Source: Treponema sp. (GTDB lineage: Bacteria > Spirochaetota > Spirochaetia > Treponematales > Breznakiellaceae). From it: 45,081 bases of DNA. A program made the position numbers and the translations under genes. Each line of letters begins with the position of its first letter. The stretch's first letter is position 1. Location of the stretch: assembly GCA_031256445.1 (NCBI GenBank), contig JAIRQN010000095.1, positions 1 to 45,081 on the forward strand, given 5' to 3'. Of the stretch, positions 1 to 45,081 are shown in pieces. The notes under the pieces are model-generated. The model saw only the letters and a program-made list of their open reading frames with translations. It had not been told where the DNA came from and did not search any database.

Positions 1-114
1 TGTTCGACAACTCTGTCAGTTGTCTCACAAGTCCTGCATTTTTTCAGGCTAAAGCCTTGCAAAAATGCATTTTTATAAGGAAGTTGTTTAATAACTGAAG
101 TTATCGAACAACTC
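1..114 (-). repeat. Left copy of a structured dispersed repeat, cut by the window edge
   Basis: Read on the minus strand, this stretch matches the repeat at 44619-44751: the outer arm GAGTTGTTCGATAAC and the block CTTGTGAGACAACT are shared. It forms three successive stem-loops. The middle one pairs TGCATTTTT with AAAAATGCA, and AGGC with GCCT, around a TAAA loop. TATTA follows the element at 115-119, and the other copy has TATTA on both sides. The outermost bases of one end lie outside the window. It could be a MITE-like element with terminal inverted repeats or a structured intergenic RNA repeat; no protein is encoded. Confidence 0.8.
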
Positions 115-151
115 TATTACTAATATCAAATAAAATCAATTGTTTGTCAAG

Positions 152-2269
152 TTATCCCTGTTTTTCAGGCGTTTTTATGCCAAGAAGCCTGCGCACGTCT
201 GACATTGTTTTCGGCCCTCTGCCGATTCCCGCGAAATTAATTACCGCGAAAATTCTTACCGGGTTTTCTTTTCCCTTTATGGATATACGGGGCATTTCTT
301 CCGTAATAAAACGTTTTTTTACCAGACTCCATGTGTTTTCGCTTATTAATATATCTGTACCAAAACGCCTGTTGAGCGATTCAACGCGGGATGCCAAATT
401 AACAGAATCGCCTATTATTGTGTTTTCTATATGCGCTCCCGCGCCGAGCCGGCCCGCGGTAACCATGCCTGAATTTATGCCGCAGCTAACGCACAGATGA
501 GGATCGCAGGCGTCATTTTTATTACGTTTTCTGTTAATTTCATAAACGGCTTTGCGCATCATAAGAGCCGCTTTTACGCAGTTATACGCTTCGCGGGAGG
601 GGTTACCCGGAGTGTAGGATATGCCCCAATGGGCAACTACGGCGTCTCCTATTAATTTATCGATGCTGCCGTTTGTTTTTTCGACGCAGTAAATCATCCG
701 CGCCAGACAACTGTTCAGCCATTTGAAAACGCGGACAGGCGCGTCATGCGCGAATTGATTTGCAAAATTTTCTGATATTTCCGCAAACCCCATTATGTCA
801 GAAAATAAAATCGTCGCGTGTTTTTGAAGGCCCGAGTTATTGGCCGGACTCCTCATTGACTGTAACGCAGTATCGCGGTTTCCAAATTGCCTGAAAACTC
901 CGAGCGCGGAGAACATTTTCTGCAAAGAGGTTGTTAAAATGCCGATCTCGTCGCGTCCTGCCGGACGAAGGATTACATTAAATTCTCCGCCTTCGGCTGC
1001 GCGCGCGGCCGAAGCCAGGGCTTTTAACGGAATGGTAACGCTCTTTGAATAAATCCAGACGATTAAAGCGGAGAACAGCAAAAGGGCAAAACAGAGCAAT
1101 ACGCTGCGCCGCATTACCGTGTTTATCTGTTTATAGACTGTATCGTATTCAATGTTGGTGATAACAACGCAGCCGCCTGTGTTTAAATTAGTATAAGCTG
1201 TAAACTGATCTGCCGCCGGAAAACTGTAGTTTCCGGTTATTTCGGTTTCATCCAACAGGATATTTTTGCTGCCGGCATGCCATGGCGGCTCCCATTCCAT
1301 TGAAAACTGCGAGAAAAACCATTTGCATACAGCGTTAATCGCCTTGATGCCAGAAGGCATAATTTTTGCCTTTATAATATTCTGATTTATATTTCCCGTA
1401 ACGGTAAAAAACATATTTTTTACTTTTCCGGAAAATGATAAAAACGCGGTTTTTATATTCTTCCATATCCTGTATAAAAAATTTGCATAGGATGAAATTT
1501 CTTCGGATTGCGGGGAGTCTAATCCGGTATTTTCTTCCGTATATATGCCGCCGCTGTTCTGTATGCCGCGGAATAAACCGCTGTCCGCTATATTTACATT
1601 TTTACGCGCAAGTTCAAAATCCCTGTGGATTAGTATATCGCCCGACGCGTTTACCATCCAGGAACAGCTTTCTTCCGAAGAAAACGCATCTGTTAGTTTT
1701 TCGCAGGAGAAAAGCGTCACTGCCGCGCCTGTCTCTCCGGAAAAGAAAATGGCGAGTAACGGAGCGGAAAAATGAGGCGCGGCGTTCAGAACCGCGGTTT
1801 GGCCCCCGGAGGACTGCCTTAAGAAAGCTTTTTGACTTTTAATATAAGAGGAGGCAAGTGAAACATCAATTTCGTTCAACCGGAAAAATTCTTCGTTTAC
1901 AATATGTCTGTCGGCATGGTTAATGGTAAAAAACAGATACGCGATATGCCGGTTTTGTTCATAAAAATTCCGCGCTATTTCCTGAGACAGGGAAGCGCTG
2001 ATTTCCGCTGAATTAAACATCGTAACAAGAAGAAGGGAATCGGAGAGGGTTTTCGATAGAATATCATCAGCCTGTACCGACGCTTTCCTGTTACCATCAA
2101 GAATAATGTTTTCCGCCTGAATTCCAGTATCCTGACGCATGGAATGGAAAACAAAAGCGGTTAACGAAACAAGGGAAATTGATAAAATAATGACGACAAT
2201 CATTACCAGCTTGAAGCCGATTGTGAATATTGTAGTTTCATCCGTTTTACGGCGTATTGTCTCGCTCAT
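152..2269 (-). CDS. Membrane-bound class III adenylate cyclase with HAMP domain
   Basis: This 705-residue protein should convert ATP to cAMP in the cytoplasm in response to an extracytoplasmic signal. A membrane segment lies near residues 18-44, followed by a sensor region of about 340 residues and a second membrane segment near 385-408. A HAMP linker follows (TIPLKALASAARAAEGGEF), then a class III cyclase domain from about 485. Every key residue I looked for is present: metal ligands D491 (FSDIMGF) and D542 (DKLIGDAV), adenine-selecting K538 and D621, and transition-state N624 and R628 (GDSVNLASRVE). The K/D pair favours ATP over GTP. The ATG at 2269 has only a weak Shine-Dalgarno-like CAGG before it. 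The gene is divergent from asnS, with 125 bp between them. The ligand is unknown. Confidence 0.9.
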   Translation of the reverse strand: MSETIRRKTDETTIFTIGFKLVMIVVIILSISLVSLTAFVFHSMRQDTGIQAENIILDGNRKASVQADDILSKTLSDSLLLVTMFNSAEISASLSQEIARNFYEQNRHIAYLFFTINHADRHIVNEEFFRLNEIDVSLASSYIKSQKAFLRQSSGGQTAVLNAAPHFSAPLLAIFFSGETGAAVTLFSCEKLTDAFSSEESCSWMVNASGDILIHRDFELARKNVNIADSGLFRGIQNSGGIYTEENTGLDSPQSEEISSYANFLYRIWKNIKTAFLSFSGKVKNMFFTVTGNINQNIIKAKIMPSGIKAINAVCKWFFSQFSMEWEPPWHAGSKNILLDETEITGNYSFPAADQFTAYTNLNTGGCVVITNIEYDTVYKQINTVMRRSVLLCFALLLFSALIVWIYSKSVTIPLKALASAARAAEGGEFNVILRPAGRDEIGILTTSLQKMFSALGVFRQFGNRDTALQSMRSPANNSGLQKHATILFSDIMGFAEISENFANQFAHDAPVRVFKWLNSCLARMIYCVEKTNGSIDKLIGDAVVAHWGISYTPGNPSREAYNCVKAALMMRKAVYEINRKRNKNDACDPHLCVSCGINSGMVTAGRLGAGAHIENTIIGDSVNLASRVESLNRRFGTDILISENTWSLVKKRFITEEMPRISIKGKENPVRIFAVINFAGIGRGPKTMSDVRRLLGIKTPEKQG

Positions 2270-2345
2270 AACCTGACTTTATGTATTTTCTTCATTAATA
2301 TTGCTATTATTATCGGAAAATATTATGTTTTTTTAATTTATTTAT

Positions 2346-2355
2346 CCAATATTGG
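2346..2355. promoter_or_regulatory. 10-bp perfect palindrome between cyclase and asnS
   Basis: CCAATATTGG lies in the divergent intergenic region, 27 bp upstream of the asnS -10-like hexamer, where it would overlap or flank a -35. A regulator site is possible, but a 10-bp AT-centred palindrome can occur by chance. Confidence 0.25.
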
Positions 2356-2382
2356 CCCCTATCTGCTGATTATTATCTGTTA

Positions 2383-2388
2383 TATAAT
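2383..2388 (+). promoter_or_regulatory. -10 hexamer of asnS, probably leaderless
   Basis: A perfect TATAAT ends 6 nt before the asnS ATG at 2395, so the expected transcription start falls on the A of the start codon. There is no Shine-Dalgarno sequence and no convincing -35 at 16-18 nt spacing. The same geometry recurs upstream of fhs, MATE, the flavodoxin-fold gene and the kinase. Confidence 0.55.
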
Positions 2389-2394
2389 ACTGTC

Positions 2395-3849
2395 ATGTTG
2401 CCAAAACTCATTAAACACGTTCTTGCAGACAGTCCTCAGTCACAGGAAACAAGCGTTTGCGGATGGGTCAGAACCAAGCGGGAGATGAAAAATCTCGTCT
2501 TTGTCGAAGTAAACGACGGTTCCTGTTTCGCTGGAATTCAATGTACCTTTGACATGGGAAAAGGTATCTGTGAAAAGACCGCTGAGGCTCTTGGCTTCCT
2601 TACTACAGGCGCTTCTGTGGAAATAACCGGAAAACTTACCGCCTCTCCGGCTTCCGGGCAGGCGGTGGAAATAGCCGCCTGTAGTCTGCGGGTAATTGGG
2701 CAGGCGCCGGCGGAAGCTGTAAACAGCGATAATCCCGCGCTTTGTATACCGGCTTACCCGCTTCAGAAAAAACGGCATTCCATGGAATTCCTGCGCGAAA
2801 TAGCGCATTTGCGTCCGCGGACAAATACTTTCGGAGCGGTGGCGCGTCTCAGGAGCAGGATGTCATTCGCAATTCACAGGTATTTTCAGGAGAGAGACTT
2901 TCATTACCTTCACACGCCGGTTATCACAGCCGGGGATTGCGAAGGAGCGGGAGCGATGTTTCAGGTTACAACGCTTGAACCTGCCAAAGATACGGCAGGC
3001 GCGCAGCCTGCAGGCGGTCTGGATTATTCAAAGGATTTTTTCGGAAAGAAAACATTTTTGACAGTATCAGGACAGCTTGAAGCGGAAACCTACGCTTCAG
3101 CCATTTCCCGCGTTTATACTTTCGGCCCTACTTTCCGCGCGGAAAATTCCAACACTGTCCGCCACCTTGCCGAGTTCTGGATGGTGGAGCCGGAGGTAGC
3201 TTTTGCGCAGCTTGAAGACAATATGGCTCTTGCCGAGGATTTTATTAAATATATTTTTAACGCGGCATTGAATGAATGCGCCAGCGAGCTTGAATTTTTT
3301 AACGCCCATGTCGAGAAGGGGATAATCGAAAATTTACAGCAGCTTGCGAACGCGGAATTTACGCATTTTACATATACGGACGCGGTTAAAGAGCTTGAAA
3401 AAGCGTCTGCCGGAAACGGCGGTCTTTTTGAGTTCAAGCCGCATTGGGGCTGCGACCTGCAGAGCGAGCATGAAAAATTCCTGACGGAAAAAGTCGCATG
3501 CGGCCCCGTTATTGTCACGGATTATCCAAAAGAGATAAAAGCCTTTTACATGAAAATGAACGATGACGGAAAGACAGTGCGCGCGATGGATGTGCTTGTT
3601 CCCAGGTTAGGTGAAATAATAGGCGGATCGCAGCGCGAAGATAATCTGGAAAGGCTGATCCTGCGGATGAATGAGCTGAATTTAAAGACGGAGGATTATC
3701 ACTGGTACCTTGATCTCCGCCGTTTCGGGACAGTTCCCCATTCAGGATTCGGCCTTGGGTTTGAACGCTTAATTCAATATGTCAGCGGAATGGCGAACAT
3801 ACGCGATGTAATTCCGTACCCCCGCGCGGTCGGCCAGGCGGAATTCTAA
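2395..3849 (+). CDS. asnS: Asparaginyl-tRNA synthetase
   Basis: This class II aminoacyl-tRNA synthetase charges tRNA-Asn with asparagine in the cytoplasm. At 484 residues it is slightly longer than the usual 460-470. It begins with an anticodon-binding OB fold ([19 protein letters not shown], about residues 21-110). The catalytic core follows, with motif 2 ([20 protein letters not shown]) and motif 3 ([16 protein letters not shown], then IRDVIPYPR). The segment [16 protein letters not shown] and the IRDVIPYPR ending fit AsnRS better than AspRS. The start lacks a Shine-Dalgarno site but sits 6 nt after a TATAAT, suggesting a leaderless message. Its TAA stop overlaps the stop of convergent fhs by 4 nt. 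Confidence 0.95.
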
Positions 3850-5558
3850 AACAGGCCCGAAATTTTTCCCGAACTGTCAACGTCTATTTTTTCCGCGGAC
3901 GGAACGGCAGGAAGCCCAGGCATTGTCATAATCTCTCCGGTGTAAACGACGATAAAACCCGCACCCGCCGATATTTTCACATCACGCACTGTTAAACGCC
4001 ATCCGCGCGGGGCTCCCAAAAGGAGCGGATCGTCCGAGAAACTGTACTGTGTTTTTGCCATGCAGACAGGGACTTTATCCAGTCCCATTTTTTCAATCTG
4101 CCTGATCTTCTTCTGGGCGTCGCGCATAAAATCAACGCCGTCCGCGCGGTAGATTTTTTTCGCGACCGCTTCTATCTTTTCGTTAATTGAAAGGCTGGCA
4201 TCGCAGGAATACTCAAAACTGTTGGGCCGCTCGCAAAGACGGACAACTTCATTGGCGAGATCCCGCGCGCCTTCGCCGCCTTTAGCCCAGACTTCGGAAA
4301 CTGCCGCGTTCACGCCTGCTGCCATGCATTTTTCCTTTATTAAATCCAGTTCCGCTTTTGTGTCTTTTGGGAACGCGTTGACGGCGACCACAGCCGGAAG
4401 TTTATAAACCTGCGTTATATTTTCTATATGCTGAACAAGGTTCGGAAGGCCTTTTTCAAGAGCGGCGGGATTCTCTTTATCCAGTTCGTTCTTACCGGCG
4501 CCGCCGTGCGATTTAAGCGCGCGGACAGTGGCGACAATGATAACCGCCGAAGGTCTTAACCCCGCGATACGGCATTTAATATCAAGGAATTTTTGCGCTC
4601 CAAGGTCCGCGCCGAAACCGGCTTCTGTTACAACATAGTCGGCGCATTTTAAGGCAAAGCGCGTCGCCATGATCGAATTGCAGCCGTGGGCGATGTTCGC
4701 AAATGGGCCGCCGTGTATAAAAGCGGGATTGCCTTCCAGCGTTTGCACAAGATTCGGTTTCAGCGCGTCTTTAAGCAAAGCCGCCATCGCTCCCTGCGCT
4801 CCCAACTGGGAAGCGGTAACCGGCCGCTCTTCTGTCTGTTTCCCGTAAGTGTATCCGATAATTATCCGCCCAAGCCGTTCCTTTAAATCGTCAATACCGG
4901 ATGAAAGGCATAAAATCGCCATTATTTCTGAAGCTACGGTTATGTCAAAACCGTCTTCGCGCGGGAAACCGTTTGCCTTTCCGTTAAGGCCGCTTGCAAT
5001 AAAACGAAGCTGGCGGTCGTTCATGTCAACACAGCGCCGCCATGTAATTTTCCGCGGGTCAATGTTGAGTTTGTTTCCCTGGTAAATATGATTGTCAATT
5101 AACGCGGCGAGCAGGTTATTTGCCGCTCCTACCGCGTGAAAATCGCCTGTGAAATGCAGGTTGATATCTTCCATCGGGATAACCTGCGCCCAGCCTCCGC
5201 CGGCAGCTCCGCCTTTAACGCCGAATACAGGACCGAGAGACGGTTCCCTCAGCGCGACAAGCGCCTTCTTTCCAATCTTCCACAGGCCGTCTGCGACGCC
5301 AACTGTCGTGGTGGTTTTTCCCTCTCCCGCCGGCGTCGGGTTGATTGCGGTAACCAAAACAAGTTTACCGTCTTTTTTATCCTGACTGTTTTTTAAAAAA
5401 TTGAAATCAATTTTTGCCTTGTATTTTCCGTAATATTCGATATATTCTTCGCCGATGCCTGCTTTCTCTGCGGCATCTTTAATATTAAGCGCGCGCGAAG
5501 GGAACACAGACTGTGCTATTTCAATATCTGTGCCTGAAAATTTTTCTGTGTTTGGCAT
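3846..5558 (-). CDS. fhs: Formate-tetrahydrofolate ligase
   Basis: The enzyme joins formate and tetrahydrofolate at the cost of ATP to give 10-formyl-THF, feeding one-carbon metabolism or, in acetogens, the methyl branch of the Wood-Ljungdahl pathway. Its 570 residues are close to the family norm of about 555-560. The ATP-binding loop TPAGEGKTT is at residues 75-83, followed by conserved FTHFS stretches such as [34 protein letters not shown] and the C-terminal [16 protein letters not shown]. No other folate-branch or CO-dehydrogenase gene is in the window, so acetogenesis cannot be inferred. It has a strong promoter at 5565-5593 with the -10 only 6 nt from the ATG. The stop interlocks with asnS. 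Confidence 0.96.
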
Positions 5559-5564
5559 TTCATG

Positions 5565-5593
5565 ATAATGTAACTATAATTAATAAATGTCAA
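5565..5593 (-). promoter_or_regulatory. Sigma70-type promoter of fhs, apparently leaderless
   Basis: On the minus strand, TTGACA (5593-5588), a 17-nt spacer and CATTAT (5570-5565) are followed by exactly 6 nt and then the fhs ATG at 5558. The consensus -35 and ideal spacer make this the best-supported of the leaderless-type promoters here. No Shine-Dalgarno fits in the 6-nt gap. Confidence 0.7.
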
Positions 5594-5618
5594 GCGGCGG
5601 TTTTTACCACGACATGTT

Positions 5619-6446
5619 TTATAATCTTCTGAATTCATAATTCACTTCGGTTCCATTAACTGAAACAATACAATATATTTTTTTGCTTCTAAAATCTTCA
5701 ATTGCGATAAATTTAACATTGTTGGTTTCGAATATATACCTTGAATGAGCGTGTCCCATAAACATAATGCTGCATTTGTTCCGCAGTATTGATACGATCC
5801 GCGCTCTTTCCGCTGTGGCTGTTACCTGCTGCATTTCCACAGGGCTTCCTACAAACAGCGGAGAATGGGTAAAGACAAAAATTCTGCCGCTTGTTTTTTT
5901 TATTTCTTCTTCCAGCCAGTCAAGCTGCTGCCTGCCGAAGAAGGAGTTTGCGGAGTCCAGGATAAAAAGGGTTGTGTCCGCGCCGTCTATTTTGTACATT
6001 GTGGAGCCGATCAGTTCCTGCCATACTGACCAGCTGTCAAAATAAATATCGTGGTTGCCGATAACGGGGTAGCAGGGTACGTTAAATGTTTCCGTTATTT
6101 CCATAAATTTTTCAATGTCCTGCCTGCGGCCGCTTTGCGTTATATCGCCCAGAACGACTACAAATTTTATTTCATTATTTCCGGCAAGAAGACCCTCCAT
6201 ATTTTCAAAACCCCAGGCGTCTGCGTCTTCAATATGAGTGTCGGCCAACACGATAAATGAATATTCGTTTCCGAAAGACGGCGTTAAATCGCCGCTTGAA
6301 AGAAATCTGAAATTATTTTTTTCCTTTAAACGGATGTCAAGGTCGTTTGAAACAAAAAATCCAAGCGTGTCAATGGTGCAGCCGCAAAGGCTGAAAGCGG
6401 CAATTAAAAGGATATTAAAAAAAATTAATGTTAAATATTTTACCAC
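5619..6446 (-). CDS. Lipoprotein metallophosphoesterase
   Basis: A calcineurin-like phosphoesterase probably anchored to a membrane by lipid. The five metal-site blocks appear in order: ADTH, LGDITQ, GNHD, FTHSPLF and GHAHSRY. I place the start at the GTG at 6446 rather than the ATG at 6524. The GTG gives a 275-residue product with a clean signal (VKYLTLIFFNILLIAAFSL) and a lipobox ending LCGC, so Cys23 is the likely lipidated residue. AGGAG lies 13 nt upstream, and the GTG overlaps the upstream gene's TGG-TAA end, suggesting coupled translation. The substrate is unknown; cyclic nucleotides, phospholipids or wall phosphates are all possible. Confidence 0.85.
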   Translation of the reverse strand: MVKYLTLIFFNILLIAAFSLCGCTIDTLGFFVSNDLDIRLKEKNNFRFLSSGDLTPSFGNEYSFIVLADTHIEDADAWGFENMEGLLAGNNEIKFVVVLGDITQSGRRQDIEKFMEITETFNVPCYPVIGNHDIYFDSWSVWQELIGSTMYKIDGADTTLFILDSANSFFGRQQLDWLEEEIKKTSGRIFVFTHSPLFVGSPVEMQQVTATAERARIVSILRNKCSIMFMGHAHSRYIFETNNVKFIAIEDFRSKKIYCIVSVNGTEVNYEFRRL

Positions 6447-7132
6447 GAAAATCCCGCTCCTGTGCGCCAGTTTATTCCATAAAAAGTGGAGGCAAAACCG
6501 TCTCCTCCGCTCTGAATGAACCATGTTTCGTTATTAATAAACCAGTTCCTGTTTATGCGGACTGTGGAGTAGATGTTGTATGAATACGCCCCCGTATTAT
6601 TTGCGCGGAAGTCATTAAAATTTCCCCATCCCGTTCCTATCAGGATTCTGTCTGAGTTTACTATATTAAAAAACCCGTAATATAAAAGCATTGATTCAAA
6701 TTGCGCCCTGTCGGCGAAGTATGAAGAAAATCTTAAATTCAAACCAATCGATATTCCGGCGTATCTGTTAAAAAATGACACATACTGAAGGATTGAATTT
6801 GTGTGTGCCTGATATTCCGGAAGGCCGTTGTATATATGCGAAAATGAAAAATTAAGCGGTATTTTTTTAAACGGAGAGTAAGCGGCGCTGCTGAAAAGAT
6901 CAATAATGGCGGCGTTTTTTACTATATCAACTGATAAACCGCTTTTAAATTTTATCATGTTATTAAGTTCCAGGCTGCCAATAGCCGACATTCCACCCAA
7001 AAAACCGGAACCCCTGTTATACTCAAACGCGGTATTTGATATTATCTCCCTGCCGGTTATTTCCGCCGCGGCTGTATTCCGGAGCAAGAAAAGTAAAAAA
7101 AATAAAAAAATGATCCGGTATTTTCTGTGCAT
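6440..7132 (-). CDS. Exported protein, possible small outer-membrane barrel
   Basis: This 230-residue product starts with a signal peptide (RIIFLFFLLFLLRNTAAAEI). The mature part is rich in Phe, Tyr, Asn and Ser with alternating hydrophobic residues, and ends in GAGFSW, an aromatic C-terminus typical of outer-membrane beta-barrels. I do not recognise a family. It overlaps the start of the lipoprotein phosphoesterase, so the two are probably made together at the cell surface. It is divergent from the MATE gene, with 44 bp between start codons and no Shine-Dalgarno. An AATAAT lies 5 nt before the ATG. The barrel assignment is inference from composition. Confidence 0.7.
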   Translation of the reverse strand: MHRKYRIIFLFFLLFLLRNTAAAEITGREIISNTAFEYNRGSGFLGGMSAIGSLELNNMIKFKSGLSVDIVKNAAIIDLFSSAAYSPFKKIPLNFSFSHIYNGLPEYQAHTNSILQYVSFFNRYAGISIGLNLRFSSYFADRAQFESMLLYYGFFNIVNSDRILIGTGWGNFNDFRANNTGAYSYNIYSTVRINRNWFINNETWFIQSGGDGFASTFYGINWRTGAGFSW

Positions 7133-7142
7133 AATACATTAT

Positions 7143-7170
7143 TTCATAATATTGGGTATAAAGATATAAT
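7143..7170 (+). promoter_or_regulatory. Promoter of MATE gene, leaderless geometry
   Basis: TATAAT at 7165-7170 ends 6 nt before the ATG at 7177. TTCATA at 7143-7148 is a partial -35 with a 16-nt spacer. No Shine-Dalgarno lies between the -10 and the start. Confidence 0.5.
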
Positions 7171-7176
7171 ATTTTT

Positions 7177-8547
7177 ATGCATGGAAGTTCGCCGGAAAAA
7201 AGCGAAAAATTTGTAAAAATGACCACTGAACCTGTCAGAAAGCTGGTTCTTGGCCTGGCAGGGCCAAGCATTGTTATTATGATGACATCGGCGGTTTACA
7301 ATATGACGGATACTTATTTTGTAAGCGCTCTGGGCACAAGCCAGGTAGCCGCGGTAGGTATCGCCTTTCCGCTTATGGCTGTTATACAGGCAATCGGGTT
7401 TTTCTTCGGGCAGGGTTCCGGCAATTATATGGCGCGGGCTTTGGGAGCGCGGGACAGCGACGGCGCTTCGCGCATGGCGGTAACAGGTTTAATCAGCGGT
7501 TTTATTTTTATGTCCGTAATCGCGGCGGCAGGTCTTGCCGCTCTGGGGTCGCTGGTTGACGGGCTTGGCGCGACTGCGACAATCAGGCCGTTCGCCAAAG
7601 AGTACATAACATTCGTTCTTCTGGCTTCTCCGTGGATGGCCGGTGCGACTGTTTTAAATCAGCAACTGCGGTTTCAGGGGAGCGCGGCTGTCGCGATGGC
7701 TGGAATGTTATCCGGCGCTATTTTGAACATTTTCCTTGATCCGCTTTTTATTTTTGTTTTCGGCCTGGGGGTAAAAGGAGCCGCGATTGCCACCCTGATA
7801 AGTCAGATCACGAGTTTTTTTATTCTCTTTTTTTACGCGGCAAGGCGCAAGGGCAATATCCCGGTCAGATTCAGATATTTTTCCCCGTCCGCCGCCCGTT
7901 ACGCTGAAATGTTCCGGGGAGGGGTTCCGGCTCTTATCCGCCAGAGCCTTATGAGTATTGCCACGATCATTATCAATCACTTCGCGCGGCCTTACGGGGA
8001 TGCAGCCATAGCCGGAATTTCAATCGCAAGCAGGCTCTCCATGTTCGCAACTTCGATTGTGCTTGGTTTCGGCCAGGGGTTTCAGCCTGTATGCGGTTTC
8101 AATTACGGCGCGAAACTTTACGGCCGCGTGAAAAGCGCTTTCTGGTTCTGCGTTTATTTCAGCTGCGGCAGCCTTACTGTTATGTCAATTATAATGGCGT
8201 TATTCGCGCCGCAAATAATCGCCGTATTCCGCAACGATTTGGAAGTAATCGCAATCGGCGCACTGGGGTTAAGGCTCCTTTGCATCAGCATGCCGTTCAC
8301 AGCCGGAATTATTATGGTTAACATGATGCTGCAAACAATGGGTAAAGCCCTTGACGCGAGTATTGTCGCTTTTTCACGTCAGGGGATTTTCCTTATTCCA
8401 AGCCTTTTTCTTTTGGGGCCTCTTCTTGGGCTTACAGGCATTCAACTGGCAAGGCCGGTCTCGGAATTGATCAGTCTTGTTGTAGTTATTCCGATATTAA
8501 TAAGAACATTAAAAAATTTACCTGAAGAAAAATCCGCGCAGGATTAA
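7177..8547 (+). CDS. MATE-family multidrug/cation efflux transporter
   Basis: A 456-residue inner-membrane protein with about twelve hydrophobic segments in two similar halves, as in MATE exporters. These use a sodium or proton gradient to expel drugs or organic cations. Family features include the N-terminal run KLVLGLAGPSIVIMMTSAVY followed by NMTDTYFVSALGTSQVAAVG, and in the second half GFGQGFQPVCGFNYGAK, the typical GxxQGxxPxxGxNxGA stretch. The ATG at 7177 is chosen because of the promoter 6 nt upstream; Met at 7219 is an alternative without support. The stop interlocks by 4 nt with the convergent acyl-CoA synthetase. The actual substrate cannot be told from sequence. Confidence 0.92.
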   Translation: MHGSSPEKSEKFVKMTTEPVRKLVLGLAGPSIVIMMTSAVYNMTDTYFVSALGTSQVAAVGIAFPLMAVIQAIGFFFGQGSGNYMARALGARDSDGASRMAVTGLISGFIFMSVIAAAGLAALGSLVDGLGATATIRPFAKEYITFVLLASPWMAGATVLNQQLRFQGSAAVAMAGMLSGAILNIFLDPLFIFVFGLGVKGAAIATLISQITSFFILFFYAARRKGNIPVRFRYFSPSAARYAEMFRGGVPALIRQSLMSIATIIINHFARPYGDAAIAGISIASRLSMFATSIVLGFGQGFQPVCGFNYGAKLYGRVKSAFWFCVYFSCGSLTVMSIIMALFAPQIIAVFRNDLEVIAIGALGLRLLCISMPFTAGIIMVNMMLQTMGKALDASIVAFSRQGIFLIPSLFLLGPLLGLTGIQLARPVSELISLVVVIPILIRTLKNLPEEKSAQD

Positions 8548-10184
8548 ACGTAAAGGTAGCGTTTTATTTTCATTGTCGGGGTTTTCTCGAAAGGTTCAGA
8601 CTGTATTTCGATCCTGTTCAATTTTGAAAAGGATGCGAGTTTTTTGTTTACCCATGCGCGCAGTTCTTCGAGCGCGTTTTCCAGCGCGCCGGCGGCGGCT
8701 TTCGCGGCATCGCTTAAACGCACAAGCGCGACAAGTTCGCCTTTTTTCCCCGAATATACAAGCGCGTCTTCGACAAGGCTGGATGAGCCAAGCAGCCCTT
8801 CGATCTCTTCCGGGTAGATGTTCTCTCCTGACGGGCCGAGTATCATCGCCTTGATTCTTCCTTTAATGCTTAGCCAGCCTTTTTTGTCAATGCTGCCCAA
8901 ATCGCCTGTGCGCAGCCAGCCGTCTTCGGTGAACGCTTCGGCAGTTTTGCCGCTGTCGTTAAAGTAGCCCATCATTACATTGGGACCTTTCACCTGGATT
9001 TCGCCTTCGCTGCCGGGGTATCCTGAAATCCGCAGTTTGACATTCTGCGGCGCCTTTCCCATGCTGCGAACCGGGAAACGCCGCGGCCTGTTGCCCGTAA
9101 CAAGAGGAGCTGCCTCAGTAAGACCGTAACCTGTCGAGTAGGGAAACCCGGCGCTGCGCAGAAAATTTTCCACTTCAGCGGACAGCGGCGCGCCTCCAAT
9201 GCCGAAAAAGCGCAATTTTCCGCCCATCGCGGATTTAAGCCTGCGTCCGGAAAACTGTACCGCGGCGCGGCGCGTCAGCGGGAATTTGTACAGTTTGCTG
9301 TCATTCAGTTTCGGCGCGATTGCGTTATGGTACATTTTTTCGATAAAGAGAGGAACTGTTATTATGGCGGTAGGACGCAGTGTTTTAAAGGCAGGCAAAA
9401 GAACCGAAGGAGAGGGAGGCCTGTCAAGATATGTGACGCTTGCGCCACTCATTACAGGGGCGAGAAGGCCGATGCAGCTTTCGTAGGAGTGGGCGAGCGG
9501 CAGTACCGAAAGCAGCCTGTCGCGGGGGTATAATTTAACAAAAGACAATGACGACAGGGCGCTTGAGATAATGTTCGCGCCGCAAAGCATAACGCCCTTG
9601 CTGTTTCCCGCAGTTCCGCTGGTGTAAATTATTGTCGCAAGGTCGTAAGGTTCGCAGGGCGGACTGCCGGTGTCTTCTTCTGTTATGCGCAAAGGCATTA
9701 TTTTTTCCGCGCCGCCGAGAAAAACCGTAATTTCGGATGTTTTTATGTCATCTGACGGGGAAATGCTGTCTATTACGATTATTGGTATCCGCGCAAATAT
9801 ATCCGCCAGAAATTTGAATTTTTCCAGCATGGAACGGCCCAAGCATACTGCCGAAACATCGCAGTGGACAGCGATATTTGCTGTTTGTTCTGCTGAAAAT
9901 CCCGTAAGCATGGGAACGGAAACCGCTCCGGCGAACGCAATCCCAAAATACGCAAGCGGCCATTCGGGGCAATTTTCCGAAAGAAGCAAAACCTTTGCAC
10001 CTTTTTTTACGCCAATTTCCCTAAAAAGAGAACCAAACTGGCGGGCGCGGATTCCCATTTGCAAATATGTTACGCGCCTGCAGTTTTTTCCGCCGCTTAA
10101 CATCGCAAAGGCTGTGCGGTTTTTGTATCTTAAAGACGCCGCGAGGCATAATGAAATCAGTGTTTTTTCGCGTAATTGTATCAT
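8544..10184 (-). CDS. AMP-forming acyl-CoA synthetase (long-chain fatty acid-CoA ligase type)
   Basis: An ANL-superfamily enzyme that adenylates a carboxylic acid and transfers it to CoA. Visible motifs are the ATP loop IIYTSGTAGNSKGVML, where the usual TTGxPKG is TAGNSKG, then GYGLTEAAPLVTGN, the hinge region GWLRTGDLGSIDKKGWLSIKGR, and a C-terminal catalytic lysine in KTPTMKIKRYLYV. The reading frame is open up to 10277, but I favour the ATG at 10184 (MIQLREKTLISLC). The extra 31 residues look non-conserved and would crowd the divergent gene's promoter. That gives 546 residues. It probably activates fatty acids for lipid synthesis, but chain length is not readable. Confidence 0.88.
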   Translation of the reverse strand: MIQLREKTLISLCLAASLRYKNRTAFAMLSGGKNCRRVTYLQMGIRARQFGSLFREIGVKKGAKVLLLSENCPEWPLAYFGIAFAGAVSVPMLTGFSAEQTANIAVHCDVSAVCLGRSMLEKFKFLADIFARIPIIVIDSISPSDDIKTSEITVFLGGAEKIMPLRITEEDTGSPPCEPYDLATIIYTSGTAGNSKGVMLCGANIISSALSSLSFVKLYPRDRLLSVLPLAHSYESCIGLLAPVMSGASVTYLDRPPSPSVLLPAFKTLRPTAIITVPLFIEKMYHNAIAPKLNDSKLYKFPLTRRAAVQFSGRRLKSAMGGKLRFFGIGGAPLSAEVENFLRSAGFPYSTGYGLTEAAPLVTGNRPRRFPVRSMGKAPQNVKLRISGYPGSEGEIQVKGPNVMMGYFNDSGKTAEAFTEDGWLRTGDLGSIDKKGWLSIKGRIKAMILGPSGENIYPEEIEGLLGSSSLVEDALVYSGKKGELVALVRLSDAAKAAAGALENALEELRAWVNKKLASFSKLNRIEIQSEPFEKTPTMKIKRYLYV

Positions 10185-10270
10185 CAATGATTTAGAGTTA
10201 TTTTTTTTCAAAAAGTTGCATATCCGGGTATTTCGTAAATTTGAACCGTATTCCGCATTTTGCCGCAGTG

Positions 10271-10300
10271 GTGGCATTTTTTACGGAAATTTTGTATAAA
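10271..10300 (+). promoter_or_regulatory. Promoter of flavodoxin-fold gene, leaderless geometry
   Basis: TATAAA at 10295-10300 ends exactly 6 nt before the ATG at 10307. GTGGCA at 10271-10276 is a weak -35 at 18 nt. No Shine-Dalgarno is present. Confidence 0.4.
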
Positions 10301-10306
10301 TAACAA

Positions 10307-10891
10307 ATGCGGGTGTTTATTGTATACGCTCATCCAAGCGCCGATTCCTTTACCAGAGAGGCAAAAGACAGCTTTATCAAAGGACTGGAAAGCGCCGGGC
10401 ACAGTTATGTGATATCCGATCTTTACGGGATGAATTTCATCACTGACATGAGCGAGGCCGAATATCTGCGTGAGGCGTATTACCGCAGAGACGAAAGCGT
10501 TCCCGCCGATGTCGTTATGGAGCAGGAAAAAATCAATTTATGTGACGCGATAGTTTTTATTTTTCCGCTGTTCTGGTCAGACGCGCCGGCGAAGATGGTC
10601 GGCTGGTTTAACCGCGTATGGACATACGGTTTCGCCTACGGAGAAGACCGCGCGATGAAACATCTGGAAAAAGGGCTTGTTATATGCTGCGCGGGAAACA
10701 CAATGGAATATTTTCAGAAAACCGGCATTTTAAGCGCCATTGAAAAAGTGATGCTGGAAGACCGTCTGTATGACAGGGTTAAAAACAGGGAACTGTTGAT
10801 ACTTGACGGAACCAGCCGGGAAAGCCCGCTGCGTCAGCAGAACCGCAAAAAACACCTTGAGCGGGCTTTTTCGGCCGGAGTCAGTTTTTAG
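10307..10891 (+). CDS. NAD(P)H:quinone oxidoreductase-like flavodoxin-fold protein
   Basis: A 194-residue cytoplasmic protein of the Flavodoxin_2 family (MdaB/KefF/NQO1 relatives), expected to bind FMN or FAD and reduce quinones or similar electrophiles with NAD(P)H. The N-terminus [19 protein letters not shown] is the phosphate-binding strand-loop. [20 protein letters not shown] is the hallmark middle block lining the flavin site, followed by [11 protein letters not shown]. Pairing with convergent rubrerythrin suggests a role in oxygen or redox stress; that is inference. The stop overlaps rubrerythrin's stop by 4 nt. Confidence 0.85.
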
Positions 10892-11430
10892 CTGAAATAC
10901 CTTTTCAGTAAACCTTTAAAGCCCGAGCAATGCCGCGCTTCGTCACGCGCCATTTCGTGCACTGTGTCGTGTATGGCGTCCAGGTTTTTTTCTTTTGCGC
11001 GTTTGGCAATGTCAGTCTTGCCGGCGCATGCGCCGTGTTCGGCTTCGATTCTCAGCTCCAGATTTTTCTTTGTGCTGTCTGTGATCACCTCTCCCAGAAG
11101 TTCGGCGAATTTCGCCGCGTGTTCGGCTTCTTCCAGCGCGTAACGATGGAAAGCGTCGGCGATCTCGGGATAACCTTCGCGTTCGGCGACCCGGCTCATT
11201 GCAAGATACATTCCCACTTCGCAGCATTCGCCGTTAAAGTGCGCCTGTAGATCTTTCACTATGTCCGCGTCTACGCCCTTCGCGATGCCGACTACATGCT
11301 CCGCCGCGTAACCGGTGTCCGCCGCCTGTTCCTTGAATTTGGAAGCGGGAACCTTGCATGTTGGACAGAACTCCGGCGCGCTGTCTCCGGTATGTACATA
11401 GCCGCAAACTGAACAAACCCATTTTTTCAT
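10888..11430 (-). CDS. rbr: Reverse rubrerythrin (rubredoxin domain first)
   Basis: A 180-residue non-haem iron protein expected to reduce hydrogen peroxide and possibly oxygen in the cytoplasm. The order is reversed from classical rubrerythrin: a rubredoxin-like Cys4 site comes first (C6, C9, C22, C25 in WVCSVCGY and FCPTC). A ferritin-like four-helix domain follows, with di-iron ligands in [29 protein letters not shown] and DEARHCSG. This order is typical of anaerobes such as clostridia. A clean AAGGAG lies before the ATG. A TATAAT and an 8+4+8 inverted repeat upstream suggest repressor control. Confidence 0.93.
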
Positions 11431-11459
11431 AAATCGCTCCTTAAAAAATTGAATAATTT

Positions 11460-11494
11460 ATTATAAATCAGATTTTTAAGATAATCATCTTAAA
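11460..11494 (-). promoter_or_regulatory. rubrerythrin promoter with overlapping PerR/Fur-like operator
   Basis: On the minus strand TATAAT occupies 11465-11460. A perfect inverted repeat (TTTAAGAT-AATC-ATCTTAAA, 11475-11494) begins 9 nt upstream and covers the -35 position. Its AT-rich form resembles Fur-family boxes, such as the PerR consensus TTATAATNATTATAA, without matching exactly. It could instead serve the divergent peptidase operon. Confidence 0.5.
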
Positions 11495-11557
11495 TTTTAA
11501 TTTTTAGCCAAGGGATTACCCAAAACGGCTTTTTTTGATAGATTATCATAGAGATAT

Positions 11558-12883
11558 ATGAATTTTATCAATAAATTTCAGGAAGCTTTGAGAATTCCCA
11601 CTGTTTGGCCTTCCCGGGCGCTTTTTGATGACAGTGAAGCGCAGGCGCCTTTGCTGCGTTTTCAGGAATTTTTAACGGAAAATTTTCCCGTTTTTCATAA
11701 CACGGCCGAGCGTCATGTACTGAACCCATTTTCGGTTATTTATCACTTGCCGGGAACTCAGGACAGTGACGCCGTTCTTTTAATCGCCCATTACGATGTT
11801 GTTCCGGCGGAAAAGGAAAAGTGGAGCGTTGATCCCTTCGGCGCGGAATTGAAAGACGGCTATATCTACAGCCGGGGCAGCCTGGACATGAAAAATGTTC
11901 TAATAAGCATTTTGGAAGCGGCTGAAAATCTCCTGGCTGAAGGCTGGAAGCCAAAAAAAGATATCTGGATCGCATTGGGCGGCGATGAGGAGCGCAGCGG
12001 TTCTTTGGGAGCGAAAGAAGCCGCCCGATGGTTTGAACGCAGAGGGCAGCGGTTTGAATGGATACTGGATGAAGGCACTCCCATCGCGGAAGGGCAGATA
12101 AAGGGCATCGATTTGCCTTTGGCGCTTGTCAGCATAGAAGAAAAAGGATATTTAAGCCTGAACCTGACAGTCGATCAGGAACCGGGTCACGCTTCAAGGC
12201 CACCGGAAAATCAGGCCGCGGCGATACTTGCGCGCGCCTTGTGCAGAATCGCGGAAAGGCCGTTCCCGTTCATGCTCAGTACAACTGTTGAAATGTTTTT
12301 TGCCAGGGCCGCTTCTTATATGGGTGGCATTCAGGGGTTTGTTATGTGTCATGCGCGCGCTCTTGGGCCGCTGTTTTTTAAACTGGCCGCGACAACCCCG
12401 ACGATGGCGTCCATGCTGCGCAACACTGTTGCCATGACGCAGCTTTCGGGAAGCGCGGCTGATAATGTAATGCCGTCTCAGGTTCGCGCTGTTATAAATC
12501 TGCGGCTGCTGTGGCCGTGGACGGTAGAGAAGGCAATCGCTTTCATTAAAAAGGCGGCTGCCGACGAGCGCGTAAAGGTGAGCGTTTACGGGCTTGGAAC
12601 TGATCCTGTTCCCGCAAGCAGCGATTTTATGAATCATGGCTGGCGTGAACTGGAGAGCGCGATGAATGAAACATGGCCGGGCATACCGCTTTTCCCGTTC
12701 ATCATGGTCGCTACAACAGACTCCCGTCATTATAAAGATTTAACAGGTTGCATTTTCCGTTTTAATCCGTATAAACTGAAACCGGAAGAATTGAATACGA
12801 TACACGGTCACGATGAACGCATTTCAGTTGAAAATCTTCACCGCGGATTGTCATTCTATACCAGTCTTTTGAGGTTATTATGA
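11558..12883 (+). CDS. M20-family metallopeptidase (carboxypeptidase S/PM20D1-like)
   Basis: This 441-residue di-zinc hydrolase probably cleaves dipeptides or N-acyl amino acids. Metal-site residues appear in order: LIAHYDVVP, YSRGSLDMK, ALGGDEERSGS with the catalytic Glu pair, WILDEGTP and TTDSRHYKD. The insert between VSIEEKGYLSLNL and the C-terminal lobe is the dimerisation lid usual in M20 enzymes. The VVP and GSLDMK forms and the overall length fit the CPS1/PM20D1 branch. No signal peptide is seen, so it is probably cytoplasmic. TATCAT ends 8 nt before the ATG with no strong Shine-Dalgarno. It overlaps the transporter gene by 4 nt (ATGA), indicating an operon that imports and hydrolyses peptides or amino-acid conjugates. 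Confidence 0.9.
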   Translation: MNFINKFQEALRIPTVWPSRALFDDSEAQAPLLRFQEFLTENFPVFHNTAERHVLNPFSVIYHLPGTQDSDAVLLIAHYDVVPAEKEKWSVDPFGAELKDGYIYSRGSLDMKNVLISILEAAENLLAEGWKPKKDIWIALGGDEERSGSLGAKEAARWFERRGQRFEWILDEGTPIAEGQIKGIDLPLALVSIEEKGYLSLNLTVDQEPGHASRPPENQAAAILARALCRIAERPFPFMLSTTVEMFFARAASYMGGIQGFVMCHARALGPLFFKLAATTPTMASMLRNTVAMTQLSGSAADNVMPSQVRAVINLRLLWPWTVEKAIAFIKKAAADERVKVSVYGLGTDPVPASSDFMNHGWRELESAMNETWPGIPLFPFIMVATTDSRHYKDLTGCIFRFNPYKLKPEELNTIHGHDERISVENLHRGLSFYTSLLRLL

Positions 12884-14373
12884 AACAGGAACAAAAAAAT
12901 TCACAGTTACCCGCGAATGATTTAAGCATGAAAATCGGAGGGAAAGCGTTTATCTTTTCGGCTTCCATTATTCTGGCTCTGATGATTTTTTCGGGTATTT
13001 TGACCAGGGTTCTTCCCGCCGGAATGTTTGACAGGATTGTCAGCGAAGGGCGCACTCTTGTTGTGAACGGGAGTTACCGCGAGATCGCCCGTCCCAATTA
13101 TCAGATATGGCGCTGGTTTACCGCGCCGATTGAAATTCTCTTTGGACCTGATAATCTAACCCCGATTGTCTTATTGATTTTTATTTCCGTTGTCGGAGGT
13201 TCAATCGCCATACTTGAAAATTCCGGGGTAATGAAGGCTTTAATAGATTTTCTTGTAATCCGTTTCGCCAAAAGAAAGTACGCGTTAATTGTCGTAATGG
13301 TCGCTTTCTTTATGTTCATTACAGGTTTTGTGGGTATATACGAAGGAATGATACCCATGATCATTTTTGTCATTCCGATAGCGATTGCCCTTGGCTGGGA
13401 TTCACTTACGGGGCTTGGCATAAGTCTTTTGCCCCTTGCGTTCGGGTTTTCCGCTTCTGTTACAAATCCCTTTACAATTGCCGTAGCGCAGAAAATAGCC
13501 GATCTTCCGCTTTTTTCCGGAGCGGGCTTACGGATAATTTTCTTTCTTGTGATATTCGCCCTTGTCTGCTTTTTTGTTATACGACACGCAAAGAAAGTGG
13601 AGAAGAACCCGGAAAGTTCCATCTGTTTTAAAGAAGATGAAATCCTGCGCAAAAAAATGAAGATGACAGATAACGCAATGACAGCCGATGCAAATAATGC
13701 CATTACAAAAGATCAATGGCGCGCTCTTATCTGGTTTACATCGTGGATCGCTTTTGCGATGATTCTGGTGATAGCGACAGCGCGTATCCCCGGTCTTTCC
13801 GATCTAGCCTTCCCCCTAATGACTGTCTTTTTCCTGATCGGCGGAATTGGCGGAGGCTTTTTCAGCGGTTTTAACATTGCCGGAATTGGCAGAGCGTTCG
13901 GCAAAGGCGTGCTGGGTTTCCTGCCCGGTATTATCCTTGTAATGATGGCGTACAGCGTAAAACACATCATCACCGAAGGCATGATAATGGACACAATACT
14001 TTTCAGGGCATCCGAGCTTATTAAACAGACGTCTTCCATAGCAGCCGCTTTTATGGTTTACGCTACAACGTTAATTTTGGAGTTCTTTGTCGGCTCGGCA
14101 AGCGCCAAAGCGTTTCTTATGATGCCAATCCTGACCCCGTTAGCCGATCTTGTCGGCATCACGCGGCAGACTACGATAATGGCGTTTAACTTTGGCGACG
14201 GCTTTTCCAATATGATATACCCGACCAACGCCCTGCTTCTTATCGCCCTGTCATTCACCGTAGTGAGCTATCCCAAATGGATACGCTGGACATGGAAGCT
14301 GCAGGCCGCCGTTCTTGTTATTACGTCGATCTTTCTTGTGATTGCCGTAAAAACCGGCTACGGGCCGTTTTAG
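12880..14373 (+). CDS. YfcC/DcuC-family anion or amino-acid transporter
   Basis: A 497-residue inner-membrane carrier of the C4-dicarboxylate anaerobic carrier superfamily, YfcC branch. It has about twelve hydrophobic segments, an opening FSASIILALMIFSGILTRVL, and the conserved LPAGMFDR and FGPDNLTPIVLLIFISVVGG stretches. Two re-entrant-type regions are FGFSASVTNPFTIAVAQ and FNFGDGFSNMIYPTNALL. Members carry arginine, dicarboxylates or peptides. The ATGA coupling to the M20 peptidase suggests this one brings in the peptidase substrate or removes its product. GAGG of the upstream gene can act as Shine-Dalgarno. Confidence 0.88.
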   Translation: MKQEQKNSQLPANDLSMKIGGKAFIFSASIILALMIFSGILTRVLPAGMFDRIVSEGRTLVVNGSYREIARPNYQIWRWFTAPIEILFGPDNLTPIVLLIFISVVGGSIAILENSGVMKALIDFLVIRFAKRKYALIVVMVAFFMFITGFVGIYEGMIPMIIFVIPIAIALGWDSLTGLGISLLPLAFGFSASVTNPFTIAVAQKIADLPLFSGAGLRIIFFLVIFALVCFFVIRHAKKVEKNPESSICFKEDEILRKKMKMTDNAMTADANNAITKDQWRALIWFTSWIAFAMILVIATARIPGLSDLAFPLMTVFFLIGGIGGGFFSGFNIAGIGRAFGKGVLGFLPGIILVMMAYSVKHIITEGMIMDTILFRASELIKQTSSIAAAFMVYATTLILEFFVGSASAKAFLMMPILTPLADLVGITRQTTIMAFNFGDGFSNMIYPTNALLLIALSFTVVSYPKWIRWTWKLQAAVLVITSIFLVIAVKTGYGPF

Positions 14374-14440
14374 GTTTCCTTGCTTATTGGATATCTCTGC
14401 AAAAAAGTGTGCCTGATGCCGCTTGCGTTTTTTATCTGTG

Positions 14441-15307
14441 TTAAGTTGTAGTTGTTTGGGCCAGACGCTGTTTAATTTCTTCGGGGGATAAACCTTGATC
14501 AAGAAGGCTTAAAAAATATTTGTGAGCTTCTTCGAGACCTAACTGGATACCTTGTTCGATACCTTCTTCCCGGGCGTCTTCTGCGCGAATCTCCGCTATC
14601 TCTTCTACGCTTATATCATCAAATAACATATTAATTACCTCCGATCCGTGTTCTTCCAGAAAATCCTTCAAAATACCATGCTCTATACAGTATCCTACAG
14701 CATTTCTTACAGATTCATCAAGTGATAAATTCCCTTTATACTCGTTTACCTTTCCTATGAAAAAACTGTAGCCGTTAAGGTTTTCGCTTCTTTTGAGCAT
14801 TTCCATGTTGCGTCCCTGATTAATATTGTAAATCTGTACTACGAGTTCCAATGGAAAGTTTTCGCTTCCTGTCAGCTTCAAGCCTTTAGTATCCTTGAAA
14901 GCGGAAGAAAGACTTAGTTCATAATGATCGGGACATTCCTCCTTACCGTTGTACAGGACAATAAACTCAGGCGTTGGAATTTTAATCAGTTTCCTGTGAT
15001 ATATGTCTCTGTTTTCGATGATCTTTTCGTACACTCTGGCGATGTACATTAGAACCCTAAGCGGAATATTTTGATTAATTGTCGCCTGATGCTCGATTAA
15101 TACGACAATTCTGTCATTGATTGTAAAAGACAGATCATTTATCTGTTTCATAAAAAGAGCTCCGGAAAGGGTATTGATATCGATGATTGCGTCCTTTGGA
15201 ACATCAATACCCTCGATAGCCGAATACAGTTCCCGCAAGATTTCAGGATTACTGAAAAGTTTTGAAAATACGCTGTCCTTGTGCCTGATGTTCGCGCTTA
15301 AATCCAT
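14441..15307 (-). CDS. Rpn/PD-(D/E)XK nuclease (transposase-like) family protein
   Basis: I recognise the family of recombination-promoting nucleases often labelled PD-(D/E)XK transposase, common in treponemes and often multicopy. The start HKDSVFSKLFSNPEILRELY and the core FTINDRIVVLIEHQAT are the hallmarks; D and ExQ would be the nuclease residues, followed by PLRVLMYIARVYEK. A basic/aromatic middle and an acidic coiled tail ending in LDQGLSPEEIKQRLAQ complete it. The frame is open from a TTG at 15367, but I choose the ATG at 15307 because GAGG lies 6 nt ahead, giving 288 residues. The product probably nicks DNA during recombination. No partner gene or inverted repeat marks it as an active transposon here. 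Confidence 0.85.
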   Translation of the reverse strand: MDLSANIRHKDSVFSKLFSNPEILRELYSAIEGIDVPKDAIIDINTLSGALFMKQINDLSFTINDRIVVLIEHQATINQNIPLRVLMYIARVYEKIIENRDIYHRKLIKIPTPEFIVLYNGKEECPDHYELSLSSAFKDTKGLKLTGSENFPLELVVQIYNINQGRNMEMLKRSENLNGYSFFIGKVNEYKGNLSLDESVRNAVGYCIEHGILKDFLEEHGSEVINMLFDDISVEEIAEIRAEDAREEGIEQGIQLGLEEAHKYFLSLLDQGLSPEEIKQRLAQTTTT

Positions 15308-15653
15308 AACATACCTCATGCGGTAATATCGCGGAGCGTCGAAAGACTCCCCGCGAAGAACATTCAAAGATGAAAGTTCTTCACCCTATATTGGGCGCGG
15401 CCGTACATACCGCTTTGGTCTGGAGAGGATTTTTTAGAAGAATTTTACCACGAACAGTTCCGAATAACACGAACCTAATGTTTGAAATCTCTTAACGAAT
15501 ATAGCATGACTCCATTACTACGCTACAGATGGTGTATTTACAGCGAGCCTCGCAGAGGCGAAGCTTCCAGTACCGTTGTCCACAGGGACGCTATGAAAAA
15601 GCGGTGCCTGACCGTTTGCATGTACCTTAAGTACAAAACGAATGAGTGAAGAA
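15308..15653. other. Gene-free stretch upstream of the Rpn gene
   Basis: About 345 bp separates the Rpn gene from the 71-residue gene. It contains the hairpin at 15330-15355, a short GCCTC-GCA-GAGGC stem near 15546-15558, and tandem CACGAAC words near 15450-15475 like decayed repeat sequence. A 65-codon open frame crosses 15518-15715 but has no Shine-Dalgarno and overlaps the better-supported neighbour. I see no convincing gene. Confidence 0.5.
15330..15355. other. 11-bp hairpin upstream of the Rpn start
   Basis: CGCGGAGCGTC and GACTCCCCGCG pair at 9 of 11 positions around a four-base loop (GAAA on plus, TTTC on minus), 22 bp upstream of the chosen ATG. In the Rpn transcript it would sit in the leader. 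It could affect translation or be a remnant of the element that brought the gene. Confidence 0.4.
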
Positions 15654-15869
15654 TTAGTCCGGCTCATTATTTGGCTTAATATCTCTTTTTTCTCTTTCAG
15701 CTTTCTTCCTTGCATTTGCTTTTTTTATTTTTTTATGAATGTCGCGATTTTTATGTTCATTTTTTCCATCATCGCGGAATTTCTGATATAAAAGTACATC
15801 ATTTATACGTTTTAAATCTTCAGGTGAAAAATAATCAGATGGTGCATTGGATTTTGATTTTTCAACCAT
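15654..15869 (-). CDS. Small charged protein of unknown function
   Basis: A 71-residue product, lysine-rich in its second half (HKKIKKANARKKAEREKR), with no membrane segment or signal. I do not recognise it. The start is the ATG at 15869, which has AAGGAG 8 nt upstream; an ATG at 15902 lacks a site. It overlaps the end of the cyclase-fold gene by 8 nt and is probably translated from the same message. Base composition is AT-rich like that gene and unlike the flanking housekeeping genes. A nucleic-acid-binding partner is conceivable from charge alone, but nothing in the sequence shows this. Confidence 0.6.
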   Translation of the reverse strand: MVEKSKSNAPSDYFSPEDLKRINDVLLYQKFRDDGKNEHKNRDIHKKIKKANARKKAEREKRDIKPNNEPD

Positions 15870-16676
15870 TTTTGTCTCCTTGATTAATCTCTTTTGTTTC
15901 ATTTAAATATTTATTTAATTCTGGTGATTCTGTTCTATGTTTATCATTACAATATTTGTTTTTATATTTTTTTAGTATAATATTGTAATTAGTTTTAAGC
16001 CATAAATATTTAGAATATATACTAATATCTTTTTTTATACTTCCTTCCATATCTATTATTATTTGCCTTAAAGCTTTAAAAAAAATTAGTATACTGTCTT
16101 TGTCACCAAAAATATAATTTAATCCATCAAAAAAGTTAATATAATAAAGACCGTCAAAATCAATTGAAATTAAATTCTCAATTGATTTTAAATGATCAGG
16201 CTTATCAGCCCTTTTTATAATATCTTTCTTTCCATTAATTAATGTATTTTTATCCAGAATTATTCGCGGATAAATTGCCAGATTTTTCTCCATCTCATAA
16301 GCCTTTACCAAAGCAGGTCCAAAAATAATATTTTCATCATGGTATAATTTATCACAAATAATTGCGCCCCTTAATAAAAAATTTCTTTGTAATGCTGTAG
16401 CATAAAAAAATATTAATTCTGATATAATATGAAATAAACATGCTTCTTCTGTTTTGGAATATGAAATAATTATTGAATCAGAATAATGATTTACTATTTT
16501 TGTTTCTTTTCCCTGTGAAGACGAATTCTTTATTTCCAATTCTTTTGTATCTTTTAAAAAATTAAAAATTTTATTGGTTTCTGTTTCTATTTCCTGTTCA
16601 TCTTTAAAGTTTTTTCAATTTTATTTTTAAAACCCAAAATATCAATAAATGCTAATAATCGTTCTTCATATATCAT
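15862..16676 (-). pseudogene. Frameshifted class III cyclase-fold protein
   Basis: Reading from the ATG at 16676 gives ERLLAFIDILGFKNKIEK, then the frame runs to a TAG at 16589-16587. One base over, the frame continues as FKDEQEIETETN into YSDSIIISYSKTEE, FLLRGAIICDKLYH and IIFGPALVKAYEME. A single extra A in the A6 run at 16610-16615 would join them into about 271 residues. FIDILGF and SDSIIIS are equivalent to the two metal-binding strands of class III nucleotide cyclases, so both metal Asp residues survive in the joined protein. A GGGAG site precedes the ATG, which overlaps the upstream gene's stop (ATGA). It is very AT-rich. It could be a true pseudogene, a slippage-expressed gene or a sequencing error. 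Product and substrate are unknown. Confidence 0.75.
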
Positions 16677-18580
16677 TCTTTTCTCCCTTGCAGTCTTGCC
16701 TCTACAATCTTGGGCTTATTGTATATTTCTCGGTATTGGTCTATCGGATAGACATTGAAATCAATTCGGACATTGATATGTTTATCACCATTAGGTGATG
16801 TATTGTAGTAACCGTCAGGCGTAATAACAACCCATTCCCCGTCATTAAAACCAATGAATTTTGCGATTTCTTTTAAAGTATTAATGTCCCATTTACGAAA
16901 AGTACCATCCCATGAACCGGAAAGAATTTGCCTGCCGTCCGGACTGAATGCAACTGAATAGACAAAACCTGTATGACCAGAGAAAGTCTTAATTTCCCAG
17001 CCTGCGGCGACATCCCATAATTTGATTGAATTATCACCAGAACCGGAAAGAATTTGCCTGCCGTCCGGGCTGAATGCAACTGAATTGACATAACTTGTAT
17101 GGCCTAATTGAGGAAAAACTTCTTTCTTTTCCAAATCTCCTGTCTCTATCCTCATATAGCCAGAGGCGCTCAAGTTCTGGGCTGGAATCCCGTTTACAGA
17201 CATTATCGCTATGTTTAGTATAGGGGTTAGTTCTTCTACTTTTAGATTAGAAAATTTCATTATTCCTTCAATGCCGTCCGGTAAAATTATCCGTGTATCT
17301 CCGGAAGAAAAAATTATTTTTTTTGTTTTTAAAGAAATACTGCTTGAACCTACGGTTTTGTTATTCTGATTGATTAATGCGACATTTACAACGAATTCAA
17401 AAGATCGTTTTCCGTTAAATACGACAGTACTCTTTGTTCGCGGTATAATATCCATTAATGGCCAGCCGGAGAATCCCCATGTATTTCGTCTGCCTGTTTT
17501 TTCCAGACCTTCCAGTAGCGCGTTAAGAGCGCCAAAGCCTGCTACAGATGGATCAAGTGCGATCCTCATTCCCAGATTCGCGGTTCTTCTTGCGTAATTG
17601 GTTTCTCCTATTTGAATCAGATTTGGATCGAATGTAATTTCAAATGGAGGATGTTCATTAAAAAAACGCGTTGTTTCCTTAAACGCGTCTATCCAGCGAT
17701 CCCGCGCCTGTAAATCGTTTAATATTTTTTGGCTGATTGTTCCGCTGCTTATGGTTGTTGATAAAGTATTAAGCCGTGATAATGCTTCAAGCTGGGAAGG
17801 GTCAAAAGTTATAGCCTGAGTAAAATTAAAAAGCGCTTCTATTTCAGAGCCTCCCGCCTGAGCCGTAATACCCCTTGCAAGACCTGTCTGCGCCAGTACT
17901 GTCGAGGTATTTCCTGTAAGCAGTTCCTGTTTTCCGGAATCTGTCAATTGAATTCCAATTTGTTCAAGAAGCTGCGCCGTTGCTTCATTTAACAGCATTC
18001 CCCTTCCTTCAAACTGCGAAAGGTTTCCGTCCTTCATAAAATTCGCTGTGCGGACTCCCGTGCTTGCTTCTGTAATGGCAAGCTGCAATGAGTACCTGTT
18101 TTCCGAAAGTTTTTGTATAGTGCCAAAAAGAAAATACTGCGCGTTTGTTAAATTCCCGATATTTATAAAATCGGTATCCGAGAATCTTCCGCTTGCAGAT
18201 AAATTTTGTTCAGTTATTATTTTATTCAGGTTTTGCCTGTCAATTAAACTGATAGCAGAAAATTTACCTATGTTATTATTCAGCAAACCTTGTATATAGA
18301 TTGGAAGATACCCAGGGACATCTCCCTGTATATCAGGAGCAAGAATGGCAAGCCTGATATTATTGCCTCCGTCCCCTGTATACATTGGACCGGATAAAAC
18401 GGATTCCAGTCTGCCAATAGCTCCGCGGGCTGTAATGCCCAATCCATCAGCGCCAAGTGTTGCTTTTCCGGGTGTACCAGATGATGAGCATGAAATCAGG
18501 AAAATAATGATAAAAAATAATATAACCTTTTCGCTGATAGTCTTTATGAACAGCTTTCTTATTGGTAAATATTTATTAAT
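16673..18580 (-). CDS. Lipoprotein with CsgG-like domain and C-terminal WD40 repeats
   Basis: The conventional frame starts at a TTG at 18442 (589 residues), but the reading frame extends 46 codons further. The extension adds a lipoprotein signal (VILFFIIIFLISC, Cys31) that begins at ATT 18580-18578, 6 nt after AAGGAG. An in-frame TAG at 18598-18596 rules out anything further upstream. The total is 635 residues. After the lipid anchor comes a CsgG/FlgO-like region (IRLAILAPDIQGDVPGYLP, LIDRQNLNKIITEQNLSASG, NAQYFLFGTI). An uncharacterised middle follows, then two WD40 repeats (VAFSPDGRQILSGS twice) and a tail WVVITPDGYYNTSPNGD...NVYPIDQYREIYNKP. Two blades cannot close a propeller alone. It probably sits in the periplasm or on the surface. 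It is the first gene of a three-gene unit, divergent from an HTH regulator. Confidence 0.8.
   Translation of the reverse strand: MNKYLPIRKLFIKTISEKVILFFIIIFLISCSSSGTPGKATLGADGLGITARGAIGRLESVLSGPMYTGDGGNNIRLAILAPDIQGDVPGYLPIYIQGLLNNNIGKFSAISLIDRQNLNKIITEQNLSASGRFSDTDFINIGNLTNAQYFLFGTIQKLSENRYSLQLAITEASTGVRTANFMKDGNLSQFEGRGMLLNEATAQLLEQIGIQLTDSGKQELLTGNTSTVLAQTGLARGITAQAGGSEIEALFNFTQAITFDPSQLEALSRLNTLSTTISSGTISQKILNDLQARDRWIDAFKETTRFFNEHPPFEITFDPNLIQIGETNYARRTANLGMRIALDPSVAGFGALNALLEGLEKTGRRNTWGFSGWPLMDIIPRTKSTVVFNGKRSFEFVVNVALINQNNKTVGSSSISLKTKKIIFSSGDTRIILPDGIEGIMKFSNLKVEELTPILNIAIMSVNGIPAQNLSASGYMRIETGDLEKKEVFPQLGHTSYVNSVAFSPDGRQILSGSGDNSIKLWDVAAGWEIKTFSGHTGFVYSVAFSPDGRQILSGSWDGTFRKWDINTLKEIAKFIGFNDGEWVVITPDGYYNTSPNGDKHINVRIDFNVYPIDQYREIYNKPKIVEARLQGRKE
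16914..17104 (-). repeat. Near-identical 126-bp tandem WD40 repeat units
   Basis: About 65 bp at 16914-16978 recurs at 17040-17104, exactly 126 bp apart and over 90% identical. The period equals one WD40 blade (42 codons). Such recent duplication allows blade number to change by recombination. Confidence 0.75.
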
Positions 18581-18586
18581 TTTAAT

Positions 18587-18592
18587 CTCCTT
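18587..18592 (-). promoter_or_regulatory. Shine-Dalgarno that fixes an ATT start
   Basis: AAGGAG on the minus strand is followed by ATTAAA and then ATT-AAT-AAA-TAT in the frame of the lipoprotein. No ATG, GTG or TTG occurs in this frame between the upstream TAG (18598-18596) and the TTG at 18442, by which point the signal peptide is over. An ATG-to-ATT change at 18578 would explain it. Confidence 0.6.
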
Positions 18593-18638
18593 TTTCTATA
18601 AAAAACTAAAAGACATAATTATGGTATTTTTTCCATAT

Positions 18639-18986
18639 ATGCGCGATTTTTCGAAACGTTTACGCTCTGAAATTGAATATATAGGGCTTACTCAAAAGGA
18701 ATTTGCTGAAAAAGCGGGTATAAAAAAAAGAGCTTTGGATGGTTATGTACGTTCACAGCAATCCATGCCTCCCGCCGATACCGCGGTCAAAATAGCCGCC
18801 GCTCTGGGGCTTTCGGTTGAGTACCTTGTAACTGGCAGTGAATACAGGCAATCCGTGGACATTTCCGGCTACCTGCAGTTCAGGGACTTGCTGGATGATT
18901 TAACGGTATTGCCTGATGAAACCCTTAACCCCATAAAAGCGGTCATCAGAGCCTTTGCTGAAAACGAGCGGAAAAAACAGGAGTAG
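18639..18986 (+). CDS. XRE-family helix-turn-helix regulator
   Basis: A 115-residue protein with an N-terminal Cro/CI-type HTH: RLRSEIEYIGLTQKEFAEKA, then GIKKRALDGYVRSQQSMPPA and AVKIAAALGLSVEYLVTG. The C-terminal 50 residues are acidic and helical, possibly a dimerisation segment. I start at the ATG at 18639; an in-frame ATG at 18621 adds six residues, and neither has a Shine-Dalgarno. It points away from the lipoprotein gene with 58 bp between starts, a usual arrangement for a regulator of the divergent operon. The proteins are of ordinary base composition compared with the AT-rich genes beside them. The operator is not identifiable. Confidence 0.85.
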   Translation: MRDFSKRLRSEIEYIGLTQKEFAEKAGIKKRALDGYVRSQQSMPPADTAVKIAAALGLSVEYLVTGSEYRQSVDISGYLQFRDLLDDLTVLPDETLNPIKAVIRAFAENERKKQE

Positions 18987-19095
18987 GTTCTGGGATACCT
19001 AAATATAAATATAATCAACCGAAAAGAACCTGATTAATTAAAATGTCTTTATATGCTATATTAAATTTTCAATAGCCATTGGCATACGTTTCTGA

Positions 19096-20331
19096 TCAGT
19101 ACACCATTGCTTCCAGCACCGCGTCCACCCAACTGGCCGCCTCTTCCGGATGAATGGATTTAATCGCAAGAAATTCGAATAACGCGTCTTTATATTTTCC
19201 GGTAAAGTACAGTGTCTGCCCAAGATAAAACCGGGCGCGGGCTTCTGCATCCCTGGATCTGGGCAGGGATAAATAAAGCAGTAAACCCGAACGGGCTTCT
19301 TCCCAGTCTTTTTTTTCAAAATATTCATTGACAACCTGGAACAGAGCCGATTCTTCGCCGCTGGACGGCGATTGCATATCTACGGTAAAAATACGCGGCG
19401 TTTTCAGAACAAGAGGAACCTTGGGAGGCATTTGGGTATTTCTTAACATAACCGAGGATGCTTCGCTTAACGGCTGCGGCCGCTGAATACTGTTCAGGAA
19501 AAAACCGTCCGGCATTACGTTACGTGACAATACAGGCAGAGGGATAGGACGCAGCGTTCGTTCAGCAGTTCCGGCGCTGGTTATTGTTACAGCCGAAATA
19601 GTAGCGTTAATTCCGGGTTTTATACCCATGCTTCCGCCGGAAATTTCCTCTTCATAAATCAGGGCATAATACCAGGTTACTTCCGCGACAGGAATGTCGG
19701 TAAAAGACGTTTCAATTCCCGAACGAACAATAACGGCATTAAGCAGATCATGCGGCTGTCTTATCGGCTGCATGCCGCGGTAAAGCACAACATTTTTCCG
19801 GGGAACAGGCGCGTCATATGTAATGATAATCCTTTCACCGTCCAGCCTTGTCCTGATATTGGAAATGCCCTGTATTAAAGAAATGGAAGGGCCTGACGGA
19901 GCGCTTTCAACAACAGACGCCGTATTCGCGGCGGAACTTTCCGCCGGCTGCGCCGCGCCGGAAATATTCACATTTGTACTGTTTGTCTGCGGAATGATAA
20001 TATCGTAACGGCGGCCTGCCGAATCGCTTGCCGCTATGAAGTAATAGAGGTTCTCAATATCTTCAGTATCGTCAATATAGTACTGCTCTCCGTACCTGAC
20101 AGTCACCGGCCTTATATTCGGCGGAATAGAAGCGGCAAAAGGCCGCGTCGAGCGGAAAATGAATACGGAACCGCGCGCGTCAGGAGAATCTGCCCATGTC
20201 AGTCTGATAAAATTATTTCTGGCTTCCGCTTTTATCTGCGTAACATGCGGAAGCGCGTTTTCCTGCGCAGCCAGAGACGCAAAAGCCGCGAAAATGAGCG
20301 TTAAAACCAGTGCAAAAGACGATCTTTTCAT
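19096..20331 (-). CDS. Exported protein with FnIII-like modules and C-terminal TPR
   Basis: A 411-residue protein beginning with a signal peptide (SSFALVLTLIFAAFASLAAQ, cleaved near AAQ-EN). Two beta-rich modules look fibronectin-III-like (VTQIKAEARNNFIRLTWADS and ISNIRTRLDGERIIITYDAP), separated by an Ala/Ser linker. The C-terminal 75 residues form TPR-like helices (ALFQVVNEYFEKKDWEEA; ARFYLGQTLYFTGKYKDALF). It probably works in the periplasm in protein-protein contacts. I do not recognise a named family. TATTAT lies 4 nt before the ATG with TTGAGG 18 nt further up, so this may also be leaderless. It shares orientation with the ABC exporter but is separated from it by 55 bp. Confidence 0.75.
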   Translation of the reverse strand: MKRSSFALVLTLIFAAFASLAAQENALPHVTQIKAEARNNFIRLTWADSPDARGSVFIFRSTRPFAASIPPNIRPVTVRYGEQYYIDDTEDIENLYYFIAASDSAGRRYDIIIPQTNSTNVNISGAAQPAESSAANTASVVESAPSGPSISLIQGISNIRTRLDGERIIITYDAPVPRKNVVLYRGMQPIRQPHDLLNAVIVRSGIETSFTDIPVAEVTWYYALIYEEEISGGSMGIKPGINATISAVTITSAGTAERTLRPIPLPVLSRNVMPDGFFLNSIQRPQPLSEASSVMLRNTQMPPKVPLVLKTPRIFTVDMQSPSSGEESALFQVVNEYFEKKDWEEARSGLLLYLSLPRSRDAEARARFYLGQTLYFTGKYKDALFEFLAIKSIHPEEAASWVDAVLEAMVY

Positions 20332-20386
20332 TACTATAATAATTTTAGTATCAAAATAACCTCAAGTCCAGAGAATTTAACACTAT

Positions 20387-22153
20387 TTAACCATATTGAA
20401 GCGAATAAAGCCCTGAATAAAGCCCGCCGCGTTTAATCAGCTGTTCATGGCTGCCCTCTTCAACAAGCCGTCCCGCCGATAAAACCAGAATGCGATCCGC
20501 GTCCCGTATCGTGGAAAGCCTGTGCGCGATGACGAACGATGTTCTTCCCGCCAGAACCTTTTTTATTCCAAGCTGAATTAGTCGCTCTGTTTCGGTATCT
20601 ATCGAGCTTGTCGCCTCGTCAAGGACAACAACGCGGGGATTGTGCGCTATTACGCGCGCAAAACTGATAAGCTGCCTCTGCCCTGTAGAAATATTCGCCG
20701 CGCCTTCGGAAAGAGCAGTTTTATAACCGTCAGGCAGCCGGGAAATAAATTCGTGCGCGTAAACGGTTTTGGCCGCTTCCATTATTTCTTCCTGTGTCAA
20801 CTGTAAACCAAGGCTGATATTTTCTTCTACTGTGCCGGAAAACAGCGTCACATCCTGCATAACAGGCATTATTGACCGGCGGAGTTCTGCAAGGGGAATG
20901 TTCTTTATTGGTATGCCGTCAAGCCGGATTTCACCGGAGTTAATATCCCAGAGACGGGCAAGCACATTGATGATAGTTGTCTTGCCCGCTCCCGTATAAC
21001 CTACAATCGCGGCCATTTCACCCGGCTTTACATTAATGGATAAGCCTTTTAATACTTCCTCTCCTTCCTTGTAGGAAAAACAAACATTGTCGAATTCAAT
21101 ATGCCCCTGAACAGTTCCGTTAATTCCGGCGGCTGCGGTATCGGGAATATGCTCGTCCGTATCCATTAGTTTAAAAACCTTTTCCCCGCCTGCCATTGCG
21201 GACTGCAGCATTGTGTATTTTTCCGCGATATCCGTTACAGGCTGAAAAAACATCTGAACCAGATTTATGAAAGCTATTAATGTGCCAAGCGAAAGCGAAA
21301 ATGACAAAACCATGCTGCCGCCTGCGACAATAACTACCGCAATTGACAATGTCGAAAACCATTCCACAACCGGACGGAATGTCGCGAACACGTACATTTC
21401 ACCCAGATTTGCGTCTAACAGTTCCCTGTTGCTCTTTTTAAATTCAATTGAACTTTTTTTCTCCTGCCTGAAAAGCTGCACAACCTGCATACCGGCAAGC
21501 CTTTCGGCAAGGTAAGCGAACACTTTTGAAGAAGCGGTTCTCTGCGCCCTGAACGCGTCGCGCGCTTTTATGCGGCTGATCAGAGTCAGCGCAAGTACCG
21601 GCGGCAGCGTTATAAGAACCAGGGCGGCCATTTTCGGGGAAAGAACAAACAGGGTAATTATGGTTCCCGCCATTATTGCAATGTCCTTTAAAAAGGCGAC
21701 AAGCACGGTGGTAAAAAACTCATCCATCGTCTGCACATCGCCTGTCAGCCGGGTAACAATTCTGCCGACAGGATGCCGGGAGAGAAAAGCCGTGGACTGA
21801 CAGATTGTTTTTTCAAAGAGGGAGATGCGCATATCCTTCATAACACGCTGTGTCATAAGATTGGCCGTCCATGTCTGCACAAATGTAAAAATAAAAACCA
21901 GTATCAGAACAGCAAAGTAAAAAATGCAGCCATGAACAAGAAAGGAAATATTTTTAACCATTATCCCGTCGTCAATAATGCGCTGAAGCAGCACAGGAAC
22001 AACAAGTTCTCCAAGCGTGGAAATCAGCAAAGCGGCAAGAGTTATCGCGGCAAGACGTTTATATGGTTTAAGGTATGAAAGAATACGCCTGACTATCTTT
22101 GAGTCATATTCTTTTGTTACATCGTCCGTTTCAAAATAACCGGTGTCAGCCAT
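20387..22153 (-). CDS. ABC exporter half, catalytic subunit (MdlB/TmrB-like)
   Basis: The product has an N-terminal six-helix ABC transmembrane domain (from about residue 15) and a C-terminal ATPase domain. The ATPase shows Walker A IVGYTGAGKTT, a signature that reads ISTGQRQ instead of LSGGQ, Walker B VVVLDEATSSID with the catalytic Glu present, and H-loop FVIAHRLST. The ATG at 22153 (588 residues) is chosen over the longer frame from 22228 because AGGAGGA lies just ahead. It overlaps the other subunit by 8 nt. With that partner it should form a heterodimeric exporter. The degenerate signature here pairs with the partner's degenerate Walker B in one site. The substrate is not predictable; lipids or drugs are typical. 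Confidence 0.92.
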   Translation of the reverse strand: MADTGYFETDDVTKEYDSKIVRRILSYLKPYKRLAAITLAALLISTLGELVVPVLLQRIIDDGIMVKNISFLVHGCIFYFAVLILVFIFTFVQTWTANLMTQRVMKDMRISLFEKTICQSTAFLSRHPVGRIVTRLTGDVQTMDEFFTTVLVAFLKDIAIMAGTIITLFVLSPKMAALVLITLPPVLALTLISRIKARDAFRAQRTASSKVFAYLAERLAGMQVVQLFRQEKKSSIEFKKSNRELLDANLGEMYVFATFRPVVEWFSTLSIAVVIVAGGSMVLSFSLSLGTLIAFINLVQMFFQPVTDIAEKYTMLQSAMAGGEKVFKLMDTDEHIPDTAAAGINGTVQGHIEFDNVCFSYKEGEEVLKGLSINVKPGEMAAIVGYTGAGKTTIINVLARLWDINSGEIRLDGIPIKNIPLAELRRSIMPVMQDVTLFSGTVEENISLGLQLTQEEIMEAAKTVYAHEFISRLPDGYKTALSEGAANISTGQRQLISFARVIAHNPRVVVLDEATSSIDTETERLIQLGIKKVLAGRTSFVIAHRLSTIRDADRILVLSAGRLVEEGSHEQLIKRGGLYSGLYSLQYG

Positions 22154-23975
22154 TATCTGTTCCTCCTGACATGCCCGGCAGAGCCTCAAGTCTCTGCAAT
22201 GCCGCCATTCGGCTGTAGAATCCTCCATTTAAAATTAACTGCGAAGGAGGCCCGTACTCGCTGACCTTGCCATTGTCAAGGACAAGCACTTTATCAGCGT
22301 ATTTAAGCGTAGAAACCCGGTGAGAGATGATAATTGTCGTACGGCTTTTTGCATCCTCTTTTCTTTCTTTGATCAGCGCATCAAGTATCTTTCTTTCTGT
22401 CTCAGCATCTACCGCGCAAAGCGAATCATCCAGAACAAGAAATTCGCTGTCCATTATAACAGCCCTGGCTATAGCTGTGCGCTGTTTCTGACCTCCGGAA
22501 AGCGTCAGGCCGCGTTCTCCCACCAATGTATTTTTTCCGTTATGGAAAATTTCCATATCCTTGTTCAAAGACGCCAAATCAATAATTTTTTCTAAATAAT
22601 ATTCCAAATCCTCCGGGCTATTATCAGAATTATCGCTGATACCGGTCTTGCCATACGCGATATTGTTCGCGATAGTGTCGGAAAATAAATAACTGTCCTG
22701 CGGGCTTACGGCAAAAAGAGCCCTTAAATTATCAAGGGGCCAATCCCGGACATCAACGCCGAAAATTCGCACGCTTCCCTGCGGCGGATCGAGCATCCTC
22801 ATTAATGTTTTTATCAGAGTTGACTTACCCGCCCCGGTTTTCCCCATTATTCCCAGCCATTCTCCCCGATTCACGGTGATGTTAATATTGCTTAACGCCT
22901 GTTCATCTTTATTGTAGGAGAAACATAAGTCCTGTATTTCAACAGCCGGGGACCGGGGAACGGGGATTTGTTCCATTTCCGCTCCCTGATCCCTTATAGA
23001 CGGCTCTGTTTTAAATATTTCATTTAACCTTTGCAGGCTTGCGGCTCCTCTTTGAATCATGTTTACCATAAAACCCGCTCCCATCAGAGGCCAAATTAGC
23101 ATTCCAAGGTAACGAAACATCGCGACAAGGCTTCCCGGAGTCATCAAACCGTTTATTACGCGAAATCCTCCGATGGCTAGCATGATTAAAATGGTAAGCC
23201 CGGAAAGAAATGAGACAAAGGGAAAGAAAAAACCAAAAAGGCGCACAAGCTCCATGTTCGCCCTGCGGTAATCGTCATTGGAACCGGCGAATTTTTTTAT
23301 GAACCACCATTCCTTTACAAAAGATTTAATGACCCTGATGCCGGCGAAAGTCTCCTGGGCGTTGTCGCTCATCATGGAATACGCTTCCTGTACGGCGCGG
23401 AATTTCCTGCCTACCATGCTTCCAAAAAGAAGGATAAGCAAAGTAATAAAAGGAAGGGGCAAAACCGAATAAAAAGCGGAGCGGGCATCCTGGACAAAAA
23501 TAATGATAAGGATCGCCGTCGCCATAAAAATAAAATCAAAGAACGCGACAAGCCCCATGCCGATGGACATGCGCACAGCGTGCAGATCGTTTATGGAACG
23601 GGCCATTAAATCGCCGATTTTATTTTTTTGGTAAAAATCCCAGGATAGTTTCTGCAAATGATCAAAAAGATCCTCGCGCAGAGACGCTTCTATTCTCCTG
23701 GACGAACCGGTTATAAAATACCGCCACAAAAAACGCCCCGCAGAAACGAGCGCCATAATGCCTGTCATCCATAAAGCAAGTATAACTATTTGTTTTATCT
23801 GAAAATCACCTGAACTGATTAGATCTACCGCTGCGCGCAGAAACTGCGGGATAATTATCTGCGCCGCGTCCACAACAACAAGGCAGACAAGGCCTGTTAT
23901 GTAACGGCCCCGGTATTGAGCAAGATACGGAATAAGTAATTTATATTCCTTTAATGATATTTTATCATTGTTCAT
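22146..23975 (-). CDS. ABC exporter half with degenerate Walker B (MdlA-like)
   Basis: A 609-residue ABC half-transporter. An N-terminal membrane domain (RYITGLVCLVVVDAAQIII onward) is followed by an ATPase domain with Walker A IMGKTGAGKSTL, signature LSGGQKQRTAIARA, Walker B FLVLDDSLCAVD and H-loop IISHRVST. The residue after the Walker B Asp is Asp instead of the catalytic Glu, as in one subunit of heterodimeric exporters such as TM287/288. The consensus site would combine this subunit's LSGGQ with the partner's DE. No clear Shine-Dalgarno precedes the ATG, which lies 10 nt after the upstream gene, so translation may be coupled. Confidence 0.92.
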   Translation of the reverse strand: MNNDKISLKEYKLLIPYLAQYRGRYITGLVCLVVVDAAQIIIPQFLRAAVDLISSGDFQIKQIVILALWMTGIMALVSAGRFLWRYFITGSSRRIEASLREDLFDHLQKLSWDFYQKNKIGDLMARSINDLHAVRMSIGMGLVAFFDFIFMATAILIIIFVQDARSAFYSVLPLPFITLLILLFGSMVGRKFRAVQEAYSMMSDNAQETFAGIRVIKSFVKEWWFIKKFAGSNDDYRRANMELVRLFGFFFPFVSFLSGLTILIMLAIGGFRVINGLMTPGSLVAMFRYLGMLIWPLMGAGFMVNMIQRGAASLQRLNEIFKTEPSIRDQGAEMEQIPVPRSPAVEIQDLCFSYNKDEQALSNINITVNRGEWLGIMGKTGAGKSTLIKTLMRMLDPPQGSVRIFGVDVRDWPLDNLRALFAVSPQDSYLFSDTIANNIAYGKTGISDNSDNSPEDLEYYLEKIIDLASLNKDMEIFHNGKNTLVGERGLTLSGGQKQRTAIARAVIMDSEFLVLDDSLCAVDAETERKILDALIKERKEDAKSRTTIIISHRVSTLKYADKVLVLDNGKVSEYGPPSQLILNGGFYSRMAALQRLEALPGMSGGTDNG

Positions 23976-23985
23976 TGATAATCGT

Positions 23986-24807
23986 TCACAAAGCCATAGC
24001 TTTCTTTTTGGCTTCTTCCTGTTTTTTCACATCGGCATCCAATTTTTGCGTCCAGATGCTCATTTTCTTTTTAACAGATTCCGCATCTTCGCTTTCAGAA
24101 AGTATTATATGCAAACGCCTTAACGCGATTAAAAAATTTATGCCGATTTTAAAATCAAGAGTCTGTCCGGTGGAAAGTTCATATTTTTCACGGTAACGAT
24201 CAGCCGACTGAGCCAAAAGTTTTTTAATTAACCGCAAGTGATAAACAGTCGACTCGTAATAAGGGGATTCAAAATTCATATTCGTATATATATTGCGAAG
24301 ATCGATAATGTTTTTTGCTGTCGTGGCATAGCGGCCTTCAATCTCCACGAATGTCCATTTCCATTTTGAATTGTCTCCGTAAGCGTTTTCCAGAAGATCA
24401 ATCGCAAGCCCCATTTTTCTTATTAAACCATAACGCTGGTTTGGATCAAAAGACGCTATTGCCGATAACCTCTCTTCGTACTCGGAAAAAGGCGCGTCTA
24501 TATAATTACTGACAATTTCTTCAAGATAGATAACAGCCCTGTAAATGGATTTTCTCGCTTCATTGAGCGCTTCTTCATTTTTGATTTTAAAGACAGCCTG
24601 CGAAACGCCGCTGATGGCGATATAGCTTGATGACAAATTCAACATTTCGTCTACAAGAGCAAGTTTATGCATAACAGCTTCCGGGGTTTCTTTCATGGTT
24701 TCGGCAAGAAGCGCTTTTTCGGTTTTTAAAAGAGAGGCCGCCATTAGTTCATAATGTTTTACCCTGTCTTTATAGTTGTTCCGTTCCTGATCGGTAATCT
24801 TGGCCAT
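23986..24807 (-). CDS. Uncharacterised helical cytoplasmic protein
   Basis: A 273-residue protein predicted to be almost wholly alpha-helical, with Lys/Glu-rich ends (ITDQERNNYKDRVKHYELMA; KLDADVKKQEEAKKKAMAL). There is no signal, membrane segment or metal motif. I do not recognise a family. A good AGGAG lies 7 nt before the ATG. It sits between recN and the ABC exporter genes, with 55 bp to recN upstream and 10 bp to the exporter downstream, so it is probably in the same transcript. A structural or scaffold role is possible, but nothing in the sequence indicates a reaction. Confidence 0.7.
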   Translation of the reverse strand: MAKITDQERNNYKDRVKHYELMAASLLKTEKALLAETMKETPEAVMHKLALVDEMLNLSSSYIAISGVSQAVFKIKNEEALNEARKSIYRAVIYLEEIVSNYIDAPFSEYEERLSAIASFDPNQRYGLIRKMGLAIDLLENAYGDNSKWKWTFVEIEGRYATTAKNIIDLRNIYTNMNFESPYYESTVYHLRLIKKLLAQSADRYREKYELSTGQTLDFKIGINFLIALRRLHIILSESEDAESVKKKMSIWTQKLDADVKKQEEAKKKAMAL

Positions 24808-24862
24808 TTGCCGCTCCTGTCATGAAATAAACGCCCGGCGAATCCAACCGCAGTTTATGGGC

Positions 24863-26596
24863 TTAGCGGAGATTTCCGTATTTCTTTATAAGGTCGTCCG
24901 CGTGTGCAAGCGCCGCGCCGCCGCAATCCCCGGCAAGCATTCTTGCAATCTCCTTTCTGCGGCCATCCGCGTTCAAAGGCCCAATTCCGGTATAGGTCCG
25001 TCCGCTTTCGGTTTTTTTCTCCACCTTAAAATGATTATCGGCTCTTATGGCAATACTCGCTAGATGTGTTACGCAAAAAATCTGCTTAAATTTCCCTATC
25101 CGGGCCAAATATTCCCCTACTTTAAGGGCAACTTCGCCTCCAATGCCCGTATCTATCTCATCAAAAACAAGAGTTTCAACGCCCGCCTGCTCTTCTGCAG
25201 CCCGATTCTCTGACAATAACGCGGTTTTTATCGCAAGCATCACTCTGGAAAGCTCGCCTCCGGACGCTATTCGGGCAAGATCCTTGAGCGGCTCGCCCGT
25301 GTTGGCTGAAATGAGGAACTCAACGTCTTCGGCTCCCCAGGGGCCAAGCGATATCTGCCCTTCATTCTGTTTGGGAATTATTTCCGCCCTAAAACGCGCG
25401 TTTGGCATTCCAAGATTCGCCAAAATCCCGGAAATTAACCCGCTTATTTTGCCGGCCGCGGCGGTTCTTTTCTGCCGCAGATTTTGAGCTTTGGCGACAA
25501 TATCCTTTTCAATAACCGATATTTCTGTTTTTAATTTTTCCCTGTTTTCCGCCGCGCCGCTGAGCGCTTCAGTTTCCGCTTCGGCGTCTGCCATATATGA
25601 AAGGATTGCCTCTTCATCATTCCCGCTTTGGGATTCCGCGCCTTTAACATATTTCTTTTTAAGTTTGTAAAGCATGGACAGGCGATCATTTACTTCCTCC
25701 AGCCGGCCCGGATCGAAAGCAAGATTTTCCCTGTACTCCCTCAGGTCGCCGGCTATGTCTTCCGCCTCATAAAATAAATTTTCAAATCTTCCGCAGATAT
25801 CGCCAAGGGAGGCATCCACAGAACCTGCGCTGTCAAGCGCGTTTTTTGCCCGGCGCGCAAGGCTTAAAATTGACTGCTCTCCGTCATATAATAAATCTGA
25901 AACTGTATTGATATACACAGCCAATTTTTCGAAACTGTCAAGTTTCTGCGCTTCATTTTCAAGTTCCCTTATTTCACCAGCGCGTATTTTCGCTTTGGAA
26001 ATTTCATCAACAGCGTAATTTAAAAGTTCCAGCCTTTCTTCCCTTTCGCGGTCGCTCTTTAAAGACGCTTCCAGCGTTTTGCGCTTTTCGGCAAGTTCCA
26101 GGAACGTTCTGTAAAAAATCAGCGCTTCATCCTCTGTTCCGGCAAAACAATCCAAATAACGGCGGTGGCTCTCCCTGCGAAGCAGGGATTCATGGTTGTG
26201 CTGTCCGTGCAGATCGAATAACAGACCCATAAACTCAGCCAGGTCCTGTCTTGTCACAGGAACATTCTGAATGAAAATTGAACCTCTGCCCGATGTTTTA
26301 ATATTCCTGCGCACTATTATTATATCTTCTTCACATTCAATGTCTTTTGCCTTAAGCCAGCCTGTAACTTCGTTATTTTCTTTTTTCACGGAAATGACAG
26401 CTGACACGCCGGCTTCGTCACAGCCTGTACGGATAACGTCAGTTTCGGTTTTGCCGCCCATTAAGAAACTTAATGAACCTACAATTATGGATTTGCCGGC
26501 GCCTGTTTCGCCTGTCAGGATATTCAGCCCGCTGCGGAAAGAAAGCGTAATGGAATCAATCAGCGCGAAATTTCTGATCGATAGTTCCTCCAGCAT
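24863..26596 (-). CDS. recN: DNA repair ATPase RecN
   Basis: An SMC-like protein that acts at DNA double-strand breaks in recombinational repair. At 577 residues it is slightly longer than usual. Visible are the N-terminal LEELSIRNFALIDSITLSF and Walker A LTGETGAGKSIIVG, then LLFDLHGQHNHESLL, a long coiled-coil middle (about 160-370), the signature IASGGELSRVMLAIK, and Walker B TLVFDEIDTGIGGEVA followed by CVTHLASIA. GGGGAG precedes the ATG. It lies 15 bp downstream of nadK, an order seen in many bacteria where the NAD kinase gene is next to recN. The minus-strand operon appears to run from cheW to the ABC exporter. Confidence 0.96.
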   Translation of the reverse strand: MLEELSIRNFALIDSITLSFRSGLNILTGETGAGKSIIVGSLSFLMGGKTETDVIRTGCDEAGVSAVISVKKENNEVTGWLKAKDIECEEDIIIVRRNIKTSGRGSIFIQNVPVTRQDLAEFMGLLFDLHGQHNHESLLRRESHRRYLDCFAGTEDEALIFYRTFLELAEKRKTLEASLKSDREREERLELLNYAVDEISKAKIRAGEIRELENEAQKLDSFEKLAVYINTVSDLLYDGEQSILSLARRAKNALDSAGSVDASLGDICGRFENLFYEAEDIAGDLREYRENLAFDPGRLEEVNDRLSMLYKLKKKYVKGAESQSGNDEEAILSYMADAEAETEALSGAAENREKLKTEISVIEKDIVAKAQNLRQKRTAAAGKISGLISGILANLGMPNARFRAEIIPKQNEGQISLGPWGAEDVEFLISANTGEPLKDLARIASGGELSRVMLAIKTALLSENRAAEEQAGVETLVFDEIDTGIGGEVALKVGEYLARIGKFKQIFCVTHLASIAIRADNHFKVEKKTESGRTYTGIGPLNADGRRKEIARMLAGDCGGAALAHADDLIKKYGNLR

Positions 26597-26611
26597 TAAA
26601 AACTCCCCGAA

Positions 26612-27571
26612 TTAACCTGCGGCGCCGCAGCTGTCGCCTGACCAAAAAAGTTTTGTTCTGAGCGCCGAGTAATATGCGTGCCTGTCAGCAAGTATCAGCA
26701 ATGCCGGTCTGGACGCCTGTTTAATTATAACACGATCCGCGCATTCAAGGTTAAAAGTATCCTGTCCGTCAACTGTCAAAAGCACGCCGGAACGCTGCTG
26801 CCGGGCGACAGTAATTACAATTGTCCTTCGCGAGGGAAGCACAAATGGCCTGTTGGAAAGCGTAAAGGGGCAGATTGGAGTTAATATTACAGCTTCCATT
26901 TCCGGATCAAGAATCGGACCGCCCGCGGCCATTGAATACGCGGTTGAACCTGTAGGCGTAGAAATGATCAGCCCGTCGCAGCGGTAATTAACCAAATCAA
27001 CCTCAGTTTCTGACGCCGGTTTCCCCGCGTTTTGTAAATTTTCATCTAACACTGACAATTGCACGCCAAGATTTATCAGCTTTGCGATTCCATCAGCGGA
27101 AATAACAATGTCATTAAGACAGATGTTCTTCATTACGGACTGCGAAGCGCGTTCAACGGAAACCTCCAGCATATGGCGGTGCGATAGCGAAAGATCGCCT
27201 CTTTCCCACCGCTGAAAAACATCAAGCCAGTCATCTACCCCGGCGATAAATCCCAATGACCCCAGGTTTACAGGCAGGATTGGAACTCCCAAAGGCGCGA
27301 TACAGCGGGCGGTATACAGCACTGTGCCGTCTCCGCCAAGCGAGAACGCGATATCCCACTCTCCTTTGGGCGGCGTCACGGAATCCCGGGATATGTATAG
27401 GTTTAAATCAGGCGGAGGTTCAGGTTTACCTTCATAAAGGTAGACAGCAGTTATAATTCCGCGCTTTTCAAGATCTGTCTGTATCTTCCTGGAAACAGCG
27501 GTTGAGTTTTTTTTATGAAGACTGACAAATAACGCGGCTTTTTTGATTATATGGCCGGCTTTTTTCTCCAT
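26612..27571 (-). CDS. nadK: NAD kinase
   Basis: Phosphorylates NAD with ATP or polyphosphate to make NADP in the cytoplasm. Family motifs are SLGGDGTVLYTAR (the GGDGT block, near residue 88), NLGSLGFIAG, the NDIVI strand, CDGLIISTPTGSTAYSMAAG and VDGQD. At 319 residues it is a little longer than many bacterial enzymes. The start has GAGGGA overlapping the TGA of the upstream gene, so translation is probably coupled. Neighbouring recN is a common arrangement. Confidence 0.95.
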   Translation of the reverse strand: MEKKAGHIIKKAALFVSLHKKNSTAVSRKIQTDLEKRGIITAVYLYEGKPEPPPDLNLYISRDSVTPPKGEWDIAFSLGGDGTVLYTARCIAPLGVPILPVNLGSLGFIAGVDDWLDVFQRWERGDLSLSHRHMLEVSVERASQSVMKNICLNDIVISADGIAKLINLGVQLSVLDENLQNAGKPASETEVDLVNYRCDGLIISTPTGSTAYSMAAGGPILDPEMEAVILTPICPFTLSNRPFVLPSRRTIVITVARQQRSGVLLTVDGQDTFNLECADRVIIKQASRPALLILADRHAYYSALRTKLFWSGDSCGAAG

Positions 27572-27581
27572 TTTATTTCCC

Positions 27582-28730
27582 TCACGGAAGGGTCATAATT
27601 AATTTTGATACACGTTCCGCTTCCGCGGTACGCAGCCTTGGATAAATCGGGAAAATCACAGTCCTTAACGCAAGTGAATTGCTGACAGGACAATCGCCGC
27701 TTAAACCGCATCCGGCAAGGGTATTTTCAAAGGCGCTTTCTACGGTGATTTCTTTTTTTCTCGCGTATGCGATAACATCTTTAAGTCCGGTTTCCAAAAC
27801 AAGGGAAAATGAATAATTATTGTATTCATCTTCGGCAACCGGAATAAAACGTTTGTGTCTCGAGCGCATGCCGGCATTATTATAAACGCGGGAAATCTCC
27901 TGTCTCCGTTCGATATTACGCGGCAATTCCCGGAACTGAACAACAGCCAGCGCGGCGTTAATATCCGGCAGGCAGTATTCATAGGCAATGCCTGTAAAGC
28001 CGCGCAGCAATGAACCATCGCGCCTGTTCATTGCAAAAAGAAGCGCTCCGCCGCCGGAAGTAAGCATATCCCTTTCTTCCAGTCCAAGTATGAATAAAAC
28101 GCCGGATAATGAAACGCCGGCGGCGTTAAGCGTTGAGCGCGCGTCATCCTTTTTTGAATGATTATCTTCGGCGGGCGTTTCTTCATCTTTTTTATTCGCA
28201 GGTTTTAAATGGCTTCCGTAGCTTTGGGATATATCTTCTATTACGGGAATGCCAAGTTCCGCGACAGCGGCAGTGTCAGGCGCATAACCAAGGGTGTGAT
28301 GAAGAACAACAGCGCAGACTTCGATATCCGCATGTTTCTTCGCAATTGTATTTTCAATTGTCTGGCGGTTCATGCAGGGAAAATCAAAAGAAACATCGCA
28401 AAAAAGCGGCGTTAGCTGCAAATCCTCAATTACCTGCAGATAATAACGCGGAGAAAGGGCTGAAATGACAACCCCCTGTTTAAAAGGGCTGCTGCGGCAT
28501 GAAGCGTTTTCACCGGATGTATTACCCGCGATTACCGCTTTAAGCGCCAGATGCAGCGCAACAGCCGGACTTCTTAAAGCGAGCGCGAAATCAAAATGTA
28601 TCTGCTCTTTGGCTGTCTGGATCAACAAACGGTTCCTGTCTCCGGGACCGATCTTTTCTTCCACCATCGCCGTCAACACAGCATCCATTTCCTTACGCCT
28701 GATAGTGGGAGAATAAATTTCAATTTTCAT
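27582..28730 (-). CDS. DegT/DnrJ/EryC1-like protein lacking the PLP lysine
   Basis: A 382-residue protein with the fold signature of sugar aminotransferases of the DegT family. PVIEDISQSYGSH (about 162-174) matches the conserved block carrying the Asp that contacts PLP, and the SGGGALLF strand (225-232) matches the usual GEGGM block. The expected Schiff-base Lys about eight residues before that block is absent: the segment reads LFILGLEERDMLTSGGG, so Arg or Glu occupies it. A Lys/Asp-rich insert near 178-197 is also unusual. It may be a non-catalytic or regulatory relative. Its context, between cheW and nadK, gives no sugar pathway. AGG precedes the ATG. Confidence 0.8.
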   Translation of the reverse strand: MKIEIYSPTIRRKEMDAVLTAMVEEKIGPGDRNRLLIQTAKEQIHFDFALALRSPAVALHLALKAVIAGNTSGENASCRSSPFKQGVVISALSPRYYLQVIEDLQLTPLFCDVSFDFPCMNRQTIENTIAKKHADIEVCAVVLHHTLGYAPDTAAVAELGIPVIEDISQSYGSHLKPANKKDEETPAEDNHSKKDDARSTLNAAGVSLSGVLFILGLEERDMLTSGGGALLFAMNRRDGSLLRGFTGIAYEYCLPDINAALAVVQFRELPRNIERRQEISRVYNNAGMRSRHKRFIPVAEDEYNNYSFSLVLETGLKDVIAYARKKEITVESAFENTLAGCGLSGDCPVSNSLALRTVIFPIYPRLRTAEAERVSKLIMTLP

Positions 28731-28753
28731 GCTAACCTACAGTCTGAATGAGT

Positions 28754-29245
28754 TTATTTTCTTAGTTCGGCAATTTTCTGCAGTTCTTTTGGATTAAACA
28801 GATCCCTGATATCAAGAATGATAAGATACCCGTTTTCCTGGCGTACCACACCCTGAATATACTCAGCGCCAATACCGGAAAACATCTGCGGCGGCGGTTG
28901 AATTTCTTCTCTTTCGATTGTTACAACGCGGGAAATACGGTCAATGATGATTCCCAGTTTCATTCCGTCAATATCCAGAATGATAAAACCTGATAAAAGT
29001 TCATCTTCTTCGGAAGTCGCCAGTTTTTTCAAATGAAAACGTTTGTGTAAATTGATAATAGGTATTATTTCACTTCTAAGGTTAAATATACCTTCTACAT
29101 AGGTAGGGGCATTGGGAATCGCCCGGATCGCCTGTACACGGACAATCTCTTTTACATCCATAATGTTTACACCATAAAGTTCCTCTCCAAGCTGGAAAGT
29201 AACCAATTGTCTGGAATCCGAATTAACTAAATCAGTACGTGCCAT
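28754..29245 (-). CDS. cheW: Chemotaxis coupling protein CheW
   Basis: A 163-residue adaptor linking chemoreceptors to the kinase CheA at the inner membrane. It opens with VTFQLGEELYGVNIMDVKEI and continues IRAIPNAPTYVEGIFNLRSE, IIPIINLHKRF and IIDRISRVVTIEREEI, all typical of the CheW double beta-barrel. No other chemotaxis gene is nearby, so this may be an extra CheW copy. AAGGAGGGG before the ATG is the strongest Shine-Dalgarno in the window. A TATAAT lies at 29276-29271 upstream. It appears to lead the operon that includes nadK and recN. Confidence 0.95.
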   Translation of the reverse strand: MARTDLVNSDSRQLVTFQLGEELYGVNIMDVKEIVRVQAIRAIPNAPTYVEGIFNLRSEIIPIINLHKRFHLKKLATSEEDELLSGFIILDIDGMKLGIIIDRISRVVTIEREEIQPPPQMFSGIGAEYIQGVVRQENGYLIILDIRDLFNPKELQKIAELRK

Positions 29246-29260
29246 CGGGTAAACCCCTCC

Positions 29261-29283
29261 TTACAGCTATATTATAAATGTAA
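29261..29283 (-). promoter_or_regulatory. cheW promoter -10 inside an imperfect palindrome
   Basis: TTACA and TGTAA flank a TATATTATA core that includes a minus-strand TATAAT (29276-29271). The -35 is poor. The 23-bp symmetry could be an operator centred on the -10 or only AT-rich chance. Confidence 0.3.
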
Positions 29284-29311
29284 CACTATTTTTGCTTGTA
29301 TTCAAGTAAAA

Positions 29312-30625
29312 TTATTCCTTAACCCATATTTGACTAAATCCCAGGGAACCCAGCCTGATTGACGCGGAATACACGTCAATTGAAGAAATACCGGTAACAA
29401 GAACACGGTAAATTGAGCCTGAATACTCCTGTTTTACATCAAAACCGGCCGCTATTAAGTACTCAACCGCTCTGCCGGCCGCATCCATTGCCGAATACGC
29501 GCCTATCTGTAAATTGTAGGTTTTTCCGGAATTACGATCAGGCAGACCCGGAATAATCTTAACCGCATCAGCGGGAACAGGCGCTAATCGTACCGGCGAA
29601 TGATCCGCCGCCGGAAACTCATCCTGGACAGCGGATTGAATCTTGTGTCCTGGCGTTCGGTTATCGTAAGGCCGGGCAAAATCAGACGCCTGAGGGTTAA
29701 TTTCAATCATCTCAACCGAAGGCGATGATGACATTGGCGTTATTCTTGGAGGATTCGAGTAAGATCGCGGATTATTTGACGGTAAATTTGACGCTCCTGT
29801 TTCTTTTGACTCGCGAATTTCGCGTCTTTCACGGATTTCTCTCGCTTCTCTGGCGTCTCTGGCTTCCCTTGCGTCCATTGTCATTGATAACAGCCATGCA
29901 AGGAATTCGGTATCGGAGCCGGTTTTCGTCTGTTTTTGAGCCGCCGCGGCCGCTTTTTCATCATATCCGTTAACATAAGTGTTAACTGTTATATTTAATG
30001 GCTGTTTTTGGGCAAGTTCGTCTGTATCAACTGCCGAAACTGCTGGTTTTTGCTGTTGTTCGGCTGCAGGCACCCGCGCGGCAGGTTCATTTTCTGATAT
30101 TTGCCTGATCTGTTCCTGATTTGCAGCCTGTTCTGCAGGTTCATTTGCAGACACCGGTCTGATAATTAACTGCTCGTTTGCGGGTGATTGCCTTGCTGAC
30201 TCCTGATCGGCAGCCGGCGTTCGTCTGTCAGTAAGCTGAACAGTTGGTTCCCTAAGATCAACAATCGTCTCATCTCTTGCCGGCGCCTGGACTACCGGCC
30301 GCGGCGGCGCGCTGACAGTAATGACAACTGTCTCTCCGGCTCTCATTTCAAGCGCCTGAAGCGCCTCTTCCGAAAGATCAACAATCCGGTTTGATGACGC
30401 CGGTATCCTGTCGATAATAGTTACTTCAATTTCTTTTCCGTTGCCGGGATTTGTGACTTTTACCTTGGAATTGAGGGGGAGACTTGGATGAGCGGCAGTA
30501 AACCCGCCTGTTCGTAAATCCTGGCTTGCGGCTCCTCTCATTGTAAAATCCCCCAGCCTTGCCTGGGCTGAAATATGCGCAAAAAGGAAAAAAATACCCA
30601 ATATTACAAGTAAAAACCGTCTCAT
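29312..30625 (-). CDS. RlpA-like double-psi barrel protein with SPOR domain
   Basis: The start is the ATG at 30625, which has AAAGGAG 5 nt ahead; the frame is open to 30664. A signal peptide (FLLVILGIFFLFAHISAQA) leads into an RlpA-type domain (FTAAHPSLPLNSKVKVTNP then TIIDRIPASSNRIVDLSEEA). A low-complexity Gln/Glu/Pro linker follows, with an Arg-Glu run of DARE/REIRE units near 250-280. It ends with a C-terminal SPOR domain that binds denuded peptidoglycan (TYNLQIGAYSAMDAAGRAVE). The product is 437 residues. RlpA His (AAH) and Asp (IDR) are kept, but the catalytic Glu region before FTAAH is changed to DLRTGG. It may bind septal wall without cutting it. Confidence 0.85.
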   Translation of the reverse strand: MRRFLLVILGIFFLFAHISAQARLGDFTMRGAASQDLRTGGFTAAHPSLPLNSKVKVTNPGNGKEIEVTIIDRIPASSNRIVDLSEEALQALEMRAGETVVITVSAPPRPVVQAPARDETIVDLREPTVQLTDRRTPAADQESARQSPANEQLIIRPVSANEPAEQAANQEQIRQISENEPAARVPAAEQQQKPAVSAVDTDELAQKQPLNITVNTYVNGYDEKAAAAAQKQTKTGSDTEFLAWLLSMTMDAREARDAREAREIRERREIRESKETGASNLPSNNPRSYSNPPRITPMSSSPSVEMIEINPQASDFARPYDNRTPGHKIQSAVQDEFPAADHSPVRLAPVPADAVKIIPGLPDRNSGKTYNLQIGAYSAMDAAGRAVEYLIAAGFDVKQEYSGSIYRVLVTGISSIDVYSASIRLGSLGFSQIWVKE

Positions 30626-30834
30626 TCTGACTCCTTTCCCTGAACAATCCCTCCCTATTATCAATTTTAAGTAAAAAAAAATACTTTTTCAAGGAAATAT
30701 GAATTTTTTTTTAATTTGGTATAGCAGAACGTTTAGACGTGTATCCCTGTTAACTCCACTCCTCACTTAACATGGCAGTATTTTATAGCTTCTACATCAT
30801 CAGTCATTCGTTTGAATATTGCGTCTTTGATTAA
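30626..30834. other. Intergenic stretch between RND gene and RlpA/SPOR gene
   Basis: About 209 bp, AT-rich near 30660-30720. On the minus strand the frame of the RND gene continues past its TGA for 23 codons, through a protein-like stretch (DAIFKRMTDDVEAIKYCHVK), to a second TGA, then nine more codons. It has no good start of its own. I see no clear terminator hairpin or promoter for the RND gene here. Confidence 0.4.
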
Positions 30835-33800
30835 TCATCCTCCTCCATTTTTTGTCACTTTTTTCCTTTCCTGCCGCTTTTCCAGCATCAGGTAAACAAC
30901 CGGAATAAAGAACAGGGTGACAAAGGTGGAACTGAAAAGTCCGCCGAAAATGCTCTGTCCCAGCGGAGCGTAAATTTCAGAACCTTCCCCTGTTGACAAT
31001 GAAAGAGGGATAATTCCAAAAAGGGTAGTGACAGTTGTCATTAAAATAGGTTTTAAACGCGATATCGCTCCGTTCATGACCGCTTCTTCCAGAGGAAGGC
31101 CGTACTCGCCGCGCAGAAGATTAATGTAACTGATAAGGATGATTGCGTTATTCACAACAAGGCCCGCAAGCGTGATGATCCCCATAATTGATACAAGATT
31201 CAGGGAAGAGCGAAACAGCAGCAGTCCGCCCGTGATTCCAATCAGGGTAAAAGGAATTGACGACATAATCAAAAGCGGCTGGGTAAACCGTTCAAACTGT
31301 ATAACCATAACCGAATAAACCAGAAAAATGGCAATCGCGAGCACCAATATCAATGAACGGAACGAGGACAGCATTTCGGCGGCGGTTCCTCCCAGTTCCC
31401 AGCTTGCGCCCGGAACAAGCCCCTGTGTGTTAAGAAGCGTCTCCAGACGGCGGGTGCTTTCGCGGACATTCGGATCCCTAAGGCTTGCCTTGACAGTTAT
31501 TGAACGGGATTTGTCTTTATGGTTGATTTGAGAGAGTGTCTCTTCTATACCCAGTTCGGCAAAATTGGCGTAGGATATCTGACTGCCCGCTCTTGTATTG
31601 ATTCCCATTGAATAAAGCACATCATGGGAGATGACAGAGCTTGCCAAACCGGTCTTCAATTCTATCGGGTAATTCTTGTCAGAGGCGTAAAAAGTTCCAA
31701 GGGAGATGCCGTTAAACATAATGCGGTTTGTAAGAGCTGCTTCGTAAGATGAAAGACCCAAAAGGCCCGAATACTGATGAAGGATGCGGGTATTCATTTC
31801 GCGCTGGTTAAACCGGATATCAACATCCGTACTTGCGACATTGGGGTCCAGTTCCATGTAATGCCTGACCTGCTGCGCGGCGGTTACAACAGTATCCAGG
31901 GTTGTACCGTACACATTGATTACAAGCCCTTCGCCTCCTGTAGCCATCGACATAAGGTTGGAAAGGCCGCCGTTGCTGAAATTGGCCTGTATATCAGGAA
32001 TTGACCGTCTTGTTTTTTCCTGAAGCTCATTCACAATTTCCACAACATGCCGTTTCCTCTCCTTTAAACGTTTTAGTTTTATTATTCCGTATGAACGGTT
32101 CGGCTCATTCCCCATCGCGAAAGCGCCTGCCTGGCCTGCGATAAAATAGGAAGTATCAATCTCGCCGCTGATAAAATTCTCAATTGCCTTTTCCAGCGTG
32201 ATTACCTTATCGCGCGTCATTTCCAGGGTATAACCGCCCGGAGTTTCAATGCTCACGACAATTTCCGCCATATCAGTCTGCGCCAGAAATTCAAAGCCAA
32301 GCAGACGGATCGAAAAAATGCTTATAACAAAAAGAGCCAGTGTTCCCGCTATAAAAGATTTTCTGTTTTTTATTGCGCCTGACAGGAGCCGCCTGTAGAC
32401 ATTGTTCAATTTCTCCATATATTTTTCCACCAGCGCGGAAAATTTTTTCGCGATAAGCGAAGAAACAGGGTTGAAAGATTCTGCGCCGGCGGATGCGTCA
32501 CGGTTTTCATAATATTTTTCCTGTTTAAGGAAAAGAGAACAAAGGAAGGGAATGACAACAATGGCAACCAGCATGGAGAAAAAGATGGCGAAGATCATTG
32601 TCCACGCGACATCCTTTAAAATAACTCCGGCAAGGCCCGACAGGAAAAGCACAGGGAAAAAAGAAGCGACTGATGTTGTCATGGATGCAATCAGCGCCGA
32701 ACCTGTTTCGCGTACGCCCAAAGAAGCGGCTTCTGACGCGCTTAGTTTTCCTTTGTTAAAGTGACGCTGTACCATTTCAAGCACGACGATAGATGCGTCA
32801 ATTACCATTCCTATCGCGGCGGTTAAGCCTCCGAGTGTGACAAGATCAAGGCTGGAACCTTTAACCCAAAGACCCATCATCGTGAAAAGGATTGACAGGG
32901 GAATTGAGAAACTTATCATCAGCGTAGCGCTGGTGTTATGCAAAAATATAAACAGGATTAAAACAGCAAGAAACGCGCCGAAAAGAGCGGAGCGAAGCAC
33001 TGAGTTCAAAGACATGGAGATATTAACCGCGTCATCTTTAATATACGCGAATGAAAGAGCGTCTCCGTACTCCTTTTCAAATGTGTTTAAAATGGAACGA
33101 ATTTCCCGGCTGATATTTACGCTGTCTCCATCCTGCTGTTTGACTACAGAAAGAGCCAGAACATCTTCTCCGCCGGAGATTACATAGTTTGACCGCCTTT
33201 CTTCCTTTATTTCCACATGCGCGACATCTTTCAGACGGATATATTGACCGTCTTTAAATGCCAGCACCTGATCTTCAAAATCTTTCAGAGAGGCAAACCG
33301 TCCGTCTGTGCGGATATTAAGGTTGTATCCCTGATAAATGCCGTCGCCTCCGGGCAGGGAGTAATTCACGGCGGGAAGAATCTGCGCTATTTCCAGCAGT
33401 GAAACCTGAAGCGCGTTCAGGCGGTTAAGATCGGCTGTTATTTCCACAATTTCCCTTGAATCGCCGTTCATCCTTACATTGGCAACGCCGGACACGCGGG
33501 ATAGTGCCGGGATAATATGATCGCGGCAAAGGGTAGAAAGTTCGTTGCGGTTCCCTTCGCCGCTTGCGATTATTGTCATAATGGGAAGCTCGGCTGTGCT
33601 GTACTGCATAATGACAGGCGGGGCGGGCAGATCATCGGGCAGCTTGTTCATGGCGCTGTTGATCTTTTCCCTTATCTCATAAAGCCTGTCCTGCGCTTTC
33701 TCGCTGTAGCTCAACTGCAGCTCAATGACAGATACGGAATTTCTGGAAACGGAAGACATATTCACAAGTCCGCCGAGAGTGCTCAACGCTTCTTCAAGCG

Positions 33801-33996
33801 GGTTAGTCACTTCAATTTCAATATCGGAAGGACCTACGCCCGGCCATGTTGTGACAACAACCATTGTGGGCATTGCCATATCAGCGATAAGGCTGCGCCT
33901 CATGTTGAATGCCGCCATTAAACCAAATACCAAAAGTATGACAAGAGACATTATTATTACTTTTGGATGCTTTATCGCAAAATCCGAAATCTTCAT
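30835..33996 (-). CDS. RND efflux pump inner-membrane transporter (HAE1/AcrB type)
   Basis: A 1053-residue proton-driven pump that expels hydrophobic compounds as the inner-membrane part of a tripartite system. Hallmarks are the first helix KVIIMSLVILLVFGLMAAFN, the porter-domain WPGVGPSDIEIEVTNPLEEA, FLHNTSATLMISFSIPLSIL, AAIGMVIDASIVVLEMVQRH (the proton-relay helix, with Asp in the GMVIDASIV block) and the second-half GIITLAGLVVNNAIILI. Length and twelve hydrophobic segments are normal. It overlaps the membrane-fusion gene by 4 nt (ATGA). No outer-membrane channel gene is near, so it must use one encoded elsewhere. Confidence 0.95.
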   Translation of the reverse strand: MKISDFAIKHPKVIIMSLVILLVFGLMAAFNMRRSLIADMAMPTMVVVTTWPGVGPSDIEIEVTNPLEEALSTLGGLVNMSSVSRNSVSVIELQLSYSEKAQDRLYEIREKINSAMNKLPDDLPAPPVIMQYSTAELPIMTIIASGEGNRNELSTLCRDHIIPALSRVSGVANVRMNGDSREIVEITADLNRLNALQVSLLEIAQILPAVNYSLPGGDGIYQGYNLNIRTDGRFASLKDFEDQVLAFKDGQYIRLKDVAHVEIKEERRSNYVISGGEDVLALSVVKQQDGDSVNISREIRSILNTFEKEYGDALSFAYIKDDAVNISMSLNSVLRSALFGAFLAVLILFIFLHNTSATLMISFSIPLSILFTMMGLWVKGSSLDLVTLGGLTAAIGMVIDASIVVLEMVQRHFNKGKLSASEAASLGVRETGSALIASMTTSVASFFPVLFLSGLAGVILKDVAWTMIFAIFFSMLVAIVVIPFLCSLFLKQEKYYENRDASAGAESFNPVSSLIAKKFSALVEKYMEKLNNVYRRLLSGAIKNRKSFIAGTLALFVISIFSIRLLGFEFLAQTDMAEIVVSIETPGGYTLEMTRDKVITLEKAIENFISGEIDTSYFIAGQAGAFAMGNEPNRSYGIIKLKRLKERKRHVVEIVNELQEKTRRSIPDIQANFSNGGLSNLMSMATGGEGLVINVYGTTLDTVVTAAQQVRHYMELDPNVASTDVDIRFNQREMNTRILHQYSGLLGLSSYEAALTNRIMFNGISLGTFYASDKNYPIELKTGLASSVISHDVLYSMGINTRAGSQISYANFAELGIEETLSQINHKDKSRSITVKASLRDPNVRESTRRLETLLNTQGLVPGASWELGGTAAEMLSSFRSLILVLAIAIFLVYSVMVIQFERFTQPLLIMSSIPFTLIGITGGLLLFRSSLNLVSIMGIITLAGLVVNNAIILISYINLLRGEYGLPLEEAVMNGAISRLKPILMTTVTTLFGIIPLSLSTGEGSEIYAPLGQSIFGGLFSSTFVTLFFIPVVYLMLEKRQERKKVTKNGGG

Positions 33997-35072
33997 TCAG
34001 ACGCACCGCTCAGGATATTCAGGCGCTGACCGGCGGAGATAAAATGCTGTCCTTCCATAATAAATATTCTGTCACGCAGTTCAGAAGGAATCTGAAAAAA
34101 ATCGCTGTTGAAAAATTCCGGAGTTAAATTCATATCCTGGGCTTTTTTTTCTTCTGTGACATACCAGAGTTTATTCCCGGATGCCATAACCCTGAACGGC
34201 AGGAAATACACTTCATTTCTTTCATCAAGCGTAAAGATAACATTAACGAACATGCCGGGACGCAGCCCGTAAGCCGCGCCCTGCGGGATTTTATATTCGA
34301 CCATAAAGCTTCTGTTTTCAGGGGACACATAAGGAGCGAGGCTTAATGGCTTTAAAGTAAATGTGCCTTCATCTCCCAGAGCCGGCACATGAATACGAAC
34401 CGGCATTGTCTCCCAGTTTTCTGTAAAAAACCTGTAATGTATTTCCGGAATTGCGGCTTTTATCCGCAAGTCGTTAAGATCGCCCAGGGTTACAAGCGGC
34501 GTTCCGGCGCTGACAAGGCTGCCTTCGGTGCCGTGGCGCATCAGCACTGACGCGGTCATCGGAGCGCGGATTTTTGTATAATCAAGGTTGAGCTGCGCCA
34601 GTTCAAACTGCGCCCTGGCGATTTCAAAGGACATTCTTGCTTCCTCATAACTCTGGCGGGATATCCCCTGACCTTCATAGATTTGCCTTATCCTTTCGTA
34701 TGTGGAGCGGGCGGTAATAAAACCGGACTGCGCCTGTAAAAACGTGAGTTCATACGGCGCCGAATCCACCTGCGCGATGATTTGGTTTTCCTTTACCTCA
34801 TCGCCAGCTTTAACATTTAACATAATAAGAGTGCCGTTGACACGCGGAACAAGGGTTATAAGACGGCCGGTTTCTACCTGGCCGGAAATACGCAGGGTTT
34901 TTTCCAGGCTGCCGAAAGCCGGCCTGACAGTTATTACGGGAGCCATGAATTCATCTTCGATTGCGGTTTCTTTGCCGGCAATTGACAAAAATATTATTAC
35001 AGTTAAAAGCGCCAGAACTGCAAAAATAATTATTTTAACGGGCGATATTTTGTTTTTTTCGGTTAAGCGCAT
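33993..35072 (-). CDS. RND membrane-fusion protein (periplasmic adaptor)
   Basis: A 359-residue HlyD/AcrA-type adaptor. A single N-terminal anchor (KIIIFAVLALLTVIIFLSIA) is followed by a lipoyl half (LVPRVNGTLIMLNVKAGDEV), a short alpha-hairpin (AQSGFITARSTYERIRQIYEG; EARMSFEIARAQFELAQLNL), the second lipoyl half (LDYTKIRAPMTASVLMRHG) and beta-barrel parts (RPGMFVNVIFTLDE). It is coupled by ATGA to the RND pump and lies 12 bp after the chromate-transporter pair, with only a weak AGGA before its ATG. It would bridge the pump to an outer-membrane channel. Confidence 0.93.
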   Translation of the reverse strand: MRLTEKNKISPVKIIIFAVLALLTVIIFLSIAGKETAIEDEFMAPVITVRPAFGSLEKTLRISGQVETGRLITLVPRVNGTLIMLNVKAGDEVKENQIIAQVDSAPYELTFLQAQSGFITARSTYERIRQIYEGQGISRQSYEEARMSFEIARAQFELAQLNLDYTKIRAPMTASVLMRHGTEGSLVSAGTPLVTLGDLNDLRIKAAIPEIHYRFFTENWETMPVRIHVPALGDEGTFTLKPLSLAPYVSPENRSFMVEYKIPQGAAYGLRPGMFVNVIFTLDERNEVYFLPFRVMASGNKLWYVTEEKKAQDMNLTPEFFNSDFFQIPSELRDRIFIMEGQHFISAGQRLNILSGASE

Positions 35073-35084
35073 TTTTACAAGGTC

Positions 35085-35636
35085 CTATAATCTTAATAAT
35101 ATTCCAACAGCCGCTCCTATGGCAATATATATAACAGGATGGCCTTTTAATTTTAAAATCGCAGCAAAAATAATCAGCAAAATGACGCCTTCCCTGACGC
35201 GCAGGGAATTATGCCAAAAAGGAGCGTCTTTGACATAAAGAGCGAGTTTTAGAGCCAAAAAAAACGCTGACGCAAGAAGCCCCAAAGATGCCGGCCGGAG
35301 CCCTGAAAAAACAGAAACAGCGATTTTATTTTCCTTAAATGATTTCATAATAACAGATAAAATAATTATTACTATTATGGCGGGACTGACAATCCCGGCA
35401 GCCGCTATAATGCCGCCTGTTATGCCGGCTGCCCGAAAACCGCACAGAACCGCCATGTTTACTCCGATAGGACCGGGAGATGATTGGGCTATTGCCAGAA
35501 AATTTCCGACCGTTTCATGATTCAGCCATTCATATTTATCCGCCATTTTGAAAAGGAAAGGAAGGGTAGCAAGTCCTCCGCCCGCGGCAAACAGGCCTGT
35601 TTTAAAAAATTCCAGATAAAGGATGAACAGGTTCAA
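35085..35636 (-). CDS. chrA: Chromate transporter family, second half-size subunit
   Basis: A 183-residue membrane protein of the ChrA family, half-length, as in two-gene systems. Conserved stretches are GLFAAGGGLATLPFLF and FLAIAQSSPGPIGVNMAVLC. It starts at a TTG that shares bases with the upstream TGA (TTGA overlap), with AAGGAAA upstream. Two half-size proteins usually act together and are needed jointly. ChrA members export chromate or take part in sulfate-like anion transport; which applies here is unknown. Coupling to an RND system 12 bp downstream is unusual. Confidence 0.88.
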   Translation of the reverse strand: MNLFILYLEFFKTGLFAAGGGLATLPFLFKMADKYEWLNHETVGNFLAIAQSSPGPIGVNMAVLCGFRAAGITGGIIAAAGIVSPAIIVIIILSVIMKSFKENKIAVSVFSGLRPASLGLLASAFFLALKLALYVKDAPFWHNSLRVREGVILLIIFAAILKLKGHPVIYIAIGAAVGILLRL

Positions 35637-36217
35637 TTTCCGCTTTCCTTTTCCTTATTTTCTTTTTTTTTCAAACGGATATCCGGACGGAAAAAAACAA
35701 GACCGGCAAGCGCGCCGCCGATAATGATCAGAACAGGAGAAGGGCTGAACGCAGCCGACAGTATAAAAACACAGGCAAAAATTACCGCCGATTTATAGTT
35801 TTGAGTAACGCTTTTGCGCAGTTTGACAATTGTATCCAGAATAAGTGCGCAGACCGCAAGCCTGATGCCTGTAAAAGCATGCTGAATAATTTCATAATCG
35901 GCAAACCGGTCAAAAAAAACGGAAATAATTATCATTAGCGCCGCGCCCGGAATTATTAACCCTATTGTGGCGATTATTCCGCCTGCAATCCCTTTTCGTT
36001 TATACCCGGCAAAAGTCGCGACATTAACCGCAATTATTCCCGGCGTAATCTGGGCAATGGCAAAATAATCCATTACTTCGTCCATGCTTATCCATCTGCG
36101 TTTTTTTATCAGCTCACGCTGAATCACGGGAATAATCGCGTATCCGCCGCCGAATAATGACGCCCCTATAACGATAAAACAACGGAATAATTCAAAATAT
36201 TCTTTTATAATTTTTAT
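35633..36217 (-). CDS. chrA: Chromate transporter family, first half-size subunit with non-canonical start
   Basis: The conventional frame begins at a GTG at 36127, but the conserved first helix and glycine motif lie upstream in frame: IIKEYFELFRCFIVIGASLF and FGGGYAIIPVIQREL. The frame extends only to a TAA at 36226-36224. Between them are the codons GGG CGG ATA AAA ATT ATA AAA. The likely start is therefore ATA (36217) or ATT (36211) after the AAGGG site, giving about 194 residues. The rest shows FAIAQITPGIIAVNVATFAG and four or five further helices. It heads the operon of both ChrA halves, the adaptor and the RND pump. An ATG changed to ATA, giving the reading MKIIKEYF, would explain the sequence. 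Confidence 0.75.
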   Translation of the reverse strand: MKIIKEYFELFRCFIVIGASLFGGGYAIIPVIQRELIKKRRWISMDEVMDYFAIAQITPGIIAVNVATFAGYKRKGIAGGIIATIGLIIPGAALMIIISVFFDRFADYEIIQHAFTGIRLAVCALILDTIVKLRKSVTQNYKSAVIFACVFILSAAFSPSPVLIIIGGALAGLVFFRPDIRLKKKENKEKESGN

Positions 36218-36259
36218 CCGCCCTTAAATAACAGTTTCTTTTTTGTATTTAATTAATTC

Positions 36260-36289
36260 AGGATAGGCTTTTTTATAAATAAATGTCAA
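36260..36289 (-). promoter_or_regulatory. Promoter of the chrA-RND operon
   Basis: On the minus strand TTGACA (36289-36284), an 18-nt spacer and TATCCT (36265-36260) precede a leader of about 35-40 nt, in which AAGGG (36225-36221) is the Shine-Dalgarno. This is a normal leader, unlike the 6-nt spacing of the leaderless-type promoters. Confidence 0.55.
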
Positions 36290-36351
36290 GGTAATTTTTT
36301 TTGCGGTTTTTTCAGAAACGCTGTTTAACTGTCATTAATTAAAATATTTTC

Positions 36352-36381
36352 TTGTTTAAGTATATATAAATTGGTTATATT
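36352..36381 (+). promoter_or_regulatory. Promoter of kinase/sugar operon, leaderless geometry
   Basis: TTGTTT (36352-36357), an 18-nt spacer and TATATT (36376-36381) are followed by 6 nt and the ATG at 36388. No Shine-Dalgarno is present. The -35 and spacer make this one of the stronger examples. Confidence 0.6.
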
Positions 36382-36387
36382 GATTAT

Positions 36388-37494
36388 ATGAACAATTTTG
36401 ATTCCATTGATATCGCAAATAAATTTGCAATATTCGGCGAATTTCTGGATGCGCGCTCTTTCGGGAACGGGCATATTAATGATACATTTCAATCCCGGTG
36501 GAATCAGGCCGGTACTATCGTGCGTTATACGCATCAGAGAATCAATGAAAAAATATTTCTGCGCCCTGATAAGGTTATGGAAAATATCCTGAGAGTAACA
36601 ACCCATATTGCCGGGCGAAACCGCGCTGCGGGAATTTATGACCTGAGCAGGAGGTGCCTTACAGTAGTGCCGGCGCGGGACGGCAAACCCTGGGCGCGGG
36701 ACGCGCAGGGAGGCTGGTGGCGGACATATCTGTTCATTGAAGACGCGTACACAAGAGATTCCGCTTCTTCTCCTTCAGAAGCCCGGTTTCTGGGTGAAGG
36801 TATCGGCTGTTTCCAGAAACAGCTTATGGATTTTCCACTGCCCAGGCTGCATGACTCAATTGAAAATTTCCACAATATGGAGAAACGCTACAATCGTTTT
36901 TATGAAATATTGAAAAATGATCCATACGACAGAAAAAAAGACGCGGCTTGCGAGGTTAAATTTTTATTGAATAATGAGGAAAGAGGCTCTATTCTTGTCC
37001 AGGCCCTGAGGGAAGGCCGCATCAGCGAGCGTATTTGCCATAACGACGCAAAAATGAATAATATACTTATTGATAACAAGGACTCAAAAGCCCTGTGTGT
37101 GATAGATCTTGATACAGTCATGCCAGGTTCCAGTCTTTTTGATCTTGGAGATTTAATACGCACAGTTTCAAATACCGCTCAGGAAGATGAGAAAGATGTT
37201 CAAAAAGTCAGTTTCAATGCCGAATTGTTTGAGTGCCTGCTTGAAGGTTATCTGCCGCAAATGCGCGGATTTTTAAATCAGCAGGAAATTGAACTTATAC
37301 CGGAAGCCGGCAGAAATATTACGCAAATTATGGCGCTGCGTTTTCTTGCAGATTATCTGGAAGGAGACCGTTATTTCCGCATCAAAAGGCCGGAGCATAA
37401 TCTTGACAGATGCCGCGCGCAAATCGCCCTGATCAAATCCATGGACATAAACTGTGAAATTGCACGTAACATTGTGCAAAAACTTTCACATTAG
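36388..37494 (+). CDS. APH-fold sugar kinase, NahK-like
   Basis: A 368-residue phosphotransferase of the aminoglycoside-phosphotransferase fold. The catalytic loop is ICHNDAKMNNILID (D220 and N225), followed by the metal-binding CVIDLDTVMPG (D240/D242); FGNGHINDTF is the N-terminal nucleotide loop. The gene leads into a sugar ABC transporter operon. The HINDTF form, the length and this setting fit N-acetylhexosamine 1-kinase (NahK) and related anomeric kinases better than drug resistance. It would phosphorylate an imported sugar at C1. The exact sugar is not readable. It is probably leaderless. Confidence 0.82.
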   Translation: MNNFDSIDIANKFAIFGEFLDARSFGNGHINDTFQSRWNQAGTIVRYTHQRINEKIFLRPDKVMENILRVTTHIAGRNRAAGIYDLSRRCLTVVPARDGKPWARDAQGGWWRTYLFIEDAYTRDSASSPSEARFLGEGIGCFQKQLMDFPLPRLHDSIENFHNMEKRYNRFYEILKNDPYDRKKDAACEVKFLLNNEERGSILVQALREGRISERICHNDAKMNNILIDNKDSKALCVIDLDTVMPGSSLFDLGDLIRTVSNTAQEDEKDVQKVSFNAELFECLLEGYLPQMRGFLNQQEIELIPEAGRNITQIMALRFLADYLEGDRYFRIKRPEHNLDRCRAQIALIKSMDINCEIARNIVQKLSH

Positions 37495-37567
37495 CACATA
37501 ACATCCGCTGAAAATACAAAAACAAATCGTAATCAAAACCTGCGTTTTCCTGTTTTTATACATAATC

Positions 37568-37576
37568 CGTTAAACG
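37568..37576. promoter_or_regulatory. Small palindrome before the binding-protein gene
   Basis: CGTT-A-AACG lies in the 144-bp gap between the kinase and the binding protein, near several AT-rich -10-like words (37557-37566, 37585-37590) without good -35 elements. A sugar-repressor half-site is possible; support is weak. Confidence 0.2.
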
Positions 37577-37638
37577 AATGGATTTATATTGTTTTTATGG
37601 ACATTTGTTCAAAAGAATAATTTATTTGGAGGAAGAAA

Positions 37639-38877
37639 ATGAGAAAGATTTGTTTTTTATTTCTTATTACCGTAATGTTAACGGCTTTTGCGGGGTGTAA
37701 AAAGGGAGACTTCGCGCCAAAACTGGTTTATTGGTCAATGTGGAACGAAGCTGAACCTCAGGGAAGAGTCATTTCCCGCGCCGCGCAGGCGTTTACCGCA
37801 GAAACCGGAATACCGGTAGAGATAAATTTTAACGGCAGGGATATCCGCATGACGCTGCAGCCTGCTCTGGACGCGGGTGAAAAAATTGACATTTTTGACG
37901 AGGACATTGAGAGGGTTGCAAATACATGGGGAAGTTATCTTTTGCCGCTGGATGAGTATGTAAACGCCGTTTATTTAACAACGGGAGGCAGGCCTTACAG
38001 CCATGTAGTAAACGCTACGCTGCTGAATTTGGCGGCGCAGCTGGGTAACGGTTCAATAAAAAATATTCCCTATCAGCCGATGGCCTATGTAGTCATGTAC
38101 AATAAAGATCTCTTTAACCGCGCCGGAATCAGTTCTCTGCCTAAAACATGGAATCAGATGCTTGACGCTTGCGCCAAACTCGCAGGTATCGGCGTTTCAG
38201 GATTCACGGTTGATGACGCGTATATGGCGTGTCTTTTTGGCTATACCATTAACCGTATCGCGGGTCTTGATGCGGCTCTTTCCATGGTTGCAAATAACGA
38301 TTTCTCCGGATCGCAGGTGCTGCGATTTGGGCAGATTTGGGAAAATATGGCGAAGAACGGCTATATTACGGCGGCGTCCGCGGCGAATGTCTGGCCGCAG
38401 GGACAGATCAATGATTTTGCCGCAGGCAAAGCCGCAATGTACCTGAACGGCACATGGCTTCCCAATGAAATCAGGGGAAACGCTCCTGACATGAAATGGG
38501 GTTCTTTCGCGTTCCCGGCGATAGATCCTTCGGGCGACGGAATAACGGCCAATAATTTCGGGGCTCAGAGCTTTGGCATCAATAAAAAAACCAAATACCC
38601 CGATCAGGCATTCCAGTTCATTGTATGGATGACAACGGGCTACTGGGACGTAACGTTAGCTGAAGAAACAATAGGCATCCCGGTCGCGAATGATTCAAGG
38701 TGGCCTGACGCTCTCGCTGAGGCCAGAACGGTAGTGGATAACACTTCCAAACGCCTTCCCTGGGCTGTAGGCATGGAGGACAAGGCGGAGATTAACGCGA
38801 AAATAAAGGAAAATTTCGCAAGGTTAATCAAAGGCGATATTACCGCCTATCAGTTTGCCGAAGCGATGAAGCGTTAA
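37639..38877 (+). CDS. Sugar ABC transporter substrate-binding lipoprotein
   Basis: A 412-residue extracytoplasmic binding protein of the family that includes maltose-type receptors. A lipoprotein signal (MRKICFLFLITVMLTAFAGC) gives a lipidated Cys20. The mature domain starts LVYWSMWNEAEPQG and contains family stretches such as AMYLNGTWLPNEIRG, FGAQSFGINKKTKYPDQAFQ and QFIVWMTT. GGAGGA before the ATG is a canonical Shine-Dalgarno. It precedes two permease genes. The ligand is an oligosaccharide or sugar; together with the kinase and the DUF5107 protein, a host-glycan component is a reasonable guess. Confidence 0.92.
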   Translation: MRKICFLFLITVMLTAFAGCKKGDFAPKLVYWSMWNEAEPQGRVISRAAQAFTAETGIPVEINFNGRDIRMTLQPALDAGEKIDIFDEDIERVANTWGSYLLPLDEYVNAVYLTTGGRPYSHVVNATLLNLAAQLGNGSIKNIPYQPMAYVVMYNKDLFNRAGISSLPKTWNQMLDACAKLAGIGVSGFTVDDAYMACLFGYTINRIAGLDAALSMVANNDFSGSQVLRFGQIWENMAKNGYITAASAANVWPQGQINDFAAGKAAMYLNGTWLPNEIRGNAPDMKWGSFAFPAIDPSGDGITANNFGAQSFGINKKTKYPDQAFQFIVWMTTGYWDVTLAEETIGIPVANDSRWPDALAEARTVVDNTSKRLPWAVGMEDKAEINAKIKENFARLIKGDITAYQFAEAMKR

Positions 38878-38908
38878 CGCGGATTAAAAGGGGCATAAGG
38901 GGAACAGA

Positions 38909-39820
38909 ATGTTAAAACAAAATAAAACTGTAATTGCCGTATTCCTGGCGCCTGCGGTATTGTGTTATTTGATTGTTTTTCTTTATCCTACAGTTCGCAC
39001 CACGGCAATGAGTTTTTTTGCCGTGGAAAGCGTCTCCGATCCTGTTTCTGTCTGGACATTTAACGGAGTTGCCAATTATTTAAAACTCTTTCAAACGCCC
39101 ATTTATATTCAATCTTTGAAGAATATCGGCCGGCTTTGGTTTATCGGAGGATTGGGCGTAATGTTTATGGCTCTTGTTTTCGCTGTTGTGTTAACTGGCA
39201 AAATAAAAGGTTATAAATTTTTCCGCGCCGCGATTTATTTGCCCAATGTGGTAAGCGCTGTGGCAATGGGAACAATGTGGCTGAATTATGTATACAATTC
39301 CGAGTACGGTCTTTTAACATCTGTGCTTGTCTTTTTTGGGGTTGAAGGAGCAAATCAAATCCTGTGGACAGGACCGGGTTTGCGTTTTTGGACAATGCTG
39401 ACCGCTTACTGCTTTGGCATGGTAGGCTACCATATGCTGATTTTTATCAGCGGAATGGAGCAGATACCGGAAGAATATTACGAAGCCGCGCTGATTGAAG
39501 GAGCCGGAACTTTAAGGCGTTTCCTGCTTGTTACGGTTCCTTTTATACGCGGCGTTACGCGGACAAATATTGTCATGTGGACTGTGTTTACTGTGGGATT
39601 CTTTGTCTGGGGCCAGCTTTTCAGCCCTGTAAATCTTTCTTATGACACTGTAGCGCCCATGAATTATATGTATCAGCTTGTCTTTGGCGCGTCTTCCGCG
39701 GCTACGACAGTCCGCGATTCGGGCGCCGGTGCCGCAATCGGGGTGACAATGATGTTATCTGTCATTATAGTATTCCTGGCCGCCAATTGGATTTTCCGCA
39801 GGAATGACATCGAGGTGTAA
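38909..39820 (+). CDS. Sugar ABC transporter permease (MalF/UgpA type)
   Basis: A 303-residue inner-membrane permease with six hydrophobic segments. The first is FLAPAVLCYLIVFLYPTVRT, typical of MalF-like subunits. The cytoplasmic EAA loop, which contacts the ATPase, reads EEYYEAALIEGAGTLRRFLL. AAGGGGAA lies before the ATG. The next permease follows with a 1-bp gap (adjusted start), so the pair is translated together. No ATPase gene is in the operon; a shared MsiK/UgpC-type ATPase from elsewhere would be needed. Confidence 0.93.
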   Translation: MLKQNKTVIAVFLAPAVLCYLIVFLYPTVRTTAMSFFAVESVSDPVSVWTFNGVANYLKLFQTPIYIQSLKNIGRLWFIGGLGVMFMALVFAVVLTGKIKGYKFFRAAIYLPNVVSAVAMGTMWLNYVYNSEYGLLTSVLVFFGVEGANQILWTGPGLRFWTMLTAYCFGMVGYHMLIFISGMEQIPEEYYEAALIEGAGTLRRFLLVTVPFIRGVTRTNIVMWTVFTVGFFVWGQLFSPVNLSYDTVAPMNYMYQLVFGASSAATTVRDSGAGAAIGVTMMLSVIIVFLAANWIFRRNDIEV

Positions 39821-39821
39821 T

Positions 39822-40643
39822 ATGCTTAAAAAAATAAGGTATGTCCTGGTAACAGGATGGGTTGTATTTACATTTGTTTTAATCGGCTGGGTGTTTTTCG
39901 CTTCTCTTTCAACATCTTCTGAAATTTTTTCCGATCATATGTTCGAGTTCAGAAGCGGTTTTCATTTCGACAATTATTTGAAAGCCTGGAATACCCAGAA
40001 GGTTTCGGTTTTCTTCATGAATTCGCTTTTATATACAGCAGTTTCATGCACAGCGATAATTATAATCTCTTCGCCTGCGGCATACGTTCTTTCCAGGTAT
40101 AAATTCCGGGGTAATATAATTATTCAGAATATGTTTATTGCCGCGCTGGGAATTCCTTTAATCATGATTATTATGCCTCTGTTCGGAATAGCTTCGGCCT
40201 TCAGGCTTACCAACAACCGTTTTGTGCTGATGTTTCTGTATACGGCGGTGAATGTGCCGTTCGGTGTTTTTTTTCTTCTCGCCTTTTTTAAAGATTTAAG
40301 CGCAACATACGAAGAAGCGGCGGCAATTGACGGCTGTTCGCCTGTTAAAACATTCTGGAAAATAATGCTGCCTCTGGTTCAGCCCGGACTTGTAACGCTT
40401 ACGGTTTTTACGTTCATCACAATATGGAATGAATTTTTTATGTCCCTGATTTTTGCAAACAGGCCGAATGTCCGTCCTGTCGCCGTAGGACTTTACAATA
40501 TGATTCAATCCATGCGTTATACAGGAGACTGGGGCGGCATGTTCGCAAGCGTTGTTATTGTGTTCCTGCCGACTTTTATCCTTTACATTTTTCTTTCTGA
40601 CAAAATAATAAAAGGGGTAACTGCCGGCGCAATAAAAGGATGA
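39822..40643 (+). CDS. Sugar ABC transporter permease (MalG/UgpE type)
   Basis: A 273-residue partner permease with about six membrane segments. The EAA loop reads EEAAAIDGCSPVKTFWKIML, close to consensus. The ATG at 39822 is preferred over one at 39804 because GAGG lies just ahead and the earlier start would overlap the upstream gene. It ends with DKIIKGVTAGAIKG, the usual MalG-type C-terminus that reaches the ATPase. It forms the channel with the gene immediately upstream. Confidence 0.93.
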   Translation: MLKKIRYVLVTGWVVFTFVLIGWVFFASLSTSSEIFSDHMFEFRSGFHFDNYLKAWNTQKVSVFFMNSLLYTAVSCTAIIIISSPAAYVLSRYKFRGNIIIQNMFIAALGIPLIMIIMPLFGIASAFRLTNNRFVLMFLYTAVNVPFGVFFLLAFFKDLSATYEEAAAIDGCSPVKTFWKIMLPLVQPGLVTLTVFTFITIWNEFFMSLIFANRPNVRPVAVGLYNMIQSMRYTGDWGGMFASVVIVFLPTFILYIFLSDKIIKGVTAGAIKG

Positions 40644-40644
40644 T

Positions 40645-42741
40645 ATGGGTTCTTCCGTTATACGCAATAAAAAAATAAAACTGATAGGTTCGCCCCTTTG
40701 CGCGAAGTCTGATAATGTTTTTACAGAAAATCCCCAGCCGTTTTTCCGCCGGAGCGATCTTGCTGTGGCCGCAGGGCCGAATTTTCCTTGCGATAAAAAA
40801 TGCAGTTTCGGCAGGGAAACAGGTTTCCGTCTTTTGCCTTATACGATGCAGGATCGTTATAACAGGGAACTTGTTGACATGGAATTTACCACTGTCGTCA
40901 TGGAAAACAATTTTCTCAGAGCCGAATTTATACCGGCTCTTGGAGGAAGGATGTGGTCGCTGTTTGATAAAAAAAGAAACAGGGAAGTCCTTTACAAAAA
41001 TCCCGTTTTTCGTCCGGCAAATCTGGCGATCAGGGATGCGTGGTTTTCGGGCGGGATTGAATGGAATATCGGACGTTTGGGACACGCCGCGCATACATGC
41101 TCTCCTGTTTTTGCGGGCGTCTTTGAATCGCAGGGACTGTCAATTCTTCGGTTATGGGAATTTGAAAGACAGAGCAGGCTCTTTTGGCGCGTTGAATTTA
41201 CCCTTCCGGAAGATTCTCCAGCGCTTTTTTCCTATGTAAAAATAGAAAATATTGATGATTACGATAAACCTCTGTACTGGTGGACCAATGCCGCTCTGAA
41301 ACAGACTCCGGGCGTGCGTGTTTTAAGCGCAAGCGATGAAGTGATCTATATCGTTCCCTGCGCGGGAAACATCACTTCAGGATACGTTAAAAACAATCAG
41401 GTTAAAACGATGGATTATGGATGTCTTCCCAAATTGCCTGTCTTACCGGGCAAAGACGCCAGTTACCCGTCCTTATTCTGTCATTCTAACGAGTATTTTT
41501 TTCAGAATGATATCAGTCTTGGCGGCACAGACTGCGATAACAGGAATTGCGTTAACCTGCCATGGGAAGCCGCCGTGTATGAAGATGGTTTTGCCTTTGC
41601 AGAGAAGTCTTCTTTCCCGCTGTTATACAGAAAAATGTTCTGCTGGGGACAGGGAAGAGGAGGCCGGCGCTGGCAGGAATTTCTTTCGATGCCGGGACAG
41701 GAATATTTTGAAGTTCAGGCCGGACTCTCTCCTACGCAGCTTCATACTTCTGACATAGCGGCCGGGCAGACTGTAGAGTGGGTTCAGGCTTTTACATCAA
41801 TTGATGCTGACGATCAGGCTCATCAGGCGAATTACAATGCCGCTTCTGCGTATGTCGCGGGTATTCTGGACAGGCAAATCAGCAATGAAGCGGTTACTGC
41901 GGCGCTTGAGCATGGAAGGAATCGTAGCGGCGTGGAAGCGTTGATTATAAGTATGGGAAGCGGATGGGGATCTCTGGAAATAAACATAAAAAAAAGAATG
42001 CCTTCCGGCCTTTCGTTCCCGGAAGAATCAGTCGGTGAAGAACAGGTGCAATGGGTGCATCTTCTGAAGAAAAACGCTCTTCCCGCGCGATCGCCTGATG
42101 CAGGACCCGGAAGTTTTGTCACCGGCAAAGAATGGGAGTATCTGTTAGGTGCAAGTACTCCAAGGGAGAAGGATTGGCTTACTCCTTATCATTTGGGAGT
42201 GATTTATTTTGAACAAGGTGATGCCAAAAAAGCGGTCATCTCGTGGAAAGAATCTGTCAAAAGGCAGAAAAATGCTTGGGCGTACAGAAATCTTGCTCTT
42301 GCGGCCGCGCGTCTTAATGATATGCAATCAGCGCTGGAATATTACAGACGCTGTATGTTTTTTGACGGCGATCTTTCTTTTGCGGAAGAATATATCCCGC
42401 TTCTTTTGGCATGCGGAAAAGAATCACAGGCCGCATCAGAGCTGGATGCCTGTATAAAAAAGGCCGGTTCTCTGGAAACATTGCCTGTTCCTCTTCTTGA
42501 AGCCGCCGCGCGCATTGCCCTTGAACGCAAAGACAATTCGCTGCTTGACAGAATTTTCGCGCTTGAACAGGCTCATTTACGCGAAGGCGATACGGCTCTT
42601 GTTGAAATATGGCTCGAGCGGGAAATCCGCGGTCTTTGTGGCGCTGGAAAACAGAGAGCCGAAGCTCAAAAACAGGTGCAAAAAGCGTTACACGAAGGCG
42701 TTCTTGTTCCTCCGAAAGGGATCGATTTCAGGATGTTTTAA
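40645..42741 (+). CDS. DUF5107 protein with C-terminal TPR
   Basis: A 698-residue protein. After about 75 residues, a galactose-mutarotase-like DUF5107 region opens with MENNFLRAEFIPALGGRMWS and continues AIRDAWFSGGIEWNIGRLGH, YWWTNAALKQTPGVRVL and KMFCWGQGRGGRRWQEFLS. C-terminal TPR-like helices include LGVIYFEQGDAKKAVISWKE and NLALAAARLNDMQSALEYYR. There is no signal peptide, so it is probably cytoplasmic. Relatives are often beside carbohydrate ABC transporters and glycosidases; a catalytic role in sugar handling is likely but unproven. The start is 1 bp after the permease stop, with AAGGA ahead. Confidence 0.85.
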   Translation: MGSSVIRNKKIKLIGSPLCAKSDNVFTENPQPFFRRSDLAVAAGPNFPCDKKCSFGRETGFRLLPYTMQDRYNRELVDMEFTTVVMENNFLRAEFIPALGGRMWSLFDKKRNREVLYKNPVFRPANLAIRDAWFSGGIEWNIGRLGHAAHTCSPVFAGVFESQGLSILRLWEFERQSRLFWRVEFTLPEDSPALFSYVKIENIDDYDKPLYWWTNAALKQTPGVRVLSASDEVIYIVPCAGNITSGYVKNNQVKTMDYGCLPKLPVLPGKDASYPSLFCHSNEYFFQNDISLGGTDCDNRNCVNLPWEAAVYEDGFAFAEKSSFPLLYRKMFCWGQGRGGRRWQEFLSMPGQEYFEVQAGLSPTQLHTSDIAAGQTVEWVQAFTSIDADDQAHQANYNAASAYVAGILDRQISNEAVTAALEHGRNRSGVEALIISMGSGWGSLEINIKKRMPSGLSFPEESVGEEQVQWVHLLKKNALPARSPDAGPGSFVTGKEWEYLLGASTPREKDWLTPYHLGVIYFEQGDAKKAVISWKESVKRQKNAWAYRNLALAAARLNDMQSALEYYRRCMFFDGDLSFAEEYIPLLLACGKESQAASELDACIKKAGSLETLPVPLLEAAARIALERKDNSLLDRIFALEQAHLREGDTALVEIWLEREIRGLCGAGKQRAEAQKQVQKALHEGVLVPPKGIDFRMF

Positions 42742-42765
42742 AATTTATATATATTTATTTTAAAA
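42736..42765. terminator. AT-only inverted repeat between the sugar operon and hcp
   Basis: TTTTAAAAT and ATTTTAAAA are perfect inverted arms around a 12-nt AT loop, overlapping the DUF5107 stop. Lacking G-C pairs it would be a poor terminator; it could instead be an operator of hcp. The function is unsure. Confidence 0.3.
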
Positions 42766-42800
42766 CTGTTTTATAAAAAAACATTTTATTGGAGATTGTT

Positions 42801-44525
42801 ATGATAAAACATGTATGTATTATATGCGGTTATGTTTATGACGGAGAGATTCCTTTTAATGAACTGCCGGATGATTATTTATGTCCGGTTTGCGGAATGG
42901 GTAAAGAAAAATTTAATTTAATCCAAACGGACAATGATAATCAGGAAGACGCCGGGGACAAAAAAATGTTCTGTTTCCAATGTCAGCAAACGGCAAAAGG
43001 AACAGGATGTACCATGAACGGCGTGTGCGGCAAGAAACCGCAGACTGCCGTACAGCATGATATTTTAACCTGTGAAATGATTTCACTGGCTTCGGTAATG
43101 CACGAAAAAGGCATATGCAGCTTGCATGAAGCGGATATGATTGTAGACGGGCTTTTCACCTGCATCACCAACGTTAACTTTGAAACTGAAAAAGCCGCCG
43201 GTCTTGCGGCGGAAATCAGATTAATCCGGGAAAAACTTGAAGGCAATGAAACAATAACAAAAAATGAACTGTTCGCTGCAAACGGGAATACGCGTTCGCT
43301 TCGATCTACATTGCTGTTCGGTCTGCGCGGCATGGCGGCGTATGCGCATCATGCCCGTATTCTTGGAAGACGCGAAGATAAAATAGACGCATGGTTTATC
43401 AAAGGTCTGGCAGCTCTGGGACATGAGCATACCGCGGATGAATGGCTGGAACTGCTGATGGAATTCGGAGGCGTTAACCTTGAATGTATGGAAATGCTTG
43501 ATGCAGCTAACACAGGCGCCTATGGAAATCCCGAACCCGCAGCGGTGTCCTTAAAAGTGAAAAAAGGTCCGTTCATTGTAATATCGGGCCATGATCTTCA
43601 CGATTTGAAAATGCTGCTTGAACAGACTGACGGCAAATGGGTAAATGTCTACACTCATGGCGAAATGCTGCCTGCTCACGGTTACCCTCAGTTTAGAAAA
43701 TATTCTCAGTTAAAAGGACATTTTGGAAGCGCATGGCAGAACCAGCAAAACGAATTTCAAAATCTTCCGGCGCCAATACTGTTCACAACAAACTGCATTA
43801 TGTCGCCTGGGGATAACTACTCGGACAGAGTCTATACTACATCTGTAGTAGGGTATCCCGGAACAATTCATATTGAAGCGGACTCAAACGGTTATAAAAA
43901 TTTCTCTTCGCTTATTGAACACGCGATTAGGCTGGGCGGCTTTCCCGATGATAAGCAGTTTACAGGTCATAATGGCGGGAGTAAATTACTCACAGGGTAT
44001 GGTAAAAAATCAATACTGGACAACGCAGCCGCCATTGTTAACGCTGCAAAGTCCGGTTCAATCAGGCATTTCTTTCTGGTTGGCGGCTGTGACGGCGCAC
44101 AGCCGGAACGCAGTTATTACACTGATTTTGTAAAGCAGACTCCGAAAGATACTTTAGTGCTGACTCTGGCGTGCGGGAAATTCCGGTTCAACGATTTGGA
44201 TATTGGCTCAATAGGTACATTCCCCAGGATTTTGGACATGGGACAGTGTAACGATGCTTATGGAGCGATACAGGTTGTCGCCGCGCTTGCCAATGCGTTC
44301 AGTTGCGGAGTGAACGATTTGCCTCTGACGCTAGTTCTTTCATGGTATGAGCAAAAAGCAGTATGCATTTTACTTACGCTTCTTTTCCTTGGCATAAAGA
44401 ACATCTATATTGGACCAAGCGCTCCGGCATTTTTTTCTGAAAACGTATTGAATTTACTTGCGGATAAATTTAATCTTCACCTGATCAGTACTCCGGAAAA
44501 TGATCTTGGGCAAATTTTGAAGTAA
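42801..44525 (+). CDS. hcp: Hybrid-cluster protein with N-terminal rubredoxin domain
   Basis: A 574-residue iron-sulfur protein related to hydroxylamine reductase; Hcp proteins deal with nitric oxide and nitrosative stress. A rubredoxin-like domain comes first (C6, C9, C28, C31: HVCIICGY and LCPVCG), then the Hcp N-terminal cluster motif C58-x2-C61-x8-C70-x5-C76 ([20 protein letters not shown]). Hybrid-cluster ligands fall in [37 protein letters not shown] and GQCNDAYGA. The start is the ATG at 42801 with GGAG 6 nt upstream; the frame is open four codons further. The fused rubredoxin could pass electrons to the cluster. A terminator hairpin follows. Confidence 0.95.
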
Positions 44526-44531
44526 CCGCAA

Positions 44532-44566
44532 AAGCTGTTCCAATACTTTCTTTTTTGGAACAGCTT
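44532..44566 (+). terminator. Strong hairpin terminator after hcp
   Basis: AAGCTGTTCCAA (44532-44543) and TTGGAACAGCTT (44555-44566) make a perfect 12-bp stem around an 11-nt T-rich loop, 6 nt after the stop codon. There is no long U-tract, so it may be a weak or bidirectional terminator. Confidence 0.7.
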
Positions 44567-44618
44567 CATATAATGATGGGCATTCACTTTTTATAAAAAA
44601 TGTCCCATTTTAATATTA

Positions 44619-44751
44619 GAGTTGTTCGATAACTTCAGTTATTGAACAACTACGCTAAAAAAAAGGCAATTTTTGGGGCTTTAACCCAGAAAATTGCAAG
44701 ACTTGTGAGACAACTAACGCGAACCGAAAGTTCGCAGTTGTCGAACAAGTC
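44619..44751 (+). repeat. Right, complete copy of the structured dispersed repeat with flanking TATTA
   Basis: A 133-bp element bounded by near-matching inverted ends (GAGTTGTTCGATAAC and GTTGTCGAACAAGTC) and flanked on both sides by TATTA (44614-44618, 44752-44756), like a 5-bp target duplication. It has three stem-loops: GTTGTTCGATAACT with AGTTATTGAACAAC; GCAATTTT and GGG with CCC and AAAATTGC; and a longer stem whose loop holds GCGAAC-CGAAA-GTTCGC. It is inverted relative to the copy at 1-114. No coding capacity is seen. Confidence 0.85.
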
Positions 44752-44811
44752 TATTATGGTAATTTGAATATATAACTGACGAAAAATTTTTAAGTTTTTT
44801 TCAAATTCCGC

Positions 44812-44840
44812 TTGACAAGGAGTGTAAAGGTTGGTAGATT
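44812..44840 (+). promoter_or_regulatory. Consensus promoter P1 at the right edge
   Basis: TTGACA (44812-44817), 17 nt, then TAGATT (44835-44840). A TATAAT at 44851-44856 lies just downstream but has no -35. It is followed by a GC-rich, gene-free leader. Confidence 0.65.
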
Positions 44841-44856
44841 GATATCAGGATATAAT

Positions 44857-45030
44857 GGCGGAGACCGCGCGCTAAATGCGTCCGGTCCGGTCTTGGCAGA
44901 CGGAGCCCGGCGGGGCGGTTTGCCGCATAGATCTTCAGAGAGATGGTAAAACCGCTTTGGCGGCCGCCTGTGAAAAAGCGGCGCCCGTGAAAAGCCGCGC
45001 AGCGCGCGGAAAAAAATTAATTGCGTTTGC
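44857..45030. other. GC-rich gene-free leader between two promoters
   Basis: About 175 bp, much richer in G and C than the flanking sequence, with a CCGCGC-AGC-GCGCGG hairpin near 44995-45009. Open frames here are chance. It resembles the leader of a stable-RNA operon or a short RNA gene; no tRNA fold or rRNA sequence is recognisable. Confidence 0.4.
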
Positions 45031-45032
45031 AC

Positions 45033-45062
45033 TTGACAAAGCGCGGGCGGAAGTAGTATGTT
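45033..45062 (+). promoter_or_regulatory. Consensus promoter P2 at the right edge
   Basis: TTGACA (45033-45038), 18 nt, then TATGTT (45057-45062). It points out of the window, 221 bp downstream of P1. Tandem promoters on a GC-rich leader are typical upstream of rRNA operons. Confidence 0.6.
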
Positions 45063-45081
45063 CAAAAAGCTTGCGCGGGAA

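Follow-up and report, generated by a model that had tools for sequence, protein, structure and literature searches.

A probably decaying XRE-controlled lipoprotein operon in Treponema and the cyclase-fold family of its broken passenger gene

Closest described systems and the Treponema locus

Autoregulated repressors of the XRE/Cro-C1 type with divergent operons are the closest described counterpart of the regulatory part of the locus analysed here. As in those systems, a small HTH_3 protein is accompanied by palindromes that overlap the divergent promoter, but here the regulator and its sites front unrelated, mostly surface genes across genomes. The second gene of the operon recalls class III nucleotidyl cyclases (Rv1625c), with which its family (FIDILGF) shares a predicted fold of ~160 residues and an invariant pair of Asp in the metal-binding positions. 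The family differs from these cyclases in having no PF00211 match, in its invariant residues and, by motif alignment, in the base-selecting Lys/Asp and transition-state Asn/Arg, which appear not to be conserved.

Two other groups invite comparison. PycC of the Pycsar systems is reported to combine a class III fold with a pair of metal Asp (PMC11224242). FIDILGF proteins have the same fold and Asp pair, and some lie in defence neighbourhoods, but the family is nearly unmatched by PycC models and no adjacent PycTIR or PycTM was recognised. DUF2652 proteins retain K/E-type substrate-specifying residues and mostly retain the Arg (PMC4886424). Like them, FIDILGF proteins are mostly single-domain, ~250 aa and cytosolic, with a class III cyclase fold predicted by computation; unlike them, they do not match the DUF2652 Pfam model at E <= 0.01. 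For the lipoprotein class found here, literature searches returned no paper.

The locus lies in a 45,081-nucleotide stretch of Treponema DNA (the window), part of contig C61 of a 2.79 Mb genome (G000). So, what kind of locus is it? With a probability of roughly two in three, we read it as a surface-lipoprotein operon under XRE control that is decaying and that carries a broken passenger gene, acquired by transfer, with a class III nucleotide-cyclase fold (Table 1). The window locus itself would then be only a decaying operon, and the greatest interest lies in the cyclase-like family.

Table 1. Coordinates of the features of the Treponema locus, counted from the first nucleotide of the window
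Feature	Position	Strand	Basis or remark
Rpn-like PD-(D/E)XK protein	14441..15367	-	weak family matches
Small charged protein, 71 aa from ATG 15869 (82 aa from 15902)	15654..15869	-	homologues in G009 and G037
Cyclase-fold (FIDILGF) gene, frameshifted	15862..16676	-	two frames; lesion near A6 run 16610-16615
Lipoprotein, 635 aa if read from ATT 18580	16673..18580	-	signal, lipobox, CsgG, WD40
Collapsed divergent promoter region	18581..18638		alignment with relatives
Single remaining palindrome ACATAATTATGT (GACATAATTATGGT in the window)	18611..18624		27 bp before XRE start
XRE-type (Cro/C1-like) regulator, 115 aa	18639..18986	+	HTH_3 5.9e-11

The first-pass annotation described three overlapping minus-strand genes with a divergent XRE regulator, and this gene order, the strands and the overlaps are borne out. 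The lipoprotein gene, with its stop codon at 16673-16675, shares 4 nt with the cyclase-fold gene, which starts at 16676, and the 8-nt overlap of the cyclase-fold and small genes is real if the small gene starts at ATG 15869, which is consistent with its homologues. The marked AT-richness of two genes holds as well: GC is 22.9% in the cyclase-fold gene and 29.3% in the small gene, against 39.9% in the lipoprotein gene, 43.4% in the XRE gene and 45.0% in the window overall. Pfam likewise agrees with the domain calls for the lipoprotein (CsgG and WD40) and the XRE protein (HTH_3). A gene does adjoin the cassette where an Rpn nuclease had been proposed, but its assignment as a nuclease is weak (Transposase_31 barely above its cut-off, PDDEXK_2 and TIGR01784 below theirs), and it is probably not part of the cassette.

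Regulator, putative operators and state of the operon

The regulator belongs to a recurrent type. Among 40 same-genus genomes, 14 (that of the window is one of them) carry one or two close relatives at ~68-85% identity, 15 copies in all, and relatives occur in 27 of 200 genomes of the taxonomic family (E <= 1e-30), with somewhat lower identity in its other genera. A second in-frame ATG lies upstream of the window's XRE start, at 18624, and the NCBIfam RstR match of the protein is under the cut-off. What stands divergent from these regulators varies: some face CsgG-WD40 or CsgG-TPR lipoproteins, some a CsgG-like protein with very large proteins behind it that look secreted, and some other genes again, with most of this cargo being surface or lipoprotein genes. 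The intergenic region is kept despite these changes. It contains up to three copies of the palindrome ACATAATTATGT around a sigma-70 promoter, placed near -25, -56 and -84 relative to the XRE start. The exact 11-mer ACATAATTATG was found in 32 of 189 loci examined, all 32 of which are XRE loci of the same kind.

The layout in relatives is instructive. In G037, a TTGAAA-17-TATAAT promoter (11/12 matches) is directed towards the lipoprotein, with the middle palindrome within its spacer and another immediately 3' of the -10; the promoter scan scores 11/12 at locus L098. This divergent-promoter anatomy fits repression by the XRE protein. In intact members the protein would most likely bind two or three of the palindromes, with one putative site in the -35/-10 spacer, one just past the divergent -10 and one beside its own start. 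Binding would then repress the variable operon, composed mostly of surface lipoprotein genes and small accessory genes. The XRE module offers a clear, testable candidate operator for variable surface-protein operons in these spirochaetes. In two genomes (G022 and G006; loci L089 and L100), the XRE module lies between the same two flanks but the operon content differs, which may reflect exchange of the cargo at one fixed position.

The lipoprotein of the window has a signal and lipobox (FLIS-C), an N-terminal CsgG-like part (24.6 bits, cut-off 20.8) and WD40 repeats near the C terminus (2.4e-24). Relatives at 55-72% identity occur in nine other same-genus genomes (G003, G004, G009, G012, G015, G021, G022, G033 and G038). 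The small protein is found in three of the 40 same-genus genomes (the window's, G009 and G037), each time within an XRE operon.

The window copy of this arrangement is damaged. It has the XRE gene, the divergent operon and one site; two sites and the promoter are lost. Aligned with G028, G029, G036 and G037, the window is missing ~60 bp between the outer palindromes, the TTGAAA-17-TATAAT promoter included, and a scan of this stretch in the window found no promoter-like site. Recombination between the outer palindromic repeats apparently removed this segment together with the promoter. There is also no ATG, GTG or TTG start 5' of the lipobox in the lipoprotein gene. At the expected start, where relatives have ATG or GTG, stands an ATT (18580-18578), preceded by an RBS-like GGAG and a 6-nt gap. 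ATT can serve as a rare start codon.

The third lesion is in the cyclase-fold gene, whose N-terminal part (MIYEERLLAFIDILGFKNKIEK...) and remainder (from NFKDEQEIE...) are in different frames. Because of this frameshift near the A6 run, the listed 225-aa ORF lacks the FIDILGF motif; the family profile (A4) matches the second part of the gene with E 1.6e-54. If the frameshift were an artefact of sequencing or assembly, or were bypassed by slippage at the A6 run, the gene would be functional in the window, and the adjoining A6 run and the long, open remainder with coding-like constraint are what such an explanation would predict. We nonetheless regard it as quite improbable, given that the same operon shows promoter loss and an ATT start, that the related cyclase-like copy of G015 is broken at a different place, and that in 78 of 80 relatives from elsewhere most of the domain looks open. 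Programmed -1 frameshifting was set aside, since the A6 run, read in the upstream frame, does not form a standard slippery heptamer and the operon has lost its promoter as well.

Taken together, promoter loss, the ATT start and the frameshifted second gene suggest that the decaying operon is probably silent or barely expressed, as judged from its sequence. Transcription could still come from read-through or from a promoter that departs from the consensus used in the scan. Comparisons between relatives show an excess of third-codon-position differences in the lipoprotein, XRE and cyclase-fold genes (0.34/0.22/0.58 in the last), which is weak in the small gene. This excess suggests that the lesions, and so the damage to the operon, are probably recent.

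The cyclase-fold family and its spread

The first-pass annotation proposed a cyclase fold and structure prediction as its check; the prediction agrees. The AlphaFold model of an intact Treponema relative (pLDDT 84, pTM 0.84) gives a Foldseek E of 6e-5, and among the matches listed the solved structures are class III nucleotide cyclases. Against the Rv1625c catalytic domain (PDB 7yz9), VIA gives Z 12.8 and an rmsd of 3.2 A over 159 residues. In a structural comparison with viral proteins, one match reached E <= 0.001, a giant-virus response regulator.

For the window protein, no Pfam or PADLOC model matches, the sole NCBIfam match is far under its cut-off and the PADLOC PycC models give no match at E 5. 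No Pfam family covers the 62 relatives compared, none of which matches PF00211 at E <= 0.01. Two PycC models each match one of the 62, at E ~0.015, and the others match none at 0.1.

Invariant positions across 92 aligned sequences are F10, D12, G15, D67, R103, E130 and P137; nearly invariant are S66, R138, D175, K223 and W226. By window numbering, D12 and D67 occupy the metal-binding Asp positions, an equivalence drawn from motif position, not residue-level superposition. Mapped likewise by motif only, no base-selecting Lys is conserved before the SDS hairpin, and the transition-state positions on the helix have Asn in 15% of sequences and no conserved Arg. The family may therefore have kept the fold as a binding or regulatory protein without catalysis, which the apparent loss, by motif alignment, of the usual Lys/Asp and Asn/Arg positions would accommodate. 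We consider this unlikely, as the invariant metal Asp together with R103, E130, P137, R138, D175 and K223 go beyond the needs of a mere scaffold. Retention of both metal Asp and of new invariant residues suggests instead that the intact relatives probably act on a nucleotide, a view held with low to moderate confidence and based on the model and alignment. With similar caution, they may be non-canonical cyclases or nucleotidyltransferases of mobile and defence islands. A catalytic-looking cyclase fold with altered active-site positions and no Pfam model makes the chemistry of this family directly testable. In two loci (L152 and L014), ~280-300 extra N-terminal residues are fused to the cyclase-fold domain.

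The family is widespread, with hits across bacterial phyla and in one archaeal MAG. A single-protein scan of genome contigs gave no confirmed relative, nor did a 13-member alignment offer a conserved stretch usable for searching; a four-member alignment (A3) served as query for one-per-species genomes. This search gave 199 confirmed places, and of 80 loci taken from them 78 are open over most of the domain. Relatives also occur on 57 plasmid records, in ten viral contigs and in 16 of 296 genomes of the phylum; phage records encode none. Broken copies are also present on some Acinetobacter plasmids.

Within the genus, only two of 40 genomes (the window's and G015) have the cyclase-like gene. 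Their copies form one clade (0.995) near Firmicutes sequences, which joins one Paenibacillus copy at 0.88, with weak support beyond. For G066, the copy groups within a mainly Bacteroidota clade (0.999); that of G183 lies elsewhere. Together with the low GC of the gene (23% in the window, 25% in G015), tree placement favours separate acquisitions. The earlier suggestion that the AT-rich gene was transferred horizontally is supported by its rarity in the genus, the separate clades and the composition.

Partners of the cyclase-fold gene

Do the lipoprotein, the cyclase-fold protein and the small protein form one envelope-sensing unit, as first proposed? In its full form this would be a dedicated system with the lipoprotein as sensor, the cyclase-like protein as source of a nucleotide signal and the small protein as partner or receptor. 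The gene overlaps suggest translational coupling, G015 has the XRE gene, a lipoprotein relative and the cyclase-like gene together, and in G066 an intact cyclase-like gene lies 190 bp 3' of a CsgG-TPR lipoprotein. Homologues of the genes were not found together elsewhere, however: a neighbourhood search (up to four genes) around 79 homologues in other organisms, outside Treponemataceae, found no lipoprotein, XRE or small-protein relative. Conversely, the lipoprotein, XRE and small genes mostly occur without the cyclase-like gene, which is absent from eight of the nine other lipoprotein-bearing genomes (G015 is the ninth) and from both other genomes with the small protein, G009 and G037, whose operons lack it. 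The G015 case is itself equivocal, as the order there is XRE, a truncated lipoprotein, an intervening FkbM methyltransferase gene, a frameshifted cyclase-like gene and more lipoprotein-like genes. In the window, the absent promoter, abnormal start codon and broken cyclase-like gene weaken the proposal further, and we find it very improbable; a decaying lipoprotein operon with a broken passenger describes the locus better.

A looser link is possible. A CsgG-like lipoprotein is close to the FIDILGF gene in three of the four taxonomic-family genomes with one (G000, G015 and G066), although the window genome alone has ~20 CsgG-like genes. In the G015 cassette, the FkbM methyltransferase gene (L024:7136-7903) is AT-rich (30% GC) and lies at the place of the absent C-terminal part of the lipoprotein.

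A role in defence had also been floated. Some association with defence genes holds for the protein family, but not for the window locus. PADLOC defence genes adjoin the FIDILGF gene in eight loci: type I restriction genes in L109, L120 and L150, type IIG enzymes in L160 and L180, PDC-S06 in L173 and BREX genes (PglX/BrxC/PglZ) in L111 and L166. In L166, the FIDILGF gene lies between PglX and PglZ of the BREX operon. Judged by eye, defence genes are also in or near L112, L119 and L207. Several copies thus lie inside or beside restriction-modification, BREX or other defence genes. Most FIDILGF neighbourhoods have no known defence gene, and the link is suggestive only.

Could the family act against phages by producing or consuming a nucleotide signal, in principle as Pycsar does? 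The class III fold with both metal Asp, the restriction, BREX, type IIG and PDC-S06 neighbours and the presence on plasmids and some viral contigs make this possible. The odds nevertheless lean against it, since key cyclase residues appear not to be conserved, the PycC models match a single member and no constant effector partner is apparent in an overall survey of the neighbours of 79 loci.

A ParA/MinD-like ATPase gene lies immediately upstream of the cyclase-fold gene, abutting or overlapping its start, in L116, L129, L137, L167 and L177. These are five unrelated genomes from different phyla, which suggests that the two genes form a fixed operon in some members of the family. A broader and more tentative picture, rather doubtful as a whole, is of unrecognised, widespread class III-fold enzymes with non-canonical chemistry, carried on plasmids and defence islands and paired in part with ParA/MinD, that would make or remove a nucleotide signal in phage or plasmid conflict.

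Some placements are of note in individual genomes. The cyclase-fold gene lies within or adjoining BREX operons in L166:2462-9389 and L111:266-7167, and a PF00211 nucleotide cyclase gene (L186:6889-7836) lies 30 bp after a cyclase-fold gene. In Lachnospiraceae-type genomes (L131, L135 and L117), Rpn-like or PDDEXK_2 nuclease genes are immediately 5' of the cyclase-fold gene, an arrangement that the Rpn-like gene beside the window cassette parallels.

Follow-up and report, generated by a model that had tools for sequence, protein, structure and literature searches.

Bacterial MITEs such as the Correia/NEMIS and RUP elements are short, carry terminal inverted repeats and a target duplication, are highly base-paired and are thought to be mobilised in trans by insertion sequences (IS), as described in the sections of the sources that we draw on (PMC2229807, PMC3049150). 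The BOX elements of Streptococcus pneumoniae, as far as the excerpted account describes them, are small and modular, with outer modules, an optional middle one (boxB), predicted stem-loops and ends that have been likened to an insertion sequence (PMC3049150), and the CIR repeats of Caulobacter, in the description available, consist of two end hairpins and a linker rather than one long stem (PMC2229807). REP and REPIN sequences, the subject of PMC2817692 and PMC3116915, are palindromes in alternating orientation, high in copy number and mostly lying between genes. From spirochaetes themselves, part of one report describes intergenic inverted repeats on Borrelia plasmids, whose stems carry double compensatory changes and which have transposase genes nearby and, in one case, no constant neighbour genes (PMC2674063). 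With each of these systems, the spirochaete repeat described below shares the features just named.

The window, that is, the whole stretch of DNA analysed, is an entire contig of 45,081 nt from a Treponema sp. genome of 2.79 Mb in 107 contigs, and the repeat lies near both of its ends. A complete copy occupies 44618-44752 (+), whereas the copy at 1-115 (-) is truncated by the contig end within its right terminal repeat. The complete copy, R-GAGTTGTTCG...CGAACAAGTC-Y, was delimited by its ends and by a 3-bp target duplication, ATT, at 44615-44617 on the left and 44753-44755 on the right (+), read from the sequence in the register given by the family-wide flank count. The span that the first-pass annotation had singled out, 44619-44751, coincides with the boundaries of the mobile element save for one base at each end. 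Right of the element, the stretch up to the contig end (44800-45081) recurs with 98% identity at the end of a further contig (G000:C13:5981-6262); it is a second, unrelated repeat, perhaps an rRNA-operon leader. On the other side, a gene for an hcp-like reductase (42789-44525; the label comes from reading the sequence alone) is directly followed by a perfect 12-bp inverted repeat with a T-rich, 11-base loop (44532-44566). Promoter-like sites point into the left copy (150-122, -) and the right copy (44782-44753, -) with 10/12 and 9/12 matches, respectively, and the number of such sites near the two copies is about that expected by chance.

According to the fold and the pair table, the right copy (+) comprises hairpin 1 (44619-44651), in which the left terminal inverted repeat pairs with its inner copy, and hairpin 3 (44700-44751), formed by an inner copy and the right terminal inverted repeat, with an extra GCGAAC/GTTCGC stem in its loop. 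The middle module between them (44652-44699), defined by fold and covariation, is made up of an A-rich linker and the middle hairpin; an A-run ahead of that hairpin (44657-44664) reads as a T-run on the minus strand. The corresponding parts of the left copy (-) are found at 82-114 (hairpin 1), 34-81 (middle) and 1-33 (hairpin 3). All pairings previously proposed for the middle stems are present: GCAATTTT (44666-44673, +) with AAAATTGC (44690-44697, +) and, further in, GGG (44676-44678) with CCC (44685-44687) in the right copy, and TGCATTTTT with AAAAATGCA in the left. The extra stem of hairpin 3 had been described as belonging to one copy only, which is true within the window, where the right copy has it and the left does not, but not of the family, in which a third hairpin of at least 50 nt, and hence something extra in the loop, occurs in 42 of 144 copies. 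With a folding energy of -60.6 kcal/mol and a z of -9.5 relative to 200 dinucleotide shuffles, the right copy adopts the three-hairpin structure, and no frame of 60 aa overlaps it. The left copy, folded with its flank, reaches a z of -5.5, and its best fold pairs the two ends together around the middle hairpin instead of forming three separate hairpins.

Searching the same genome by BLAST with positions 44500-44900 yielded 45 places, a number in which some elements are split over two and in which the C13 place belongs to the different repeat further right; allowing 2 mismatches at most, the end motif matched 128 times, compared to 10 matches of a reversed control motif. The repeat was detected in 16 of 39 genomes, namely, this one and 15 of 23 others of the genus, and in none of the 15 genomes from other genera of the order. 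With one genome per species, a hairpin-1 pattern recovered at least 111 stretches, and the matches listed are all from spirochaetes, under the names Treponema sp., Spirochaetaceae, Spirochaetia, Spirochaetes, Spirochaetales and Breznakiella homolactica, the last of which is represented among them by a lone hairpin. The end motif matched 24 times in the Breznakiella genome and 93 and 72 times in two other records (reversed-motif controls: 2, 1 and 5), and several genomes hold tens of copies of the repeat. The Treponema isolate series carrying it are presumably termite-gut genomes. A full copy of the element is also present in contig IMGVR_UViG_3300027864_000896 of a viral collection (L327:62-179, -), so that its carrier is either a phage or a bacterial contig filed there in error. 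Among the titles returned by searches of the open literature on MITEs in Treponema, target duplications of ISL2/IS5 and transposases of termite-gut Treponema, none matched the repeat.

To describe the anatomy of the family, we relied on 144 distinct copies with both end hairpins, extracted from the family loci and oriented. Copies qualified if they had the ends, paired first arms, a hairpin 1 measuring 32-34 nt and a total length of at most 200 nt, and because ends and arm pairing were demanded, folded copies are favoured in this set. The terminal inverted repeats, RGASTTGTTCG...CGAACAASTCY, characterise all 144 copies, having also served for their selection. The element consists of 1 to 3 hairpins and contains no genes. 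Each end folds into its own hairpin, in which the terminal repeat pairs with an inverted copy of itself further in, and the two may be separated by a third hairpin; in 14 of the 144 copies, the middle is shorter than 30 nt and lacks this hairpin. Small perfect palindromes have been gained and lost within the hairpin loops, and minimal forms of about 34 bases (L075, L038 and L255) are single hairpins built from both ends, with ANT on both sides.

Folds of the + strand are the more stable ones in 61/73, 80/124 (the middle) and 87/119 distinct modules of the three kinds, and two special sites, both stable on the + strand only, favour the same strand. At pair 8 of hairpin 1, 79 of 134 copies have G-T, and a tandem G-A/G-A mismatch between the inner and outer arms of hairpin 3 (in the window, 44707-44708 with 44743-44744) is found in 69 of 144, with a fully paired TC/GA at this position in 37; these sites make up the three special pairs, which are not strand-neutral. 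Roughly half of the copies have GA in the inner arm of hairpin 3 precisely where the terminal repeat has TC. Inner arms could differ from the true ends so as to avoid use by the transposase as a second end, against which it counts that the outer arm itself has the inner form in 9 of 144 copies. An alternative reading of pair 8 and the tandem G-A site is that the + strand is folded, as RNA or as DNA.

The repeat is very probably a non-autonomous MITE moved in trans by an IS5-type transposase. Its copies sit in the pattern Y-ANT-[R-GASTTG...CAASTC-Y]-ANT-R, and among the 135 of 144 copies with both flanks, left and right flanks agree at the variable base of ANT in 104 (54.2 expected, p 3e-18) and over the whole triple in 95. 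Positions neighbouring the triple show no excess of equality in these 135 copies, and the target duplication is therefore 3 bp long. Equal triples also flank 11 of the 14 copies without a middle hairpin and 4 (L036, L038, L075 and L085) of 6 one-hairpin forms from the same genome, which were read by eye; the triples of the other 2, L079 and L083, are unequal, as are those of L255. Comparison of the joined flanks of 130 copies with the family loci produced 34 matches spanning the junction, several of them plainly self matches, and alignments were made for two. The first, the only clean empty site seen, is G010:C179, where the element present in G000:C23 is absent and the joined flanks are 89% identical over 403 columns; the element copy at G000:C23 has no legible target duplication. 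In the other candidate, G019:C91, the left flank (tRNA-Ser) is shared and the right flank has diverged. Around the right window copy, the hcp genes of relatives, considered as an empty-site test, can be aligned no further than the stop codon. Movement by a Y1 enzyme is not known to leave a target duplication, and the duplication of ANT speaks against membership of the repeat among REP/REPIN sequences.

Duplications of ANT are made by the ISL2 group of the IS5 family, and the presumed parent, an autonomous partner with the same ends, is an IS of about 0.9 kb found in a relative, with a broken transposase. In G009:C41, an 894-bp segment bears AGACTTGTTCGACAACC at both ends (17/17 each) and encloses the broken transposase, which is 53% identical to the transposase of G023:C194. 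At the latter locus, AGACTTGTTCGACAACC is present at one end only, 4 bases downstream of the stop codon of the transposase. The frame of 200 aa has PF01609 and PF13359 matches above the cut-off, and its best NCBIfam match, NF033581 (IS5_4; E 2.8e-28), falls below the cut-off because the frame ends at the contig end. Among the G023 contigs that start inside a sister IS, all 5 junctions (5 of 7 contigs) run into Y-ANT. PF01609 matched in 16 of 39 genus genomes, own included, and PF13586 once in 23 genomes, in G005, where no end motif was found in the stretch scanned around the gene. Scanning 31 transposase loci for element ends (30 from PF01609 and one from PF13586) identified fitting ends next to the transposase in G003, G013 and G023, on both sides, in similar form, in G003:C54 and on one side in G013:C26; G009:C41 came from a protein search. 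At E 0.001, neither PF01609 nor PF13586 nor PF13359 matches in the genome of the window, where the mover is thus missing, diverged or lost from the assembly. Both IS copies that are readable at the two ends have ANT on either side, with differing middle bases (AAT/ATT and ATT/AAT), and hence no exact IS duplication was seen. The IS ends do not form hairpins, and the 17-bp repeat is all that the IS and the repeat have in common.

Pairing was proposed to be kept while the sequence changes, and the overall covariation is indeed significant for the middle stem and both outer hairpins. For the middle, 66 distinct modules 44-50 nt in length were aligned, among them one row, L100, that is not a true middle, and the structure was drawn by hand from the aligned rows (RNAalifold alone gives 10 of its 12 pairs). 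Rather than being disrupted in most copies, the stem is paired in 92.9% of cells, and two-sided changes affect 11 of the 12 pairs, in a total of 98 cells as against 27.7 in shuffles, a number that none of 500 shuffles reached. The covariation score is 0.359, compared to 0.130 in shuffles and at most 0.111 when the structure is slid. In a plainer scan, which covered 124 distinct middles with lengths of 30-90 nt, the arms matched at 8 or more of 10 positions in 89 and at fewer in 35, and arms of the same middle match each other better than arms taken from other copies (7.94 versus 6.31 of 10). For the outer hairpins, substitutions in 117 distinct rows were placed on a tree built from 65 columns, which yielded 39 double compensatory events in hairpins 1 and 3, whereas 300 null runs gave a mean of 4.6 and a maximum of 10. 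Taken singly, only 3 of the 31 pairs pass a family-wise test, and module exchange between copies could add to the double compensatory events. The compensatory changes extend into the terminal repeats themselves. Covariation and retained pairing together mean that some structure matters or gets regenerated.

The first-pass annotation attributed this pattern to selection on RNA or cruciform structure and suggested a structured RNA; the persistence of pairing was borne out and a cruciform or folded single DNA strand is compatible with it, but the RNA part was not supported. That the copies are functional structured RNAs, either small RNAs or mRNA elements, held by selection on base pairing is highly improbable, even though the covariation of all three hairpins, the very stable fold of the right copy, the G-T and tandem G-A sites, which are in keeping with a + strand RNA, and the more stable + strand folds of all three modules are what such RNAs would display. 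On inner branches of the tree there is also some G-T excess, with 12 changes from Watson-Crick (WC) pairs to G-T against 5 to A-C and 12 to other mismatches (means of 20 reconstructions). On terminal branches, the kinds of mismatch are balanced (34, 32 and 36, in the same order and likewise means of 20 reconstructions), and the outer hairpins, once the three special pairs are set aside, have 59 G-T and 56 A-C among their imperfect pairs (p 0.85), unlike 31 control tRNAs from the same loci, with 39 and 4; this symmetry tells of the copies in place and not of the active lineage, because neutral decay gives the same symmetry. Nor do the copies prefer an orientation relative to genes, as counted with simple frame calls for the 111 of 144 that are flanked on either side by 600 bases: the neighbouring genes run in one direction for 67 (36 copies in the same and 31 in the opposite orientation), converge for 16 and diverge for 17; a further 7 copies lie within a frame of more than 150 aa, and 4 are unassigned. 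The gene ends facing the copies are 101 five-prime and 99 three-prime, and 14.5% of the neighbour distances are negative, so some called frames overlap the element. The mobile anatomy, the target duplications, the empty site and the IS with the same ends further argue against RNA, as do the 14 of 144 copies without a middle hairpin and the Rfam search, which returned nothing at the gathering score and two miRNA matches far below it. As a candidate in its own right, an RNA gene was rejected because of orientation, strand symmetry and mobile anatomy, with the proviso that neutral decay also yields symmetry. Pairing of the middle module alone could instead be kept by selection on termination if this module were an intrinsic terminator on the minus strand of the element, a function that we regard as unlikely. 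Of 124 distinct middles, 97 have a minus strand on which the middle hairpin is followed by at least 5 T within 8 bases, as opposed to 1 of 124 for the plus strand, and the imperfect pairs of the middle, read on the + strand, include 30 A-C against 13 G-T cells (33 against 14 in the plainer scan), an excess that fits termination because G-U pairing on the minus strand would produce it. When counted by distinct contexts, however, these pairs are 13 A-C and 12 G-T; the middle fold is more stable on the + strand in 80 of 124 and on the minus strand in 34; and tandem genes impose no orientation bias. The terminator scan, whose criteria demand short loops, reported two sites for the right copy; these are on the minus strand and fall within hairpin 3, not the middle, and the left copy is free of such sites. 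The A-run may simply be inherited.

The pairing of the element is most likely maintained at the level of DNA, by template switching or because folding is favoured in transposition. In the scheme that we propose, the transposase would bind the outer arms, cut, and join them to ANT; arm-to-arm template switching, or better transposition of copies that fold, would keep the hairpins paired; and inserted copies would then decay neutrally. Mutation alone might suffice, if replication slips from arm to arm and rematches the arms with no selection on structure, an account that we find plausible while stopping short of favouring it outright. It would explain why both sides change on one branch, with 39 compensatory events where 300 null runs averaged 4.6 and never exceeded 10, as well as terminal-branch mismatches of all kinds with no G-U preference and the small perfect palindromes that come and go in the loops, and template switching has been described, in the part of the work cited here, as a source of compensatory changes in RNA genes (PMC8794818). 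Whole-module exchange between copies, however, would give the identical pattern on the tree, and a tree from 65 columns leaves the branches uncertain. The other possibility, which we consider somewhat doubtful, is that folding of single-stranded or cruciform DNA improves transposition and that pairing is selected at that step. The reach of the compensatory changes into the terminal repeats is consistent with this, and so is the frequent GA in place of TC in the inner arm of hairpin 3, which could prevent its use as a second end. The presumed parent IS, on the other hand, has no hairpins, single-hairpin forms also have target duplications (4 of 6, by eye), and we know of no requirement for hairpins in IS5-type transposition. 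Maintenance at the DNA level would amount to strong covariation without RNA function, in which the arms of a mobile DNA are matched by arm-to-arm copying or by selection on folding during transposition; we advance this only tentatively. With the same reserve, we suggest that it spans many spirochaetes and operates even inside the ends that the transposase is expected to bind.

A small repeat whose stems covary can easily be classed as a new structured RNA, and earlier spirochaete repeats were read as structured RNA in the part of the report that treats them (PMC2674063). Here, the target duplications, the empty site, the IS with the same ends and the strand-symmetry test with its tRNA control distinguish a MITE from an RNA. 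If covariation without RNA function is the true reading, the family is a natural test bed and a warning for covariation-based RNA discovery, and if pairing were shown to be regenerated at the DNA level, the family would be well suited to measuring the origin of compensatory changes.

The spirochaete repeat differs from each of its closest counterparts in a particular way. Correia/NEMIS and RUP elements form, in the accounts available, one stem closed by both ends, with TA termini (PMC2229807, PMC3049150), whereas each end of the spirochaete repeat folds on itself and ANT is duplicated, with the ends often reading TA or CA beside it. Relative to the CIR repeats as partially described (PMC2229807), it often has a third hairpin and, in addition, a target duplication. 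The likeness to BOX elements, which come from another phylum, is one of description, and as against the arrangement given in the excerpt (PMC3049150), no tandem array of the middle is seen here and duplication of ANT is demonstrated. From REP/REPIN sequences it is set apart by its target duplication. The Borrelia plasmid repeats, whose changes were read as conserved RNA structure in the part of the source considered (PMC2674063), are likewise similar by description, and neither a target duplication nor strand symmetry is mentioned for them there. With IS of the IS5 family (NF033581), the repeat shares the 17-bp ends, as found in G009:C41 and, at one end, in G023:C194, and the ANT target, but it has no transposase, and only the ends are in common.
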